A stretch of 64,000 nucleotides of DNA from Herbaspirillum sp. LeCh32-8 (lineage in GTDB: Bacteria > Pseudomonadota > Gammaproteobacteria > Burkholderiales > Burkholderiaceae_D). The notes beneath the pieces are model-generated. The model saw only the letters and a program-made list of their open reading frames with translations, did no database searches and was not told the origin of the DNA. Shown piece by piece: positions 1 through 64,000 of this stretch. Location of the stretch: the NCBI RefSeq assembly GCF_017814915.1, contig NZ_JAGIPZ010000003.1, positions 62,001 to 126,000 of the forward strand. Reading direction: 5' to 3'. A program made the position numbers and the translations under genes. Position 1 is the first letter of the stretch; every line of letters begins with the position of its first letter.

Positions 1-571
1 CCAGGCGCACCGCAAACCAGCTGCACAGCACCAGCACCAGCAACTGCGCCGCCAGCACATAGGGCAGCCACTGCGTGAGCGGCTTCATGGCCGGCTTGAT
101 GTCCACCGCCAGCGCGCTGCCGTCGGACAGTTTCAGGTGCGCCTGCAGGTGTTCGCGCGGGCCGGGCACGGTTTCCATCGTGAACGGATAGCGCGCGCCG
201 AGCGCGTCGCGGATCTTGCCGGCGATCTGCTGCGCGCGCGGCGACAGTTCGGGCACGCCGGCCATGCCTTCGCCGATCACATAGCCATAGGTGCCGCGCT
301 GCAGCGGGCCGATCCATTCAGGACGTTCTGCTGCGGGCAGGCGGTCGAGGATGGCGACCGAGGTGGCGACGTCGTTCTCCAGCGTGTCGAGCATGACCGC
401 GCGCGCGGCCATGTAGCGCTCCATGAAGAGCACGCCGAAGGACAGAATGTGCGCCAGCGCCAGCCCGGCCAGCAGGATCAGGAACAGGCGGGCGCCCAAC
501 GTGCGCGGCATGCGCAGCAGGCGGCGCGGCGCGGCGTGGGTGGTTGCGGCGGACGCAGCGGTGACGTTCAC
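1..571 (-). CDS. Sensor histidine kinase, N-terminal part (cut by window edge)
   Basis: The visible 190 residues are the input half of a membrane sensor kinase: a cytoplasmic tail, a first membrane helix at about residues 25-49, a periplasmic region of roughly 115 residues, and a second helix at about 168-187. The HAMP, H-box and ATPase domains must lie beyond the left edge. The start is a GTG at 571 whose first four bases (GTGA) overlap the stop of the response regulator gene, the usual sign of translational coupling in two-component operons. The sensor region matches no ligand-binding fold I recognise, so the signal is unknown. The kinase call rests on topology plus the coupled OmpR-type regulator. 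Confidence 0.85.
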   Translation of the reverse strand, partial: MNVTAASAATTHAAPRRLLRMPRTLGARLFLILLAGLALAHILSFGVLFMERYMAARAVMLDTLENDVATSVAILDRLPAAERPEWIGPLQRGTYGYVIGEGMAGVPELSPRAQQIAGKIRDALGARYPFTMETVPGPREHLQAHLKLSDGSALAVDIKPAMKPLTQWLPYVLAAQLLVLVLCSWFAVRL

Positions 572-1308
572 GTGCGCGCCTCTTCGATCTCGACCGGCAT
601 CGAGAACACGTAGCCCTCGTTGCGGATGGTCTTGATGTAGCGCGGCTCGCGCGCGTCATCCTCCAGGCGCTGGCGCACGCGGCTCACCAGGAGGTCGATC
701 GAGCGATCGAAGATCTCGGCCTCGCGGCCCTGCGTGAGCGACAGCAGCTGGTCGCGGTTGAGCACGCGCTGCGGATGATCGACGAACACGCGCAGCAGAC
801 GATACTCGGCGCCGGAGAGCGTCACCACCGTGCCGTCGGTGGCCAGCAGGTGGCGCTCGCTGGTGTCCAGCCGCCAGGGGCCGAACCTCAGGATCTTGCC
901 CGCCTCGGATACCTGCAGATTGGGCGGCAGCATGCGCGTACGGCGCAGCACCGACTTGATGCGCGCCAGCAGCTCGCGCGCGGCGAACGGCTTGGCGAGG
1001 TAATCGTCGGCGCCCATCTCCAGGCCGATCACGCGGTCGGTCTCTTCCGAGCGCGCGGTCAGCATGATCACCGGCGTGGCGCGGTGCTTGCCGGCGCGCA
1101 GCTCGCGACACAGCACCAGGCCATCGTCGCCGGGCATCATGATGTCCAGCACGATCAGGTCCACCGCGTTGGCGGCCACGAAAGCGCGCATCTGGCGTCC
1201 GTCGGCGGCCACGTCCACGCGCAGCCCGTTCTTTTTCAGATAGTCCGCCACCAGCTCGCGGATTTCCCTGTCGTCGTCGACGATCAGGATGTGATCGATG
1301 TGTTCCAC
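568..1308 (-). CDS. OmpR-family response regulator
   Basis: 246-residue two-domain regulator. The receiver domain (about 4-120) carries the acidic pocket DDD at 11-13, phospho-acceptor D55 in VLDIMMPG, T84 and K106 (LAKPF). The C-terminal winged helix ends in the typical RYIKTIRNEGYVF block. The start chosen is GTG at 1308, preceded by GAGAGG at good spacing; longer readings upstream lack a binding site and run into the promoter region. It is the partner of the overlapping downstream kinase. Two 14-bp sites resembling the RstA box lie between it and the divergent DipZ gene, so autoregulation and control of that operon are plausible. Confidence 0.93.
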   Translation of the reverse strand: MEHIDHILIVDDDREIRELVADYLKKNGLRVDVAADGRQMRAFVAANAVDLIVLDIMMPGDDGLVLCRELRAGKHRATPVIMLTARSEETDRVIGLEMGADDYLAKPFAARELLARIKSVLRRTRMLPPNLQVSEAGKILRFGPWRLDTSERHLLATDGTVVTLSGAEYRLLRVFVDHPQRVLNRDQLLSLTQGREAEIFDRSIDLLVSRVRQRLEDDAREPRYIKTIRNEGYVFSMPVEIEEART

Positions 1309-1405
1309 CTGCAGCCTCTCTTGCTTTTCTGGTTTCTTCGGATTTTCCCAATCCTGTCTTTTACGTGGTGCACGCCCATCCCGCAAGCGGGCGCGGCCGC
1401 AGATT

Positions 1406-1419
1406 TGTACCCCAATGTA
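1406..1419. promoter_or_regulatory. RstA-box-like site 1
   Basis: TGTACCCCAATGTA, preceded by GATT exactly as in site 2. It reads as the reverse complement of the enterobacterial RstA consensus (TACATNTNGTTACA) with one half-site base changed. It lies about 100 bp upstream of the response regulator start, so it may be a binding site of that regulator. This is inference from pattern only. Confidence 0.45.
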
Positions 1420-1515
1420 TCCGGGCGGTTTGCCGACACAGCAAACGACAAAGGCGTCGCAAAGTTGCTCGAATGACATCGACGTTGCGGCGTCGCCCCG
1501 TATTTTCTCCCGATT

Positions 1516-1531
1516 TGTACGCGCATGTACA
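1516..1531. promoter_or_regulatory. RstA-box-like site 2
   Basis: TGTACGCGCATGTACA has perfect 5-bp arms (TGTAC/GTACA) and is preceded by GATT as in site 1, 110 bp away. It lies 126 bp before the DipZ start codon. The repetition of the same element in one divergent promoter region argues for a real operator, probably of the adjacent OmpR-type regulator. Confidence 0.5.
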
Positions 1532-1656
1532 AGCGCCGCCGCCGGACAACTTGCGATACACAAGACCGGCTTGGGCTACACATGGCGGATACACCGGCGC
1601 GGTTTCATGCAGGGGTCGCAACACATACCGCATCCACCCTCGCAAGGAGCCACATC

Positions 1657-3426
1657 ATGATCCTCTATCTCGCCGCCTTCTTGGGCGGGGCGCTCACACT
1701 CCTGAGCCCCTGCATCCTGCCGGTTCTGCCCTTCCTGTTCGCCCGCGCCGACCAGCCTTTCCTCACCGCGCGCCTGCCGATGCTGGCCGGCATGGCGCTG
1801 GTGTTCGCCGCCGTGGCGACGCTGGCCGCGGTGGGTGCGAACTGGGCGGTGCACGTCAATGAAATCGGCCGCATCGCCGCCATGCTGGTGCTGGCCCTGT
1901 TCGGGCTGGCGCTGGTGTGGCCGGCGCTGGCCCTGCTGCTGGCGCGTCCCGGCGTGATGCTGGGCAATGTGCTGGCCGAGCATTCGCGCCGGCGCCCGGC
2001 CACAGTGAGCGGCTCGGTACTGCTGGGCGCGGCCACCGGCTTGCTGTGGACGCCCTGCGCCGGCCCCATCCTCGGTCTGGTGCTGTCGGGCGCCGCCTGG
2101 CAGGGTCCCAGCGTGCAAACCGCCGGCCTGCTGCTGGCCTACGCCGCCGGCGCGACCAGCGCGCTGGGCCTGTGCATGGCCGCCGGCGCCCGCCTGCTGG
2201 CTGCTGCCAGGCGCCGCCTGCACGTCGGTGAATGGGTGCGTCGCGCCTTGGGCGTGGCGGTGCTGGCCGGCGTGGCCAGCGTCGCGGTGGGCGCTGACTT
2301 CACACCGCCGGGTTCGTCGCGCGCCACCGACAAGCTGGAAAACGTACTGCTGGAATGGCTCACGCCGGAGCGCAGCCTGACGGCCGGCGCGGGCGCCATG
2401 GCGGGCGCGTTGCCGCAGTCGTCCCAGACACCCCGTCCCTACCGCAGCCTGCTGCCGGTGGAAGGCCAGCTGCCTGCGCTGGACGGCGCGGTGGAGTGGC
2501 TGAACTCGGCGCCGCTGACGGTCGAGCAGCTGCGCGGCAAAGTAGTGCTGGTCGACTTCTGGACTTACTCCTGCATCAACTGCATCCGTACGCTGCCTTA
2601 CGTGCGCGCCTGGGCCGAGAAGTACAAGGACCAGGGCCTGGTGGTGATCGGCGTGCATACCCCGGAGTTCGCCTTCGAGAAGAAGGTCGACAACGTGAAG
2701 AAGGCGCTGGGCGAATTCAAGCTCGGTTTCCCGGTGGCGGTGGACAGCAACTTCCGCATCTGGCGCGCCTTCAACAACAGCTACTGGCCGGCGATCTACC
2801 TGGCCGACGCCCAGGGCAAGCTGCGCTACCACCACTTCGGCGAGGGTCGCTACGAGGCCTCGGAAAAGGCCATCCAGGAACTGCTCAAGGAAGTCGGTAG
2901 CCGTGCCGGCGGACAGGCTGCGGCCGGATCGGTCGCGCCCGACGCCCCCGGCATCCAGGCCGCCCCCGACCTGGCGCAACTGGGCTCCGACGAAACCTAT
3001 CTCGGCTACCGCCAGGCCACCGGCTTCAATTCGAACGAGCGTGTGCTGCCCGACGTCGCCCGCGACTACAGCGCCGCGCCGCTGGGCGTGAACCAGTGGA
3101 GCCTGGACGGCAACTGGCGCGTGGGCGCGGAGGCCATCATCGCCATGCGCGCCGGCGCCGGCATCGCATACCGCTTCTCGGCGCGCGACCTGCACCTGGT
3201 GCTGGGCCCGGACCAGGACGGCCGTCCGGTGCGCTTTCAGGTGACGGTGGACGGCAAGGCGCCGGGCGAGCTGCATGGCGCCGACATCGACGCCGCCGGT
3301 CGCGGCACGGTGGAACGCACCCGCTTGTTCCAGCTGGTGCGCCAGCGCGGCGAGGTGAAGCCGCGGACCTTCGAGGTGCGCTTCCTCGATCCGGGCGCGA
3401 CGGCTTACGCCTTCACCTTCGGCTGA
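1657..3426 (+). CDS. DipZ-like thiol-disulfide redox protein (CcdA + thioredoxin)
   Basis: 589 residues in three parts. Residues 1-220 form a CcdA/DsbD-type membrane domain, with cysteines C19 (LLSPC) and C134 (TPCAGP) in the positions that pass electrons across the membrane. Residues about 280-430 are a periplasmic thioredoxin-like domain with the active site CINC at 306-309. The last 130 residues resemble the jelly-roll domain found at the end of DipZ proteins. The family moves reducing power from cytoplasmic thioredoxin to periplasmic targets. The start at 1657 has AAGGAG upstream; in-frame codons further up lack one. It heads a short operon with a small exported peptide and a GST. Confidence 0.9.
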   Translation: MILYLAAFLGGALTLLSPCILPVLPFLFARADQPFLTARLPMLAGMALVFAAVATLAAVGANWAVHVNEIGRIAAMLVLALFGLALVWPALALLLARPGVMLGNVLAEHSRRRPATVSGSVLLGAATGLLWTPCAGPILGLVLSGAAWQGPSVQTAGLLLAYAAGATSALGLCMAAGARLLAAARRRLHVGEWVRRALGVAVLAGVASVAVGADFTPPGSSRATDKLENVLLEWLTPERSLTAGAGAMAGALPQSSQTPRPYRSLLPVEGQLPALDGAVEWLNSAPLTVEQLRGKVVLVDFWTYSCINCIRTLPYVRAWAEKYKDQGLVVIGVHTPEFAFEKKVDNVKKALGEFKLGFPVAVDSNFRIWRAFNNSYWPAIYLADAQGKLRYHHFGEGRYEASEKAIQELLKEVGSRAGGQAAAGSVAPDAPGIQAAPDLAQLGSDETYLGYRQATGFNSNERVLPDVARDYSAAPLGVNQWSLDGNWRVGAEAIIAMRAGAGIAYRFSARDLHLVLGPDQDGRPVRFQVTVDGKAPGELHGADIDAAGRGTVERTRLFQLVRQRGEVKPRTFEVRFLDPGATAYAFTFG

Positions 3427-3458
3427 ATGTTTTGCAAACGACCTGAAAGGAGCTGCAC

Positions 3459-3617
3459 ATGAAATCCATGATCGGCTGGCTTACCGCCGCCGCCATTTCC
3501 GCCAGTCCCTGCGCATGGGACACCAGCCAGCGCGAACTGACTGAACGCATGAACCCGACGACGCTGCTGTCGCAGGCAGCGCCCGCAAACACGATTCCCG
3601 CACCAACCACCCACTGA
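3459..3617 (+). CDS. Small exported peptide (52 aa), unknown function
   Basis: A short gene with a strong AAAGGAG site 8 bp before its ATG, 32 bp after the DipZ stop and 11 bp before the GST gene, so it is very likely translated in that operon. The N-terminus (MKSMIGWLTAAAISASPC) looks like a short signal sequence and leaves a mature peptide of about 35 residues rich in Thr, Ala and Pro. A single cysteine sits near the predicted cleavage site, but the preceding residues are not a good lipobox. I do not recognise it; position suggests a periplasmic role linked to redox control. Confidence 0.6.
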   Translation: MKSMIGWLTAAAISASPCAWDTSQRELTERMNPTTLLSQAAPANTIPAPTTH

Positions 3618-3628
3618 AAGGACGCACC

Positions 3629-4264
3629 ATGAAGCTTTACCTGAATGAAATCTCCTCCGCCGCCTCCCGCGTGCGCATCGCCCTGGCCCTCAAGAACATC
3701 AGCGTGGAAACGCTGCCGGTGACCATCCTCGGCGAGAACCCGGAGAACCGCGGCAGCGACTACCTGCGCGTGAATCCGCAAGGCCTGGTGCCGGCGCTGG
3801 TGACCGACAACGGCACGCTGATCACGCAATCGATCGCCATCATCGAGTACCTCGACGAGCTGCAGCCCGAGCCGCCGCTGCTGCCGCAGGGGCTGGAGCA
3901 GCGCGCGTTGTCGCGCTCGGTGGCCATTGCCATCGCCGCCGAGATCCATGCGCTGGTGCCGCCGCGCATCGCGCGCCGCCTGTCGACCATCCCCGGCATG
4001 ACGCCGGCCGGCCTCGCCGAGTGGAACACCCACTGGACCGTGGAAGGCCTTAGCGCCGTGAATGCGCTCCTGGCGTCGCATCGCGCCGGCCCCTTCGTCG
4101 CCGGCGACGCGCCTTCGCTGGGCGACATCCTGCTGTTCCCGCAGATGGTGAACGCCGAGCGCGCGGGCATGGACCTCGCCCAATGGCCGGCGGCGGCGGC
4201 GATCTACGCGCGCCTGAAGACGATCCCCGCCTTCGCCGACAACGCGCCGGCGCCGCGCAAGTAA
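3629..4264 (+). CDS. Glutathione S-transferase, zeta-like (maleylacetoacetate isomerase family)
   Basis: 211 residues, the normal length for zeta-class GSTs. The N-terminal thioredoxin fold holds the zeta-type motif SSAASRVRIAL near residue 10, where the serine activates glutathione, and the NPQG.VP loop typical of the GSH site. The C-terminal domain is all helical with the conserved SLGDI segment. Family members isomerise maleylacetoacetate or act on small chlorinated acids. No tyrosine-degradation gene is nearby, so here it may serve general glutathione chemistry alongside the DipZ protein. AAAGGA precedes the start. Confidence 0.88.
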   Translation: MKLYLNEISSAASRVRIALALKNISVETLPVTILGENPENRGSDYLRVNPQGLVPALVTDNGTLITQSIAIIEYLDELQPEPPLLPQGLEQRALSRSVAIAIAAEIHALVPPRIARRLSTIPGMTPAGLAEWNTHWTVEGLSAVNALLASHRAGPFVAGDAPSLGDILLFPQMVNAERAGMDLAQWPAAAAIYARLKTIPAFADNAPAPRK

Positions 4265-4302
4265 GCGGGCCGGCTTCCGGTCGGCGTTCGTCTTCGCCGG
4301 AT

Positions 4303-4336
4303 TGCGGCGGCCCTTGCGGCCGCCGCATCTCTTTTG
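4303..4336 (+). terminator. Intrinsic terminator after the GST gene
   Basis: Perfect 10-bp arms TGCGGCGGCC/GGCCGCCGCA around a 5-base loop, followed by TCTCTTTTGA. It separates the DipZ-peptide-GST operon from the aldo-keto reductase gene. Confidence 0.7.
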
Positions 4337-4487
4337 ATTTCCTTTATCCCCACCGATCCGTCGCGCTGATGAGCTCGTCGCCGCCCCCGTCATGGCGCTT
4401 TGTCTTATAAAATCCTCCGGTCACCGCTGTCCCGCAGTTGCGCAGTCCTCCCTCAACGAGCCCCGCTCACTCACCGCAGGAGTTCTC

Positions 4488-5519
4488 ATGCAATACCGAC
4501 AACTCGGCCGCTCCGGCCTCAAGGTTCCTCTTCTCAGCCTGGGCACCGGCACCTTCGGCGGCGCCGGCGCCTTCTTCGAACGCTGGGGCTCGACCCAGGG
4601 CCAGGAGGCGCAACGCATCGTCGACCTGTGCCTGGACCACGGGCTGAACATGTTCGACACCGCCGACGTCTACTCGGCCGGCCTGTCGGAAACCGTGCTG
4701 GGCCAGACCCTCAAGGGCAAGCGCCAGCGCGCGCTGATTTCCAGCAAGGCCACCTTCGGCATGGGCGACGGCCCCAACGACGTCGGCTCCTCGCGCCATC
4801 ACCTGGTGCGCGCCTGCGAGGACAGCCTGCGCCGCCTGCAGACCGACCACATCGACCTCTATTTCATGCACGGCTTCGACGCGCTCACGCCGGTCGACGA
4901 AACCCTGCGCGCGCTGGACGACCTGATCTCGGCCGGCAAGATCGGCTACATCGGCGCCTCCAACTTCTCGGGCTGGCAACTGATGAAGTCGCTGGCCACC
5001 TCGGAACGCTACGGCCTGGGCCGCTACGTCGCCTACCAGGGTTGTTACTCGCTAGTGAGCCGGCACTATGAATGGGAGCTGATGCCGCTGATGCTGGACC
5101 AGGGCGTGGGCACCATGGTGTGGAGTCCGCTGGGCTGGGGCCGCCTGACCGGCAAGATCCGCCGCGGCGCGCCGGCGACCGACGGCCGCATCGCCTCCGG
5201 CGGCGCCGAGGGCGGACCGCCGGTGAACGATGAAAAACTGTATGACATCGTCGACGTGGCCGACGACATCGCCAGGGCGCGCGGCAAGACGGTCGCGCAG
5301 GTGGCGCTGAACTGGCTGAGCCTGCGGCCCTCGGTCTGCAACATCGTGATCGGCGCGCGCAACGAGGAACAGCTGGTCCAGAACCTCGGCGCCATCGGCT
5401 GGAGCCTGACGCCGGAGGAAGTGGCCCGGCTCGACGCCGTCAGCCGCGAGACGCCCGTCTATCCCTACTGGCACCAGATGGGCTTCGACAACCGCAACCC
5501 CAAACCGACGACCTGGTAA
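4488..5519 (+). CDS. Aldo/keto reductase
   Basis: 343-residue NADPH-dependent oxidoreductase of the aldo-keto reductase superfamily, cytoplasmic, reducing aldehydes or ketones to alcohols. The catalytic tetrad is visible: D57 (FDTAD), Y62 (VYSAG), K87 (SSKATF) and H128 (FMHGFD). The C-terminal NADP-binding segment (NIVIGARNEEQL) is intact. The start at 4488 has GCAGGAG upstream; an earlier in-frame ATG near 4392 lies inside the promoter region. A HAD-family gene follows 41 bp later, probably in the same transcript. The substrate is not predictable. Confidence 0.92.
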   Translation: MQYRQLGRSGLKVPLLSLGTGTFGGAGAFFERWGSTQGQEAQRIVDLCLDHGLNMFDTADVYSAGLSETVLGQTLKGKRQRALISSKATFGMGDGPNDVGSSRHHLVRACEDSLRRLQTDHIDLYFMHGFDALTPVDETLRALDDLISAGKIGYIGASNFSGWQLMKSLATSERYGLGRYVAYQGCYSLVSRHYEWELMPLMLDQGVGTMVWSPLGWGRLTGKIRRGAPATDGRIASGGAEGGPPVNDEKLYDIVDVADDIARARGKTVAQVALNWLSLRPSVCNIVIGARNEEQLVQNLGAIGWSLTPEEVARLDAVSRETPVYPYWHQMGFDNRNPKPTTW

Positions 5520-5560
5520 GCACCGGGTCGCCGCAAGACAAGAGAAGAAAAGACAAGCAC

Positions 5561-6220
5561 ATGGCAATCACCACCTTCCTGTTCGACCTCGACGGCACGC
5601 TGATGGACACCGACGCGTTGCATCACCACGCCTTCAACACCATCCTGGCGCGCTGGGATCGCAGCATCGGCGTGGACGATTACAAGACCCACATCATGGG
5701 CCACACCAACGCCTCGATCTTCGGCTATCTGTTCCCCGGCATGCCGGCCTCGCAGTACATCCCGCTGGCCGACGAGAAGGAGCAGCTGTTTCGCGCGCAG
5801 CTGGATCAGAAGGTGGAACCCATGGCCGGCATCCACGCGCTGCTGGATCACGTGCAACAGATCGGCGGCAGCACCGCGGTGGTCACCAACGCGCCGCGCG
5901 CCAATGCCGAACTGATGCTCAAGGCCAGTGGGCTGGCCAGCCGTTTCGAGACCCTGGTGATCAGCGACGAGCTGGCGCGCGGCAAGCCCGATCCGCTGCC
6001 CTACCTCACTGCGCTGCAGCGGCTGGGCGCGCAGGCGCAACATGCGGTGGCGTTCGAGGACTCGTCCTCGGGCGTGAAGGCGGCCAGCGCGGCCGGGCTC
6101 TACACCTTCGGTATGCTGACCGGGCTGGATGAGGAAAAACTGAAGGCGGCGGGCGCCAGCGCGGCGATCCGCGACTTCACCGCGCCGGCCCTGTGGGCGC
6201 ACATCAAGGCCGCAGGCTGA
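5561..6220 (+). CDS. HAD-family phosphatase (phosphoglucomutase/phosphoglycolate type)
   Basis: 219 residues with all four HAD motifs: nucleophile D9 and acid D11 in DLDGT, motif II in VVTNAPRAN, the motif III lysine in GKPDPLPY, and motif IV FEDSSSGVKAA. A helical cap is inserted after motif I, as in subfamily I enzymes. Such proteins dephosphorylate sugar phosphates or isomerise beta-phosphoglucose. It follows the aldo-keto reductase closely and meets the VOC gene tail-to-tail with 21 bp between stops. Confidence 0.9.
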   Translation: MAITTFLFDLDGTLMDTDALHHHAFNTILARWDRSIGVDDYKTHIMGHTNASIFGYLFPGMPASQYIPLADEKEQLFRAQLDQKVEPMAGIHALLDHVQQIGGSTAVVTNAPRANAELMLKASGLASRFETLVISDELARGKPDPLPYLTALQRLGAQAQHAVAFEDSSSGVKAASAAGLYTFGMLTGLDEEKLKAAGASAAIRDFTAPALWAHIKAAG

Positions 6221-6241
6221 GCGCCGGCGACGCGGGATAAT

Positions 6242-6730
6242 TCATCCGCGCCACGCCGCCTCGATGGCGGCGATGTCGATCTTGCGCATCGTCATCATGG
6301 CCTGGAAGGCGCGTGCGGCCGCGGCGCGATCGGGGTCGGTGAAGGCCGCCGTCAACACCCGCGGCGTGATCTGCCACGACAGGCCCCATTTGTCGCGGCA
6401 CCAGCCGCAGGCGCTTTCTTCGCCGCCGTTGTTGACGATGGCGTTCCACAGGCGGTCGGTTTCTTCCTGGTCGTCGGTGGCGACCTGGAAGGAGAAGGCC
6501 TCGCTGTGCCGGAACGTCGGTCCGCCGTTGAGGCCGATGCAGGGGATGCCGATGACGGTGAACTCCACCGTCAGCACGTCGCCCTGCTTGCCGGACGGAT
6601 AGTCGCCCGGCGCGTGATGCACCGCCTTGACCGCACTGTCGGGAAAGGTCTCGGCGTAGAAGGTGGCGGCGTCCAGCGCGTCGCCGTCGTACCACAGGCA
6701 AATCGTGTTCTTGCTGACCTGGCTGGCCAT
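6242..6730 (-). CDS. VOC-family protein (PhnB / 3-demethylubiquinone methyltransferase-like)
   Basis: 162-residue protein of the vicinal-oxygen-chelate fold. The diagnostic segments are TFYAETFPDS near the start, GLNGGPTFRHSEAFSFQV in the middle, and DKWGLSWQITP later. Proteins of this type are annotated as 3-demethylubiquinone-9 3-methyltransferase domain proteins but are not methyltransferases; most have no assigned reaction. GGAG lies just upstream of the ATG at 6730. It is divergent from the exported isochorismatase homologue. Confidence 0.88.
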   Translation of the reverse strand: MASQVSKNTICLWYDGDALDAATFYAETFPDSAVKAVHHAPGDYPSGKQGDVLTVEFTVIGIPCIGLNGGPTFRHSEAFSFQVATDDQEETDRLWNAIVNNGGEESACGWCRDKWGLSWQITPRVLTAAFTDPDRAAAARAFQAMMTMRKIDIAAIEAAWRG

Positions 6731-6888
6731 GGCGGTCTCCTCGGATGGGCGAATGCCGGTTCATTCGCGGTGGCTGATCGTAGTGACTTATGATGTTCGC
6801 CGGCGCGGGCATGCCGTATCGGCCATCTCCGCATCGCCAGCATAACCAATCGCACTCCTCCTCAAAAGCTCAGCAGAAAGGAATCTCC

Positions 6889-7524
6889 ATGAACCGTATC
6901 TCCCGCTGGTTGGCCGGCAGCGCCCTGGCCCTCGTCCTCGCCAGCGCCGGCGGCGCCGCCTCGGCGCAAGGCGTCTATGACGACTGGTCTACCGTGAAGG
7001 CGCCGGCGCCGCCGCCGCTGGCCAAAATCACGGTCGACCCCGCCACCACCGCGCTGCTGGTGCTGGACCTGGCCAAACAGACCTGCAATGCCGAGAGCCG
7101 GCCGCGCTGCGTGGCCATGCTGCCCCGGGTGGCGAAGATGCTGGAATTCGCCCGCGCCAAAAAACTGACCGTGATCTACACCCTGGGCGCGGCCAGCAAG
7201 CCGGCCGACATCTGGCCGGAGGCGGCGATGCGCGGCGACGAGCTGCTGTTCACCGCCGGCCCCGACAAGTTCGTCAATACCGAGCTGGACAAGACGCTGC
7301 GCGAGAAGGGCATCAAGACCGTCATCAGCATCGGCGCAGCGGCCCACGGCGCGGTGCTGCATACCTCGGCCAGCGCGGCTTTCCGCGGCTTCGACGTGAT
7401 CGTGCCGGTGGACCTGATGGCCTCCGACGCCGCCTATGCCGAGCAGTACACCGCCTGGCACCTGGTCAACGCGCCGCGTCTGGGCGAGCGCATCAAGCTG
7501 ACGCGCCTGGACTGGCTGAACTGA
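6889..7524 (+). CDS. Exported isochorismatase-family protein lacking the catalytic cysteine
   Basis: 211 residues with a clean signal peptide (Arg near the start, hydrophobic core, ASA-Q cleavage after residue 26), so the mature protein is periplasmic. The fold is that of cysteine hydrolases: the catalytic Asp is present (D60 in LLVLDLAK) and the KF..TEL lysine region is retained. In the nucleophile loop, where family members read T-x-x-C-V-x-x-T, this one reads AHGAVLHT, so the cysteine has become alanine. Both the export and the missing nucleophile are unusual, suggesting a binding role rather than hydrolysis. AAAGGA precedes the start. Confidence 0.85.
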   Translation: MNRISRWLAGSALALVLASAGGAASAQGVYDDWSTVKAPAPPPLAKITVDPATTALLVLDLAKQTCNAESRPRCVAMLPRVAKMLEFARAKKLTVIYTLGAASKPADIWPEAAMRGDELLFTAGPDKFVNTELDKTLREKGIKTVISIGAAAHGAVLHTSASAAFRGFDVIVPVDLMASDAAYAEQYTAWHLVNAPRLGERIKLTRLDWLN

Positions 7525-7562
7525 GCAAGTGGATTAAATGGACAGTGGCACGACCGCCTGTG

Positions 7563-7592
7563 AAAACGCCCGCAAGCGCGGGCGTTTTTTAT
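7563..7592. terminator. Bidirectional intrinsic terminator
   Basis: Stem ACGCCCGC/GCGGGCGT with a short loop, flanked by A and T runs on both sides. It lies between the convergent isochorismatase-like and EAL-protein genes and can serve both. Confidence 0.85.
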
Positions 7593-7620
7593 TGATCATC
7601 CCACAGCACAGACATGCCGC

Positions 7621-9306
7621 TCAGGCGGCATGGGCCGGGCGCAACTGCCTGATCACAAAGCCATAGAGCTGCGGCTCGGCCAGCGGCCGGCTGTAGAAAT
7701 AGCCCTGGATCTCGTCGCAGGCCAGACGCTTGAGCCATTCACGTTGCTCGAAGGTCTCCACGCCCTCGGCGATAACATCGATGCCCAGCGTGTGGCCCAG
7801 GCCGATGACGGCCTGCACGATGGCGGCGTCATGGGAATTGGGTTTCAGTTGACGCACGAAAGACTGGTCGATCTTGAGCTTGTCGATGGGAAAACGCTTC
7901 AGGTAGGACAGGCTGGAGTAGCCGGTGCCGAAATCGTCGATGGACAACTTCAACCCCAGCGCGCGCAGGCGGTGCAGCAAGGCGATGGCGACTTCGGTCT
8001 GCTCCATCACCGCGCCTTCGGTGATTTCCAGTTCGAGGCTGGACGGCTTGATCCCGGTGCGCTCAAGCAGCGCCTCGATCTTGCGATAGAAGTCGGGATG
8101 GCGGAACTGCCGCGCCGAAATGTTCACCGCCACCACCAGGTCGCGGCCGCTCACTTCGCGCAGCGCGAGGATCTGCCAGCAGGCGCGTTCCAGCACCCAT
8201 TCGCCGATGGCGATCACCAGTCCCGACTCTTCGGCGATGGGGATGAATTCGCCCGGCGGCACCAGCTTGTCATCGCGACGCCAGCGCACCAGCGCCTCGA
8301 AGCCCAGCAGCTCTCCATCGGCCAGGCGCTGTTGCGGCTGGAAATGCAGCTCCAGCTCATCGCGCTCGACCGCGTGCATCAGCTGCGCCTCCAGGTCGAC
8401 GCGGCGGCTGGCCTGCGCGTTGAGCTCTTCCGAATACGCCACCAGCGCGCCGCCACCCTGCGCCCGCGCCGACTGCAAGGCGGCATCGGCATTACGCAGC
8501 AACGTGGCCGGCGCCTCTCCGTGGCGGGGATATTCGGCGGCGCCCAGGCTGAGATTGGAAAACACCTCGTGCATGCGGCCGCGATAGGGGCGCTGCATTT
8601 CCGCCTGCAACGCCGACAGCGCGCGTGCGAAGGCGGGCGACTGTACGGTGTGGCGATACAGGATCACGAAATTGGCGCCGTCCAGGCGGAACACTTCGCC
8701 GTCGTGCGCCGCCACCAGGGTGCGCAGGCGGCCGGCGATGTCGAGCATCATGTGGTCCGCAAACTCATGGCCGTAGGCGCCGATGACGCGCTCGAAGCGA
8801 TCGACGCTGCCCAGCACCACCACGTGGCTGCGACCGCGCAGGTCCTGCAGGCTGCGCTCCAGCGAGCGACGGTGGCCCAGGCCGGTCAGCGGATCGTGCG
8901 CGGCCTGGTGCGCCAGCGCGTCCTCGGAGCGAAAGCGCGCCCAGATGTGGTACATCATGAACAGGGCGGTGGTCAGCGCCAGCAGGTTGAACCAGTGCAC
9001 CAGGCGGGCGATGCGGTTGATGTTGACGTCCACCATGCCGCCTTCGCGCAGCAGCTCGGCGACGTCGCGCATGTTCTGCGCCGACAGTTCCCAGTGCACC
9101 AGCGGCTGGGCGGCGTTGCGGATATTCTCCACGGTCTGCTGCATGAAGACCGACAGGCCGATGCCGCAAGCCACCACGATGGTCAGCAACAGGTAGATCG
9201 GCCAGCGCGCGTGGCGCGCCAGCAAGTGGCGCAGGCGTTGGTCCTGGCCCAGGCGCATGCCCTGCTCCCAGGCGCCCGGCGCACGACCTTCCAAGAGATT
9301 TTCCAT
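7621..9306 (-). CDS. Membrane GGDEF-EAL protein, degenerate GGDEF
   Basis: About 561 residues: two membrane helices (about 33-53 and 100-120) around a short periplasmic loop, then a GGDEF domain and an EAL domain. The cyclase motif reads LDGANF instead of GGDEF, so cyclic-di-GMP synthesis is unlikely. The EAL domain keeps EAL (GFEALVRW), NISARQF, ELEITE, DDFGTGYSSL, KIDQSF and EGVET, so phosphodiesterase activity is expected. The start at 9306 has GGAG nine bases upstream; an alternative ATG at 9321 overlaps the stop of the receiver gene as TAATG. Either way it is translationally coupled to that gene. Confidence 0.9.
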   Translation of the reverse strand: MENLLEGRAPGAWEQGMRLGQDQRLRHLLARHARWPIYLLLTIVVACGIGLSVFMQQTVENIRNAAQPLVHWELSAQNMRDVAELLREGGMVDVNINRIARLVHWFNLLALTTALFMMYHIWARFRSEDALAHQAAHDPLTGLGHRRSLERSLQDLRGRSHVVVLGSVDRFERVIGAYGHEFADHMMLDIAGRLRTLVAAHDGEVFRLDGANFVILYRHTVQSPAFARALSALQAEMQRPYRGRMHEVFSNLSLGAAEYPRHGEAPATLLRNADAALQSARAQGGGALVAYSEELNAQASRRVDLEAQLMHAVERDELELHFQPQQRLADGELLGFEALVRWRRDDKLVPPGEFIPIAEESGLVIAIGEWVLERACWQILALREVSGRDLVVAVNISARQFRHPDFYRKIEALLERTGIKPSSLELEITEGAVMEQTEVAIALLHRLRALGLKLSIDDFGTGYSSLSYLKRFPIDKLKIDQSFVRQLKPNSHDAAIVQAVIGLGHTLGIDVIAEGVETFEQREWLKRLACDEIQGYFYSRPLAEPQLYGFVIRQLRPAHAA

Positions 9307-9320
9307 TACGCGTTTCTCCA

Positions 9321-9692
9321 TTACGCTGTTGAAGGTTTCTCCAGCAACTGCTCGATCTGCTCGACCATCGCATTGGCGTCGAACGGCTTGCCCATGAAGC
9401 CGGCGTTGCCGGCGGCGGTGACGCGCGCCTGCAGCGCGGCCGAAGGATAGGCGGTGATCACGATCACAGGAACGGCAAGGCGGCGGCAGCGGATGAACTC
9501 CAGCAGTTCGATGCCGCTCATGCCCGGCATCTGCACGTCGGTGATGATGCAATCGGCATCCTCCCAGGCGTGCGCGGCCACGAAGGCATCGGCCGAGGCA
9601 TAGCTGGCGACGGCCATGCCGAGCGACCTTACCAGCGCCGACAGCGCATCGCGCATCGAACCATCGTCATCCACTACCGCGATCTTGCTCAT
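9321..9692 (-). CDS. Single-domain response regulator (REC only)
   Basis: 123-residue receiver with the DDD pocket near residue 8, acceptor Asp in IITDVQMPG, Thr in VITAYP and Lys in GKPFDA; there is no output domain. A GTG at 9701 has a better-spaced AGGA site and would add three residues. The sequence resembles FixJ-type receivers. The downstream EAL protein starts at or inside its stop, so it probably modulates cyclic-di-GMP turnover by protein contact. A palindromic site of the shared TCATAC/GTATGA type lies 86 bp upstream. Confidence 0.88.
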   Translation of the reverse strand: MSKIAVVDDDGSMRDALSALVRSLGMAVASYASADAFVAAHAWEDADCIITDVQMPGMSGIELLEFIRCRRLAVPVIVITAYPSAALQARVTAAGNAGFMGKPFDANAMVEQIEQLLEKPSTA

Positions 9693-9777
9693 TGTTGTCA
9701 CTGCCTGTTCCTTTACTGTGCCGCGGCGTGGCGCCGACGGTAGCTTGCAGATTAGCAACCGGCAAGCGCGCCGAAAA

Positions 9778-9793
9778 TCATACGTTGGTATGA
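9778..9793. promoter_or_regulatory. Palindromic operator candidate A (TCATAC-GTTG-GTATGA)
   Basis: Perfect 6-bp arms around GTTG. It lies between the FixJ-type regulator gene and the REC/EAL operon that reads leftward from 9692. A TAATCT hexamer on the minus strand (9749-9754) is centred 34 bp from the palindrome, placing the site near -44, a classic activator position. The same element recurs before three other genes between 11.9 and 18.6 kb. Confidence 0.65.
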
Positions 9794-9891
9794 GAGCAAA
9801 GAAGGCGGGGATGACAATACGTAAAGAAAGCTTAGGGAACGGTCAGGATGCCGGCCTGCCAGGCCTGCCATGTCGGCGGCGCCGGCCGCCG

Positions 9892-10539
9892 TCAGGCAGA
9901 CGGCTTGAGGCCGCCAAGCTCCAGCACCTGCGCCATGCGCACCAGATCGGCGAAGGTCTTGGCCTGCATCTTCTTCATGGCATGGCCGCGGTGGATCTTG
10001 ACCGTCACCTCGCTGGTGCCGAGTTCGCCGGCGATCTGCTTGTTCAGCAGGCCGCTCACGGCCAGCCACATCACCTCCGTCTCGCGTGGGGTCAGGCCGG
10101 CATAACGCGCATACAGGCCCGAGTTGGCCTGGCGCTGTTCGAGCTGGCGCCGGTCGCGTTCGTGGGCCGAGGCCACCGCGTCCAGCAGATCCTGGTCGCG
10201 AAACGGCTTGGTCAGGAAATCGATCGCGCCGGCCTTCATGGCGCGCACGCTCATCGGAATGTCGCCGTGCCCGGTCATCAGAATCACCGGCATGGTTTCG
10301 CCGGAGCGCGCCAGCTCGGCCTGGAAGTCGAGCCCGCTGATGCCGTGCAGGCGTACGTCCAGCAGCAGGCAGCCGGGAACGTCGGCAGCCGGGCGCTGCA
10401 GGAAGGCGGCGGCGCTAGCGTAGCCGCGCACCTGCAGGCCGACCGAGCGCAGCAGGCTGTCGAGCGCGCTGCGCAGCGACTCGTCGTCGTCGACGATGTA
10501 GACGATGGGGTCGCCGGCCGGTTTGGTCGCAGGCGTCAT
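9892..10539 (-). CDS. FixJ-type response regulator (REC + LuxR HTH)
   Basis: 215 residues. The receiver has IVDDDES, acceptor Asp in LLLDVRLHG, LMTGHGD and FLTKPF. The C-terminal LuxR-type helix-turn-helix is complete (LTPRETEVMWLAVSGLLNKQ then VTVKIHRGHAMKKM). It starts at 10539 inside the kinase gene's last codons (ATGA overlap), so the two form one transcript. It is the best candidate to bind the TCATAC-N4-GTATGA sites nearby. Confidence 0.93.
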   Translation of the reverse strand: MTPATKPAGDPIVYIVDDDESLRSALDSLLRSVGLQVRGYASAAAFLQRPAADVPGCLLLDVRLHGISGLDFQAELARSGETMPVILMTGHGDIPMSVRAMKAGAIDFLTKPFRDQDLLDAVASAHERDRRQLEQRQANSGLYARYAGLTPRETEVMWLAVSGLLNKQIAGELGTSEVTVKIHRGHAMKKMQAKTFADLVRMAQVLELGGLKPSA

Positions 10540-11630
10540 GTCGCCGCTCCCGCCGGCGGCGTCGGCAGGCTGAACGCCATGGCTGCGCCGCCGGGCTCAC
10601 GGTTCCAGGCGCGGATGACGCCGCCGTGCGTCTCGATGATGGAGCGGCAGATCGGCAGGCCCATGCCCATGCCGTCCTGCTTGGTGGTGAAGAAGGCGTC
10701 GAACAGGCGCTTGAGGTCATCGGGCGCGAAGCCCGGGCCGCTGTCGGCGATCTCGACCACCACGACGGACGCGCCGTCGCGCTCATCTCGCCGGGTGAAC
10801 GAACGCACGTCGATGCGACGCTCGCGCGCGCCGGCGCCGGCCATGGCCTGGGCCGCGTTCATCACCAGGTTGATCACCACCTGCTGCAGCTGGATCTTGT
10901 CGGCCATGACGGCAGGCAGATCGGCCTGCAGCTCCATCTTCAGCGCAGCACCGTGGCGCTGCAGTTCACGGCGCAGCAGGTCGCAGCTTTCGGCCACCAC
11001 CTGGTTGACGTCCAGCGCCGCAAACGACGGCGCGGCCTGGCTGGCCATGGCGCGAATGCGGCGGATCACTTCACTGGCGCGACGGGCATCGCGCTGCATC
11101 GCCTGCACGGCGCTGCGCGCCTCGCCCATGTCGGGTTCGGGCCGGTTCATCCAGCGCAGGCAAGCCTCGCCGTGCGTCTCGATGGCGGCCAGCGGTTGGT
11201 TCACCTCATGGGCGATGGACGCGGCCAGCTCGCCCAGCGTGCTGACGCGGCTGGCATGCGCCAACTGGCCGCGCGCGACATTGAGCGCCTCCTCGCGCTG
11301 CAGCAGGGCCAGCGCGGCGGCTTGTCCCTTCAGGGCCAGAAATGCGGTGATGGCGATGGCCGCCAAGCTCACCAGGCAACGCGCCAGCGCGGCGTCGCTT
11401 TGGTCGAACCCGTGCGAGCTGCCGTAGGCGATCAGCGTGAGCGCGATGCACACCACGGTGACCGCGATTACGCCGCGGCGCGGCCATACCGTCGCCGACA
11501 ACAGCACCACCGCGACGTAGAGTACGGCGATGGCGACGTCCAACGGCGTCAAGGCGTCGACGGCAAAGATCGCCGCTGTCAGCGCCGCTCCCACCACCGG
11601 CACCACCGACGAACGAGCAGAAATGAACAT
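10536..11630 (-). CDS. Membrane sensor histidine kinase of FixL/DctB type
   Basis: 364 residues. The first 110 hold three or four closely spaced membrane helices with almost no periplasmic loop, so the signal is probably sensed within the membrane. The kinase core has H-box ASIAHEVNQPLAAI, N-box INLVMNAAQAM, G1 DSGPGF and G2 DGMGMGLPICRS. The start at 11630 has GGGAG six bases upstream; a longer reading lacks one. It overlaps the FixJ-type regulator by 4 bp. Confidence 0.92.
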   Translation of the reverse strand: MFISARSSVVPVVGAALTAAIFAVDALTPLDVAIAVLYVAVVLLSATVWPRRGVIAVTVVCIALTLIAYGSSHGFDQSDAALARCLVSLAAIAITAFLALKGQAAALALLQREEALNVARGQLAHASRVSTLGELAASIAHEVNQPLAAIETHGEACLRWMNRPEPDMGEARSAVQAMQRDARRASEVIRRIRAMASQAAPSFAALDVNQVVAESCDLLRRELQRHGAALKMELQADLPAVMADKIQLQQVVINLVMNAAQAMAGAGARERRIDVRSFTRRDERDGASVVVVEIADSGPGFAPDDLKRLFDAFFTTKQDGMGMGLPICRSIIETHGGVIRAWNREPGGAAMAFSLPTPPAGAAT

Positions 11631-11814
11631 GCATTCTCCCGGCCGGTTCGACAACGCACCCGCCCGGACGTGCGCCGGATGTGTGCATGGTGCGCGCCCC
11701 TCGCGCTCGAACCGGATCAATCATTATGTTTATCGGGAAGAACCGCGCCTGCAGGCGATTCCCCTTTTTGCAGAACACGAGTATAAATGTGCGACGATCG
11801 AACGGATACGCGTA

Positions 11815-11830
11815 TTACACCAAAGTATAG
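11815..11830. promoter_or_regulatory. Weak operator candidate D
   Basis: On the minus strand CTATAC-TTTG-GTGTAA. It keeps the ATAC-nTTG-GT core of sites A and C but has mismatched outer bases. It lies 185 bp upstream of the kinase gene, so it could serve autoregulation of the kinase/FixJ operon. Confidence 0.35.
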
Positions 11831-11967
11831 GTAGGCCATGGCCGCTTTCAGGGGGAGCGGCGCGAAGGCGAACCCTGCGAACCCTGCGAATCCGGCACGG
11901 CATTCGCATGTAGCGAGAACAAGAACGACCGGTGCGACGCATCGAATTTCCAGACGGAAAAACAGTT

Positions 11968-11983
11968 TCATACTCTCGTATGA
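11968..11983. promoter_or_regulatory. Palindromic operator candidate B (TCATAC-TCTC-GTATGA)
   Basis: Perfect 6-bp arms identical to site A with a different spacer. It lies 66 bp before the MocR start. A TACGAT hexamer (12008-12013) is centred 35 bp downstream, nearly the same geometry as at site A. Confidence 0.65.
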
Positions 11984-12048
11984 TTGGCGCGTCCCGGGCG
12001 CCGGTCCTACGATGCGTTCATCCTGATTTCGCGCCTACGGGAGGCACA

Positions 12049-13536
12049 GTGAAGCTCTATGAACAACTCGCCGACACGATACGTCAACAGATAGAGGACG
12101 GCATCATGCTCGCCGGCGAGAAGATCCCCTCGGTGCGTCGCACCAGCCAGCAATACCAGCTGAGCATTTCGACGGTGATCCGCGCTTACCTGTTGCTGGA
12201 AAGCCGCGGCCTGATCGAGAGCCGTCCCCAGTCCGGTTACTTCGTGCGCACGCACCAGCAAGGTGCGCCCACGCATGCGGACATACCCGCCGCCGCCGGG
12301 CAGATGAGCCGCGACATGGCGCCGGCCGCGCTGGTGCTCTCCAACATGAGGTCGATCAATTCCGAGAACCGCATCCCGCTGGGCTCGCCCTATCCCGACC
12401 CGACGCTGTTCCCGTCGGCGCGCATCAGCCAGCTTGCGCACGGCCTGTACAAGCGCCGCGATCGCCAGGAACTGATGGGCTCGCTGCCGCCCGGCAACCC
12501 GGATCTGATCCGCCAGATTGCGCGCCGCCACCTGGAGACCGGGCTGCCGGTGAACCCTGCGGAGATCGTCGTCACCGAGGGCGCGACCGAGGCGATCAAT
12601 CTGTGCCTGCAAGCCATCTCCCGCCCCGGCGACGGCATCGCGGTGGAGGCGCCCACCTACTACGCGCTGCTGCACGCCATCGAGCGCATCGGCATGCGTG
12701 CCGTGCCCGTGCCTGCCGACGGCGTCAACGGCATCGACCTGCCGTCCCTGCACGCGGTGATCGAGGCCGGCCAGGTGGCCGGCGCGGTGGTCATGCCGAC
12801 CTTCCAGAACCCGATGGGATTCGAGATGCCCGAGCAGCGCAAGCGCGCGCTGGTCGACCTGATGGCGTCGCATCGCCTGCCGCTCATCGAGAACGATGTC
12901 TACGGCGAGCTGCATTACGCAGAACAGCGCCCGCGCACGCTGAAGGCCTTCGATCATCACGGCCTGGTGCTGTACTGCAGCTCCTTCTCCAAGAGCCTCT
13001 CGCCCGAGCACCGCATCGGCTGGACCCTGCCCGGCCGCTATCGCGAAGCGGTCGAGCGCCTCAAGTTCCTGAACACGGTATCGACGCCGTCGCACCCGCA
13101 ACGGGCGATTGCCGAGTACCTGCAAAACGAGGGCTACGATTTCCACCTGCGCCGCCTGCGCAAGACCCTGGCGCAGCAGGAGCGCATCATGCGCGCCACT
13201 GTGCTGCGCTTTTTCCCGGCGGGCACGCAGTGCTCCGAGCCGGGCGGCGGCTATCTGCTGTGGGTGACGCTGCCGCGCAGCATCCTGGCGATGGACTTGC
13301 ATGCACGCGCGCAGGCGGCAGGCATCAGTGTCGCCCCCGGCAACATGTTCAGCACCGACAACGCCTTCGCCCACTGCATCCGCCTCAACTACAGCTTCGC
13401 CTGGGATGCCGGGATCGAACAGGCCGTGCGCCTGCTGGGCGAGATCGCGCATGAACTGGCGGCGCGCGCCCCGGCGCAACCGGTTGCCGAGCCGCCGCGT
13501 CAGGCACCGCTGAACGGACTGACCAAAGCCAGCTGA
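12049..13536 (+). CDS. MocR/GntR-family regulator with aminotransferase-like domain
   Basis: 495 residues. An N-terminal GntR winged helix (IPSVRRTSQQYQLSISTV near residue 30) is linked to a class I aminotransferase fold that binds pyridoxal phosphate; the Schiff-base lysine lies in SSFSKSLSP and the N..NP segment reads PTFQNPMGF. Such proteins sense PLP or amino acids and regulate a neighbouring gene. The start is GTG at 12049 with GGGAGG four bases upstream; the longer ATG-started reading begins inside the operator region. Its last 37 bp overlap the end of the opposite-strand GGDEF-EAL gene. Confidence 0.9.
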   Translation: MKLYEQLADTIRQQIEDGIMLAGEKIPSVRRTSQQYQLSISTVIRAYLLLESRGLIESRPQSGYFVRTHQQGAPTHADIPAAAGQMSRDMAPAALVLSNMRSINSENRIPLGSPYPDPTLFPSARISQLAHGLYKRRDRQELMGSLPPGNPDLIRQIARRHLETGLPVNPAEIVVTEGATEAINLCLQAISRPGDGIAVEAPTYYALLHAIERIGMRAVPVPADGVNGIDLPSLHAVIEAGQVAGAVVMPTFQNPMGFEMPEQRKRALVDLMASHRLPLIENDVYGELHYAEQRPRTLKAFDHHGLVLYCSSFSKSLSPEHRIGWTLPGRYREAVERLKFLNTVSTPSHPQRAIAEYLQNEGYDFHLRRLRKTLAQQERIMRATVLRFFPAGTQCSEPGGGYLLWVTLPRSILAMDLHARAQAAGISVAPGNMFSTDNAFAHCIRLNYSFAWDAGIEQAVRLLGEIAHELAARAPAQPVAEPPRQAPLNGLTKAS

Positions 13537-16256
13537 GGCTGGCGCGACAAGCGTCCCGACTGGTCGCCGCGCAGCAGGAACTGCGCCGCGATGTCCTCCC
13601 GCGGCGCGGGCTTGCCGAACAGGTAGCCTTGGAAGGTCGTGCAGCCTATCTTGCGCAGCGCCGCCCACTGCTCGGCCGTCTCCACCCCTTCAGCCACCAC
13701 GTTCAGGCCCATGCTGTGCGCCAGGCTGACGATGGTGCGCACGATGGAGGAGGCGTGCGGCGTCAGCAGCATGTCCTGCACGAAGGAACGATCGATCTTG
13801 AGCTGGTCCAGCGGCAGCTTCTTGAGGTAGCTCAGCGAGGAATAGCCGGTGCCGAAATCATCCAGCGAGAAGCTCACGCCGACCTCCTTCAACACGCCCA
13901 TCTTGCAGATCAGGTCGTCGACGTCGGTGAGCAACATGCTCTCGGTCAACTCCAGCTTGAGACGGCGCGGATTGGCGCCGGTCCGGTTCAGGATCTCCAG
14001 CACACGCTGCGTGAAATCGGGCTGGCGGAACTGGCGCGCGCTGACGTTGACGGCGATGGTCAAGGGCTCGCTGCTGGCGTCGGCGGCCCACTCCACCAGT
14101 TGTTCACACGCCGTGGCCAGCGCCCATTCGCCGAATTCGACGATCAGGCCGGACTTCTCGGCCTGGGCGATGAAGGCGCCCGGGTAGACCAGGCCGCGCC
14201 GCGGATGGTGCCAGCGCATCAGCGCCTCCACCCCGCTCAGCTTGCCGTCGCTGCCGACGATGGGCTGGTAGTGGAGCAGCAGCTCATGCCGCACCAGCGC
14301 GTGGCGCAGATCGGTTTCCAGCATGGCGATCTGGTCCAGCACTTCCTGCATGTCGGGGCTGAAGAAGCGATAGGTATTGCGGCCGGCGGCCTTGGCTTCG
14401 TACATCGCCATGTCGGCCTGGCGCAGCAAGTCGTTGACGCTGTGGCGCCCGGCCCCGAACAGCACCACCCCCAGGCTGGGGGTGCTGCGCACTTCATAGC
14501 CCTCCATCGTGTAGCCGGCATTGAGCGATGCCAGTATCTTGCGGCACACGAACTGGGCATTGTTCTCGGCCTCCGCCGCATCGGCGCCCAGATCCTCCAG
14601 CAGCACCACGAACTCGTCCCCGCCCAGGCGCGCCACCGTATCGACCTCGCGCGTGACCTGCTTCAGGCGCAACGCCACCAGCTCCAGCAGCCGATCGCCG
14701 ACGTCATGACCCATGGTGTCGTTGAGGGACTTGAAGTTGTCGAGGTCGACGAAGATCACCGCGCCGTGATAGCCGGCGCGACCGCAGCGCGCCACGGCGT
14801 GCTCCAGGCGGTCGAGCAGTAGGCGCCGGTTGGGCAAGTTGGTCAGGCCGTCGTAATAGGCCAGGCGGGCGATCTCTTCCTCGGCCTCCTTGCGCGCGCT
14901 GATGTCCATGCGCGTGCCTACCATGCGCAGCGGCCGGCCTTGCGCATCGCGCTGCACCACCTTGCCGCGGCACTGGATCCAGACCCAGTGGCCGTCCTTG
15001 TGGCGCATCTGGTACTCGGCCTCGAAGGACTGCGCGCTGTCCGCCAGGTGCAGTTTCAGTGCATGGTTCAGCGCCTCCATCTGCTCCGGGTTGACCATGG
15101 CGCGCCATTCGCCGGGCGCGTCGAACTGGCAATCGGCGGCGTAGCCCAGCATCGCATTGCCGCGGGCATCGACGCGACGGGCGTCGCTGGGAATGTGCCA
15201 GTCCCACAAACCGAGGTTGGCGCCGGACAGGGCCAGCTCCATGCGTTCGCTGAGCTCGGCATGATGCGCCTCGCGCTGGCGCGTGAGCTCGCCCAACGCG
15301 CGACGACGACGCTGCATCAGTACCAGCGCCAGCGCGCCCAGCAGGCCGAACACGCACCACATGACCAAGTAGGACAGCGCCAGCTCGTGCCAACCGGCAT
15401 TGATGCGGGCCACGCTGCGCGAGAGACTGATGACGAAGGTCTTGTCCAGCCCCAGCTCGCCCTGGGTGACGGTGCGCTGCACCGCCATGCGGCGCTCGCC
15501 GTCGGGGGCGCTGGCGCGCAACACGCTGGAGACCGCGCCGCCGCGCAGGTGCAGGCGCAGGAAGTCGTCATCGTCGGCGCTGCTGCGCAGCTTGGCGGCG
15601 TTGGCCGGGACGAACAGCAGGCGCCGGCCGTCCTCGCCGGTGATGGCGCTGTTCATGTCGTCGGCGTAGAGCGCGGAGCGCATGACGGCATCGAAATAGT
15701 CCGGATTGAGGATGGCGCTGACGGCGCCTTCAATGCGGCCGTCGGCAGACATGATGGGCATCGACAGCTTGATGTTGAACACGCCCGGCGTGTTCTCGTA
15801 CGGCTGGGAAACGTACATGAGCTTGCGCGAATACATGCGCGCGATCTGCGAGAGAAAGTCGCGGTCGTCCAGGTGCCGGTCCTCGATGTCGTCGGCCGAG
15901 CGGGTGATGCGGCCCTCCGCGTCCAGCAACACGATGGCGCGCACGCCGGGCATGGCGCTCTTGAGCGAGCGCAGCAGCAGGCGTTCGCACTCGGCGTTGC
16001 AGCGGCGGTCATCGGCGGCGGCGCTGCGCGCTGCTTCGAGCGCATTGCGCACGCCCAGGAACTGATGCGCCAGGTTTTCTTCGATGATGTGCGCCTGCAA
16101 TTGCATGCGCGAGGTTTCCGACGCGTTGATCAGGCGCCGTTCCGACCAGACGAAATTGGCGATCAGCAATGCCGTGAACAACAGCACGGCGAAATAGGTG
16201 CTCCACTCGATGACGCTGCGACTGAAGCCGGGTTGTTCAAGTGATTCCCTGTGCAT
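13500..16256 (-). CDS. Cache-PAS-GGDEF-EAL cyclic-di-GMP protein
   Basis: 918 residues: membrane helix at about 18-38, a large periplasmic dCache-like sensor (about 40-290), a second helix near 295-315, a PAS/PAC domain (about 340-460, with WVWIQCRGKV), GGDEF, then EAL. The cyclase motif is intact (RLGGDEFVVLL), as are the EAL residues (GVEALMRW, NVSARQF, DDFGTGYSSL, KIDRSF, EGVET), so it may be bifunctional. GGGAG precedes the start, 21 bp after the stop of the chemoreceptor gene, so the two form an operon. Its 3' end is antisense to the MocR gene. Confidence 0.93.
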   Translation of the reverse strand: MHRESLEQPGFSRSVIEWSTYFAVLLFTALLIANFVWSERRLINASETSRMQLQAHIIEENLAHQFLGVRNALEAARSAAADDRRCNAECERLLLRSLKSAMPGVRAIVLLDAEGRITRSADDIEDRHLDDRDFLSQIARMYSRKLMYVSQPYENTPGVFNIKLSMPIMSADGRIEGAVSAILNPDYFDAVMRSALYADDMNSAITGEDGRRLLFVPANAAKLRSSADDDDFLRLHLRGGAVSSVLRASAPDGERRMAVQRTVTQGELGLDKTFVISLSRSVARINAGWHELALSYLVMWCVFGLLGALALVLMQRRRRALGELTRQREAHHAELSERMELALSGANLGLWDWHIPSDARRVDARGNAMLGYAADCQFDAPGEWRAMVNPEQMEALNHALKLHLADSAQSFEAEYQMRHKDGHWVWIQCRGKVVQRDAQGRPLRMVGTRMDISARKEAEEEIARLAYYDGLTNLPNRRLLLDRLEHAVARCGRAGYHGAVIFVDLDNFKSLNDTMGHDVGDRLLELVALRLKQVTREVDTVARLGGDEFVVLLEDLGADAAEAENNAQFVCRKILASLNAGYTMEGYEVRSTPSLGVVLFGAGRHSVNDLLRQADMAMYEAKAAGRNTYRFFSPDMQEVLDQIAMLETDLRHALVRHELLLHYQPIVGSDGKLSGVEALMRWHHPRRGLVYPGAFIAQAEKSGLIVEFGEWALATACEQLVEWAADASSEPLTIAVNVSARQFRQPDFTQRVLEILNRTGANPRRLKLELTESMLLTDVDDLICKMGVLKEVGVSFSLDDFGTGYSSLSYLKKLPLDQLKIDRSFVQDMLLTPHASSIVRTIVSLAHSMGLNVVAEGVETAEQWAALRKIGCTTFQGYLFGKPAPREDIAAQFLLRGDQSGRLSRQPQLALVSPFSGA

Positions 16257-16277
16257 GATGGACTCCCGGTGTGCAGT

Positions 16278-17960
16278 TCACATGCCGCTGCGTGCGACCA
16301 GCCGCAAAGGCGGATGGGCGCCGGGCAGCGACGGCGTGCCGTGGATGTCTTGGCTGTCATGGACGCCGGGAACATCCCCGGCCGGCGCATCGGCCTCGCG
16401 CATGGCGTGCTGGCCCGGCAGTTGAAAGCGCGCGGCCGCGCGTTCCAGCTGCTGCGCCTGGCGGCTCAGGGCCGCGGCGGCAGCGGCGGTCTCTTCAACC
16501 AGCGCGGCGTTCTGCTGGGTCACGTGATCCATCTGCGTGACGGCGCTGTTGATCTGGTCGATGCCGCCGCTCTGCTCATTGCTGGCCATGGCGATCTCGG
16601 ACATGGTGTCGGCCACGCCGCGCACCTGGCTCACCACCTGGGCGATGGTGTGGCCGGCATCCTGTACCTGGCGTCCACCCTCCTCGACCTGGCGGATCGA
16701 GTCGTCGACCAGGCGCTTGATCTCGTGCGCCGAAGTCGCGGCACGCTGCGCCAGTACGCGCACTTCGCCCGCCACTACCGCGAAGCCGCGGCCGGAATCC
16801 CCGGCGCGGGCGGCTTCCACCGCGGCGTTGAGGGCCAGGATGTTGGTCTGGAAGGCGATGGTGTCGATGATGGCAGTGATGCCGACCACCTCGCGCGCGG
16901 TGCGGTCGATGGCGGACATGGTGCCGATCACGCGCTCCACCGCGGCCCCGCCCTCGCGGGCGGCGTCGGCGGCCGCGCCCACCAGGCGGCTGGCCTCGCG
17001 CGCGCGGTCGGCGTTCTGGTGCACCGCCACCGTCAGTTGCTCCAGCGAGGATGCGGTTTCTTCCAGCGACGAGGCCTGCGACTCGGTGCGCGCCGACAAA
17101 TCCATGCTGCCCTGGGCGATCTCGCGCGAAGCCTGCAGCATCGAGGCCGAGCCGTCGGCCACGTCACTGATGATGCCGACCAGCGCGCCGTTCATTTGCT
17201 CCAGCGCCTGCAACAGGCGCGCGGTTTCATCGCTGCCGGTTGCGCCCACGCGCTGGCGCAGGTCGCCCTGCGCCACGGTCTGGGCAAAGCCCACCGCACG
17301 CGCCAGCGGGCGCGTAATGCTGCGGCTGATCCACCATGCCAGCAGTGCCGCCGCCAGCAACGTGGCCGCGCCCAACGCGATCATCAGCTCACGCGCCGAG
17401 CTTACGATGCGGCGCGATTCGCCGCGGCTGTCGCGCACGATCTGGTCCTGGTACTGCACCAGCGCCTGGATCCTGGACTGCAACTTCTCGATAGCGGGAA
17501 TCACTTGGGTGCGCACCAGCGCGGCGGCCTGCTTGTCTTCATCGCGCCCGAGCAGCGTGCGTACGCGGGCAAACGCTTCGCCGAATACCCGGCGCGACTC
17601 GCGCACCTCGCCCACCAGCCGCTTGCCTTCGCTGCTGCTGACCAGCCGATCCAGGAGGTCGAGCGCGTCCCTGATGGTGGCGATGTTCTGGTCCACCCGC
17701 GCCAGCGTCCGGGCTTCCTCGGCCTTGTCGTCGATGATGAACAGCGACAGCAGGCGGGCGGCGTTGGAGCGGGTCAGCGCGTCGATGTTGCGGGCCGCCT
17801 CCAGCTTGGTCCAGTCCTGGTCCATCACGCGCTCCTCAATGTCCGAGATGCGCATCACCTGGCTGATGGCCACCGCGATCAATACCGCCATCGCCGCCAG
17901 CACGATGGCGAACGCGCCGCCCAGGCGCGCCCCGATGGATAGATTTGCAGCACCGCCCAT
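16278..17960 (-). CDS. Methyl-accepting chemotaxis protein
   Basis: 560-residue transducer: first membrane helix about 12-32, a four-helix-bundle ligand domain to about 190, second helix about 193-213, HAMP to about 265, then the long signalling coiled coil with the conserved hairpin tip ([20 protein letters not shown]). The C-terminus is a proline-rich tail without an NWETF-type CheR-binding pentapeptide. GAGGGG precedes the ATG. The next gene downstream encodes a cyclic-di-GMP protein 21 bp away, so one promoter may set both chemotactic input and second-messenger output. Confidence 0.94.
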
Positions 17961-18324
17961 GTCGATCCCCTCTTTTCAAGAAAAAAGCTTCCCTGCCGCG
18001 TCCACGGGATGTGGCGCGGGTCACGGTACGGCTGCGTGGAAGCCTCTGATAGCGACATCCCGTTTCGCCGTGGAAAGTGAGCTGCCCGTGCGGGCGGCTC
18101 GGCTTTGACGGTGGTGCGGGATCCTGGAACGAAGTCTAGGTTTTTGCCAGTGCGGTCGGGGCGCACACAGTACACAGCATGCGAGGAGCACAGTTTTGCG
18201 TGCGATCCGGAGGATGCGGTACAGATCAGACCAAGGTATGGGGAACACAGACGATGGTGGGATGGCGCGATGCGCCAGGGCTTTCTATGCTTGCGTTCAA
18301 CCAAGTCCTAGCGGGGATGTCATC
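17961..18324. other. 364-bp divergent intergenic region
   Basis: Upstream of the chemoreceptor (leftward) and the 78-residue orphan (rightward). The only distinct element is operator candidate E at 18226-18241. No sigma-28 promoter could be recognised with confidence before the chemoreceptor gene. Confidence 0.6.
18226..18241. promoter_or_regulatory. Operator candidate E (TCAGAC-CAAG-GTATGG)
   Basis: Matches the TCATAC-N4-GTATGA element with one change in each arm, and its spacer is the reverse complement of site C's CTTG. It lies 84 bp before the start of the 78-residue gene, the same distance class as sites A, B and C. Confidence 0.5.
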
Positions 18325-18561
18325 GTGCATATCGAAGTCATGGGCCAGTACGAGATCGTGCTGGAAGCCTTTCGCAACCTGAGCAATACGTCGTGGATGC
18401 CGTTCGTCACCATCTACCGCGGGCGCTCGGCGTCATACCAGAGCATCTGCGTGATGCAGCGCCAGCGCGTCGACGGCGGCGTGCCCGCGATGAGCCGCGA
18501 GCAGGCGATCGAGGCGGCGCGCAACTACGCTGCGCAGCGCATCGCGCGCGGCAACCTGTGA
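18325..18561 (+). CDS. Hypothetical protein, 78 aa
   Basis: Small soluble protein without signal peptide or membrane segment. The start is GTG at 18325, with GGGGA seven bases upstream; it opens VHIEVMGQYEIVLEAF and ends in a helix-rich segment (SREQAIEAARNYAAQ). The centre (WMPFVTIYRGRSASYQS) resembles a small beta-strand domain. An ATG at 18340 is the next possible start; longer readings upstream lack a binding site and read through the operator. I do not recognise the family. A TCATAC/GTATGA-type site upstream suggests it belongs to the local FixJ-type regulon. Confidence 0.6.
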   Translation: MHIEVMGQYEIVLEAFRNLSNTSWMPFVTIYRGRSASYQSICVMQRQRVDGGVPAMSREQAIEAARNYAAQRIARGNL

Positions 18562-18577
18562 CGGCGGCGACACGTCC

Positions 18578-18593
18578 TCATACCTTGGTATAG
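18578..18593. promoter_or_regulatory. Operator candidate C (TCATAC-CTTG-GTATAG)
   Basis: One mismatch from the perfect palindrome of sites A and B and sharing the nTTG spacer of A. It lies 74 bp upstream of the SDR start and just past the stop of the 78-residue gene. Confidence 0.6.
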
Positions 18594-18666
18594 ATGCGCC
18601 GAGGCCCACAAAGCAGCACACTCATACACAGCACCGCCATGCCACACCAACCTTCTGGAGAGCAAC

Positions 18667-19500
18667 ATGGATACCTGGCTGATCACCAACGCCCACAGCA
18701 GCTTCGGGCTGGAACTCACCGCTGAATTGCTGGAGCGCGGGCATGCGGTCGCCGCCGCCGTGCGCAGCGAGGAAGAACGCCGCAGCTACGAGGCCCGCTT
18801 CGCCGCGCGGCCGCTGTGCTATGTGCTGGACGTGACCGACAGCGACGCGGTGCGCGCCACGGTGGACGAGATCGAGGCGCTCACCGGCGGCATCGCGGTG
18901 GTGGTCAACAACGACGGCGCCGGTTATCGCGGCATGATCGAGGAAGTCACCCTGCATGAGATGCGCGCCCACTTCGAGGCCAACGTATTCGGCGCCATCG
19001 CGGTGATCCAGGCGGTGCTGCCCTACATGCGCGGGCGGCGCGCCGGGCGCATCTTCAACATCCTGCCTGCGGCCTGCCAGGAAGAGGCGCTGGGCGCGGG
19101 CGTCTACCACGGCAGCAGGTCGGCGCTGGAGGGCATGACCGAAGCGCTGGCGCGCGAGGTCGCGGCCTTCGGCATTCACGCCACGGCGGTGACGCCGGGT
19201 TGCTTCGCCGACGGCGAGGGCCGCCTGCAGGCCGACGGCGGCGGTCGCGCGCGACGCCGCATCGCCGACTACCACACACCCGGCGCGCGCCGCGCCGGCG
19301 GCCCGGCCAACCTGGGCGATCCGGAACGGGCAGCCCATGCGCTGCTGCTGGTGGCGGCCACGCGCCGTCCGCCTCGCCGCCTGCTGCTGGGCAGTGCGGC
19401 GCTGGACAACGTGCGCCGCAAGCTGGGCGACATGCAGGAAGAACTGAATGATTGGGAACTGGTGTCGATGAACACCGACCTCATGGCGCGCCGCGCATGA
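18667..19500 (+). CDS. SDR-fold protein with degenerate active site
   Basis: 277 residues with the overall short-chain dehydrogenase layout, but several landmarks are changed. The cofactor loop, normally TGxxxGxG, reads TNAHSSFG; the structural NNAG reads NNDG. Thirteen residues before the catalytic tyrosine, where serine is expected, there is proline; and the YxxxK motif reads YHGSR, with Arg for Lys. Only the tyrosine and perhaps the Asn survive, so normal dehydrogenase chemistry is doubtful; it may bind a nucleotide without turnover. An arginine-rich insert (about 195-220) is atypical. It has operator candidate C upstream and ends 6 bp from the convergent TMEM175 gene. Confidence 0.8.
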   Translation: MDTWLITNAHSSFGLELTAELLERGHAVAAAVRSEEERRSYEARFAARPLCYVLDVTDSDAVRATVDEIEALTGGIAVVVNNDGAGYRGMIEEVTLHEMRAHFEANVFGAIAVIQAVLPYMRGRRAGRIFNILPAACQEEALGAGVYHGSRSALEGMTEALAREVAAFGIHATAVTPGCFADGEGRLQADGGGRARRRIADYHTPGARRAGGPANLGDPERAAHALLLVAATRRPPRRLLLGSAALDNVRRKLGDMQEELNDWELVSMNTDLMARRA

Positions 19501-19506
19501 GCTGCC

Positions 19507-20085
19507 TCATGCGGACCGGCCCAGCCGTTCGAAGCGATGGTCGGGCAGGAACCACAGCGCCGCCAGCAGCACGTAGATGGCGTTGGCGCCCAGCGGGCTC
19601 CACCACGACAGTGGGATCGCCAGCGCGTAGAGCAGGATGGAAATGGCGTTCTTGCGGCCGTGACCGATGACCGCCGCCAGCGAGGGATGCGCCTCTTCGC
19701 TGTGACGCAGCGCGCGCTTGAGCAGCAGGAAGGACAGCGAACACATCAGCAGCACCAGGCCGTAACAGGCCACCGGCACCGCGTCGCGATGGTGGCTGGC
19801 GATCCAGCCGGTGACGAAGGGAATCAGCGACAGCCAGAACAGCAGGTGCAGGTTGGTCCACAGCACGCGGCGATCCACCTGGGTGGCCGCCTGCAGCAGG
19901 TGGTGATGGTTGACCCAGTAGATGCCGACGTAGACAAAGCTGAGCACGTAGTTCAGCAGCTGCGGCATCAGCGCCAGCAGGTCGTCCAGCGTGGCGCCGC
20001 CCGGCGTCTGCAGGCCCAGCACCATGATGGTGATGGCGACCGCGATCACGCCGTCGCTGAAGGCCTCCAGGCGGGACTTGTTCAT
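19507..20085 (-). CDS. TMEM175-family potassium channel-like membrane protein
   Basis: 192 residues with six predicted helices and the family hallmark at the start of the first helix: RLEAFSDGVIAVAITIMVL, containing the R..(x)FSD signature. Bacterial TMEM175 proteins form tetrameric potassium-selective channels. The ATG at 20085 overlaps the stop of the DUF1275 gene (ATGA), so the two are translated together. The longer reading further upstream is an out-of-context extension through the DUF1275 gene. Confidence 0.9.
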   Translation of the reverse strand: MNKSRLEAFSDGVIAVAITIMVLGLQTPGGATLDDLLALMPQLLNYVLSFVYVGIYWVNHHHLLQAATQVDRRVLWTNLHLLFWLSLIPFVTGWIASHHRDAVPVACYGLVLLMCSLSFLLLKRALRHSEEAHPSLAAVIGHGRKNAISILLYALAIPLSWWSPLGANAIYVLLAALWFLPDHRFERLGRSA

Positions 20086-20777
20086 GCCGCCGGCGCTGGC
20101 AGCGGCTGGCGCAGTTCGATCCACACCATCACCGCCAGCATCGCCACCGGCACCAGCAGGCCGGCGAAGCCGAACGCGTGGTAAGCGAAGGCGGCGGCAA
20201 TCGCGCCGATACCGAAGGACAGCACCGGCCACAGGAACTTGAAGCAGCGCTCGGCGGTGGCGCCGTCGGCGCCGCCGCGCAGCACGTCCACCGTATCGAT
20301 CACCACCTGGGTCACATTGCCGGTCATCAGCGAGGTGGGCGCCAGGTGCGACAGCAGCAGTCGGCTGATGGCGCTGTGAATGCCCATGGCGACGGTGCCC
20401 AACAGGCCCGAGGCCATCACCCAGCCCGACGTGGGCGACTGCACCGGCGCGGCGGCGATGCCGCAGGCCATGAAACCGGTCAGGAACAGCAGCTGCAGCA
20501 GGAACGACCATCCCAGCGCGCGGCCGTTGCGGCGCTGGATCGCCGCGATGAACAGGCGCGCGCCGGCCACGCCGACGACGAAGGCGGGGAACGCCAGGAA
20601 CTTCAGCAGGATGGACATCTGCGAACTATCGGCCAACGCCGCGCCGATCAGGATGAAGTTGCCGGTGACGTGGGCGGTGAAGAGGCCGAACAGGGCGATG
20701 AAGCCGAGGGTGTCGACATAGCCGGCGAGGAAGGCCAGGCTGGAGGATTGGAGGCGGTTGCGTTGAGCTGCGTTCAT
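20082..20777 (-). CDS. DUF1275 (YoaK-type) membrane protein
   Basis: 231 residues, about six membrane helices. It shows the family blocks AGYVDTLGFIALFGLFTAHVTG at the start and LAPTSLMTGNVTQVVID in the middle, both containing the repeated T-x-x-TGN motif. Function is not established; members are predicted transporters. Start at ATG 20777; a GTG nine bases upstream is possible. It is coupled to the TMEM175 gene by a 4-bp overlap, which suggests joint action in ion or solute flux. Confidence 0.88.
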   Translation of the reverse strand: MNAAQRNRLQSSSLAFLAGYVDTLGFIALFGLFTAHVTGNFILIGAALADSSQMSILLKFLAFPAFVVGVAGARLFIAAIQRRNGRALGWSFLLQLLFLTGFMACGIAAAPVQSPTSGWVMASGLLGTVAMGIHSAISRLLLSHLAPTSLMTGNVTQVVIDTVDVLRGGADGATAERCFKFLWPVLSFGIGAIAAAFAYHAFGFAGLLVPVAMLAVMVWIELRQPLPAPAA

Positions 20778-21112
20778 GGGACTCACTATCTGGGATGCAT
20801 GCGATTGGCGCCCACCTTAGCATCGCGGCCGCGGCATGCCCATTACCCATGTGGATAAGTCAAACCCGCGGACCCCGCGTTATCAGTCCGACAAGTACCC
20901 GGACCAACACCTGGACATGCGCGCCGGCCATGCGTGCCAGGCGAGCGCGTTTTGTACAAAAAACAGCACATTCATACAATCCAAAACCGGTGCGAATGCA
21001 CATCATGTTGCCGACCGCAGCGCACAGCCTGCCTGGCCCGGCGTCGCCGGGCGGCGACACCGCCATGCCGCAACGGTCGCGCCCGCAAGGGCCATGATTC
21101 CTGCAACCGAGC
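20778..21112. other. 335-bp divergent intergenic region
   Basis: Between the DUF1275 gene (leftward) and a FixJ-type regulator (rightward). It contains the perfect 12-bp palindrome TTTTGTACAAAA (20950-20961) in an A/T-rich patch that contrasts with the surrounding GC-rich sequence, and an unpaired TCATAC half-site near 20972. No gene is evident. Confidence 0.65.
20950..20961. promoter_or_regulatory. Perfect palindrome TTTTGTACAAAA
   Basis: A 12-bp perfect palindrome 151 bp before the FixJ-type regulator start. It may be an operator of that regulator or of the DUF1275/TMEM175 pair. No known consensus could be assigned. Confidence 0.4.
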
Positions 21113-21748
21113 ATGATGGATACCAGCATGGACAGAACAGTATTTGTCGTCGACGACGACGGCATGGTCAGGGAAGCGCTGCTGCGCCTGCTGGCGTCGG
21201 CCGGCTACCAAGCGCTGGGCTTCGCCTCGCCCGGGCAATTCTTGCAACAGCGGCTGCCCGGCACGCCCTGCTGCCTGATCCTGGACATGAAGATGCCGGA
21301 CTCGGACGGCTTTGACGTGGTGCGCCGGCTGGAACAGCGCGGCGACGCCATCCCGGTGATCTTCATCTCCGGCTATGGCACCATACCCGACACGGTGCAG
21401 GCGATGAAGGCCGGCGCGCACGAGTTCCTGACCAAACCCATCCACGGCGACCGCCTGCTCGAAGCGGTGGAAGAGGCGCTCACCATCGCCGGCAGCCATC
21501 TTGCCGCGCGCACCGAACGGGCGGCCTCGACACTGCGCCTGGAAACGCTGACGCCGCGCGAGCGCGAGGTGCTGGAGCTGGCCATCGGCGGCCTGCTCAA
21601 CAAGCAGATCGCCACCGAGCTGGGCATCAGCGAGATCACGGTGAAGGTGCACAAACGCCGCGTGATGGACAAGATGCAAACCAAGACCCTGGCCGACCTG
21701 GTGCGCGCCGCCGAGCGGCTGCAGATCAGCAGCGCCAGGACACGCTGA
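21113..21748 (+). CDS. FixJ-type response regulator (orphan)
   Basis: 211 residues: receiver with VVDDDGM, acceptor Asp in LILDMKMPD, FISGYG and FLTKPI; LuxR-type HTH with LTPREREVLELAIGGLLNKQ and VKVHKRRVMDKM. No kinase gene is adjacent, so its partner is elsewhere, possibly one of the kinases at 10536 or 29124. An unknown 132-residue gene follows 26 bp later. Three ATGs compete near the start (21113, 21116, 21128); none has a strong binding site. Confidence 0.9.
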   Translation: MMDTSMDRTVFVVDDDGMVREALLRLLASAGYQALGFASPGQFLQQRLPGTPCCLILDMKMPDSDGFDVVRRLEQRGDAIPVIFISGYGTIPDTVQAMKAGAHEFLTKPIHGDRLLEAVEEALTIAGSHLAARTERAASTLRLETLTPREREVLELAIGGLLNKQIATELGISEITVKVHKRRVMDKMQTKTLADLVRAAERLQISSARTR

Positions 21749-21774
21749 AGCAAGAAACGGAACAAGGAATTCTC

Positions 21775-22173
21775 ATGAGCGATGCCAACCGCGCCGACCT
21801 GCGCCAACTGTCGTCCGACCTGCGCAAGCTGCACAAACTGCTGATCGACTGCCAGTCGCGTGTCTTCGGCGCGGTCGGCACGCCCTTCGATCACCTGCAG
21901 CTGGTGACGACCCACCCGGACTTCGCCTGGCTGCGCATCCTGTCGGAATTCATGGTGGAGATCGACGAGCGGCTCGACGACGAAGCGGTGCCTTCGGACC
22001 AGGAGCTGACGACATTCAAGTCCGCGCTGGAAAAGCTGATCGGCCCGGCGCCGGCCAGCCAGCCGGAATTCCGCGAGAAATACCTGAGCGCGCTGCACGA
22101 CTCGCCCGAGCTGACCATCCAGCACGGCGCGGTGCGCCTCGCGTTGGGCAAGCTGGAACGCCCCGCGGCGTAA
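21775..22173 (+). CDS. Conserved-looking hypothetical protein, 132 aa
   Basis: Soluble, mostly helical protein with a good AAGGAATTCTC ribosome-binding site. It opens with a Leu/Lys-rich helix (LRQLSSDLRKLHKLLID) and has a repeated amphipathic pattern throughout; there is no signal peptide or metal motif. I do not recognise it. It lies 26 bp behind a FixJ-type regulator, so co-expression is likely, and ends 18 bp from the convergent AraC gene. An anti-sigma or adaptor role would be a guess only. Confidence 0.7.
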   Translation: MSDANRADLRQLSSDLRKLHKLLIDCQSRVFGAVGTPFDHLQLVTTHPDFAWLRILSEFMVEIDERLDDEAVPSDQELTTFKSALEKLIGPAPASQPEFREKYLSALHDSPELTIQHGAVRLALGKLERPAA

Positions 22174-22191
22174 AGCGTAACTCTCCTCAAT

Positions 22192-23073
22192 TCACTGCGC
22201 GCGCAGCCACGCGGCCGGCGTCACGCCCAGCACGCGCTTGAAGACGCGGCTGAAATGGCTCTGGTCGGCAAAGCCGCATTCCAGCGCCACCTGGGTCATG
22301 CTCTTGTCCTGCGCCGCCAGCAGGCGACGCGCGCGCCTAATTCGCTGTACCTGCAGCCAGGCGTGCACCGGCATGCCGAAGGTGTTCTTGAACGCGCGCG
22401 CGAAATGGGCGCGCGACAAGCCGCACTGGGCGGCGACTTCGGCCAGCGACAGGCGACGCGCCAGATTGGCCAGCATGTAGTCGCGCACGCGCGTCTCCTG
22501 CCACCCGGCCAGGCGACCGACGGCCGGCTTGCAGTCCTGCCCGGCGTAGCGTGCGCTCAGGTGGGTGTGCAGCGCGAGCGTCACGGCGTCGATAAACAGG
22601 GGATCGGCGCTACCCTCATCCAGCACCGGCAACAAGGCCTGCGCCAGGTGGAACACCACCGGATCGCGCACGGCCTGTACCGGCTTCAAGGCCGCCACGC
22701 GCGTGCCGTTTTCCCGACTCAACTCTTCCAGCGCAGCGCGCGGCAAATGAAAGCGCAGGTTGTCGAAGGCCGACAGGTGTTGGCAACGCCACTCGTCGCG
22801 CATGTCGGTGATGGCCATCTCGCCGCGGCGATGCGCGCCGGCGTGCAGCAGGCGTTTGCCGCGCCACAGTTTGTGATGGCGAAAGTCCTCCAGCTGCACG
22901 ATCAGCGAGAACGCGTCGTCGCTGGGCAACGCGATCACCGGCGGCGCCGGTAAGGCTTGCGCCATGCTGCTGCGCGCCACCGCGATGCCGGCCTGCGACA
23001 GCGTGCGCCGGCGCGGGGCGGATACGGGATCGGGAACGAGGGCGGGCGGGGAAGAAGCGGCGTTAGGCATCAT
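22192..23073 (-). CDS. AraC-family transcriptional regulator
   Basis: 293 residues. The C-terminal 100 hold the double helix-turn-helix: first helix pair LSLAEVAAQCGLSRAHFARAF, second SMTQVALECGFADQSHFSRVF, ending in the usual GVTPAAWLR. The N-terminal half is an effector domain without a family I can name. Two tandem ATGs (23073, 23070) share one GGAG site; the second is better spaced. The upstream extension runs into the repeat-containing intergenic DNA. Confidence 0.92.
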   Translation of the reverse strand: MMPNAASSPPALVPDPVSAPRRRTLSQAGIAVARSSMAQALPAPPVIALPSDDAFSLIVQLEDFRHHKLWRGKRLLHAGAHRRGEMAITDMRDEWRCQHLSAFDNLRFHLPRAALEELSRENGTRVAALKPVQAVRDPVVFHLAQALLPVLDEGSADPLFIDAVTLALHTHLSARYAGQDCKPAVGRLAGWQETRVRDYMLANLARRLSLAEVAAQCGLSRAHFARAFKNTFGMPVHAWLQVQRIRRARRLLAAQDKSMTQVALECGFADQSHFSRVFKRVLGVTPAAWLRAQ

Positions 23074-23230
23074 CGGACTCCGGTGACGAAAGTTGCCAGG
23101 CAAGCAAAAAAGGGATGGATGCGGCCCACGCCGTACCCATCCCCTGCCGGCAATATACGAGACTTCCGTCTCTGCCGCAAACGCCTTCCTGTTGTCTTGC
23201 ACACCCCTGCTATGCGCAACCAACGCCGCC

Positions 23231-23254
23231 GGATCCCGGCCTGCGCCGGGATGA
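23231..23254. repeat. REP-like palindrome, TCCCGGC type
   Basis: Stem TCCCGGC/GCCGGGA with loop ctgc, flanked by GGA and TGA. The identical core occurs again at 37259-37280, so it is a dispersed repeat. It lies in the gap between the divergent AraC promoter region and the end of the Dps gene. Confidence 0.75.
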
Positions 23255-23339
23255 CTCAGTTGAGCAATCCGGCCGCACCTGGGCGCATATCGCTCTGCTG
23301 TTCATCCCGACGAACCTCGGAATCCGGCGTGGTTGCCGC

Positions 23340-23867
23340 TCAGCCCACCCCGCGTCCGGATTCGAACAGGAACCAGGCGCGCTGCTCGGCTTCGTCGATC
23401 CAGTTTTCCAGCAGGCTGGCGGTGGCGACGTCGCCGTGCTCGTCGCACAGTTCGTGCGTGGCCAGCATGAAGCCGACCAGGCGCAGGTTGTCCTCGCGCA
23501 GCTCGGCCAGCATGTCGGCCGGCGTGACGAAGTCGCTGTCGTTGTCGGACAGGCGCTGCAGCTCGCCGATGTGGCCGGTGGAGCGCAGCGTGGTGCCGCC
23601 GATCTTGCGCACCCGCTCGGCCACCGCATCGGTGATGGCGATGATCTGCTGGGCCTGGTCGTCCAGCAGCAGGTGGTAGTCGCGGAAGTGCGGGCCCGAC
23701 ATGTGCCAGTGGAAGTTCTTGGTCTTCAGGTACAGCGCGAAGACGTCGGCCAGCAGCATGTTGAGGCCGCCGCTGATTTCCTTGCTGGCTTGCTCGCTGA
23801 GCAGGCTGGGGGTGGCCAGCGCCGCCATGCGGCGCTGCTCCACTTGCTGGCGTTGAGTGGCATCCAT
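23340..23867 (-). CDS. dps: Dps-family ferritin-like protein
   Basis: 175-residue four-helix protein of the DNA-protection-in-starvation family, which oxidises Fe(II) with peroxide and stores iron in a 12-subunit shell. The intersubunit ferroxidase segment is visible: KNFHWHMSGPHFRDYH near residues 48-63, followed by D..E residues of the next helix (LLLDDQ). Start at 23867 has GGAG five bases upstream; an ATG at 23882 overlaps the hydrolase stop (ATGA) and would add five residues. It is the last gene of a stress operon with the alpha/beta hydrolase. Confidence 0.9.
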   Translation of the reverse strand: MDATQRQQVEQRRMAALATPSLLSEQASKEISGGLNMLLADVFALYLKTKNFHWHMSGPHFRDYHLLLDDQAQQIIAITDAVAERVRKIGGTTLRSTGHIGELQRLSDNDSDFVTPADMLAELREDNLRLVGFMLATHELCDEHGDVATASLLENWIDEAEQRAWFLFESGRGVG

Positions 23868-23878
23868 GGTGGCTCCGC

Positions 23879-24700
23879 TCATGCCTTGAGGAAGGCCAGC
23901 AGGTCTTCGTTGAGCTGGTCCTTGTGGGTGAAGCACAGCGCGTGCGGCGCACCGCCGTAGACCTTCAGCTGCGCGCCCGGCACCATGGCCGCGGCCAGCT
24001 TGCCGGTGACTTCCAGCGGCACCACCTGGTCGTCGTCGCCGTGAATCACCAGGGTCGGGATGTCGAACTTCTTCATGTCTTCGCGGAAGTCGGTTTCCGA
24101 GAAGGCGGTCACGCAGTCCAGCGTGCCCTTGAGCGAGGCCAGCATGGCGATGTTGAAGGTCTGCGCCAGGATGCCCGGCGACACCTTGTGGTGGGGACGG
24201 TTGGTGCCGAAGAAGACGGTGGCGAAGTCGGACAGGAATTGCGCGCGGTCGGCGCGCAGGCCTGCCTTGATGCCGTCGAACACGTCCTTGGGCACGCCCT
24301 GCTCATGGCCCTCGGCCTTGCCGAAGATCGGGGTGACCGCGCCCAGCAGCGCCGCCTTGGCAACGCGCTTGGTGCCGTGACGGCCGATGTAGCGCGCGAC
24401 ATCGCCGCCGCCCATGGAGAAGCCGACCAGCACGGCGTCTTGCAGGTCCAGCTTTTCGATCAGCTCATGCAGGTCGTCGGCGAAGGTGTCGTAGTCGTAA
24501 CCGTTCCAGGGCTGGCCCGAGCGGCCGAAACCGCGGCGGTCATAGGCGATGACGCGATAGCCGCGCTCGGCCAGGAAGTTCATCTGGTATTCCCACATGT
24601 CGCCGTCCAGCGGCCAGCCGTGGCCGAACACGACCGGTTGGCCGCTGCCCCAGTCCTTGTAATAGATTTCGGTACCGTCGCGGGTGGTGATGGTGCTCAT
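23879..24700 (-). CDS. Alpha/beta hydrolase (non-haem chloroperoxidase/arylesterase type)
   Basis: 273 residues. The catalytic triad is complete: nucleophile Ser in [12 protein letters not shown], Asp in HGDDDQVVP and His in [10 protein letters not shown]. The N-terminal block ([19 protein letters not shown]) is typical of bacterial cofactor-free haloperoxidase-like esterases; with acetate and peroxide these make peracids, but the physiological role is usually ester hydrolysis or detoxification. AAGGAG precedes the ATG at 24700. It is coupled to dps and follows the DoxX gene by 144 bp. Confidence 0.92.
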
Positions 24701-24844
24701 GCTTGCGCTCCTTGTAAGTGGCGGTTGGGTGATGCGGGGACTCGCCGGCCGTCGTGCGGCAGGCGAAGGGGAGAAAGCGGCGCACGCAGACATGCACGCA
24801 CCCGGCGTGCAGCCGGATGCGTGCAAAGCTTCATGCGGAAAAGA

Positions 24845-25261
24845 TCAGGCCTGGTTGCGGGCCGCGGCGCCCAGGCGCCAGTTGCCCGGGCCGCACAGTG
24901 CGATCGAGGTGAAGATCACCAGCAGCAGCCAGCCGAACTGGCCCTCGGCGATGCTCCAGTCGGGGTGCACCGCCAGCATCGCCACCAGCAGCACGCCGAT
25001 GATGGGCAGGCAGGCCAGGCGGGTGAAGACGCCGGCCGCGATCAGCAGCGGGCACAGCGCCTCGGCAAAGATCGCCGCCCACAGCGACAGCGCCGGGCCG
25101 AGGCCGAACGGGTCCTCGATTGCGGTCAGCTCATGCGCGTAGTGCAGCAGCTTGGGCAGGCCGTGCACGTAGAACAGCATGAAGCTGCCGGCGATGCGCA
25201 GGAACAGCAGGCCGAAATCCAATGGCGGCGTCGGCAGCCGCGAGAGTTTGCGCGCGTCCAT
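24845..25261 (-). CDS. DoxX-family membrane protein
   Basis: 138 residues with four predicted helices and the DoxX features FLRIAGSFMLFYVHGLPK and FAEALCPLLIAAGVFTRLA. Family members are small quinone-linked membrane proteins associated with thiol and oxidative stress. The ATG at 25261 is two bases after the stop of the amidohydrolase gene (TGATCATG), so the genes are tightly coupled. Confidence 0.88.
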   Translation of the reverse strand: MDARKLSRLPTPPLDFGLLFLRIAGSFMLFYVHGLPKLLHYAHELTAIEDPFGLGPALSLWAAIFAEALCPLLIAAGVFTRLACLPIIGVLLVAMLAVHPDWSIAEGQFGWLLLVIFTSIALCGPGNWRLGAAARNQA

Positions 25262-25263
25262 GA

Positions 25264-27141
25264 TCAGAACGCGAAGCAGCTGCAGCCCAGCGCGCCCCAG
25301 AAGCCGGCGAAGTTGGACACCGGCACGTCGGACTTGCGCGCGACATCGTGCGAATGGCCGTGCACGCCGCAGGAACCGACGCAGGCGTGCGGCAGCGCGG
25401 CCTTCTTCTGTTGCGACTGCTTGGCAACCGCGCGATAGTGGCCCGGCACCTTGGCCACCGGCGACCAGTCGGGTAGCACCGGAATCTCGCCGGGGCCGTG
25501 CGAGGAGAAGGCGCCGGTGGCGTAGACCACGCGGCCGTCGACCACCGTCATCACCGATTCGATGGCCTTGATGTCGTCCTCGTGCACGCTGAAGAAGTCG
25601 GCCGACAGCACGGCCAGGTCGGCCAGCTGGCCGGCCTGGATGCGACCCTTCTTGTCTTGCTCGCTGGAGAACCAGGCGCTGCCTGCGGTCCACAGTTCCA
25701 GCGCGGTCTCACGCGGCAGGCGGCCGGCGGCGCCGTACAGCTTGGCGCCGCCCACGGTGCGTCCCGACACCAGCCAGTACAGCGCAGTCCAGGGGTTGTA
25801 GCTGGCCACGCGGGTGGCGTCGGTGCCGGCGCCGACGGGCACGCCCATCTCCAGCATCTTGGCCACCGGCGGGGTGTGCTCGGCGGCTTCCACGCCGTAG
25901 CGGTCGATGAAGTATTCACCCTGGAAGGCCATGCGGTGCTGGATGGCGATGCCCCCGCCCAGCGCGCGCACGCGCTCGATGTTGCGTTCGGTGATGGTCT
26001 CGGCGTGGTCGAACATCCAGTGCAGGCCGTCGAAGGGGATGTCGCGGTTGACCTTCTCGAACACGTCCAGCATGCGCGAGATCGACTCGTCGTAGGTGGC
26101 ATGCAGGCGGAACGGCCAGCGGTTCGACACCAGGTGGCGCACCACGCGCTCCAGTTCATCTTCCATGCCGGCGGCGAGGTCGGGGCGCGGCTCCAGGAAG
26201 TCCTCGAAGTCGGCGGCCGAGAACACCAGCATCTCGCCGGCGCCGTTGTGGCGGAAGAAGTCGTTGCCGTCGCCCGGCTTGACCATGTCGGTCCACTTCT
26301 GGAAGTCGGCCAGCTCGCCGCCCTTGTTCTGCGTAAACAGGTTGTAGGCGATGCGGATGGTCAGCTGGTTCTCTTCGGCCAGCTTGTTGATGATCTGATA
26401 ATCCTCGGGGTAGTTCTGGAAGCCGCCGCCGGCGTCGATCGCGCTGGTCACGCCCAGGCGGTTGAGCTCGCGCATGAACTGGCGGGTGGAGTTGACCTGG
26501 TACGCCAGCGGCAGGGTCGGGCCCTTGGCCAGCGTGGCGTACAGGATCATGGCGTTGGGACGCGCAATCAGCATGCCGGTCGGGTTGCCGGACGCGTCGC
26601 GCACGATCTCGCCGCCGGGCGGGTTGGGCGTGTCCTTGGTGTAGCCGACGGCGGCCAGCGCGGCGCGGTTCAGCAATGCGCGGTCATACAGGTGCAGCAC
26701 GAACACCGGGGTGTCGGGCGCGGCGGCGTTGAGTTCCTCCAGCGTGGGCAGGCGCTTTTCGGCAAACTGGAATTCGGTCCAGCCGCCGACCACGCGCACC
26801 CATTGCGGATGCGGGGTGCGCGCAGCCTGGTCCTTGAGCATGCGCAGCGCGTCGGCCAGCGAGGGCACGCCCTCCCAACGCAGCTCGAGGTTGTAGTTCA
26901 GGCCGCCGCGGATCAGGTGCAGGTGCGAGTCGTTCAGCCCGGGGATGACGGTGCGCCCGCCCAGGTCGATCACTTTGGTATCGGCTTGCTTGAGGCGCAT
27001 CACCGAGGCGGCGTCGCCCACCTCGATGAACTTGCCGCCGCCGATGGCAACTGCGTCGGCGATGGGGTTTTGCTTGTCCACGGTGTGAATCTTGCCGTTG
27101 ATCAGGATCAGGTCAGGCGTCGTGCTTGCTGCAGTCGTCAT
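25264..27141 (-). CDS. YtcJ-like amidohydrolase with Cys/His-rich tail
   Basis: 625-residue metal-dependent amidohydrolase of the YtcJ group. Metal-site segments are present: DSHLHL near residue 71, RLHATYDES, HWMFDHAET and the late Asp in GAGTDATR. Members hydrolyse N-acyl or formyl compounds; the substrate is unknown. After the normal C-terminal beta strands, the last 45 residues form an odd tail with paired cysteines and histidines (HACVGSCGVHGHSH, then GCSCFAF), possibly a metal-binding or lipid-anchored segment. It leads the DoxX/hydrolase/Dps genes and is divergent from the YcaC hydrolase. Confidence 0.9.
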   Translation of the reverse strand: MTTAASTTPDLILINGKIHTVDKQNPIADAVAIGGGKFIEVGDAASVMRLKQADTKVIDLGGRTVIPGLNDSHLHLIRGGLNYNLELRWEGVPSLADALRMLKDQAARTPHPQWVRVVGGWTEFQFAEKRLPTLEELNAAAPDTPVFVLHLYDRALLNRAALAAVGYTKDTPNPPGGEIVRDASGNPTGMLIARPNAMILYATLAKGPTLPLAYQVNSTRQFMRELNRLGVTSAIDAGGGFQNYPEDYQIINKLAEENQLTIRIAYNLFTQNKGGELADFQKWTDMVKPGDGNDFFRHNGAGEMLVFSAADFEDFLEPRPDLAAGMEDELERVVRHLVSNRWPFRLHATYDESISRMLDVFEKVNRDIPFDGLHWMFDHAETITERNIERVRALGGGIAIQHRMAFQGEYFIDRYGVEAAEHTPPVAKMLEMGVPVGAGTDATRVASYNPWTALYWLVSGRTVGGAKLYGAAGRLPRETALELWTAGSAWFSSEQDKKGRIQAGQLADLAVLSADFFSVHEDDIKAIESVMTVVDGRVVYATGAFSSHGPGEIPVLPDWSPVAKVPGHYRAVAKQSQQKKAALPHACVGSCGVHGHSHDVARKSDVPVSNFAGFWGALGCSCFAF

Positions 27142-27377
27142 GTTGGCTCCGTGCTAATGGGTGATGGCGGGTGTCCGCACATCGACGCCGGCGCATGGAA
27201 CATGGCAGGCGATCCCGCACGGATCTGAAGTTAATGGGAGTGTGCAAAAACGCCGCGCGGGCGTCCAGCTATACGAACGGATAATGGCAGCGCCCACCCC
27301 GCTTGCCTATGATCGCCTCCGGCAGCCGCTGCTCCGCCCGGCGGCCATCCCACCTCCTCACCTCTACGGATCCGATC

Positions 27378-28067
27378 ATGACCACCAACACCAAACTCGA
27401 CGTCCTCACCCCCGACAATTGCCAGCTGATCATCATCGACCATCAGCCGCAGATGGCCTTCGGCGTGCAATCCATCGACCGCCAGGTCCTGAAGAACAAC
27501 ACCGTGGCCCTGGCCAAGGCAGCCAAGGTGTTCAACATCCCGACCGTGATCACCACCGTCGAAACCGAAGGCTTCTCCGGCTACACCTATCCGGAACTGC
27601 TGTCGGTCTTCCCCGAGCACAACATCCTGGAACGCACCTCGATGAACTCCTGGGATGACCAGAAGGTACGCGACGCACTGGCCGCCACCGGCAAGAAGAA
27701 GATCGTGGTCGCCGGCCTGTGGACCGAAGTCTGCAACAACAGCTTCGCGCTGTGCGCCATGGCTGAAGGCGACTATGAAATCTACATGGTGGCCGACGCC
27801 TCCGGCGGCACCTCCAAGGAAGCCCACGACTACGCCATGCAGCGCATGATCCAGGCCGGCGTGATTCCGGTGACCTGGCAGCAGGTGATGCTGGAATGGC
27901 AACGCGACTGGGCGCGCAAGGGCACCTACAACGCCGTCATGGACATCGTGCGCGAGCACTCGGGCGCCTACGGCATGGGCGTGGACTACGCCTACACCAT
28001 GGTGCACAAGGCCGAACAGCGTCCGCACGGCAACCAGAAGACCCTGGCGCCGGTGCCTGCCAAGTAA
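27378..28067 (+). CDS. YcaC-type isochorismatase-family cysteine hydrolase
   Basis: 229-residue cytoplasmic hydrolase with the full triad: D21 in IIIDHQPQMAF, the lysine region after KAAKVF, and nucleophile C119 in GLWTEVCNN. The C-terminus continues past the hydrolase fold, as in YcaC-like octameric proteins. Substrate unknown; these genes are often induced by oxidants and carried with YtcJ amidohydrolases and DoxX proteins, as here. The start at 27378 has only a weak site (ACGGA). It is followed by a hairpin and two XapX genes. Confidence 0.9.
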   Translation: MTTNTKLDVLTPDNCQLIIIDHQPQMAFGVQSIDRQVLKNNTVALAKAAKVFNIPTVITTVETEGFSGYTYPELLSVFPEHNILERTSMNSWDDQKVRDALAATGKKKIVVAGLWTEVCNNSFALCAMAEGDYEIYMVADASGGTSKEAHDYAMQRMIQAGVIPVTWQQVMLEWQRDWARKGTYNAVMDIVREHSGAYGMGVDYAYTMVHKAEQRPHGNQKTLAPVPAK

Positions 28068-28082
28068 GCCGACTCGTACGTC

Positions 28083-28116
28083 GGCACGGCCGCGCCCGAT
28101 GCAGGGCGGCCGTGCC
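28083..28116 (+). terminator. Strong hairpin between the YcaC and XapX genes
   Basis: GGCACGGCC pairs with GGCCGTGCC and an inner GCGCCC/GGGCG extends the stem. There is no T-run, so it may stabilise or attenuate the transcript rather than terminate it. Confidence 0.45.
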
Positions 28117-28162
28117 GCGCATTTCCGGGCGCAGGCCCTGATCGCCACTTCGGCTACCTGAC

Positions 28163-28330
28163 ATGACCAGCTATCTCATCTCGCTTTGCGCCGGCATCCT
28201 GATCGGCGTGTTCTACGCCTTCTTCAAAGTGCGCTCGCCGGCGCCGCCGGGCATCGCCCTGATCGGCCTGTTGGGCATGGTGATCGGCGAACGCCTGATC
28301 CCCGTGCTGAGCCACCTGGCGGCCGGCTGA
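28163..28330 (+). CDS. XapX-domain (DUF1427) membrane protein, 55 aa
   Basis: Short two-helix protein, MTSYLISLCAGILIGV then a KVRSPAPPGIALIGLLGMVI segment, which is the complete XapX motif. The gene sits 16 bp before a second XapX gene and is clearly related to it. XapX proteins are named for their neighbourhood to a xanthosine permease, but their role is unknown. No strong ribosome-binding site is visible. Confidence 0.8.
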   Translation: MTSYLISLCAGILIGVFYAFFKVRSPAPPGIALIGLLGMVIGERLIPVLSHLAAG

Positions 28331-28346
28331 CACCGAGGAATACACC

Positions 28347-28589
28347 ATGAAGCCCTACCTGATTTCCCTGTTGATGGGCGCCATTGCCGGCGTCATCTAT
28401 TACGCCTTGCAGGTGCAGTCGCCGGCGCCGCCCATCATCGCGCTGCTGGGCCTGCTGGGCATGCTGATCGGCGAACAGCTGGTGCCGATCCTGCGCCGCA
28501 AGCTGGCCGGCGAACCGTTGACGGCCTCGTGGTTCCGCAACGAATGCGTGCCCAAGATCACCGGCACGCCGCCGCCGGACCAGCAGTAA
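28347..28589 (+). CDS. XapX-domain (DUF1427) membrane protein, 80 aa
   Basis: Two-helix protein aligning along its first 50 residues with the preceding gene (both share YLISL, a KV/QVQSPAPP turn and LGLLGML/VIGE), then a 28-residue polar tail. The pair probably arose by tandem duplication and may assemble as a heteromeric membrane complex. GAGG precedes the start. Confidence 0.85.
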   Translation: MKPYLISLLMGAIAGVIYYALQVQSPAPPIIALLGLLGMLIGEQLVPILRRKLAGEPLTASWFRNECVPKITGTPPPDQQ

Positions 28590-28602
28590 GCGCAATTTTC
28601 CG

Positions 28603-28632
28603 TGCGACGGCGCCAGCAAAGCCGCCGTCGCA
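28603..28632 (+). terminator. Hairpin after the XapX pair
   Basis: Perfect 10-bp arms TGCGACGGCG/CGCCGTCGCA with a 10-base loop, followed by TCTCGCC. It is a likely transcript end, though without a proper T-run. Confidence 0.5.
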
Positions 28633-28712
28633 TCTCGCCACACTAATAGCGCTTGCCATGATGCGGCCGCCAGAGCCGCGCCGGTGAGACGCACAACCGA
28701 GGATTTGCGCGG

Positions 28713-29117
28713 ATGAGCGATGGGGAGACCATGTCGACGCCGCCCGCCGGAGATTGGCCGGTAGCGGTGATCGACGACAACCAGGGCGTACGCACCGCCT
28801 TGTGCAACCTGCTGGATTCGGCCGGTTATCGCAGCTGCAGCTTCGCCGCCGGCGAGCAATTCCTGCGCAGCGATTGCCTGCCGGCCGCCTCCTGCGCGAT
28901 CGTGGACCTCGACCTGACATGCATGAGCGGCTTCGATCTGGCTGAACAACTGGCGCAATTGCGACCGGAATTGCCGGTGATCCTGATGTCGGCCCGGGAC
29001 AATGCGCTGCAGCGGCAACGCGCGAGCGAACTGGGGGCGGCGGCCTTGCTGTTCAAACCCTTCGATGCCGATACCCTGCTGGCGCAGCTGCGCGCGATCA
29101 TCGCCGCGCCGGGATAG
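28713..29117 (+). CDS. Single-domain response regulator
   Basis: 134-residue receiver: DDN pocket (AVIDDNQG), acceptor Asp in CAIVDLDLT, Ser in LMSARD and Lys in LFKPFDA. No output domain. An ATG at 28731 has a very good GGGGAG site and would give 128 residues; the first ATG has GAGGA nine bases upstream. The kinase gene starts 6 bp after its stop, so the two act together, probably by phosphotransfer to a FixJ-type protein elsewhere or by protein contact. Confidence 0.88.
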   Translation: MSDGETMSTPPAGDWPVAVIDDNQGVRTALCNLLDSAGYRSCSFAAGEQFLRSDCLPAASCAIVDLDLTCMSGFDLAEQLAQLRPELPVILMSARDNALQRQRASELGAAALLFKPFDADTLLAQLRAIIAAPG

Positions 29118-29123
29118 TGCACA

Positions 29124-30449
29124 ATGCGCCTGACGCCCGCCATCAGGAAGACCGCCTTGCCCTTCGCCCCCGCTCCCGCCGCCCCCCTTTCAAACCGCGA
29201 CGCCGACTTCGCCGACGCCATGCGTACGCTGGCGGCGCTGGCCGGCAGTGACGCGCAAGCCGCGCTGACGCGCATCGACGCCGCCTACGCCGCGCTGCGC
29301 CGCGAGAACGAGCAACTGGCCAGCGCCGAACGGGCGCTGCGCACCAGCCAGGAATTGCTCAAGCAGGGCGAACGCTTCAACCACACCGGCAGCATGCGCT
29401 ACCTGGTGCGCGAGGACCTGATGTTCTGCTCCGACGAGCTGTGCCGCATCTATGGACTGGAAGCCGGGCGCAATTGCATCACCTACGACGAGTTCGCCGC
29501 CCTGATGCATCCGGACGACCGTCAGGAAGTGATCGATACCGTCAACGCCGCCGTCGCCATGGGCGGCACAATCCGCGTGGAGCATCGCATCTGCCGGCGC
29601 GACAACGGTGAGGTGCGGTTCATCTCCGGCATCGGCAAGCCGGTGTGGGTGGATGGCAGTTTCGTCGAATACGTGGGCACCGCCACCGACATCACCGTGC
29701 GACGCCAGGCCGAGTTTTCCATGCGCCTGGCGCAGGCCGACCTGGAACGCGTCTCGCGCGCCAACACCGTGGGCCAGCTGACGGCGTCCATCGCGCACGA
29801 GGTCAACCAGCCGCTGATGTCGATCGTCTCCAACGCCGGCGCCAGCCTGCGCTGGCTGGACCGCAATCCGCCCAACCTGGAGAACGCGCGCGCCGGCCTG
29901 CGCGACATTGTGGCCGAAGGCCAGCGCGCCGGCGGCATGATCTCCGGCCTGCGCGGACTGACGCGCAATACCGAGCCGGTGTTCGAGCGGGTGAACCTGA
30001 ATGCGGCGATCCGACACATCCTGGCCATCTCGAAAAGTGAGCTGGAACGACGCGACGTGACGCTGCACCTGAGCCTGGCCCCGGGCGAAGCCTGCGTGCT
30101 GGGCGACATGGTGCAGCTGCAGCAGGTGCTGCTGAACCTGGTGGTCAACGCCATCGAGGCGATGGCGGCCGCCGGGCAGCCGGAGGGGACGCAACGCTTG
30201 CTCAGCGTGAGTTCGGCCGCGATCGATGAACAGCGTATTGAGGTAGCGGTGCAGGACAATGGCGAAGGCATCGCGCCCGACGCCATGCCGCGCGTGTTCG
30301 ATGCCTTCTACACCACCAAGGATGACGGCATGGGAATGGGATTGGCGATCTGCCGCTCGATCATCGAGCATCACCGTGGCCGCATCAAGGTAGGGCCGGC
30401 CGAGCCCTGCGGCACGGTCTTTCGCTTCAATCTGCCGCGCGTGCCCTGA
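29124..30449 (+). CDS. Soluble PAS-domain histidine kinase (FixL-type)
   Basis: 441 residues without membrane helices. A coiled segment (about 60-90) leads to a PAS/PAC domain (about 85-205, DLMFCSDELCRIYGLE and VEHRICRRDNGEVRFISG), then the kinase core: H-box ASIAHEVNQPLMSI, N-box LNLVVNAIEAM, G1 DNGEGI and G2 DGMGMGLAICRS. The PAS domain lacks an obvious haem histidine pattern. It is closely related to the kinase at 10536 in its catalytic half. The initiation site is weak (GGGA). Confidence 0.92.
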   Translation: MRLTPAIRKTALPFAPAPAAPLSNRDADFADAMRTLAALAGSDAQAALTRIDAAYAALRRENEQLASAERALRTSQELLKQGERFNHTGSMRYLVREDLMFCSDELCRIYGLEAGRNCITYDEFAALMHPDDRQEVIDTVNAAVAMGGTIRVEHRICRRDNGEVRFISGIGKPVWVDGSFVEYVGTATDITVRRQAEFSMRLAQADLERVSRANTVGQLTASIAHEVNQPLMSIVSNAGASLRWLDRNPPNLENARAGLRDIVAEGQRAGGMISGLRGLTRNTEPVFERVNLNAAIRHILAISKSELERRDVTLHLSLAPGEACVLGDMVQLQQVLLNLVVNAIEAMAAAGQPEGTQRLLSVSSAAIDEQRIEVAVQDNGEGIAPDAMPRVFDAFYTTKDDGMGMGLAICRSIIEHHRGRIKVGPAEPCGTVFRFNLPRVP

Positions 30450-30479
30450 GGCGTCTTCCTTTGCGCGGCAGGGCGCGAC

Positions 30480-31397
30480 TCAGTTGCGGCTGTTGCGACG
30501 CCAGCTGCCCGGCGAGGTGCCCACCACCTGGGCAAACACGCGGCAGAAATGGCTCTGGTCGTAGAAGTTGCAAGCCACCGCAACTTCCGCCAGCGGCAGC
30601 TCGGTGTCGCGCAGGAATTCGCGGGCGCGCTGCACGCGCTGCGTCATCAGCCACTGGTGCGGAGTCTGGCCGGTGGTTTCCTTGAAGGCGCGCAGGAAAT
30701 AACTGGCCGACATATTGCACTCGCGCGCGATCTCGGGAATCGAGACGTTGCCCTTCACCTTCTCCAGCAACATCTGCTTGGCGCGCTCCTCGTGCATGCG
30801 CGACAGCCCGGTGCTGCGCACCGTGGGCACGGTGCGCGCGCCGCCGTAGCGTTGCAGCAGGTGGGTGCCCAGCGCGATGCCGAGTTGATCGACGAACAGC
30901 ATGCTGGCCTGATCGGGTCGCGCCAGCGCCGGCGCCAGCGCATGCGCCAGGTGCTCCAGCACCGGGTCGTGCTGACCGGTGACGGTGGCCAGGCCGCTCA
31001 CGCGCTGCACGCCGGCATGGTCGGCGGCGTACTCGAAAAAGCGCGGCGGCAACTCCACCAGCATGAAATCGAAGGCGCCGTGGATGTCGGCGCGGTAGTC
31101 CTCGGAGAAATCGCGGATGTAAATCCCGCCGCGCGCAAAGTCATGCTGCGCGCCGCGCCGTCCGCGAAAGATACTGCGTCGGTGCTGCTGCGACATCGAG
31201 ATGCCCAGCAGGAAACCGCGGTCGGAGGCATCGGTGCGCACCTGCGAGACGCCGCTGTCGTCCACCCGCTTGCGGTAAAAGCTGAGGTCGGGACGCAGCA
31301 GTTCCTGGCTCTGGTGCAGCTGGTGATGCAGGCAGCCGAGCGAGTCGACGCCGGCCGGCGCTGCGGAAGAGTCGGCAAAGGAAGTCGAAGCAAACAT
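30480..31397 (-). CDS. AraC-family transcriptional regulator
   Basis: 305 residues. The N-terminal two thirds are an effector domain; the C-terminus has two helix-turn-helix units, SIPEIARECNMSASYFLRAF and PLAEVAVACNFYDQSHFCRVF, followed by GTSPGSWRR. The start at 31397 has GAGG nine bases upstream; an ATG 15 bases earlier has none. It ends 30 bp from the convergent kinase gene. Its target is not evident; the nearby stress genes are candidates. Confidence 0.9.
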   Translation of the reverse strand: MFASTSFADSSAAPAGVDSLGCLHHQLHQSQELLRPDLSFYRKRVDDSGVSQVRTDASDRGFLLGISMSQQHRRSIFRGRRGAQHDFARGGIYIRDFSEDYRADIHGAFDFMLVELPPRFFEYAADHAGVQRVSGLATVTGQHDPVLEHLAHALAPALARPDQASMLFVDQLGIALGTHLLQRYGGARTVPTVRSTGLSRMHEERAKQMLLEKVKGNVSIPEIARECNMSASYFLRAFKETTGQTPHQWLMTQRVQRAREFLRDTELPLAEVAVACNFYDQSHFCRVFAQVVGTSPGSWRRNSRN

Positions 31398-31483
31398 GGA
31401 CAGGGACCTCATTGGAGACAGGAATACTCGTCAGCTTTGAAGCGGTGCGGCAAAACCGGCTTCCGATCTCGCCACTCGCGTGA

Positions 31484-31507
31484 GCGCCCGTCGGCGCGTT
31501 TTTTTGA
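31484..31507 (+). terminator. Orphan rightward terminator upstream of the AraC gene
   Basis: GCGCC-cgtc-GGCGC followed by G and seven Ts on the plus strand. No plus-strand gene ends here; the AraC gene reads the other way. It may end a short antisense or regulatory RNA started in the AraC promoter region. Confidence 0.5.
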
Positions 31508-31597
31508 TTTTTCCGATTTTACAGATACTGCAGAATTTGTGCGCGGCACAATTTTTGTTGCGGGGTGAAACTCCCACGTTCCCACGTCATACGGACA

Positions 31598-31628
31598 AAA
31601 AAACGGCGCCGCCGGGACGCCGTTTTGC
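31598..31628. terminator. Intrinsic terminator after the PaiB gene
   Basis: AAAACGGCG/CGCCGTTTT arms around a 9-base loop, with seven Ts following on the minus strand. It ends the leftward PaiB transcript. Confidence 0.8.
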
Positions 31629-31690
31629 TGGATCGATGGCGGGTCATCAATACGCCATTGCGCCTTGTCGTTACCCCCTGCGGTCCGTGG

Positions 31691-32329
31691 TTATTGCTCC
31701 TTGCGGTCCGCCTCGCCCAGCATGGCCTCACCCACCGCGGAATGCCCGCGCGCCAGCAAGGTTTGGCCGGCGCCGCGGATGTCGCGCACCTCCTTGTTCT
31801 GGGAGAGCTTGCGCTTGCCTTCCAGGCGCGTGATCTCGATCTCGATGCCGACGATGGCCTTGAGCAGCGTGTCGGTGAAATCGGCCGGCGCGTCGGTCAT
31901 TTTCCACGGCGCTTCTTCGCCCGCTTCATGCGTGCGCGTCAGCCGCGCCACCACACCGCGCACATAACGCTCGTCGTCCCGCACCACGACGCGGCCGTGG
32001 GCATGCGCCACCATGTAGTTCCAGGTCGGCACCTGGCGATGGGCCTCATGCTTGCTGGGATACCAGCTCGGCGAGACATAGGCGTCGCCGGCCGAGAACA
32101 CCGCCAGCACGGCGTCGCCGTCGGCCAGCTGACGCCACAGCGGATTGGCGCGCGCCACATGGGCATGCAAGGTGCCCAGGCGACCCTGCGCGGGGTCGAG
32201 ATGGAACGGGAGGTGGTTGGCGTCGAGGCCGTCGGCGCCGTGCGTGACCAGCACGCCGAACGGATGGGCGGCGATCATGCCGTGCAGCACGGCGGAGTCG
32301 GGTTCGTCGAAATGGGCGGGAATGTACAT
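31691..32329 (-). CDS. PaiB-family FMN-binding protein
   Basis: 212 residues with the hallmark PaiB segments: MYIPAHF at the start, HPFGVLVTHG, VPTWNYMVAHAHG and the C-terminal KRKLSQNKEVRDIRG. The split-barrel fold binds FMN; members act as negative regulators of sporulation/protease genes in Bacillus, but in proteobacteria are more likely flavin-dependent enzymes. It is divergent from a MocR regulator, with an inverted repeat between them, so that regulator probably controls it. Confidence 0.9.
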   Translation of the reverse strand: MYIPAHFDEPDSAVLHGMIAAHPFGVLVTHGADGLDANHLPFHLDPAQGRLGTLHAHVARANPLWRQLADGDAVLAVFSAGDAYVSPSWYPSKHEAHRQVPTWNYMVAHAHGRVVVRDDERYVRGVVARLTRTHEAGEEAPWKMTDAPADFTDTLLKAIVGIEIEITRLEGKRKLSQNKEVRDIRGAGQTLLARGHSAVGEAMLGEADRKEQ

Positions 32330-32395
32330 GGCGGCTGTGTGGTCAATGAACTGGATGGCGTGGGCGATGGGAGGCGATGGGAGAATTGTGCCGCC

Positions 32396-32423
32396 AAACT
32401 GGCTTAATATGCAGATCCAGTTT
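32396..32423. promoter_or_regulatory. Inverted repeat AAACTGG-N14-CCAGTTT
   Basis: Perfect 7-bp arms 14 bases apart in the 119-bp PaiB/MocR divergent gap, in an otherwise A/T-rich stretch. The spacing and location suit a MocR operator controlling both promoters. Confidence 0.55.
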
Positions 32424-32448
32424 CAACATATCTGAGTGGACCGGAATC

Positions 32449-33978
32449 ATGCCCAGGAAAGCCAATGCCATCGACCTGCCCGTGCTGGGTACGCTGGACC
32501 GCGCCGCCGGCGCGCTGGGCCGCCAGTTGGCGCAGACCCTGCGCGAGGCGATCCATCGCGGCGAGCTGCGCCCGGGCGAGGCGCTGCCCTCGACGCGCCT
32601 GCTGGCGCAGTCGCTGCAACTGGCGCGCGGCACCGTGGTGGAAGCCTTCGAGCAGCTGGTGGCAGAGGGTTTCCTCGAATCACGCCCCGGCGCCGGCACC
32701 CGTGTGGCTGCGGCCGCGCAGGGTGAGGCGCCGCCACAGAATGCCGTGCGCAAGAACCCGCGTACACGCGCAACGGCGGCGCCCGACCTGCCGCCGCCGG
32801 CCGCCGCCTTTGCCCGTGTGGCGCAGCAATTCAGCGCGCTGCCGCACGTGCCCTTCGCGATCTCGGTGCCGCTGGGTGCGACCGTCCCCGGCGACGCATG
32901 GCGACGCCTGGGCAACCGCCTGCGCACGCGCGGCCTGGGTGCGCCGTCCGGTTATGGCGATCCGCAGGGAGCGCTGCCGCTGCGCCAAGCCATCGCCGAC
33001 TATGTGCGGCGCTCGCGCTCGGTGCATTGCGAGGCGCAGCAGGTGATCGTCACCAGCGGCACCCAGCAGGGTCTCTATTTGTGCTGCCAGGTGTTGCTGG
33101 GGGCGGGCGAACGCGCCTGGGTCGAGAATCCGGCCTACTCCGGCATCACCTCCATCCTGGAACACGGCGCGCGCGCGGCCATCGTGCGCGTGCCGGTCGA
33201 CGAGGAAGGCCTGGACGTGGCCGCCGGCATACGGCTGGCGCCGGATGCGCGGGTCGCCTTCGTCACGCCCTCGCATCAATATCCGCTGGGCATGCCGCTG
33301 AGCATGGCCCGGCGCAACGCGCTGCTGGACTGGGCACGCCAGGCCGGCGCATGGATCGTGGAAGACGACTACGACAGCGAGCTGCGCTATGCCGGCCACC
33401 CGTTTCCCTCGTTGCAGGGCCTGGATGCGCAGCGCGTGGTCTACCTCGGCACCTTCAGCAAGGTGCTTTACCCTTCGCTGCGGCTGGGCTACCTGATTGC
33501 GCCGCCGGCGCTGGTGCCGGCCTTTATCGGCGCGCGCGTGTTGATGGACCGCAGCCCGCCCGGCGCCGACCAGCACGCGCTGGCCGCCTTCATGCAGGAG
33601 GGCCATCTGGATCGCCACATCCGGCGCGTGCGCGGCATCTACGCCGAGCACCGGCGCCAGCTGATGCATACGCTCACGCGCCTGCTGCCGGCCGATCTTG
33701 CCTGGCTGCAAGCCAGCGACCAGGGCATGCACCTGCTGCTATGGCTGAACGAAAAGTTGGATGACATCGAGGTAGCGCAACGCGCTGCGACCGCCGGCGT
33801 AGCGGTGCGCGCGGTGTCGCCGATGTACGCGCCGGGCAGTGCGCGACCGGGGTTGGTGCTGGGCTTTGGCGGATTCAGCGGCGAGCAGATGGAGGCGGCG
33901 GCGCGCAAGCTGGCGCAAGTGATCCGCGCCGTATCGGAGGAAATCGGTCCGGGTCGTCGCAAGACGTCCCGGAGGTGA
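32449..33978 (+). CDS. MocR/PdxR-type regulator (GntR HTH + aminotransferase domain)
   Basis: 509 residues. GntR helix-turn-helix at about 28-80 (LPSTRLLAQSLQLARGTV), a proline/alanine-rich linker, then a fold-type I aminotransferase domain: GYGDPQGALPLR, TSGTQQGLY, PSHQYPLG, EDDYDSELRY and the PLP lysine in LGTFSKVLYPSLRLGY. PdxR-like proteins activate pyridoxal-phosphate synthesis genes; MocR proteins generally regulate a divergent neighbour, here PaiB. The start at 32449 follows CCGGA; the earlier in-frame ATG lies inside the operator region. Confidence 0.92.
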   Translation: MPRKANAIDLPVLGTLDRAAGALGRQLAQTLREAIHRGELRPGEALPSTRLLAQSLQLARGTVVEAFEQLVAEGFLESRPGAGTRVAAAAQGEAPPQNAVRKNPRTRATAAPDLPPPAAAFARVAQQFSALPHVPFAISVPLGATVPGDAWRRLGNRLRTRGLGAPSGYGDPQGALPLRQAIADYVRRSRSVHCEAQQVIVTSGTQQGLYLCCQVLLGAGERAWVENPAYSGITSILEHGARAAIVRVPVDEEGLDVAAGIRLAPDARVAFVTPSHQYPLGMPLSMARRNALLDWARQAGAWIVEDDYDSELRYAGHPFPSLQGLDAQRVVYLGTFSKVLYPSLRLGYLIAPPALVPAFIGARVLMDRSPPGADQHALAAFMQEGHLDRHIRRVRGIYAEHRRQLMHTLTRLLPADLAWLQASDQGMHLLLWLNEKLDDIEVAQRAATAGVAVRAVSPMYAPGSARPGLVLGFGGFSGEQMEAAARKLAQVIRAVSEEIGPGRRKTSRR

Positions 33979-34050
33979 AGCGTCGCCGGCGACAATGCCG
34001 GCATCTGGTTGCGTCAGCGCAGGGGCATGACGCTCATGCGTCGGCCGTGC

Positions 34051-34662
34051 TCAACCGAGGGCGGCGGCGTAACGGCGCGCGACTTCCGGCCAGTTCACCA
34101 CGTTGTAGAAGGCGCCGATGTATTCCGGGCGGCGGTTCTGGTAGCGCAGGTAGTAGGCGTGCTCCCACACGTCCAGGCCGAGGATGGGGGTGTTGCCGTT
34201 CATCAGCGGACTGTCCTGGTTGCCGCTGCTTTCCACCACCAGTTTCTTTTGCGGCGTCACCGAGAGCCAGGCCCAGCCGCTGCCGAAGCGCGACACCGCG
34301 GCTTTGGTGAAGGCTTCCTTGAAGGCGTCGAAGCCCCCCAGCTCGCTGTCGATGGCGGCGGCCAGCTTGCCCTCGGGCTTGCCGCCGCCGGTGGGCGCCA
34401 TCACGGTCCAGAATAGCGCGTGGTTGGCGTGGCCGCCCCCCTGGTTGATCACGGCGGCGCGGATATTGTCGGGCACGTCCTTCACGCGCGCGACCAGTTG
34501 TTCGACCGGCAGCTTTTCCCATTCGGTGCCGGCCACCGCGGCGTTGAGATTGTTGATGTAGGTCTGGTGGTGCTTGCTGTAGTGGATTTCCATGGTCTGC
34601 GCATCGATGTGCGGCTCAAGCGCATCGTAGGCATAAGGAAGGGCTGGCAAGGTATAAGGCAT
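34051..34662 (-). CDS. sodA: Superoxide dismutase, Mn type
   Basis: 203 residues. Metal ligands: H27 (MEIHYSKHH), H81 in [10 protein letters not shown], and Asp/His in [10 protein letters not shown]. The residues that separate Mn from Fe enzymes point to Mn: GGGHANH rather than AAQxWNH, and GNQDSPLM rather than the NAxTP of Fe enzymes. It dismutates superoxide in the cytoplasm. GGAGA precedes the ATG at 34662; the longer reading upstream is not supported. Gene stands alone, 72 bp from the end of the convergent MocR gene. Confidence 0.95.
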
Positions 34663-34898
34663 GGCATTTCTCCGATGGGGGATGAATGTGCGGCCGCCGC
34701 ATGCTGCTGCGTTGCGAGCGGACCGTTCGGAGGCTGCCGGTTGGGTGGCGGTGGACTGGGGCGTCCGGTCTTGCGTGCAGATGCCCGCAAGACGAAAAGA
34801 TTCAATTCTAGAGGGAAATCGAGATGGCTTATCCCTGCCTGTAGCAGGGGCAAATTTCTTGTCGCGCTCGCTGCGTGAGCGGCACATGACCTGTGCAT

Positions 34899-34928
34899 GA
34901 AAAAAGCCCGCAATGGCGGGCTTTTTCT
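34899..34928. terminator. Bidirectional intrinsic terminator
   Basis: AGCCCGC-aatg-GCGGGCT with an A-run before and a T-run after. It ends the leftward spore-coat-U-type gene and insulates the sodA promoter. Confidence 0.85.
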
Positions 34929-34957
34929 TTTCTTGCTTTGGCGCGGAAGGCTGGGTC

Positions 34958-35458
34958 TTAGTAGGTCAGCGTGACGGTAACGGTATCCGAGTAAGCGCCG
35001 GCCAGCGGAGTTTGCGAGGCCGGGATCTGGCCGTAGACCGTCAGGGTCTGGGTCAGGCCGCTGCCGGTGCCGGCTTGCGTGTCGGTGCCGATGGTCGAGC
35101 CCCAGTTGTTGCTGCGGGCCGAGTCACGGTACAGCGCGTAGTTCAACGTGCCGCCGCCGGTAGCCGACATCTTGCGGCTGCTGGTGGTGGAACCGGTGCC
35201 GGTGCCTGCATCCAGGCCGACATTGTAGGTGGTGCCGTTGGTGCACAGCACGGTGATGCTGCCGGTCTGGTTCACCACGGTTTGCGTGTAGTTGCCGAAG
35301 GCGATCGCCGAACCCAGCACGGTGCAGGAAGCAACCACCGAGGCGCTGATGGTCAGCGAGCTGGTGGCAGTTGCTGCGAAGGAAGCAGGTGCGCTGGAAG
35401 CCAGGACGACGGCGGCGATGCTGGCGCAGACGAAGCGATTTTTCTTGGCAAAAAACAT
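34958..35458 (-). CDS. Secreted spore-coat-U / Csu-pilin-type protein
   Basis: 166 residues with a signal peptide (cleavage near ASFA-A, residue 28), then an all-beta domain rich in Thr, Ser and Gly. It has the SCPU pattern: [18 protein letters not shown] near the start, a second cysteine in [18 protein letters not shown], and the closing [11 protein letters not shown]. Such proteins are subunits of Csu-type chaperone-usher pili. No chaperone, usher or tip gene lies next to it and it has its own terminator, so here it is an orphan subunit. Confidence 0.88.
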
Positions 35459-35646
35459 GTTTCTCTCCAGTGGGTCCCTGCGCTGTCCTCGCCGTGTGCG
35501 AGAACTTCTGTGTGCAGCGGGTATGGAGACACTTTAATTTTTTGTTGATCCGCCAAGTATCGGGGGGATCCTGAGAACCTCGGCCATGGGCTCAGGGGAT
35601 TCCCTATTTCCCGAAGGACAACAGGGACCCGATCCGAAACCCTGCC

Positions 35647-36099
35647 TCAGCCAGCCTGAGCCGGCTGGCCCTGGGGCGCGGGCATGGCCGAGCTGGGCAG
35701 GCCGAATACACGGTCGAACAGCAGGTTGAACAGGTAGGTATAGACCATGAAGAACACGATCAGGCCCAGGTCCAGCACAAAGGCGTCCCACAGGCTGATG
35801 CCCAGCCACCAGGCGAACAGCGGCACCAGCATCAGCACCAGGCCGCCCTCAAAGCCCAGCGCGTGTGCCGCGCGGCGAGCGAAGCCGCGGCCGCGCTTGG
35901 CCTGGCGCGCTTCCCAGCGCTCGAACAGGCCGTTGAAGATGAAATTCCAGACGAAGGCGATGGTGGACGACGCCACCGCCGCCGCGGTCGAATGGGCGCT
36001 GTCATGGCCGGCGATGACGGCCAGTCCGAAGGTGGTGAAGACGATCGCCAGCGCCTCGAACAGGCAGGCGTAGACGAACTTGCGTTTGAAACCTTGCAT
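35647..36099 (-). CDS. PACE-family efflux transporter (AceI-like)
   Basis: 150 residues, four helices in two repeats. The functional glutamate is at E15 (YACLFEALAI), exactly as in AceI; the family's preceding His is Tyr here. The first repeat also holds VWNFIFNGLFERWE, and the second FEGGL and YTYLFNLLFD. PACE pumps export chlorhexidine and short diamines by proton exchange. GGAGA precedes the ATG. A LysR regulator is divergent, the arrangement known for AceR/AceI, with an inverted repeat between. Confidence 0.92.
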   Translation of the reverse strand: MQGFKRKFVYACLFEALAIVFTTFGLAVIAGHDSAHSTAAAVASSTIAFVWNFIFNGLFERWEARQAKRGRGFARRAAHALGFEGGLVLMLVPLFAWWLGISLWDAFVLDLGLIVFFMVYTYLFNLLFDRVFGLPSSAMPAPQGQPAQAG

Positions 36100-36194
36100 G
36101 GTGATTCTCCTGAATTGCCGGCCTCGCAGCGCGGGATGGCGCCAATGGAATGCGCGAAGGCCTTGGATACGGGGAGAATTTTATGGTTTAATTT

Positions 36195-36221
36195 TTGAAA
36201 GAAGAAGTCAGCTTCTTTCAA
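36195..36221. promoter_or_regulatory. Inverted repeat TTGAAAGAAG-N7-CTTCTTTCAA
   Basis: Perfect 10-bp arms separated by 7 bases in the PACE/LysR divergent gap. It is the obvious operator candidate for the LysR protein. Confidence 0.65.
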
Positions 36222-36228
36222 TTTTATT

Positions 36229-36261
36229 GATAAGCAAAAGATAAACAAAAGATAAGCAAAA
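36229..36261 (+). repeat. Three tandem 11-bp repeats (GATAARCAAAA)
   Basis: GATAAGCAAAA, GATAAACAAAA and GATAAGCAAAA follow each other directly, ending 7 bases before the LysR start codon. They replace any normal ribosome-binding site, so they may act at the RNA or DNA level. Confidence 0.7.
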
Positions 36262-36268
36262 AACCAAC

Positions 36269-37174
36269 ATGGCTTTCTCCAGCGACAACGTCCGGGTCTT
36301 CCTCGCCGTGCTCGACGGCGGCTCCTTCTCCGCCGCCGCGCGCATGCTGGGCCGCGTGCCGTCCTCGGTCAGCATGACCATCAGCCAGCTGGAAGCCGAG
36401 CTGGACCTGATGTTGTTCGACCGCACCGCGCGCGACGCCCGTCCCACCGACATGGCGCGCGCGCTGGAACCGGACGCGCGCCTGCTGGCCAGCACCTTGC
36501 GCCAACTCGACGCCCACGCGCTGGCCATGCACCAGGGCCTGGAGCGCAAGCTGACGCTGGCGGTGGCGCCTGAACTGCTGTCGGTGCCCTGGGCCAAACC
36601 GCTGGCGGTACTGGCCGAGGAATTCCCTTCGCTGGAAGTGGAAGTACTCTCCTCGCCGCAGGCCGACGCCATGCGCATGCTCTACGAAGACTGCGCGCAG
36701 CTGGCGCTGGTGTTCGAACGCCACGCCGGCAACGACCGCGAAGCCTTTCAGGAATTCAGCAGCGAAATGCTGGTCGCGGTGATCTCGCCGCAGCACCCGG
36801 CGCTGAAGGCCAAAAAACGTAAGCTGCGCTACGAAGACCTGTACGACATCCGCCAGATCGCCGTCGCCAGCCGCGACGCCAGCATCTCCGACCCGCGCTT
36901 CTTCCTCGCCCGCCAGATCTGGCGCACCGACAACCACCTCGCCACGCTCTCGATGGTGCGTGAAGGCCTGGGCTGGGCCTACCTGCCGCACAGCCTGGTG
37001 CAACCGCAAATCGACGCCGGCCTGCTGGTCGCCATCGACTTCGACAACATCAGCAACCAGCAGCGCCTGTGGGTGGACGTAGTGTGGAGCAAGGACCGGC
37101 CTTTGGGCCTGGGCGCGCAACGCTTCATCGCCTTGATGCGGGAGATGGCGCCGAGCAGGAGGAAGGGGAAGTAG
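36269..37174 (+). CDS. LysR-family regulator, AceR-like by position
   Basis: 301 residues: N-terminal LysR helix-turn-helix (VFLAVLDGGSFSAAARMLGR then SSVSMTISQLEAELDLMLF) and a substrate-binding domain from about residue 92. It is divergent from the PACE pump gene and probably activates it on binding a pump substrate, as AceR does in Acinetobacter. The leader is A/T-rich with three 11-bp direct repeats and no clear Shine-Dalgarno site. Confidence 0.9.
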   Translation: MAFSSDNVRVFLAVLDGGSFSAAARMLGRVPSSVSMTISQLEAELDLMLFDRTARDARPTDMARALEPDARLLASTLRQLDAHALAMHQGLERKLTLAVAPELLSVPWAKPLAVLAEEFPSLEVEVLSSPQADAMRMLYEDCAQLALVFERHAGNDREAFQEFSSEMLVAVISPQHPALKAKKRKLRYEDLYDIRQIAVASRDASISDPRFFLARQIWRTDNHLATLSMVREGLGWAYLPHSLVQPQIDAGLLVAIDFDNISNQQRLWVDVVWSKDRPLGLGAQRFIALMREMAPSRRKGK

Positions 37175-37258
37175 CGCTTGCGTTATGGAACGCATCGGCA
37201 TGCGGCTTTGTCGTTCCGGCTGCGGATGACCTTCGGTGACGTGCGACGAACGACACTG

Positions 37259-37282
37259 GATCCCGGCCTGCGCCGGGATGAC
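37259..37282. repeat. REP-like palindrome, TCCCGGC type
   Basis: Stem TCCCGGC (37261-37267) and GCCGGGA (37272-37278), loop ctgc; preceded by CGACACTGGA and followed by TGACGG. Same core as at 23231-23254. Confidence 0.8.
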
Positions 37283-37377
37283 GGGTTAATTGGGATGGCG
37301 AGGCTGTGGTTCGATGTGGGAGATGCGATGGCCGGCGTTCTGACCGCTCTTCGGTAGCGTGCGACGGACGACACTAG

Positions 37378-37397
37378 GTCCCTGCTTTCGCAGGGAC
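37378..37397. repeat. REP-like palindrome, GTCCCTGC type (copy 1)
   Basis: GTCCCTGC-tttc-GCAGGGAC, preceded by GACACTAG and followed by GACGGATT. It is a variant of the TCCCGGC element with the same flanks. Confidence 0.8.
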
Positions 37398-37678
37398 GAC
37401 GGATTACATCAGATAGCGAGCCAACAATTCGAAGCCGCAGGCGAGCAGCGAGCACACGAGGCCGAAGGCGAGGATGAGCAGAGGCGATGCCGAAGGCGAG
37501 CGCCATCCCGATGCCGCAGGCGAGGCGGATGGCATTTCCCCTTGTGGGCCAGCCGGCGGGGTGTGGTGAAAAATGGATCAGCAAGGCAACCGGAGCGTAG
37601 CGACTTTGCCTTGCCCATTTTTCAGCGCGCTCCGACGGGAACCCCGCAGGGGCTGGCACTTAGGGGCCGCCTTTCTTT

Positions 37679-37712
37679 GCTTACTTTCTTTGGCGGAGCA
37701 AAGAAAGTGAGC
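37679..37712. repeat. Long hairpin repeat GCTTACTTTCTTTG/CAAAGAAAGTGAGC
   Basis: 14-bp arms with one G-T mismatch around GCGGAG, within a run of about 130 bp (37640-37790) that reads like the dispersed intergenic sequence common in Burkholderiales and xanthomonads. The multicopy statement is from general knowledge, since only one copy is in this window. Confidence 0.65.
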
Positions 37713-37848
37713 GGCTGCCGGGCCGCACCCGGCGCTCCGTTCCGACCGGAGAAAGAAAAGCACAAAGCCAGAGCACCAACAAGCAGCAAGACCAGACTAC
37801 CCAAGCGCGACACAACAAGCGCCAGTGAAGCGCAACAAACGACACTGG

Positions 37849-37868
37849 GTCCCTGCTTTCGCAGGGAC
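37849..37868. repeat. REP-like palindrome, GTCCCTGC type (copy 2)
   Basis: GTCCCTGC-tttc-GCAGGGAC with CGACACTGG before and GACGGATT after. Identical core to copy 1. Confidence 0.8.
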
Positions 37869-37973
37869 GACGGATTCAATCGAGAACGAGACTGCCTTGG
37901 CGATGGCTGATGAAGCTTGATGCTACTTGGGTAATGGATGCCAGCACCGAAGAAACGCAACGAACGACGCTGG

Positions 37974-37993
37974 GTCCCTGCCTTCGCAGGGAC
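37974..37993. repeat. REP-like palindrome, GTCCCTGC type (copy 3)
   Basis: GTCCCTGC-cttc-GCAGGGAC with CGACGCTGG before and GACGGATT after. One loop base differs from copies 1 and 2. Confidence 0.8.
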
Positions 37994-38060
37994 GACGGAT
38001 TAAATGCAAGCGCGCGCCTGCACATCAATCAACCACAAACAGCAGCACCAGCCGCCAGAA

Positions 38061-39026
38061 TCAAGGAATCACCTTCGCCCCAGCCTTGGCTACCAGCAAC
38101 TCCACCAACAAACGATCCCTCTCCGCCGCCAACTCCGCAGACGTCTTCCCCTCCATCTGCCCGTCCACCCCCTCCCGGATCAACTCCTTCAACGACTCGG
38201 TAATGGCCGGCGTCCCCAGATCCGCCCACCAGCTCTCGATCGGCGGCCCCAGATGGTCCAGCGCGTGGCGCGCCCCGCCCTCGCCGCCGGCCAGGTGCAG
38301 GTTCAGATAAGGCCCCATCAGCGCCCAGCGCAGGCCAGGGCCGTAGGCGATCGCGGTGTCGATATCCTCGGTGCTGGCCACGCCCTGCTCGACCAGGTGG
38401 AACGCCTCTCGCCACAGCGCCGCCTGCAGGCGATTGGCGATATGCCCCTTCACCTCCTTGCGCACGTGGATGGCCTTCTTGCCCACCGCGGTGTAGAACG
38501 CCAGCGCCGCCTGCACCGCAGCGTCGGAGGTGAGTTGCCCGCCGATCACTTCCACCAGCGGGATCAGGTGCGGCGGGTTGAACGGATGGCCCAGCACCAC
38601 GCGCTGCGGATGACGGCAGGCTGCCTGCACCTTGCTCATCAGCAGGCCGGACGAGCTCGACGCCAGGATCACATGGGCCGGCAACGCGGCGTCCATGCGC
38701 TGGAACAAATCGATCTTCAGGTCTTCGCGCTCGGGGCCGTTTTCCTGCACGAAATCGGCCCCGTCCAGCGCGTCTTCCAGCTTGTCGAAAAAGCGCAGGC
38801 GCTGCATCGATGCGCCCGGCGCCAGGCCCAGCGTTTCCAGGCTGGGCCAATGGCGCGCCACCGCGTCGCGCAGCTTGCGCTCGGCGTCCGGCATGGGGTC
38901 GGTGGCCGATACGTCCAGCCCGCGCGCCAGGTAGTAGGCCACCCAGCTGGCGCCGATGACGCCGGTGCCGACCACGGCAATACGTTTGATTTCGTTGCCG
39001 GCGATGCCGGCTTGCTGTTGCTGCAT
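38061..39026 (-). CDS. 3-hydroxyacyl-CoA dehydrogenase-like enzyme (carnitine/gulonate dehydrogenase group)
   Basis: 321 residues. The N-terminal Rossmann fold has GTGVIGASW (residues about 20-28) for NAD and continues to the catalytic His in LGHPFNPPHLIPLVEV; the C-terminal domain has KEVKGHIANRLQAALWREA. The YLNLHLAGGEGGARHAL tail is seen in L-carnitine and L-gulonate 3-dehydrogenases rather than in beta-oxidation enzymes. It oxidises a 3-hydroxy acid or its CoA ester. GAGGAGA precedes the ATG. It stands alone, next to the repeat mosaic. Confidence 0.85.
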   Translation of the reverse strand: MQQQQAGIAGNEIKRIAVVGTGVIGASWVAYYLARGLDVSATDPMPDAERKLRDAVARHWPSLETLGLAPGASMQRLRFFDKLEDALDGADFVQENGPEREDLKIDLFQRMDAALPAHVILASSSSGLLMSKVQAACRHPQRVVLGHPFNPPHLIPLVEVIGGQLTSDAAVQAALAFYTAVGKKAIHVRKEVKGHIANRLQAALWREAFHLVEQGVASTEDIDTAIAYGPGLRWALMGPYLNLHLAGGEGGARHALDHLGPPIESWWADLGTPAITESLKELIREGVDGQMEGKTSAELAAERDRLLVELLVAKAGAKVIP

Positions 39027-39248
39027 GGGTCTCTCCTCTTTTTTGAATCTTCCCGATCGCCGGGATTATTGTCATCCCGTTATGTCGATGTCGGCGGCGA
39101 CTTGCCGCGACGACAAGGAATGTTTCGGCTGGCGCCTGAAAATCGATGCTTTCCCCGAAATCCCGGCAGCTTAGCATCAGCTTTAGGCTATCATCGCGCA
39201 CAAACAAAACCGCCAATGCGGATCCGGATCAAGACAAAGGCATTTCCC

Positions 39249-39407
39249 ATGTTCATGTATCTACCGTTCCTGCTGGCGCTGCTTGCCGTCCTCGGCATCG
39301 CCCTCGGCTGGAAGACGTTCAGCTACGCGATGTGGCTGGGTACGCTGGCGGTGACGCTGTGGTGCTTCAGCTTCCACGCGACCGACGCCCTCAAGCTTTC
39401 CTTCTGA
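39249..39407 (+). CDS. DUF5993 small membrane protein, 52 aa
   Basis: MFMYLPFLLALLAVLGIALGW begins the first of two helices; the second is YAMWLGTLAVTLWCFSF. This matches the DUF5993 family, which is found next to DsbB-like genes; here it is 10 bp before one. The coupling suggests a small partner subunit of the DsbB-like protein. Confidence 0.75.
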   Translation: MFMYLPFLLALLAVLGIALGWKTFSYAMWLGTLAVTLWCFSFHATDALKLSF

Positions 39408-39417
39408 CGGGGATGCC

Positions 39418-39996
39418 ATGAATCCTTCCCACCTCTCCTCGCTGCGCGACCGCGACAGGTCGGCCGGCAACGTCCTCAACGTGCTGGCGCTGCTGGCGGT
39501 GTGCGCCGCGCTCGGGGTCGCTTTCTACTATCAGCTGGAGAAGAACGAACTGCCCTGTCCGCTCTGCCTGCTGCAACGCGCCGGCCTGATCCTGACCGGC
39601 ATTGGCCTGATGATGAACGTGCGCTTCGGCGTGCGCGCGGCGCACTACGGCGTGGCCCTGGCCGGCGCGCTGGCCACCGGCGTCATCGCGTTGCGCCAGG
39701 TGCTGCTGCACATCGCCCCGGGCGACGCCGGCTACGGCTCCACCTTCATGGGCTTGCATTTCTACACGCTGGCGGCACTGTCCTCGCTGGCGGCGGTGGC
39801 CGGCATCGCACTGCTGTTGATGCTCAAGAGCTGGGAGCCGCCCGCCAGCAGCGGCGCCTGGAAATCAGCCGGCGGCAAGCTGGCCTGCATCCTCTTCATC
39901 CTGCTGGTGGCCGGCAACCTGGCCTCGACCGTGCTCGAATGCGGCGCCGGCGCCTGCGAAGACAATCCCACCGGCTACCTGCTGCTGGGCAAATAA
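39418..39996 (+). CDS. DsbB-like quinone-linked disulfide protein, non-canonical
   Basis: 192 residues, four helices plus a fifth hydrophobic stretch near the end. The first redox pair is present (C47-P-L-C50 followed by LLQR), as in DsbB. The second periplasmic loop, which in DsbB carries the pair that reacts with DsbA, has no cysteine here. Instead two cysteines sit near the C-terminus (C175 and C180 in ECGAGACED). The protein may therefore pass electrons by another route or oxidise a different partner. It follows the DUF5993 gene by 10 bp and ends at a strong terminator. Confidence 0.85.
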   Translation: MNPSHLSSLRDRDRSAGNVLNVLALLAVCAALGVAFYYQLEKNELPCPLCLLQRAGLILTGIGLMMNVRFGVRAAHYGVALAGALATGVIALRQVLLHIAPGDAGYGSTFMGLHFYTLAALSSLAAVAGIALLLMLKSWEPPASSGAWKSAGGKLACILFILLVAGNLASTVLECGAGACEDNPTGYLLLGK

Positions 39997-39997
39997 A

Positions 39998-40024
39998 AAA
40001 GAGGAGGCGAGCCTCCTCTTTATT
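39998..40024. terminator. Bidirectional intrinsic terminator
   Basis: AAAGAGGAGGC-ga-GCCTCCTCTTT, flanked by A and T residues, between the convergent DsbB-like and OprD genes. Confidence 0.88.
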
Positions 40025-40050
40025 CACACGCTGCGACATCCTGCGCCGCG

Positions 40051-41406
40051 TCAGAACAGACTGACCGGCATCTCCACCAGCAAGCGCACCTGATCGACGT
40101 TCGGCTCTCCCTGCGCCTTGTTGGCCCGGTGCGTGCTGTAGCGCAACTGCACGACCAGTCCCTTGGCCTTTCCCTCCTGCACCGTGTAAGCAAGTATCAG
40201 GTCGCGCTCCCAGTGACGCCCGCCGCTGCCCTTGTAGCCGAGGTTGCCGGCGTAGATGCCGTTCATGCGACGATAGTCGATGCCGGACCCGCGGACGTAG
40301 CCCAGTCCTGCCTTCAGGCCCGGCGCCACCAGCGCACTCAGGTCGGCGTCATAGCGCAGTTGCCAGGACGCCTCGCCGGGCGCGTTGAAGTCCGACAGCT
40401 GCATGGCGTTGTCCAGCCAGATCGAGCCGCGGTTGACGTAGTCGAAGGGGTTGTCGCCGTCGATCTTCTGGTAGCCCAGCCCGAACTTGTGCGCACCGAG
40501 GATATAGGACGTCATCAGGCTCCAGGCAGTGGTGTTGAGCTTGCCTGAACGGGCCTGGCCGGCGTCGATGCTCTGGTAGCGATTAAGGTTGAACGACAGG
40601 GCCCGCTTGTCGGCCAGGACGTGCTTGTAGAAGCCGCCCAGGTACAGGGTGTTCCAGTTGTCCTCCAGCTGTCCCAGATAGGCGGAGAGCGACAGCCCTG
40701 GCAGCGGCGCAGTCCACGCACCGCCGGCGAAGCTGAATGCCCCCGCAGTCTTGCCGGAATAATTGGCGAACAACGCGTTGCCGTTCTTCACGCTGTTGCG
40801 GTCTGCCCAGGCGGTGAAGCGGCCGCCCTGCAGGGCCAGCGTCGGCACGTCGGTGCTGGTGAGCAGCCAGCCGCGATTGGTCTCGGGCAGCAGGCGCGTG
40901 TCGGACGAATGGAAGATGGGATTGCTGGTGCGCAGCTCGCCCCACTTGAATTCGGTGGCCGACACCCGCAGCTTCAACGCCGCGCCGGCGCGGCCGAAGG
41001 TATCGCGGATGGCCTGCTCGTCCTTGGCCAGGTAGCGCGGCGAATAGCGCGCGTTGCCGGCATCGGTGCCGAGATTGACGGCGCCGTAGGCGTGCGCGTC
41101 CAGCCCCACGCCGAGCACGCCCGGCGTGTAACCCGACTGCAGACCGAACATCAGGCCGTAGGCAGACTCGACCGCGCGCGTCTTGCCGCGCTGGCCGTTG
41201 GCGGCGCGAAAGCTGCTGCCGTTGCGATAATCGAGTTGCTCATAGACGAGACGGTTCTGCATCTGCAGATGCGCGTCCTCGAACAATCCCCGCGCGTCCT
41301 GCTGGCCGGCTGCCGGCGCGTCGGCGCAGACAGCGGCCAATAACAGCACATGGAACAATCCTCGGCACGCGCGCGGGCACCGGTATTTTCGCTTGCCCGG
41401 CGTCAT
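40051..41406 (-). CDS. OprD-family outer membrane porin
   Basis: 451 residues with a signal peptide (hydrophobic stretch about 17-30, cleavage near APAAG) and a beta-barrel ending in phenylalanine (PVSLF), as required for outer membrane insertion. OprD features include RLVYEQLDYRNG, a GLDAHAYGAVNLG strand and the RLLPETNRGWLLTSTDVP loop. OprD porins pass specific small solutes without TonB. The ATG at 41406 overlaps the pseudoazurin stop by 4 bp, so it is the final gene of the metal-uptake operon. Confidence 0.9.
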   Translation of the reverse strand: MTPGKRKYRCPRACRGLFHVLLLAAVCADAPAAGQQDARGLFEDAHLQMQNRLVYEQLDYRNGSSFRAANGQRGKTRAVESAYGLMFGLQSGYTPGVLGVGLDAHAYGAVNLGTDAGNARYSPRYLAKDEQAIRDTFGRAGAALKLRVSATEFKWGELRTSNPIFHSSDTRLLPETNRGWLLTSTDVPTLALQGGRFTAWADRNSVKNGNALFANYSGKTAGAFSFAGGAWTAPLPGLSLSAYLGQLEDNWNTLYLGGFYKHVLADKRALSFNLNRYQSIDAGQARSGKLNTTAWSLMTSYILGAHKFGLGYQKIDGDNPFDYVNRGSIWLDNAMQLSDFNAPGEASWQLRYDADLSALVAPGLKAGLGYVRGSGIDYRRMNGIYAGNLGYKGSGGRHWERDLILAYTVQEGKAKGLVVQLRYSTHRANKAQGEPNVDQVRLLVEMPVSLF

Positions 41407-41879
41407 CGGATCTCCTCCATCTTGCTCACCAATGCCTCGGCGCGCTGCCCGTTGCTCAACATGCGGGAGCGCAGCTCACGCACCGACTTCACGGCCGCAG
41501 GAACCTGCGGCTTGACGGACTCCCCCTCCCCCACCTGGATCGCGCCGATCATGGCCATCATCAGGTGCGGCGGACAGACGTAGACATAGAGGCCGGGCTG
41601 CTCCAGCTTCACCGTCAGCGGCTCGTCCTCCGCGCTGGAGAACTTGTGTGCGCCGGTCGGCGCGGCGATCGCCTTGACGTAGTGGGACCGGTTGACGGGC
41701 CGGAAGGTGACGCTGTCGCCCGGCGCCACCTTCAGGTAGGCAGGCTCGAACAGCATGGTCGATCCGGCGTGCTGGTCCAGCATCTGCACGACGTGCTCTG
41801 CGGCGTGCGCCGATGCCACGGGGCATAAGCATGCCCCGCTAGTCAGCATGGATGTGACGATACGGATGATTGGTGTCAT
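41403..41879 (-). CDS. Pseudoazurin-like blue copper protein
   Basis: 158 residues with a signal peptide (cleavage near AHA-A, about residue 26). The cupredoxin copper ligands are in place: His in RSHYVK, then Cys, His and Met in YVCPPHLMMAMIG, the C-x2-H-x4-M arrangement of type I sites. The mature part continues about 35 residues past the last strand in a helical tail. Pseudoazurins carry single electrons in the periplasm. The gene is 13 bp after the ABC ATPase gene and overlaps the OprD gene, so electron or copper transfer is built into this transport operon. Confidence 0.9.
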   Translation of the reverse strand: MTPIIRIVTSMLTSGACLCPVASAHAAEHVVQMLDQHAGSTMLFEPAYLKVAPGDSVTFRPVNRSHYVKAIAAPTGAHKFSSAEDEPLTVKLEQPGLYVYVCPPHLMMAMIGAIQVGEGESVKPQVPAAVKSVRELRSRMLSNGQRAEALVSKMEEIR

Positions 41880-41892
41880 GAGAAAAAGCGGG

Positions 41893-42726
41893 TCAAGGGT
41901 GGTCGGCCGGCGGCGGGTTCTGCGACGGGCACGCCGGCCAAGGAAGCGGCGCGGCCGGTGCAGCGCCGCGCAAGGGGGTGATGCGCGGCAGCCCGTCGCT
42001 GCCGGCCACGACATCGGTGCGGATGCCGTAGGTTCGCTCCAGGAACGCCGCCGTCATCACCTCGTGCGCCTTGCCCTGAGCGGTGACGCGGCCGCGGTCG
42101 ATGACCACGATGTCGTCGGCGTACTGGACTGCCAGGTTGAGGTCGTGCAGCACGACCAGCGTGGTGCATTGCCGACACCGCGTCTCACGGTGAAGCACGT
42201 CGAGCAGCATGACCTGATGCCGTACATCGAGCGCGCTGACCGGCTCGTCCAGCAGCAGCACCGCGCAGCTGCGCATGAGCAGCTGCGCGAACAGCGCCAT
42301 CTGGCGCTGCCCTCCGCTCATGCGGGCAATGCTGCGGTTGGCCAACGGCAGCAGCCCGACCGTGTCGAGCACGCTCAAGGCCTGCTGCAGGAGCGCATCG
42401 TCGACGCGTGCGCGCAGATCGGGCAGGCGTCCCAGCAGCGCCAGCTCGACGGCGCTCAGGTCAAGGTCGAGGCGGATGTCCTGCGGCATGAAGGAAACCC
42501 GTTCGCCCGCTTGCGCGGCCTCGTCGCGCTCGTATCGCCCGGCGCCGAAACGGATGCTTCCCGAGTCCGGCCGGCATTGCCCGGCAATCGTCTTCAGCAA
42601 GGTGGATTTGCCCGAACCGTTGGGGCCGATAACGGCGCACAGGTTGCCGGCGCGCGGCCGCAGCGTGATGCCATCCAGGATGCAGGTGTTGCCCCTGCTG
42701 ACACGAACGTCGTCGATCTCAAGCAT
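41893..42726 (-). CDS. ABC transporter ATPase, FecE/BtuD type
   Basis: 277 residues: Walker A GPNGSGKST, signature MSGGQRQ, Walker B VLLLDEPVSALD and switch His in VLHDLNLA. It energises the neighbouring FecCD-type permease. It overlaps the permease gene by 8 bp. The last 30 residues are a proline-rich tail not needed for function. Confidence 0.93.
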   Translation of the reverse strand: MLEIDDVRVSRGNTCILDGITLRPRAGNLCAVIGPNGSGKSTLLKTIAGQCRPDSGSIRFGAGRYERDEAAQAGERVSFMPQDIRLDLDLSAVELALLGRLPDLRARVDDALLQQALSVLDTVGLLPLANRSIARMSGGQRQMALFAQLLMRSCAVLLLDEPVSALDVRHQVMLLDVLHRETRCRQCTTLVVLHDLNLAVQYADDIVVIDRGRVTAQGKAHEVMTAAFLERTYGIRTDVVAGSDGLPRITPLRGAAPAAPLPWPACPSQNPPPADHP

Positions 42727-43771
42727 GTCTGCGCACGCCGTTGATGATCAGCGCGAAAAAGAATGGCACGCCGACCAGCGCCGTGACGATACCGATCGGG
42801 AAGATCGCGCCCGGCAGCAGGATCTTGGACAACACCGATGCCGCCGACAGCAGCGCGGCGCCGCATAGCATGGACAAGGGGAGGAAGAAGCGCTGGTCGG
42901 CGCCCACCAGCATGCGCGCAATGTGCGGCGACACCAGGCCGATGAAGCCGATCACGCCGACGAAACCGATCGCCGTGGCAGTCAGCAGCGACACCAGCGA
43001 CAGCGTCTTCAGGCGCAGCCGGCGCACGTCCACGCCCAGGCTGGCGGCGCGCTCCTCGCCCAGATTCAGCGCGGTCAGCTTCCAGGCGTCGCGCAGCAAC
43101 AGGGTGCCGCATGCCAGCAGCACCGCCGCCAGGCAGGCAAGGCTGTGCCAGGTGCTGCGCAACAGGCTGCCGAACAGCCAGAAGGTGATCTGCTGGCTCA
43201 GCTCCGGCGACGAGATGAATTGCAGCAGCGACAGCATGGCCTGGAACAGGAAGAGCAACGATATCCCGGCCAGTACCAGCACATGCGCGCCGGCGCGCGG
43301 CACAAAGGCCAGCGCGAACAGCAGCGACGCGGCCAGCATGCAGAACAGGAATCCGCCCAGCGGCACCGCGATCAGCACCGGCAGGCCGAAGCCGTCGAAG
43401 TACAGTGTCAAGGCAGCGCCAAAACCGGCGGCGGCGGCCAGGCCGAGGGTGTAAGGACTGGCCAGGGGATTGTTCAGCAGCGTCTGCATCTCGGCGCCGC
43501 CCAGTCCCAGCGCTGCGCCGACGGCCAGCGCCATGAGCGCCACCGGCAAGCGCATGCTCATCACGATGGTGCGGGTGGCGCTGTCGCCGGCCTCCGGCTG
43601 CAGCAGGGTGTGAACCACCTCCGCCAAGCCAATGGCCGACGGGCCGGTGGCGATGTCGAGCACCAGCAAGCAAAGACAGAGCGCGGCGCCGGCGAGCAGC
43701 AGCCAGCCGTGCCGCCGCTGGCGCTGCCGGTAGGATGATCCGGCGGCGCGGTAGAGATCGGAGGCCTGCAT
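42719..43771 (-). CDS. FecCD-type ABC permease
   Basis: 350 residues, about ten helices, with the family blocks MRLPVALMALAVGAALGLGG, NNPLASPYTLG, FVPRAGAHVLVLAGI and the C-terminal FIGLVSPHIARMLVG. This superfamily imports ferric siderophores, haem and cobalamin. It is 3 bp after the binding-protein gene and overlaps the ATPase gene. Confidence 0.93.
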   Translation of the reverse strand: MQASDLYRAAGSSYRQRQRRHGWLLLAGAALCLCLLVLDIATGPSAIGLAEVVHTLLQPEAGDSATRTIVMSMRLPVALMALAVGAALGLGGAEMQTLLNNPLASPYTLGLAAAAGFGAALTLYFDGFGLPVLIAVPLGGFLFCMLAASLLFALAFVPRAGAHVLVLAGISLLFLFQAMLSLLQFISSPELSQQITFWLFGSLLRSTWHSLACLAAVLLACGTLLLRDAWKLTALNLGEERAASLGVDVRRLRLKTLSLVSLLTATAIGFVGVIGFIGLVSPHIARMLVGADQRFFLPLSMLCGAALLSAASVLSKILLPGAIFPIGIVTALVGVPFFFALIINGVRRHA

Positions 43772-43774
43772 GGC

Positions 43775-44881
43775 TCAGCGCAGCGCCGCCAGATCCGTCA
43801 TGAACGTCCCCTGCGGCACCACCGGCAGGTATTTCCGATAGAACTCCAGATAGTTGCGCTCAGGGTCGATGTCGTCGAACAAGCCCGGATAGAGCACCTT
43901 GGCCAGATATTGCACCATCGTATAGTCGGCCTGGGTACGCGACGCGCCCTGATACACGCCGTAGATGCGCCTGCCCTTGACGGCGGGCAGGCTGTCCCAG
44001 CCCGCACGCATGGCGTATCCCGCCAGACGGGCGGCGGCATCCTTGCGCGCCACGCCCTGGCCCATACGCATCGCGGACGGGTTCTTGCTGGTCTCGGTGC
44101 CGGAGATCAGCACCACATCGGGCCGCGCAGCGAGAATCTGCTCGGGATTGATCGGTCCCCACCACTCGACGAAAGGCTTGGCGATGTTGACGCCTCCGGC
44201 CTGCTCGATCATGGCGCCCCACATGTTTTTGCCGTAGGTGAAGCCGTATTCCGCCGGCCCCTTGTTGCCGAATTCTGCATAGACCCTGGGCTGCGGCAGG
44301 TCGGCACGTTCCAGGCGTTGCCGGATCTGGGCGATGGCGTCGCGATAGTCCTTGTTGATGGCGCGGGCGCGCTCCGGCTTTCCGGCGATCGCGCCCAATA
44401 GCGTGGTGCTGGCGAGATGACTTTCCAGCTTCTGCGCGTTGTAGTCGACCACGACGATGGGAATGCCGGCCGCGCCGATGCGCTCGACCTCGCTGCCCAG
44501 CCCCTGGAATTGCCAGTCGGCCAGCACCAGCACGTCGGGCTTGAGCTCGATGAGCTTTTCGACCGAGAAGCTCATCGCCTCCACCTCGCCGAAGTCGGCC
44601 AGGCGCGCCAACGCCGGCATGCGCGCGACATACAGGCGCCAGCTGTCCGGCCGCCAGACCTTCCACGCATCGCGCGAAATGCCGACCACGTTGCCCCAGC
44701 CCTGCTCGCCCGAAATCGCCAGGTAGTCTTCGAAATAGAAGCCGAGCGCGACGCGTTTGGCAGGCAGTTCCAGCCGCACCTGGCGGCCGCGGACGTCGCT
44801 CAGTGTGGTGGTTTGCGCATGCGCGGCGAACGCGCACAAGATCCAGAGAAAAAGAATGAGGGGAAGTTTTCGCAGCGTCAT
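43775..44881 (-). CDS. Periplasmic metal-complex binding protein (FecB/FepB type)
   Basis: 368 residues with a signal peptide ending near AHA-Q (residue 22). Two lobes joined by a long helix, the class III layout: LSDVRGRQVRLELPAKRV, ELKPDVLVLADWQ, IPIVVVDY and the C-terminal GRRIYGVYQGASRT. The ligand is not evident; the family carries ferric siderophores, cobalamin or haem. It begins the operon that continues through permease, ATPase, pseudoazurin and OprD. No TonB receptor is present. Confidence 0.9.
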   Translation of the reverse strand: MTLRKLPLILFLWILCAFAAHAQTTTLSDVRGRQVRLELPAKRVALGFYFEDYLAISGEQGWGNVVGISRDAWKVWRPDSWRLYVARMPALARLADFGEVEAMSFSVEKLIELKPDVLVLADWQFQGLGSEVERIGAAGIPIVVVDYNAQKLESHLASTTLLGAIAGKPERARAINKDYRDAIAQIRQRLERADLPQPRVYAEFGNKGPAEYGFTYGKNMWGAMIEQAGGVNIAKPFVEWWGPINPEQILAARPDVVLISGTETSKNPSAMRMGQGVARKDAAARLAGYAMRAGWDSLPAVKGRRIYGVYQGASRTQADYTMVQYLAKVLYPGLFDDIDPERNYLEFYRKYLPVVPQGTFMTDLAALR

Positions 44882-45098
44882 TTTTTGTCCTTCGACATTC
44901 GGTCAGATCCGACGCCGGATGCAGCGGCATGGCGCCTCGGGATTGCTGCGGATGCTAAAGACAAACATGGGAATTATTTACTTCGCCTGCATTTTTTCCG
45001 TAAAAGCCAAGATTTTGCGGGAATCGATTCACCGCCGCGCCAGCGATAATTCGAAACATCTTCATCACCGCTTGCTCGCCCGCCGCGCTCCCGCCGAA

Positions 45099-46337
45099 AT
45101 GCATTCCTCTCGCCTGCCGTCACGCCGCATCGTCCTCGGCATCCAAATGACGTTCAATCTCGGCTTCTATGCCGTCGTCCCCTTCCTGGCAACGCACATG
45201 CGCGATCACCTGCTGATGAGCGCCACCGCCATCGGCCTGACGCTGGGCATGCGCAGCTTCTCGCAGCAGGGCATGTTCTTCCTCGGCGGCCTGCTGGCGC
45301 AGCGTTTCGGATACCGGCGCGTGATGATCACCGGCTGCGCGGTACGCGTCCTCGGTTACCTGGGCCTGGCCGTTGCCGGCACGCCGGCGCAGATGGTGAT
45401 CAGCGCCTGCCTGACCGGTCTCGGCGGCGCCGCGTTTTCACCTTGCCTGGAAGCGCTCGCCGCGCAACTCGAGCGCGAAGATCACGCCGTCGAGCGACGT
45501 CGGCGCCACGGCATTTTTGCGCATTTCGCGGTGGCGGGAGAATTAGGTGCGGTGGCGGGGCCGTTGCTGGGCGGCCTGTTGATGCGCGGCGGCTTCCCGC
45601 TGGCAGCGATCTTGTGCGCGGGGATGTTCGCGGTAGCGACGGCCGTGCTGTATGCCGGCCTGCCGGCGGATGACAGGCGCCCTAGCGCCGGCGTCCTCGA
45701 CGGCTGGCGAGACGTGCTGCGCGACCGCGCCTTCCTGGCCTTCGCGCTGGCCTATGGCAGCTACCTGTTCAACTACAACCAGCTGTATCTCGCATTGCCT
45801 GCCGAACTGGCGCGCATCGCGGCGGGCGAAGCCTGGCTTGCCTGGTTGTTTGTGCTGGCCTCGGCACTGGTGATCTTGCTGCAGCTGCCGATCGCGGCGC
45901 TGTGTGCCCGATGGCAGCCGCGCTTTGCCCTGATGATCGGTTTTGCAATGATGTCGTCAGCATTTCTCTGCCTGGCCGCCGGCCCTTGCCTTGGCGACGC
46001 CCACGGCTTTGCCGATCTGGCCGTCCTGCCGGCGGTCCTGTTCACGATCCTGCTGAGCCTGGGACAAATGTGCGCGGTTCCCGTCGCCATGTCGCTGCTG
46101 CCTCGCTTCGCAGGCGAGCGGCCCTTGCCGCTCTATTACGGCGTACTGGCGTCGGTCGGGGGTGCGATGACGCTGTTCGGCAATATCCTGCTGGGGTGGG
46201 CGCACGACTGGGTTGCCCGCCTGCCGGCGGCAGGGGAAAGCGGCGCGGCGTTTTCCGCGCAATGGTGCCTGGCTGCGCTGCTGCCGGCCTGCAGCGTCTG
46301 GGCCTTTTCCAGGCTGGCGCTGCCGGCGAGGCATTGA
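45099..46337 (+). CDS. Major facilitator superfamily transporter
   Basis: 412 residues with twelve predicted helices. The inter-helix signature reads LGGLLAQRFGYRRVMITG, and the N-terminus RIVLGIQMTFNLGFYAV is typical of drug or siderophore exporters. It is divergent from the metal-complex uptake operon, which suggests it exports the chelator that operon recovers. The start is taken at 45099; an ATG at 44968 would add 44 residues without sequence support. No strong binding site is visible. Confidence 0.85.
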   Translation: MHSSRLPSRRIVLGIQMTFNLGFYAVVPFLATHMRDHLLMSATAIGLTLGMRSFSQQGMFFLGGLLAQRFGYRRVMITGCAVRVLGYLGLAVAGTPAQMVISACLTGLGGAAFSPCLEALAAQLEREDHAVERRRRHGIFAHFAVAGELGAVAGPLLGGLLMRGGFPLAAILCAGMFAVATAVLYAGLPADDRRPSAGVLDGWRDVLRDRAFLAFALAYGSYLFNYNQLYLALPAELARIAAGEAWLAWLFVLASALVILLQLPIAALCARWQPRFALMIGFAMMSSAFLCLAAGPCLGDAHGFADLAVLPAVLFTILLSLGQMCAVPVAMSLLPRFAGERPLPLYYGVLASVGGAMTLFGNILLGWAHDWVARLPAAGESGAAFSAQWCLAALLPACSVWAFSRLALPARH

Positions 46338-46451
46338 AGCACAGACAATCCGCGCGCCTATCTGCTGCCGGACAAATAAAAAAGCCGGCCAAGGGAAACA
46401 CAGGGGCTCCCTTGCGTCGGCATCAAATCCCACGCCTCACGACTATTCATG

Positions 46452-46471
46452 CCCCGGGCACGCGCCCGGGG
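46452..46471. terminator. GC-rich hairpin between MFS and porin genes
   Basis: CCCCGGGC-acgc-GCCCGGGG, 8-bp perfect arms, 14 bp past the porin stop. No T-run follows on either strand, so it may protect the porin mRNA 3' end. Confidence 0.5.
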
Positions 46472-46484
46472 TACTGCCTCATGC

Positions 46485-47555
46485 TCAGAAGCGGTGCTGC
46501 ATGCCCAGCGTCATGCCGAACTGGCTACTGCCGAAGGCGACGTCGTCACGCGACAGGCCGACCAGCTGGCCGTTCTTGGCCTTGGCATAAGCGGTGCTCA
46601 GGTACAGGTCGGTGCGCTTGGACATGGCGTACTTCAGGCGCAGCGAGTACATGATCGGGTCGGCGTCGTTGGCCACGTTCTTGATGTTCTGGTAGTAGAC
46701 CGTACCGATCACGGTCATCGCCGGCGTGAACTTGTAGCTCGCGCCGCCCCAGAAGAAATCGCTGCGCAGATCGGTGGCGCCGCTGGCCAGCGACTTCTTG
46801 TAGTAGCGATAGCCGAGGTTGAACTTCCACGCATCGGTCAGCTGGTAGCCGGCGGCGAGGTGGGCGGTGGTGGTCTTGTCGTAGGCGGCGCCGACGATCG
46901 CGGCCGTGCCGTTGACGCGGTCATAGGTGCCGGCGATGCTGAAGGGACCGGTGCCCCAACCCAGGCCCACACCGTACTTGGAGCTGTCGCTGGCGCTGCC
47001 TGCCACTTCGCCGAAGCCGTACATGGCGCCGATCTTCACGCCGCCGAATTCGCCCTGATACTTCACCAGGTTGGACACGCCGGTGGGCATGCCGTCCTTG
47101 CGGCCGCCGGTGGCGCCGGCCGAGGTCACCCACGAATAGTTGGCCGAGTAGCCCATGGGGTCGAAGGGCAGGATGAAGTCATAGGTGGTCGAGAACGAGC
47201 GGCCCACCACCACGCGACCGAAACCGCCTTCCAGGCCGACGTTGGCCTGGCGGTTGAACAGCTGGCTGGCGTCGCCGTCGAAGTTGCCGTTGTCGAGCTT
47301 GAAGCCGTTTTCCAGCTGGAAGACCGCCTTCAGGCCGCCGCCCAGGTCTTCGCTGCCGCGAAAGCCGATGCGCGAGGTGTTCATGGTGCCCGAGGACAGG
47401 CGGGTGACGCTGCCGCCGTTGGCGCCGGCGTGGTTGACGAACTCCACGCCCGAATCGATCAGGCCGTAGATGGTGACGCTGCTCTGCGCCTGCGCCGTGC
47501 CGGCGGCGCTCAATGCGGCCAGCGCTGCAGCGGCGGCCAGATGTTTCTTTTGCAC
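46485..47555 (-). CDS. General porin (Burkholderiales trimeric type)
   Basis: 356 residues with a signal peptide (cleavage at AQA-Q near 23), the porin start QSSVTIYGLIDSGVEF, the loop-3 PFDPMGYSAN region and a terminal HRF. It forms a trimeric diffusion pore. The start is GTG at 47555, with AAGGAG seven bases upstream; a longer reading upstream lacks a site. It is 133 bp after the iron-type ATPase gene and probably has its own promoter. Confidence 0.94.
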   Translation of the reverse strand: MQKKHLAAAAALAALSAAGTAQAQSSVTIYGLIDSGVEFVNHAGANGGSVTRLSSGTMNTSRIGFRGSEDLGGGLKAVFQLENGFKLDNGNFDGDASQLFNRQANVGLEGGFGRVVVGRSFSTTYDFILPFDPMGYSANYSWVTSAGATGGRKDGMPTGVSNLVKYQGEFGGVKIGAMYGFGEVAGSASDSSKYGVGLGWGTGPFSIAGTYDRVNGTAAIVGAAYDKTTTAHLAAGYQLTDAWKFNLGYRYYKKSLASGATDLRSDFFWGGASYKFTPAMTVIGTVYYQNIKNVANDADPIMYSLRLKYAMSKRTDLYLSTAYAKAKNGQLVGLSRDDVAFGSSQFGMTLGMQHRF

Positions 47556-47688
47556 TTGTGATCTCCTTGGTTGAAAGCGATGTTGTATTTGTCTGTCGTT
47601 GTTGTGGCGGACCCTGTCGCGATCCGTTGCGGCAGGCGCGCGGCTGGTGGCCCCGCGCCTCCCCTTCCCCGATCCGCAGGCGGACAGG

Positions 47689-48777
47689 TCAGAAAGCCCA
47701 GAGCGCCTGCTCGGGCAGGGAAAGCCAGTACTCGCCCTGTTCCAGGTGTTGCGGCGCATAGGCGCGCAAACCGACCGCGCCGGCCGGACCGCTGCCGGCC
47801 TTGAACAGGCACTCCCAGCGGTCGCCGAGATACATGCAGGTGGAAAGCGGCAGGCGGATGGCGTTGTCGGCCGGCTGGCCGGAGATGCGCACCTGCTCGA
47901 CGCGGATGATGCCGGTCACGTCCTGGCCCGGCTGCACCTCGCTCTTGCCGCGCAGCGTGGCCACCGCGGTGCCGCCGTCAAGCTTGAGCGTGACGCGCTC
48001 GCCCTCGCGCCGGACGACCTGCGCGGCCAGCTTGTTGTTGCTGCCCATGAATTCGGCGGTGAACAGGGTGTCGGGGGTCTGGTACATGCTCTGCGGCGTG
48101 CCCTGCTGTTCGATGCGGCCGTTGTTCAGCAGCAGGATGCGGTCCGAGATCGCCATCGCCTCGCCCTGGTCGTGCGTAACCATCAGCGCCGACAGGCCCA
48201 GGCGCACGATCAGCTCGCGCAGGAAAGCGCGGGCTTCTTCGCGCAGCTTGGCGTCGAGGTTGGAGAGCGGCTCGTCGAGCAGGATCACCTGCGGGTTGTA
48301 GACCAGCGCGCGGGCGATCGCCACGCGCTGCTGCTGGCCGCCGGAGAGCTGGTGCGGGTAGCGCTCGCCCAAGTGGCCCAGGCCCAGCTGCGCCAGCACC
48401 GCCTTGACGCGCGCGGCGATGTCGGAGGAAGACACCTTGCGCAGCTTCAGCCCGTAGGCGACGTTGTCGGACACGGTCTTGTGCGGCCACAGCGCATAGG
48501 ACTGGAAGACCAGGCCCAGGTTGCGCTCCTCGGCCGGCATCTCGAAATTGCGTACGCCTTCGAACACGCGGCGCGTGCCGATGTCGATGGTGCCGGCCTT
48601 GGGCGACTCCAGCCCGGCCACCGCGCGCAAGAGCGTGGTCTTGCCGCTGCCCGAGGGGCCTAGCAGCGCCACCACTTCGCCGCGCTGCAGCTGCATCGAA
48701 ACACCCTTCAGGATGGGATTGGCATGCGCGCCGGTACCGTAGTCCAGGTGCAGATCGTTGACGGAAAGTTCGGTCAT
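47689..48777 (-). CDS. ABC transporter ATPase, AfuC/FbpC type
   Basis: 362 residues: Walker A GPSGSGKTT, signature LSGGQQQR, Walker B ILLDEPLSNLDA, switch MVTHDQGEA, then a C-terminal TOBE domain from about residue 270. It works with the two-domain permease upstream. The family imports ferric iron, hexose phosphates or phosphonates. A large inverted repeat lies between the permease stop and this start. Confidence 0.93.
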   Translation of the reverse strand: MTELSVNDLHLDYGTGAHANPILKGVSMQLQRGEVVALLGPSGSGKTTLLRAVAGLESPKAGTIDIGTRRVFEGVRNFEMPAEERNLGLVFQSYALWPHKTVSDNVAYGLKLRKVSSSDIAARVKAVLAQLGLGHLGERYPHQLSGGQQQRVAIARALVYNPQVILLDEPLSNLDAKLREEARAFLRELIVRLGLSALMVTHDQGEAMAISDRILLLNNGRIEQQGTPQSMYQTPDTLFTAEFMGSNNKLAAQVVRREGERVTLKLDGGTAVATLRGKSEVQPGQDVTGIIRVEQVRISGQPADNAIRLPLSTCMYLGDRWECLFKAGSGPAGAVGLRAYAPQHLEQGEYWLSLPEQALWAF

Positions 48778-48794
48778 GATGATTCCTATTGTTC

Positions 48795-48911
48795 AAGAGT
48801 CGCTTACAAAGCGTCGGCGGCAAGGCACGCCGACGCGGGCAATACGGTGGTACACAGCTGATAACAACAAGGAGGCGCAACGCCGCCGACGGCGTTTTGT
48901 AAGCGACTCTT
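48795..48911. repeat. Long inverted repeat with alternative hairpins
   Basis: Arm 48795-48821 pairs with 48882-48911: outer 16 bp are perfect (AAGAGTCGCTTACAAA and its complement), then a small bulge, then 10 more bp. Inside, GCGTCGGCG (48811-48819) can instead pair with CGCCGACGC (48828-48836). The right arm overlaps the end of the permease gene. On the leftward transcript this offers two mutually exclusive folds just before the ATPase gene. Confidence 0.75.
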
Positions 48912-50721
48912 AATCGTGCAACTTGACGCCGAAGCGCAAGGCAATGCCCAGGCCCACGGCCACCAGCGTGATGTTGATGAAGGACAGCGCCGCCACCAGC
49001 TCGACCGCGCCGGCGGCCCACATCGAGACGATCATCGAGCCGATCACCTCGGTGCCCGGCGAGAGCAGATAGACGCCGGTGGAGTACTCGCGCTCGAAGA
49101 TCAGGAACACCATCAGCCAAGCGCCGATCAGGCCGTAGCGCACCAGCGGGATGGTGACGTCGCGCGTGACGCGGGAGCGCGGGGCGCCGACGGCGCGGGC
49201 GGCTTCTTCCAGCTCCGGACCGACCTGCAGCAGCGCGGTATTGATCAGGCGAAGGCCGTACGCCAGCCACACCACCGAGTACGCCAGCCAGACCGAGAAG
49301 ATGGTCGAGCGCAGTGAACGCAGCGTCGGGATGAAGCTCTCGGAGAGCCACAGCGCCACCGGGTTATCGAAGCCCTTCAGCGCCGAATCCAGCAGCGACG
49401 GCACGAACAGGAATACCCACAGGAAGGACAGGCCGGCCAGCAGGCCCGGCACCGCGCGCGGTACCAGCACGCTGTAGTCGAGGAAGCGGGTGATGCCGTC
49501 CTGCTTGCGGTGCATGGCCAGCGCGATGGCGGTGTAGCAGGCCACGGCCAGCGCGCCGCCGATCACGCCGATCAGCACCGTGTTGACGATGCCGCGCACC
49601 AGCGATGGCTGGTCCCAGACGTCGCGGAAGTTCTGCAGCGTCAGCACCTCCAGCAGGTTCACGCCGTCGCCCCAGTGCGAGACGAAGGTGCGCAGCGCGA
49701 TGCCCGAGAGCGGGATGATCACGGTAAAGACCAGCCAGACGGCGATCAGCGCAAACGCCACCCAGCGCCACTTGCCCAGCGGCAGCGCCTTCTGGCGCGC
49801 GCCCTTGCCCTTGATGGCGACGTACTTGTTGGCCGAGCGCAGCAGCCAGCGCTGCAGCATTACCAGCGGCATGGTCACGCCCACCAGACACACGGCAACC
49901 GCAGCCATCAGGTGATAGGACGGCGTGCCCAGCTTGTTGGTGAGCTTGTAGAGATAGGTCGGCAGCACCAGGTGGCCTTCCGGATCGCCCAGCACCAGCA
50001 CCAGGCCGAACACTTCAAAGCCGAGGAAGAACACCAGCACGCCGGAGTAGGCCAGCGCCGGCATGATCATCGGCAGCGACACGTTCAACGCCACCTGCAG
50101 CGGCGAAGCGCCGGCCACGCGGGCGGCTTCCTCGACGTCCGAGCCCAGGCTCTTCAGTGCGGCCGAGGCGTACAGGTAGACGTGCGGCACGTGCGTCAGG
50201 CCGGCGATGATGACGATGCTGGGGAAGGCGTAGACGTTCCACGGATCGCCCTCGAAGCCGACCAGCGCCAGCAGGTTCTTGACCCACACGGTGTAGAAGC
50301 CCACCGGCCCCATCGAGACCACGTAGCCGAAGCCGATCACCATCGGCGAGACGAAGATCGGCACCATCAGCGCCGGCGCGATCCAGCTGCGCCCCGGCAG
50401 GTCGGTGCGCACCATCAGGAAGGCCAGCATGCCGCCCAGCGGCACCGCGATCACGGTCAGGCCGGCGGCCAGCGTGAAGCCGTTGATGAAGGCCTGGCGG
50501 AAATCCGGATCCTCGAAGATGAAGCGGTAGGAGTCCAGCGTCAGCTCCTTGACCGGCGCGAAGAACGGCGCCGACAGGAAGCTCTGGTAGAAGATCAGCA
50601 GCAGCGGCACGAAGATGGCCAGCGTCGCCAGCGTGACGACCAGGCCGCGCGGCCAGTTCAGTCGCAGGCGCCGGCCGGCCGGTGCTTCCGTGCTGCGCGG
50701 CAGCGATGTGGATGTTTGCAT
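48910..50721 (-). CDS. Two-domain ABC permease, AfuB/FbpB type
   Basis: 603 residues, twelve helices in two homologous halves, each with an EAA loop (EEAARVAGASPLQVALNVSLP near 190-215 and EEAARAVGAPRSRVTRDVTIP near 510-530). Such fused permeases accompany AfuA/FutA-type binding proteins. It is 148 bp after the binding-protein gene. No binding-protein domain is fused. Confidence 0.93.
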   Translation of the reverse strand: MQTSTSLPRSTEAPAGRRLRLNWPRGLVVTLATLAIFVPLLLIFYQSFLSAPFFAPVKELTLDSYRFIFEDPDFRQAFINGFTLAAGLTVIAVPLGGMLAFLMVRTDLPGRSWIAPALMVPIFVSPMVIGFGYVVSMGPVGFYTVWVKNLLALVGFEGDPWNVYAFPSIVIIAGLTHVPHVYLYASAALKSLGSDVEEAARVAGASPLQVALNVSLPMIMPALAYSGVLVFFLGFEVFGLVLVLGDPEGHLVLPTYLYKLTNKLGTPSYHLMAAVAVCLVGVTMPLVMLQRWLLRSANKYVAIKGKGARQKALPLGKWRWVAFALIAVWLVFTVIIPLSGIALRTFVSHWGDGVNLLEVLTLQNFRDVWDQPSLVRGIVNTVLIGVIGGALAVACYTAIALAMHRKQDGITRFLDYSVLVPRAVPGLLAGLSFLWVFLFVPSLLDSALKGFDNPVALWLSESFIPTLRSLRSTIFSVWLAYSVVWLAYGLRLINTALLQVGPELEEAARAVGAPRSRVTRDVTIPLVRYGLIGAWLMVFLIFEREYSTGVYLLSPGTEVIGSMIVSMWAAGAVELVAALSFINITLVAVGLGIALRFGVKLHD

Positions 50722-50869
50722 GATTCGGCTCGTGATACCGGGAATTGCGCCGTGCCTGCCGGATTTCAGGCAAAGCAGCGGCGATGGAGCGGCGACCGGC
50801 TGGTCGCGCTCCCCGCATTTCCCTTGGTTGAAAATCGCCGCGAAAGACGCTTCGCGGCAAGCTGCCGCC

Positions 50870-51976
50870 TTACTTCTTGGCGGCGTCCTTCCATTGCTTC
50901 AGGAAGTCCAGGCGCTTCTTCTGGTCCAGGTATTCCAGCAATTCGGTGGACACCGGCATCGGCTTCAGCGCCGCGCCCAGCTGCTTGGTCAGCTCGGCCG
51001 AGGTGGTGGCGCCGGTGACGTCGCCGCGGATGGCAAACAGTTGCGCATCATTGGCGATGATGGTCTGGCCGCGCTTGGACAGGATGTAGTCCAGCCACAG
51101 CTTGCCGGCATTGACGTTCTTGGCCGACTTGTTGACGAAGATCACGCGCGAGAGCACCAGGTTGTAGTCCTTCGTGAAGGCCACGCCGATCGACGGATCC
51201 TTCTTGGCGCGCACCAGCGCATAGGGGCCGAGGATGTTGTAGCCGATCAGGTTCTCGCCCGAAGAGATGCGCTCCAGCATGGTGCCGGTGGAGGACTGCA
51301 CGCGCGCCGAGACGCCACCCATGGCTTTGGCGAAGTCCCAGAATTGCGGGTTCAGCTTCAGGTCGTAGGTCATCAGCGAGAAGCCGACGCCGGACTTTTC
51401 GATGTCGTAGGTGGTGACCTTGTTCTTGTACTTGTCCAGCTTGGTGGTGAGCAGCCGGGTGAACTCGGCGTGGGTGGTCGGCACGTCGCCTTCGGGCACC
51501 AGGCGCTTGTTGTAGACGATCGCGGCCGGCTCGAAGGTGGTGCCGTAGGCGGTGTCCTTCCAGTTGGCCCAGCCCGGCACGGCGGCGGCTTCGGGCGACT
51601 TGTAGGGCAGGCCGTAGCCTTCCGACGCCAGCTTGACCTGCAGGTCCATCGAGGACGACCACATCACGTCGGCTGTGGCGCCGCCGGCGGCCGCTTCGGA
51701 GATGAAGCGGTTGTAGGCTTCGGTGGAATTCATGTCGTTGTACTCGACCTTCACGCCCGGATAGAGCGCGCTGAAATCCTTGATCAGCGACTCGGCTGCC
51801 TTGGAGTCGGTGGTGCTGTAGATCACGACCTTGCCTTCCTTCTTGGCGCCGTCGACGATCTTGGCGTAGTCGGCCGGATAGCCGGCCGGCGTCTGTGCAT
51901 GGGCAGCGCCGCTGAAAGCGACAGGCAAAGCGAGGGCCAGGCCGAGCGCAATGCTCAGGCGACGTTTGTGCAGCAT
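50870..51976 (-). CDS. ABC substrate-binding protein, AfuA/FutA type
   Basis: 368 residues with a signal peptide (cleavage AHA-Q near 28). The mature N-terminus (KIVDGAKKEGKVVIYSTTD) and the EYNDMNSTEAYNRFISEAA segment are those of the iron(III)/hexose-phosphate binding group. The conserved tyrosine pair of true ferric-binding proteins (YxxY near the end) is not apparent, so a phosphorylated organic ligand is also possible. AAGGAG precedes the ATG. It starts the operon with the permease and ATPase genes. Confidence 0.9.
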   Translation of the reverse strand: MLHKRRLSIALGLALALPVAFSGAAHAQTPAGYPADYAKIVDGAKKEGKVVIYSTTDSKAAESLIKDFSALYPGVKVEYNDMNSTEAYNRFISEAAAGGATADVMWSSSMDLQVKLASEGYGLPYKSPEAAAVPGWANWKDTAYGTTFEPAAIVYNKRLVPEGDVPTTHAEFTRLLTTKLDKYKNKVTTYDIEKSGVGFSLMTYDLKLNPQFWDFAKAMGGVSARVQSSTGTMLERISSGENLIGYNILGPYALVRAKKDPSIGVAFTKDYNLVLSRVIFVNKSAKNVNAGKLWLDYILSKRGQTIIANDAQLFAIRGDVTGATTSAELTKQLGAALKPMPVSTELLEYLDQKKRLDFLKQWKDAAKK

Positions 51977-52074
51977 GGGTTCTCCTTGAGTTGTGGGAAG
52001 CCTGGTCTGGGCCTCTTGAAGCGAATCTCTGCGTCGTTGAATCTTCTTCGTTCGAATCTTCCGATTCGACTGTG

Positions 52075-53037
52075 CTAGCGCACCAGCCCGAGCTCCTCGG
52101 ACTGCTTGCGGTATCGCGCAACGGTCTGCGCGATGTACTCGGTCAGCGCCTTGCCGGTCATGGCAAAGGGATACAGACCGCTGGCGCTGCGTTGCCGGTC
52201 GAAGGCCGGATCGGCCATCGCCTTGTCGAACACATCCACCCAGCGGCGGTAGTCCGCCTCCGGCGCATGCGGGCTCATGTAGAAGCCGCGGATGATGGGC
52301 CACACCACGTCATAGCCCTGCTCGCGCGCGGTCGGCACCGCCTGCAGCAAACCCGGCAGGCGCTGCTCGGACAGCACCGCCAGTATCCTCACGCGGCCTT
52401 CGGCGATGAAGTGCGCCGCTTCCGAGGCGTCGCCCGAGATCACCTGTACATGCCCGGCCTGCAATGCTGCGAAGGAGTCTCCGCCACCTTCCAGCGCCAC
52501 GAAACGGAATTGCCGCGGCTCGATGCCGGCCCGTCCGGCCAGCATGGCGATCTTCAGCCAGTCCTGACTGCCCACGGTGCCGGACAGCCCGACCGTGGTT
52601 CTGGCCGGATCCTTGCGAATCGCCTGCAACAGCTCGCGCAGGTTGCGCCACGGCGCATCGGCGCGCACCGCCACCATGCCGTAGTCGATGCCCACGCCGG
52701 CCACCCAGCGTACATCGCCCACCGCCGCCTTGCCGTACTTGCCCTGCGCCAGGTTCAGCAGCGAGCCGCCGGAAAACGTCACCAGCGTATCGGGCCCGCC
52801 GCGCCGCTGCGACACCACCGAACTCCACGCCACTGCGCCGATGCCGCCGGGCAAATAACTGAGCTTGACAGTCTCGTGCACGCCTTCTTCCTTCAGGGCC
52901 CGACGCAGCATCTTGCAGGCGGCATCCATGCCGCCGCCGGGCTTGGCCGGCACGATGCACTCCACCGCGAGCGCGCACGGCGCCGCGCATGCCAGGAGGC
53001 ATGCGGCAATCAGGCGGCGCAGGCGCTCAGCCGTCAT
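52075..53037 (-). CDS. Bug/TctC-family periplasmic binding protein
   Basis: 320 residues with a signal peptide (cleavage ALA-V near 25). The Bug signatures are present: CIVPAKPGGGMDAACK at the mature start and PGGIGAVAW. These proteins bind carboxylates. There are no TctA/TctB membrane genes nearby; instead it is divergent from a TctD/TctE pair and followed by an AfuABC-type importer. It may thus act as a periplasmic sensor partner of the kinase, as described for BctC in Bordetella. Confidence 0.9.
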   Translation of the reverse strand: MTAERLRRLIAACLLACAAPCALAVECIVPAKPGGGMDAACKMLRRALKEEGVHETVKLSYLPGGIGAVAWSSVVSQRRGGPDTLVTFSGGSLLNLAQGKYGKAAVGDVRWVAGVGIDYGMVAVRADAPWRNLRELLQAIRKDPARTTVGLSGTVGSQDWLKIAMLAGRAGIEPRQFRFVALEGGGDSFAALQAGHVQVISGDASEAAHFIAEGRVRILAVLSEQRLPGLLQAVPTAREQGYDVVWPIIRGFYMSPHAPEADYRRWVDVFDKAMADPAFDRQRSASGLYPFAMTGKALTEYIAQTVARYRKQSEELGLVR

Positions 53038-53329
53038 GGCGGTGGCGGCGTTCAGCCGCGCAGGGAAATCGGGAAAGAAAGGAAGTGCGTCACGGTCGGT
53101 CTCCTGAGTATTCTTTTTTGGTGTTGGCGAATGCTACAAGAAAAGCCTTTCAGCCGGCTTTCAGTGAAGCTGTCATCGTCAAAAAATCCGGCTACGCAGT
53201 TTCCGCAATTGCCATCCATGCATTTCAATCGGCGCCGCCCTTCTGTTAGCATCCGCGCTGGAGACAAGCCGGACATGCCCAAGAACAGGCGCCGGCGCAG
53301 CATCAACATCATTCGAACAAGGCAGCATC

Positions 53330-54007
53330 ATGCGCATCTTGCTGGTGGAAGACCACCTCGAACTTTCCCGCTGGCTGGCCAAAGCCCTGCAGGACGCCCA
53401 TCTCACCGTGGAATGCGCGACCAACGGCGCCGACGCAGACAGCCTGCTGCTCACGCAGGACTACGCCCTCATCATCCTCGACCTGACGCTGCCGAAGATG
53501 GACGGGCTGGACGTGCTGAAACGCATGCGCGCACGCGGCAGCCGCACGCCGGTGCTGATCCTGACCGCGCGCGGCGGACTGGCCGACCGCGTCACGGGCC
53601 TGAACCTGGGCGCCGACGATTACCTCGCCAAACCCTTCGAGCTGGCGGAGCTGGAGGCGCGCGTGAAGGCGCTGCTGCGCCGTACGCAAAGCAATGAAGC
53701 GGTCACCATCGTGTGCGGCGCGCTCAGCTTCGACACCGTCTCGCGCACCTTCAGCTATGGCGGCGAACTGCTGGCGCTGACGCCGCGCGAGCACGCGGTG
53801 CTGGAAGTCCTGCTCAGCCGCCATGGCCACACGGTGCCGAAGGAGAAATTGTTCCAGCAAGTGTTTTCGCTGGACGACAACGCCAGCGTCGACGCCATCG
53901 AAATCTACATCCATCGCCTGCGCAAGAAGCTGGAGCACGCCGGCCCCGGGCGCGTGTCCATCACCACGCTGCGCGGGCTGGGCTATCTGCTGCAGGCGGC
54001 CGGATGA
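53330..54007 (+). CDS. tctD: TctD-type response regulator
   Basis: 225 residues. Receiver: LLVEDHLELS, acceptor Asp in IILDLTLPK, LTARGG and LAKPFEL. The OmpR-type winged helix follows (LTPREHAVLEVLLSRHG, ending VSITTLRGLGYLL). Divergent from the Bug protein gene and overlapping the kinase gene by 4 bp. It probably activates the Bug gene and the AfuABC-type importer. The 292-bp divergent gap contains no recognisable operator. Confidence 0.92.
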   Translation: MRILLVEDHLELSRWLAKALQDAHLTVECATNGADADSLLLTQDYALIILDLTLPKMDGLDVLKRMRARGSRTPVLILTARGGLADRVTGLNLGADDYLAKPFELAELEARVKALLRRTQSNEAVTIVCGALSFDTVSRTFSYGGELLALTPREHAVLEVLLSRHGHTVPKEKLFQQVFSLDDNASVDAIEIYIHRLRKKLEHAGPGRVSITTLRGLGYLLQAAG

Positions 54008-55473
54008 CGCAAGCCGCCGTGCGGGGATCGGGCAAGCTGGGCAGCCTGCGCGGCCAACTGGTGCGCTGGCTGCTGATTCCCCTGACCCTGCTGGTGGCGG
54101 TGGATGCGGTCTCGGTCTACTACAACGCGCTGGAAGTGGCCGACCTGGCCTACGACCGCTCGCTCCTGGCATCGACCCGCGCGCTGGCCGAGCGGGTCTC
54201 GGTGGTGGACGGTCATGTCATCGCCGACGTGCCTTACGTGGCGCTGGACAGCTTCGAGACCGACACGCTGGGCCGCATCTACTACAAGGTCACCGGCCCC
54301 AACGGCGAGCTGGTGTCCGGCTACGGCGACCTGCCGCCGGTGCCGCCCGACGTGAAGCGTTCGGAAGCCTACCCGGCGCTGGTGCGGTTCTACCAGGCCG
54401 ACTATCACCACCAACCGATCCGCATTGCCGCGCTGCTGCAGCCGGTGTATGACGACAGCATGCGCGGCATCGCGCTGATCCAGGTCGGCGAGACCATGGA
54501 TGCGCGCAACGGCATGACGCGCAAGATTTTGTTCGATACGCTGTGGCGCCAGGGCACGCTGGTCTCGGTGGCTGCCTTGCTGGTGTGGTTCGCGGTGCGC
54601 TTCGTGCTGCGCCCGGTGATGCAGCTGCGCGAACAGGTGGAGTCGCGCGCGCCGACTGATCTCTCCGGCTTCGACCCGGCGCTGGTGCACAAGGAAATGC
54701 GGCCGCTGGTGCTGGCCATGAACGGCTACATGGAGCGACTGCAGGCCTTGATCAGCGGCCAGCGCCGCTTCATCGCCGATGCCTCGCATCAGCTGCGCAC
54801 GCCGCTGACGGTATTGAAGACCCAGGCAGAACTGAGCCTGCGCGAGCTGCGCCGCGAGCCCCACGATGCGGCGCAGATGACAGACCTGGTGGAAGGCATG
54901 GCGCGCACGACCGACGCCACCGTGCACCTGGCCAACCGCCTGCTCACGCTGGCGCGCGCCGAGCATGGCGCGGCCGAAGGCGGTACGGCGCCGGTCTCGC
55001 TCACCGAGGCGGTGCGCCAGGTGGCGCTGGAGCTGTCGCAGCAAGCAGTGGCGCGCAACATCGAACTGGCCTTCGAAGGCGAGACGCAGATCCGCATCAA
55101 CGGCAACGCGCTGCTGCTGCATGAGCTGATGATCAACCTGCTGGACAACGCGATCCGCTACACGCCCGCCGGCGGGCGCATCACGCTGCGCGTGCTGACC
55201 GCAAGCGAACCGGGCCAGGCGACAGGGGCGCTGCTGGAAGTGGAAGACAGCGGCCCGGGCATCGCCCAGGCCGATCGCGAGCGCGTGTTCGAACCCTTCT
55301 ACCGGGCCGGCGCCACGCAGCACATCAACCCGTCCGGCACCGGACTGGGGCTGTCCATCGTGCGCGAGATCGCCGCCCTGCACCATGCGTCGATCGCACT
55401 CGACCAGCCGCGCCATGGCGGCGGGCTGGTGGTGCGGGTGGCGTTTCCGGGGGTGATTGAAGTGCTGCTGTGA
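54004..55473 (+). CDS. tctE: TctE-type sensor histidine kinase
   Basis: 489 residues: first membrane helix about 22-44, periplasmic sensor domain of about 130 residues, second helix about 181-200, HAMP, then H-box ADASHQLRTPLTVL, N-box INLLDNAIRYTP, G1 DSGPGIA and G2 GTGLGLSIVREI. Topology and the DHp sequence match tricarboxylate-responsive TctE kinases. The ATG at 54004 overlaps the regulator's stop (ATGA). Confidence 0.92.
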   Translation: MTQAAVRGSGKLGSLRGQLVRWLLIPLTLLVAVDAVSVYYNALEVADLAYDRSLLASTRALAERVSVVDGHVIADVPYVALDSFETDTLGRIYYKVTGPNGELVSGYGDLPPVPPDVKRSEAYPALVRFYQADYHHQPIRIAALLQPVYDDSMRGIALIQVGETMDARNGMTRKILFDTLWRQGTLVSVAALLVWFAVRFVLRPVMQLREQVESRAPTDLSGFDPALVHKEMRPLVLAMNGYMERLQALISGQRRFIADASHQLRTPLTVLKTQAELSLRELRREPHDAAQMTDLVEGMARTTDATVHLANRLLTLARAEHGAAEGGTAPVSLTEAVRQVALELSQQAVARNIELAFEGETQIRINGNALLLHELMINLLDNAIRYTPAGGRITLRVLTASEPGQATGALLEVEDSGPGIAQADRERVFEPFYRAGATQHINPSGTGLGLSIVREIAALHHASIALDQPRHGGGLVVRVAFPGVIEVLL

Positions 55474-55524
55474 GGACGATGAAAGCAGCGGGAAAAGATG
55501 CGGGGAAAGACGCCGGGAAGAACG

Positions 55525-56202
55525 TCAGGCGCCCTGCAGGCCGTCCAGCACGCGCGCCAGCTTCACCTTGAAATCGACGGCCGGGTCGTCGTCGCCGTCG
55601 CGGCGCTTCTCGACGCTCACCGCATGGGTCACCATGTAGCCAGTATAGGCGGCCAGCAGGTCCTTGTTGATGTCATCGCCGTTTTTGACCGGCGTCCAGC
55701 CCTGCTCCCCCAGCTCCTGCACCTCCATCGCAGTGCCGTTGAAGGAGAGGCTGTAGGCTTGCGGCTTGTTCTGTTGCGCAAAGCGCAGCAGGAAGTCGGC
55801 CATGGCATTGGTCGGGTGATCGCCGGCGAACTGCGTGAGCGCGTTGCCCAGCGCCGCCTTGCGCTCGATCTCGGCGGCCGACAGGCGGGCCGAAAGACGC
55901 GCCGACAACGCCGGATTGGCTGCCAGCGCCGACTGGAACTGCGCATTGCGCGTGTCGTCCGCCAGTTGCGGGCCGTTAGGACCGGCCACGATGCGCAAGG
56001 CCGGCGGCGCCGAGATGCCGGCTGCCTGCAACGCGGCGTTGAGGTCGGCGGCCAGCGTGTCGCGCGAGGCGGAGGCGGCTTGCGTGCTCTGCGCGGCGGT
56101 CTGCAGGATCTGCTGGAACACCGACAGCGTACCGCCGGCGCTGCCGGTCGCATTGCCGGCGGCGGTGGAGGCTGATCCGGTCTGGGTGATTGCACTGATC
56201 AT
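55525..56202 (-). CDS. Hypothetical protein, 225 aa
   Basis: No signal peptide; the first 30 residues are Thr/Ser/Ala-rich and flexible, the rest alternates helices and a few strands (PQAYSLSFNGTAMEVQELGEQGW). GGGAA lies at moderate spacing before the ATG at 56202. The Ala/Gln/Ser-rich start resembles secreted or flagellar-hook-length proteins, but I cannot assign a family. It is convergent with the TctE gene and has no operon partner. Confidence 0.65.
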   Translation of the reverse strand: MISAITQTGSASTAAGNATGSAGGTLSVFQQILQTAAQSTQAASASRDTLAADLNAALQAAGISAPPALRIVAGPNGPQLADDTRNAQFQSALAANPALSARLSARLSAAEIERKAALGNALTQFAGDHPTNAMADFLLRFAQQNKPQAYSLSFNGTAMEVQELGEQGWTPVKNGDDINKDLLAAYTGYMVTHAVSVEKRRDGDDDPAVDFKVKLARVLDGLQGA

Positions 56203-56474
56203 CTTGTTGTTCCCGAAGTGGCGTGGAGCCCGGTATCGACCATGCGGGGAGATACCGATGGAGACGCTCATTGTGAACCGTATCGTCTCGCTTGTTTGGG
56301 CGAACAGAAGGCTTTTTCGGCGGTTCTTCCGGCTTGTTGCAGTGCCGACAAGACCAATTCCGATGCAACACGGAAACTAAAATTTCCCTTCGGAAATTTG
56401 CGCTACTTCAGGCGAACCGCCTGTCCATAAAAAATGGGGCGCCAATTGGCGCCCCGACTGAACGTCGAGATCGA
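56203..56474. other. 272-bp gap with two hairpins
   Basis: Between the hypothetical gene and the DUF2846 lipoprotein. It contains AAATTTCC-cttc-GGAAATTT (56380-56399) and the lipoprotein terminator listed next. No gene is seen. Confidence 0.6.
56425..56455 (-). terminator. Terminator after the lipoprotein gene
   Basis: A perfect 20-bp palindrome (56436-56455; centre GCCAATTGGC) followed on the minus strand by CATTTTTTATGG. It ends the leftward czc/lipoprotein transcript. Confidence 0.8.
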
Positions 56475-56996
56475 CTACTCGACCTTCTCCACCACCAGAT
56501 CCAGCGGCTGGATGGTTTCTTTCGCCCGTTGCCGGCCGACCGCTTTGATTCCCGCTACGGTCGAGAAGACATGCTCCGCGATCTGGTACTCCAGAAAGAC
56601 CGCGCTTTGCAGGTCGACCGAGATCGATACCGCGTCAATCTTATCCGCCGTCAGCTTGACCGTATGCGCCCCAGGCCGCAGCTTGATACGCGCGAAGGTC
56701 TTCGGTCCCAGCTCCGCCAGCAACACGCCGTCCACGAATACCTGCGCCTTGGTACTGCGTTGCTGCGCATACGGTCGCGTGATGTACAGGTAGCCCGTCC
56801 CCTCAGGCGCCGGCGCCAATGCCTTGGCCTCGTCCTCGTGCGCGTCGTCATGCACAGGCACCGCGACGCACACGCCATGTTGTTGCAATATCGTGCAGGG
56901 AACGCCATCGGGCGCCGGGCTCGCGCAGGCGGACAGCAGGACGATCGATGCTGCCGCCAACGGCAGTCTGATCCGGCGTTGATTGTGTGTGCTCAT
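56475..56996 (-). CDS. DUF2846-type lipoprotein
   Basis: 173 residues with a lipobox (VLLSAC, cysteine near residue 24), so the mature protein is lipid-anchored. The DUF2846 segment GYLYITRPYAQQRSTKAQVF and the KLRPGAHTVKL strand are visible. Function unknown; members are outer-membrane lipoproteins. Two ATGs (56999, 56996) share one AAAGGAGG; the second is better spaced. It follows czcA by about 125 bp and may be cotranscribed. Confidence 0.85.
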   Translation of the reverse strand: MSTHNQRRIRLPLAAASIVLLSACASPAPDGVPCTILQQHGVCVAVPVHDDAHEDEAKALAPAPEGTGYLYITRPYAQQRSTKAQVFVDGVLLAELGPKTFARIKLRPGAHTVKLTADKIDAVSISVDLQSAVFLEYQIAEHVFSTVAGIKAVGRQRAKETIQPLDLVVEKVE

Positions 56997-57121
56997 CATG
57001 AGCCTCCTTTCCTGTGGAAGAAAAACCATGCGCGTCGGCGCGCGCCACCAGGGGCCGGCGCGATCTTCTGCGTCCTGTCACTGCCCCCTCGCGACGCAAC
57101 GCCTCATCCCATATCGGCCTC

Positions 57122-60100
57122 TCAGTTGGCAGCGGATGAGCGCCCGACCCAGAACTTCCAGAAGGGGCGACGCCGCGTCTTGCCCGCCGACGAGTCTTCT
57201 TCGTCTGCCTCATGCGCCAACTTGTAGAGCAAGGGCAACACGAGCAAGGTGAGCGCGGTCGAGGACAGAATGCCGCCGATCACCACGGTTGCCAGCGGTC
57301 GCTGCACTTCCGCGCCGGTTCCGGTGGCCAGCGCCATCGGGACAAAGCCCAGGGAAGCGACCAGGGCCGTCATCAACACCGGGCGCAGGCGCGTCATCGC
57401 ACCGTCGTGAATCGCAACATCCAGCGAGCGCCCCTCCTCTCGCAGGCTGCGGATGAAGGAGATCATCACCAGGCCGTTCAGCACCGCGACGCCTGACAAG
57501 GCGATGAAACCCACCGCCGCCGAGATCGACATGGGAATGCCGCGCATGGCCAGCGCAAGAATGCCGCCGGTCAGCGCGAACGGGATGCCGGTGAACACCA
57601 GCATGCCGTCCTTGACGTTGCTGAACATGGCAAACAGCAACACGAAGACCATCAATAAGGCGACCGGAATCACAATCTGCAGACGTTGCGTTGCCGATTG
57701 CAGGTTTTCGAACTGCCCGCCCCAGGTGGTCCAATAGCCGGCAGGAATCCTGACCTCGGACTGCAGTTGACGCTCGGCGTCCGCCACGAAGCCACCCAGA
57801 TCCCGACCACGAACATTGGCGCTGACCACGATGCGGCGCTTGCCGTCTTCCCGGCTGATCTGGTTCGGCCCCGGGGCGATGCTCAACGCAGCGACCTCTC
57901 CCAGCGGTACATAACTCGTACGGGTGGCGCCATCCTGCAAAGGCAGTGCGATCGGCAAGCGGCCGATCGCCTCCAGATCGGTCCGGGCATTGTCCGGCAG
58001 GCGCACCACGATGCCGAAGCGGCGGTCGCCCTGGAACATCGTGCCGGCTTCCTTGCCGCCGATGGCGGTGGCGATGGTGTCCTGGATGTCCGATACGTTC
58101 AGGCCGTAGCGCGCGATCTTCTGGCGGTCGATGTCCACGGTCAGCATCGGCAGGCCCGTGGTCTGCTCGATCTTCACTTCGGCGGCGCCCGGAATTTTCT
58201 CCAGCACGGCCGAGATCTTGCCGGCGGTGTCATTGAGCACGTTCATGTCGTCGCCGAATACCTTCACGGCCACGTCGCTTCGCACGCCCGAGATCAACTC
58301 GTTGAAGCGCAGCTGGATCGGCTGCGAGAATTCGTAGCTATTGCCCGGGATCTTCGCAACTTCTTCCTGAATGGCTGCCCGCAACTGATCATGCGTCTTC
58401 TTGGGCTCAGGCCACTGCCCTTCGGGCTTCAACATGATGTAGCCATCCGAGATGTTTGGCGGCATGGGGTCGGACGCCACTTCCGCCGTGCCGGTCCGGG
58501 CAAACACGCGCTCGATTTCGGGGAATTTTTTCTTCAGCGTCCTTTCGATCTGCTTTTGCATGTCCAGGGACTGGGTCAGGCTGGTGCCGGGAATGCGCAG
58601 CGCCTGAATCGCCATGTCGCCTTCATTCAGGCTCGGCACGAACTCCGTTCCGAGGCGAGTGGCCACCACGCCGCACACGACGATCAGCGCGCCGGCAAAG
58701 CTCAGAACGACCGCCTTGTTCTCCATGATGGACGTCAGCATCGGCGCATAAAGACGCTTGGCCCACGTCATCATGAAGTTCTCCTTCTCGGCCACCTTCT
58801 CGCCGATGAACAGGGCGATGGCTGCCGGAATGAAGGTCACCGACAGGATCATGGCGCCGATCAGGGCCGTGACGACGGTGAATGCCATCGGCGTGAACAT
58901 CTTGCCCTCGACGCCCGTCAGGGCGAACATCGGCAGATACACGATCATGATGATCAGCTGGCCAAAGATCAGCGGACGCCGCGCCTCCTTGGCGGCGGCA
59001 AACACCTCGTGGAAGCGCTCGCTGCGCGTGAGCGTACGGCCATGATGCTGCTGGGCGTGCGCCAACCTGCGCACGCAGTTCTCCACGATCACCACGGCGC
59101 CGTCGATGATGATGCCGAAGTCGAGCGCGCCCAGGCTCAACAGGTTTGCACTCACCTTGTTGGATACCATGCCCGTGAACGTGAAGAGCATGGCCAGCGG
59201 AATCACGGTTGCCGTGATGATGGCCGCGCGGATGTTGCCCAGGAAGACAAACAACACGGCCACCACGAGCAATGCGCCTTCGACCAGGTTCTTTTTCACC
59301 GTGGCGATCGCCTTGTCCACCAGCACGGTGCGGTCGTACACCGTCACGGCTTCAACGCCCTTGGGCAGGGTGCGATTGATCTCCTGCATCTTCTTGTCGA
59401 CCGCCAGCGACACCTTGCGGCTGTTCTCGCCGATGAGCATGAAGACGGTGCCCAGGACCACCTCGCGGCCGTTCTCGGTCGCTGCGCCCGTACGCAGTTC
59501 GCGGCCGATATCGACGTCGGCCACATCGCGCACGCGAATGGGAACGCCCTTGACGTTGGCCAGCACGATGTTGCCAATGTCATCGACGGACGCCACCTGT
59601 CCCGGCGCACGGATCAGGTATTGCTCGCCGCGGCGCTCGATATAGCCGGCGCCGACATTACCGTTGTTCTTCTCCAATGCCTTGACGACGGTATCCATCG
59701 TCATGCCGTAAGACGCCAGCTTCTCCGCCGAGGGCGCCACCAGATATTGCTTGGCGAAGCCGCCGATGGTGTTGATCTCGGTGACGCCCGGCACCAAACG
59801 CAGCTGGGGCTTGATCACCCAATCCTGTATCTCGCGCAGGTCGGTAGGCGTATAAGGCGTGCCGTCGTCCTTGCGGGCATCCTCTTTCGCTTCGACGGTC
59901 CACAGATAGATCTCCCCCAGGCCTGTTGAAATCGGTCCCATCCCGGGATCGATGCCGGCCGGCAGCTGGCTTCGCGCCTGCTGAATGCGCTCATTGACAA
60001 GTTGGCGGGCAAAATAAATGTCCGTGCCATCCTTGAATACGACGGTCACTTGCGAGAGACCGTAGCGCGAAAGAGACCTGACCTGCTCCAGCCCCGGCAA

Positions 60101-60325
60101 GCCGGACATCAGCGTCTCGATCGGATAACTGATCCGCTGCTCCGTCTCCAACGGCGAATAGCCCGGCGCGGCCGTATTGATCTGCACCTGGACATTGGTA
60201 ATGTCGGGGGATGCATCGATGGGCAGCTTTTGATAGCTATAAACGCCATAGGCGCCCATCCCCAGCACCGCGAGCAGCACCAGCCATCGATGCTCGATGG
60301 CAAAGCGAATGATTCGTTCAAACAT
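57122..60325 (-). CDS. czcA: Heavy-metal RND efflux pump
   Basis: 1067 residues, twelve helices and two large periplasmic domains. The heavy-metal signature is at about residues 398-412: DFGIIIDGAVVIVEN, whose Asp/Asp/Glu residues carry protons in CzcA-like zinc/cobalt/cadmium pumps. The start MFERIIRFAIEHRWLVLL and the LPIDASPDITNVQVQ segment are typical. It is the inner-membrane part of the trans-envelope pump with CzcB and CzcC, 29 bp after czcB. Substrates are probably Zn, Co or Cd; copper is less likely because the CusA methionine set was not seen. Confidence 0.95.
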   Translation of the reverse strand: MFERIIRFAIEHRWLVLLAVLGMGAYGVYSYQKLPIDASPDITNVQVQINTAAPGYSPLETEQRISYPIETLMSGLPGLEQVRSLSRYGLSQVTVVFKDGTDIYFARQLVNERIQQARSQLPAGIDPGMGPISTGLGEIYLWTVEAKEDARKDDGTPYTPTDLREIQDWVIKPQLRLVPGVTEINTIGGFAKQYLVAPSAEKLASYGMTMDTVVKALEKNNGNVGAGYIERRGEQYLIRAPGQVASVDDIGNIVLANVKGVPIRVRDVADVDIGRELRTGAATENGREVVLGTVFMLIGENSRKVSLAVDKKMQEINRTLPKGVEAVTVYDRTVLVDKAIATVKKNLVEGALLVVAVLFVFLGNIRAAIITATVIPLAMLFTFTGMVSNKVSANLLSLGALDFGIIIDGAVVIVENCVRRLAHAQQHHGRTLTRSERFHEVFAAAKEARRPLIFGQLIIMIVYLPMFALTGVEGKMFTPMAFTVVTALIGAMILSVTFIPAAIALFIGEKVAEKENFMMTWAKRLYAPMLTSIMENKAVVLSFAGALIVVCGVVATRLGTEFVPSLNEGDMAIQALRIPGTSLTQSLDMQKQIERTLKKKFPEIERVFARTGTAEVASDPMPPNISDGYIMLKPEGQWPEPKKTHDQLRAAIQEEVAKIPGNSYEFSQPIQLRFNELISGVRSDVAVKVFGDDMNVLNDTAGKISAVLEKIPGAAEVKIEQTTGLPMLTVDIDRQKIARYGLNVSDIQDTIATAIGGKEAGTMFQGDRRFGIVVRLPDNARTDLEAIGRLPIALPLQDGATRTSYVPLGEVAALSIAPGPNQISREDGKRRIVVSANVRGRDLGGFVADAERQLQSEVRIPAGYWTTWGGQFENLQSATQRLQIVIPVALLMVFVLLFAMFSNVKDGMLVFTGIPFALTGGILALAMRGIPMSISAAVGFIALSGVAVLNGLVMISFIRSLREEGRSLDVAIHDGAMTRLRPVLMTALVASLGFVPMALATGTGAEVQRPLATVVIGGILSSTALTLLVLPLLYKLAHEADEEDSSAGKTRRRPFWKFWVGRSSAAN

Positions 60326-60354
60326 GATTGTCGTCTTTCTCGAAGTCGCCTGAT

Positions 60355-61911
60355 TTAGTGGCTGTGCTCGGCGGAGCCCTTGCCCAGTTCGGCCTTGATG
60401 GCGAAGCTGCCCGCGGCGGCATACTCGGCGCCCGCGTCCAGGCCGGATTTGATTTCCACGAACTTGCCGTTGCTGCGACCAATGGTGACTTCCTGGGCGG
60501 CAAAGCCGCCGGGAACACGGACGAATACGACGCTCTTCCCATCGACGCTTTGCAGCGCATCGGCAGCCACCGCCACAGGCACCTGGGCCTCGTCGGAGAC
60601 CACTTCAACATTCACGAACAGGCCCGGCCGCCAGCTCTCATCCGGATTGGGCAGTACGACGTGCGCCTTGGCGGTGCGACTCTGTTCCCCAATCAGGGAG
60701 CCGACATAGGAGATCTTGCCGCCGGCGCTGGAGTTGAAGGCGATGGCGCGAACGACGACCTTCTCGCCCACGCGTACCGCCTGCATATCCTTGGGCGAGA
60801 CGATGATCTCGGCCCAGACGCTGGTCAGGTCTGAAATCAGGAAGGCGTTCGCATCTTCGCGCACGGCCTCGCCCAACCCGAGGTGTTTTTCAACCACGAC
60901 GCCGTCGAACGGAGCCCGGATCTCATAGCGGTTCAGGCCGCCGGAGGATCCGGTCGCACCGATGGCGCGCAGCTTCTGCTGCGCATTGCGCACGGCGACT
61001 TCCGCTTCACGCATGGTGGTCTGCGCTTGCAGATAATCCTGTTGCGCAGAGATCTTCTGCTCCCACAGATCCTTCTCGCGTTGGTACGCGGCCTTGGCAA
61101 ACGTCAGGCGCTGCTGTGCATTGAGCAGCTCCGAGCGTTGCTCCGACACGGCGCTGCTGTTGATGACGGCCAGCACCTGGCCCTTCTTCACCTTCTGGCC
61201 CAGGTTGGCCGATACGGATTCCACGATGCCGGCCACCTGCGGCACGACATGGGCGGTACGGTCTTCATTGAAGCGGATCTCGCCCGGCAACTGCAGGCTG
61301 CTGTTCAACTTCATGGCGCCGGCAGTCTTCACCTGGATGCCGGCGGCGGCCATCTGCTCCTTGTTCAGCTCGATCTTTCCTTCTTCCCTGGAGAAGGTGA
61401 ACTCCTGCGAAGCGGTCGGCGTCGATGCAGTGAACCTGATGTCAAACAGATGCGGCTCCTCGACCGGCGCGCTCGCCTTGAACGCATCCTTCTCGATCCG
61501 CAATTCCAGCGGCTCGCCTGCCTTGCCCGGGCGGATCAGCACCGCAGACAACTTCACGGCAGCGGGCGACACCGGCTTCCCGGCCTGGTAGGGATAGACC
61601 ATCAGTGCGCCGTCGTCCTCGGACAGCAGCACTTCGAAGGCGGACTCGCCCTCCTTGTACATCGAGCCGCCATGCGGGCCCTTGGATGGCGCCGCGCCAT
61701 GGTGCTCACCGTCGCCATGGGCGGCAGCGTCTTTGTGCTCGCAGCCCTTGTCTTCACCGTGGTGCTCGTTGTCCTTGTGCCCGCCTTCGTCCTGGTGCGC
61801 GGCGGATTTTGCGCCTCCGGCCGAACCGGCGTCCTTCATCAGGGTGATCCCCGACACGAGCGCGGCGATGACGATGATCGCCGCAATGGCGAGTTTTTGT
61901 TTCTTGGTCAT
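60355..61911 (-). CDS. czcB: RND efflux membrane-fusion protein with His-rich region
   Basis: 518 residues: one N-terminal membrane helix (about 7-27), a histidine-rich stretch (about 42-90, many HH, HG and KH pairs, with one Cys), then the lipoyl/hairpin/beta-barrel domains of periplasmic adaptors (VVPQVAGIVESVSANLGQ, NRYEIRAPFDGVVVE). The His-rich part can collect metal ions in the periplasm. The ATG at 61911 is preferred; a GTG at 61923 overlaps the czcC stop as GTGA. Confidence 0.93.
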   Translation of the reverse strand: MTKKQKLAIAAIIVIAALVSGITLMKDAGSAGGAKSAAHQDEGGHKDNEHHGEDKGCEHKDAAAHGDGEHHGAAPSKGPHGGSMYKEGESAFEVLLSEDDGALMVYPYQAGKPVSPAAVKLSAVLIRPGKAGEPLELRIEKDAFKASAPVEEPHLFDIRFTASTPTASQEFTFSREEGKIELNKEQMAAAGIQVKTAGAMKLNSSLQLPGEIRFNEDRTAHVVPQVAGIVESVSANLGQKVKKGQVLAVINSSAVSEQRSELLNAQQRLTFAKAAYQREKDLWEQKISAQQDYLQAQTTMREAEVAVRNAQQKLRAIGATGSSGGLNRYEIRAPFDGVVVEKHLGLGEAVREDANAFLISDLTSVWAEIIVSPKDMQAVRVGEKVVVRAIAFNSSAGGKISYVGSLIGEQSRTAKAHVVLPNPDESWRPGLFVNVEVVSDEAQVPVAVAADALQSVDGKSVVFVRVPGGFAAQEVTIGRSNGKFVEIKSGLDAGAEYAAAGSFAIKAELGKGSAEHSH

Positions 61912-61919
61912 GGGTGATC

Positions 61920-63206
61920 TCACTCAGCTGAAGGTGTCTCGGCGCCGGCCAGACGATCCAGGTCTGCGGCTGCTTGGAATGCGGTGGAAAGCGCTTTCCA
62001 GTACTGCGCCTTGGTCTGGAAATAGGTGCGCTGCGCATCAAGGACGTCGAGGTAGCCGAACTTCCCCAGCTCGAACCCGATCCGCGCAGCTTGATAGGCG
62101 CTGTGCGCTGCCGGAACAATCTCGCTGCGCAAGGCGGCGGCTTCTTCCCTGGCGTTGCGCAGGCGTTCGAAGCTTTGTGCGGCTTCGCCTTGCATCTGCA
62201 CTTCGACGATCGAGAGCTCGTCGCGCGCTTTGTCGACGCGCTTCAATGCCTCGAGCTCGTTGCCCTTGTTGCTGTCCAGCACGGGAATGGGGACGGAGAA
62301 GCCGACCACCCACATGTTTCGGGCGCTCGACTCATCTCGCTTGTTGCCGAAGGTGAGGCTCACATCGGGCGTGCGCTTGCCGGTCTCGATGCTGGCAAGC
62401 GCGCGACGGCGTTCGACCTCAAGCTGCGCGAGCTTCACCGCGGGCCCGCCTGCCACCCTCTCGGTCAGCTGCGCAATCGCCGGCAGCGCCGGCAAGGATT
62501 CGACGCCGCCATCGCTCAGCTGGAACTCGTTGCCGACCGAGCTCCAGAACATCGCCAGTTTCTTTTGCGCGAGGATCAGATCGCTGTCGGCCTGGTTCAG
62601 CTCCAATTGCGCGCCGGACTCAGCCACCTTCGCCCTGGTTTGCTCAACGGGAGAAATCTTGCCCGCCGCGACGCGGCGGCCAGTCATGTCGGCAGAGGTC
62701 TTTGCCAGGCCCAGCAGCTCCTTGGCCAGGCGCTGGCGCTCCAGCGCCACCATCACGTCGTAGTAAGCCGCAATAACGCCGGCGCGAATCTCGGTGCGCT
62801 TCGCGGCGTAGTCCAGCAATGCCATGTCGCGCGCGCGCTGGGCAGCCTCGATACGGGCGCTGCGCTTGCCGCCCAGTTCAATGGGTTGCGTGATTTGATA
62901 TGTCGTTGTCCGGCTGGACTTGCGCAAGTCCTCCATCAGTGCCGAGAACTCCGGATTGGGCCGTGCGCCGGCTTGGATGATAGTCGCCTCAACGGCGTCG
63001 ATTTCCTTGCGGGCAGCGGCCAGGGTCTTGTTCTGCTCAAACGCCAGGTCGATGGCCGCCGGCAGCGACAACAGGCGCGGCTCCTTGGCAAGGGACGACG
63101 CAGTGTAGGGTTGGGGTGGTTCCGTGTTTCCATGCGCAGTGGACTGCGCATGGCTGGGGCCGGCTGCAAGCAGCCCGAGCGCCAGCAAAAAGCTGTGCCG
63201 ATACAT
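61920..63206 (-). CDS. czcC: Outer-membrane efflux protein
   Basis: 428 residues of the TolC/OEP family: signal peptide (cleavage SHA-Q near 21), two repeats each with ITQPIELGGKRSARIE-like and KFGYLDVLDAQRTYFQ segments. It is the outer-membrane duct of the Czc pump. GGAGA precedes the ATG at 63206. It is 68 bp after czcI and touches czcB. Confidence 0.93.
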   Translation of the reverse strand: MYRHSFLLALGLLAAGPSHAQSTAHGNTEPPQPYTASSLAKEPRLLSLPAAIDLAFEQNKTLAAARKEIDAVEATIIQAGARPNPEFSALMEDLRKSSRTTTYQITQPIELGGKRSARIEAAQRARDMALLDYAAKRTEIRAGVIAAYYDVMVALERQRLAKELLGLAKTSADMTGRRVAAGKISPVEQTRAKVAESGAQLELNQADSDLILAQKKLAMFWSSVGNEFQLSDGGVESLPALPAIAQLTERVAGGPAVKLAQLEVERRRALASIETGKRTPDVSLTFGNKRDESSARNMWVVGFSVPIPVLDSNKGNELEALKRVDKARDELSIVEVQMQGEAAQSFERLRNAREEAAALRSEIVPAAHSAYQAARIGFELGKFGYLDVLDAQRTYFQTKAQYWKALSTAFQAAADLDRLAGAETPSAE

Positions 63207-63274
63207 CGAATTCTCCGGTGATGAAAAGGGGAATTCGGCGAGAGCAGTTGTAAGTGTGGATTGTTCTCGCCGAG

Positions 63275-63637
63275 TTAGGCGGCGAGCGGCCAATTGGGCT
63301 TGTCAGGCCCGTCGGCTATATGGGAAGCGGGATGTGGAAAGTAGCCGGGAGGCGACTTCTGCTCGGCAAGCGGGGGAGCCGCCACGCTCAAGCGGCCGAT
63401 CTGCACCGACTTCATGCAGCAAAAATGGCACAAAGAACAGCCGGTATCGCTGTCGCCGGTCTTTGATTTCCCGGACCCGGCGTTCTCATCGGCCGCGGCT
63501 GTCGCGGCTGCCGGATGCTCGTGGTGCCCCACATGCGCCGGCGCCCGATCGTTTTCCGCCTGGCAATAGGATGCCATCGCCGCCCAGGAGAGCTGCATCG
63601 GCAACAACAAAGCAAGCAGGATAATCAGTGCGCGCAT
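63275..63637 (-). CDS. czcI: CzcI-like periplasmic metal-resistance protein
   Basis: 120 residues: signal peptide (MRALIILLALLLPMQLSWAA) ending near AMA-S, a histidine patch (HVGHHEHPAA) and a cysteine cluster CSLCHFCCMK near the middle. This is the CzcI pattern in Cupriavidus-type czc operons, where it is thought to modulate expression or metal sensing. It is the first gene of the operon, with an inverted repeat 62 bp upstream. Confidence 0.85.
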   Translation of the reverse strand: MRALIILLALLLPMQLSWAAMASYCQAENDRAPAHVGHHEHPAAATAAADENAGSGKSKTGDSDTGCSLCHFCCMKSVQIGRLSVAAPPLAEQKSPPGYFPHPASHIADGPDKPNWPLAA

Positions 63638-63698
63638 GGTGAAAAGAATAATGGCTACCAGCCGTACCGACCGGCGGCCATGCAGTCAATGAGCAACA

Positions 63699-63724
63699 TG
63701 GTCATGGTCGTGGCCATGACCATT
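63699..63724. promoter_or_regulatory. Inverted repeat ATGGTCATGG-N6-CCATGACCAT
   Basis: Perfect 10-bp arms six bases apart in the 99-bp gap between the DUF4148 and czcI genes. It is well placed to be the metal-responsive operator of the czc operon. The binding protein is not in the window. Confidence 0.65.
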
Positions 63725-63736
63725 CATCGGCGGCGA

Positions 63737-64000
63737 TTATGCACCGTTGTACAGCGACGCGTCAAAGCCCTTGCCTTGGGTCGGGCTGCCGGCAGCATCC
63801 GGCTTGACCGAGCTGACCGGCGCCGGCTTGCCCAAGCGTGCGGCTTCCAGCTCGGCGACCACATCGGCGCGGGTCTTGGTGCTGACGAACTTGATCACCG
63901 GGTAGTTGTTGCGGGCGCTCAGGTTGGCTTGATCGCGCTCGGCTTCGGTCTTGACGGTCGACTGTGCGAAGGCCGACAGCGACAGAACGCTCACCATGGC
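63737..64000 (-). CDS. DUF4148-domain periplasmic protein, N-terminus cut by window edge
   Basis: The visible 87 residues end the gene: the second half of a signal peptide (MVSVLSLSAFAQS) followed by a short alpha/coil region with KTRADVVAELEAARLGK, the DUF4148 hallmark. The true start is probably a few codons beyond the right edge. Such small periplasmic proteins occur in many copies in Burkholderiales and have no known function. It reads toward czcI, so the czc promoter lies after its stop. Confidence 0.82.
   Translation of the reverse strand, partial: AMVSVLSLSAFAQSTVKTEAERDQANLSARNNYPVIKFVSTKTRADVVAELEAARLGKPAPVSSVKPDAAGSPTQGKGFDASLYNGA

Follow-up and report, generated by a model that had tools for sequence, protein, structure and literature searches.

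A palindromic candidate operator accompanying a FixJ-type two-component regulator in Herbaspirillum

Genes and palindromes at the locus

The window, by which we mean the whole 64-kb stretch of DNA that was analysed, contains adjacent genes for a histidine kinase, a FixJ/StyR-type response regulator, a single-domain response regulator (REC) and an EAL phosphodiesterase, together with genes for a MocR-type regulator, a GGDEF-EAL protein, an MCP, an orphan protein and an SDR-family protein (Table 1). The kinase start is uncertain (TTG at 11720 or ATG near 11630). The 9892-10539 regulator matched Response_reg with 95.2 bits and GerE with 62.7 bits, both above cut-off, and was thereby placed in the NarL/FixJ class; its best NCBIfam match, FixJ (PRK09390), reached 205.4 bits and stayed below the cut-off of 255. 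A Pfam profile search found no PAS match in the window kinase, unlike in 41 of 46 kinases scanned, which matched PF00989 (11 of 56 kinase frames, being long or fused, were left out of this comparison). GGDEF was absent from the EAL protein, and EALVRW, DDFGTG and EGVET were kept, which is consistent with a role in c-di-GMP breakdown. Neither Pfam (searched with a containing frame of 121 aa) nor NCBIfam gave a match for the orphan.

Table 1. Features of the locus, in window coordinates
Feature	Coordinates	Strand	Remarks
Candidate REC/EAL operator, perfect palindrome	9778..9793		operon on minus strand; centre 34 bp from -10-like TAATCT
-10-like hexamer TAATCT of the REC promoter	9749..9754	-	conserved TAA-CTGCAA block, fixed spacing
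Candidate MocR operator, perfect palindrome	11968..11983		MocR on plus strand; palindrome extends into the -35-like hexamer TTGGCG
-10-like hexamer TACGAT of the MocR promoter	12008..12013	+	35 bp from site centre
Variant site of the kinase-regulator promoter	11815..11830		centre 40 bp from TATACT (11785-11780, minus)
2-mismatch site between MCP (minus) and orphan (plus)	18226..18241		≤2 mismatches in 5 genomes
2-mismatch site before SDR	18578..18593		same letters in G014
FixJ/StyR-type response regulator, proposed binder	9892..10539	-	Response_reg + GerE; co-occurs with sites
Histidine kinase	10536..11720	-	HisKA + HATPase_c; hydrophobic N-terminal part
Single-domain response regulator (REC)	9321..9692	-	Pfam; similar genes 3' of fixJ in distant loci
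EAL phosphodiesterase, degenerate GGDEF	7621..9321	-	ATG overlaps REC stop codon
MocR-type regulator	12049..13536	+	GntR + Aminotran_1_2
GGDEF-EAL protein	13500..16256	-	possible divergent target of 18226
MCP	16278..17960	-	possible divergent target of 18226
78-residue orphan protein	18325..18561	+	orthologues in 10/34 genomes
SDR-family protein, doubtful regulon member	18667..19500	+	adh_short

Scanning the 64-kb window for TCATAC-N4-GTATGA returned perfect copies at 9778-9793 and 11968-11983, and the two perfect copies reported in a first-pass annotation of this DNA were thus verified by their letters. That annotation had credited the site at 18226 (TCAGACCAAGGTATGG) with one mismatch in each arm, as we confirmed, and the site at 18578 (TCATACCTTGGTATAG) with one mismatch, where the letters show two. 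It had also described the site at 11815 (TTACACCAAAGTATAG) as weaker; this is correct relative to the consensus, yet across genomes the site is among the best conserved. Sites and start codons were separated by 85 (REC), 65 (MocR), 83 (orphan) and 73 (SDR) bases, in agreement with the 66 to 86 bp given earlier, and the -10-like hexamers near the two perfect copies lay at the distances claimed (34 bp at REC, 35 bp at MocR).

With up to two mismatches allowed, the window held 4 matches, versus a mean of 0.38 and a maximum of 3 in 100 shuffles. A weight matrix trained on 22 REC, MocR and CheY sites, all from other genomes, gave the four window sites scores of 27.8, 24.5, 18.1 and 17.3 and the next-best window site 6.4; 0.03 sites scoring ≥14 are expected per 64 kb (60 first-order simulations). 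The own genome (5.03 Mb, 43 contigs) contained 2 perfect palindromes, both inside the window. At ≤2 mismatches it showed no enrichment, with 36 places versus 42 for the reversed control; the bias anticipated from a genome-wide count at two mismatches did not appear, and we dropped the own-genome count as proof. Matrix scoring genome-wide was applied to these 36 places, and 7 of them exceeded 16: the four window sites, C40:77237, C33:146799 (score 17.7, preceding a glyoxalase-like gene) and C22:305582 (16.2). The narrower core ATACC-N2-GGTAT (51 places versus 22 in the control, 34 genomes) was rejected as the discriminating form because genomes lacking the regulator had it as well.

Distribution of the sites among Herbaspirillum genomes

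Among 34 Herbaspirillum genomes, the FixJ-type regulator was scored as present at E ≤1e-75 and 65-100% identity, and it was present in 11. Across these 34 genomes we found 18 perfect palindromes, all of them in 10 of the 11 regulator-bearing genomes and 0 in the other 23 (one-sided Fisher test, 8e-8, kinship among the 34 genomes being ignored). Seven preceded REC, 7 MocR and 3 cheY, and 1 lay elsewhere; the perfect palindrome at G022:C34:174911 was located ∼70 bp upstream of an Iron_transport gene that has an FTR1 permease gene in its vicinity. G001, the eleventh regulator-bearing genome, had a site with 1 mismatch. At ≤1 mismatch, 41 places versus 21 in the control were counted in the 11 regulator-bearing genomes and 29 versus 22 in the other 23. 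One perfect copy in G038, a genome of another genus whose regulator status was judged among the matches listed, counts against the association. When 250 genomes of the order were surveyed with ≤12 candidates scored per genome, a limit that may lead to under-reporting, regulator relatives turned up in at least 3 genomes, the own genome included; 2 of 4 new Burkholderiales loci from this survey carried a site at ≤2 mismatches, and the 2 others carried none.

The REC site was retained at the same place within 1 mismatch in 11/11 regulator-bearing genomes, and was perfect in 7. The kinase site at 11815 was likewise found in all 11, at ≤2 mismatches from the window letters and with identical letters in 5 genomes including the own one; the kinase-regulator pair itself is therefore added to the earlier target list as a conserved predicted target. 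Before MocR, 9 of 10 genomes with the window MocR type kept the site within 1 mismatch, and the tenth, G041, showed a 3-mismatch remnant at the place. The MocR site was perfect in G048, although MocR and kinase lie on separate contigs there. Orthologues of MocR (68-100%) were present in 10/34 genomes, every one regulator-bearing (10 of the 11), and G001, which has only a 54% MocR paralogue, kept the REC and kinase sites without the window MocR type. Like PdxR and other MocR-type regulators, the window MocR combines GntR and aminotransferase-like domains, and PdxR was its best NCBIfam match (273.9 bits, below the cut-off of 320); unlike those regulators, it appears here as a target and not as the likely binder. 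This comparison suggests that REC/EAL and MocR are likely targets of the 9892-10539 regulator.

Conservation was patchier at the orphan and SDR sites. Orthologues of the orphan were found in 10/34 genomes, its own counted, and 5 of the 10 had a site at ≤2 mismatches (G000, G014, G045, G007 and G048), whereas the orphan promoters of G005, G010, G011 and G041 and of the weak G013 orthologue had none. The distance from site to -10-like hexamer was ∼55 bp, approximately two helical turns beyond that at REC and MocR. Since the divergent MCP/GGDEF-EAL genes likewise have the 18226 site before them, it may serve more than the orphan, and these genes perhaps share its role as secondary targets. Of the 3 genomes with close SDR orthologues, 2 had the site at ≤2 mismatches (G014 with identical letters) and G045 had it at 3 mismatches, and a convincing -10 hexamer was not found in the SDR promoter. 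The earlier label of a non-enzymatic SDR was not borne out: the Ser region is altered in 3/3 orthologues and Lys is replaced by Arg in the window copy, but the two other orthologues retain Tyr-x3-Lys.

Sites also occurred before genes elsewhere. In the four genomes with cheY orthologues (G007, G014, G041 and G045), all regulator-bearing, sites were found 104-117 bp upstream, 3 of them perfect and one at 1 mismatch, and ten other CheY-like loci examined had nothing better than 4 mismatches (16 of 30 fetched loci were left out before counting). The best CheY matches of the own genome were ≤65%, and it therefore seems to be without that cheY. The promoter of the MCP gene at G000:C40:77357 has TCATACCTTCGTATAG followed by TTGGCGG, as at MocR. 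This gene was nevertheless downgraded from firm membership because its orthologues in G003 and G021, which are without the regulator, keep a similar site (4 of 30 fetched MCP loci were left out before counting). The regulon that the first-pass annotation described as local would extend beyond the locus, through the perfect cheY sites of some relatives and the further candidates of the own genome.

Sites at distant FixJ loci

We took the best 80 loci among the FixJ-relative matches listed, 2 from Herbaspirillum and 78 from other genera (56-66% identity). Between 1500 bases upstream and 2100 bases downstream of the point where the fixJ match begins, the 78 other-genus loci gave 57 matches at ≤2 mismatches, versus 2 for the reversed control; these fell into 45 loci, and 33 of the 78 were without a match. 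Loci of FixJ paralogues (45-53%) gave 0 matches in 14/14. Over all 80 loci (1.48 Mb), 6, 15 and 81 sites were counted at 0, 1 and 2 mismatches, versus 0, 0 and 12 in the control.

In 37/78 other-genus loci the site lay directly 3' of fixJ. One common Bradyrhizobium-type sequence, with the left arm CAAAC, made up 21 of these 37 sites; the remainder include records of Pseudomonas, Rhizobium, Ensifer, Neorhizobium, Xanthobacter, Ancylobacter, Aquabacter, Edaphobacter and Pedosphaera. A crude gene caller placed a single-domain REC frame after fixJ in 54/80 loci, of which 30 frames were left out of the REC comparison before counting. Of the two arms, GTATGATT on the promoter side was the better conserved in distant REC promoters. 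Ferritin-like (Dps-type) genes also had sites before them in five Xanthobacter/Ancylobacter loci, two of which were checked with Pfam; so did a LysR-type gene in four Pseudomonas loci, of which one was checked, and further single-domain REC genes.

Proposed binder, mode of action and wider module

The nearest solved chains to the 9892-10539 regulator were 5xso and 1yio, the latter being StyR. Like StyR, TodT, TmoT and TutB, it is a FixJ-type protein with REC and HTH parts. According to PMC5874301, these StyR-like regulators read ATAAAC-N4-GTTTAT, and Lys175, Val176 and His179 are named there as DNA contacts of StyR. The palindrome of the window shares the layout of the StyR/TodT operator class, with two 6-base arms, a 4-base spacer, AC before and GT after the spacer, but its arms are TCATAC/GTATGA. 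In the alignment, Lys was kept, Val was replaced by Ile and His by Gly, and by these contacts the regulator falls outside the StyR/TodT subfamily; specificity can hence be compared between the helix KIHRG with TCATAC arms and the StyR helix KVHRH with ATAAAC arms. Moreover, its neighbours are signalling genes and not those of aromatic catabolism as in StyR systems. It shares the domain layout of FixJ in the FixL-FixJ oxygen system, and differs from that system in scoring below the FixJ cut-off and in having a partner kinase without a PAS match.

Judging from the computed conservation and position of the sites and their co-occurrence with the regulator, TCATAC-N4-GTATGA is very probably the operator of the 9892-10539 protein, which would use it for class II activation, with the regulator's own operon, REC/EAL and MocR as core targets. 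The same regulator had been named as binder in the first-pass annotation; co-occurrence and the distant loci make it the likely one. We infer binding, phosphorylation, activation rather than repression and any REC feedback as follows. The kinase would phosphorylate the regulator. This would then bind as a dimer that sets an HTH on each arm, with its centre ∼43 bp upstream of the transcription start, and would activate, in the class II manner, its own kinase-regulator operon (through 11815), the adjacent REC gene (with the EAL phosphodiesterase gene behind it in Herbaspirillum) and MocR. The orphan, perhaps with MCP/GGDEF-EAL, would be a secondary target, and the SDR a doubtful one. Class II activators have their operator centred between about -40 and -44. 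The distance from site centre to -10-like box is 34-35 bp at REC and MocR, which would put the centre near -43 provided that the box is correctly assigned, the starts being predicted ones; at the kinase promoter this distance is 40 bp. The spacing and the conserved promoter-side arm would fit a dimeric class II activator.

Because the own genome was not enriched, 33/78 distant loci and 2/4 Burkholderiales loci were empty, MCP sites occurred without the regulator and the orphan and SDR sites were patchy, we graded our confidence as high for REC, the kinase pair and MocR, and as low for the SDR, whose site points weakly to membership. The orphan is a candidate member at moderate confidence. From the earlier list of targets, REC/EAL and MocR were thus borne out by comparison as likely targets, the orphan in part and the SDR hardly.

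Other readings of the sites were considered. That the own genome is not enriched at ≤2 mismatches would suit four functionless copies clustered by chance, but the same promoters keep the site across species and the site co-occurs with the regulator, which leaves chance with next to no credibility. The MocR protein could itself be the binder, regulating its own gene and the neighbours while the FixJ-type protein has other targets. The perfect MocR site of G048, away from the kinase, and the confinement of the window MocR type to regulator-bearing genomes (10/11) would accord with this, and GabR, itself of the MocR type, recognises ATACCA repeats. However, G001 lacks this MocR type and yet has the REC and kinase sites, and the motif accompanies FixJ relatives in many distant loci and always occupies the position of a FixJ-type activator, so that we regard binding by MocR as improbable. 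Still less credit is due to a different LuxR/FixJ-type regulator, e.g., that of 21113-21748: it is found near the cluster in G014, G007, G005, G022 and G045, but genomes that lack the perfect palindrome (e.g., G008 and G012) also have regulators with this HTH, and 0/14 loci of 21113-type paralogues had the site.

The FixJ-type protein might also bind as proposed and mainly repress, as polymerase can be shut out from a promoter whose -35 region touches the site, and the variant at the kinase promoter differs in its spacing of 40 bp. We consider this unlikely, since the -35 hexamers are of poor quality and a class II activator usually sits where the constant centre lies, near -43. StyR-P activates from a high-affinity site at about -40 (PMC2442086). 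Repression by StyR ensues when a second site is filled.

Kinase, FixJ-type regulator, operator and single-domain REC may together form a portable, self-regulating module with REC feedback and lineage-specific outputs, a reading that we put forward tentatively and at somewhat less than even confidence. The REC protein would feed back on the phosphorelay and so close a loop, and each lineage would acquire its own outputs through copies of the palindrome upstream of other genes. In Herbaspirillum these would be c-di-GMP breakdown, MocR and, for some species, cheY; in Xanthobacter/Ancylobacter, ferritin-like (Dps-type) genes; and in Pseudomonas, a LysR-type gene. A literature search, with subscription papers mostly outside it, found no account of the operator or the module. 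An operator and a list of targets are now proposed for a two-component module recurring in distant bacteria, and the role of its companion single-domain REC becomes testable. In this way c-di-GMP breakdown and a MocR regulator, and for some species chemotaxis signalling too, would be tied to one sensor. Records of the proposed module came from Proteobacteria, with single records from Acidobacteria and Verrucomicrobia.

Sites at chemotaxis genes

In four regulator-bearing Herbaspirillum genomes, the palindrome was found 104 to 117 bp upstream of a cheY gene (fetched loci L117 from G014 and L118 from G007, together with L256 and L257), and the promoter letters of this cheY resembled those of the REC promoter. 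In the strain's own genome, a candidate site was located ahead of a chemoreceptor gene. A like site was retained at the orthologues of this gene in two genomes without the regulator.

Features and their coordinates
Feature	Coordinates
Candidate site, then TTGGCGG, ahead of chemoreceptor gene	L121:7238-9060 (G000:C40:77237)
Recurring ACACAG/GTACAG words, orphan promoter	18155-18260
SDR gene	18667-19500(+)
Perfect palindrome upstream of Iron_transport gene	L119 (G022:C34:174911)

Orphan promoter and SDR

ACACAG/GTACAG words recurred in the orphan promoter and were also conserved in G010, G011 and G041, all of which lack the palindrome there; they may be direct repeats that serve another regulator. 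In the SDR, the catalytic Ser region is altered and Arg replaces Lys; the orthologues in G014 and G045 retained Tyr-x3-Lys.

Iron-related genes and other genera

The Iron_transport gene was preceded by a perfect palindrome ∼70 bp upstream, adjoined by a stretch judged by eye to be Fur-box-like, and an FTR1 gene lies close by. In Xanthobacter and Ancylobacter, sites also stood upstream of genes of the ferritin-like (Dps-type) kind (L253, L189, L210, L217 and L227); both genes tested among these five loci, those of L253 and L189, matched Pfam Ferritin. One perfect palindrome also lies outside Herbaspirillum, in L022 from G038, a genome of another genus.
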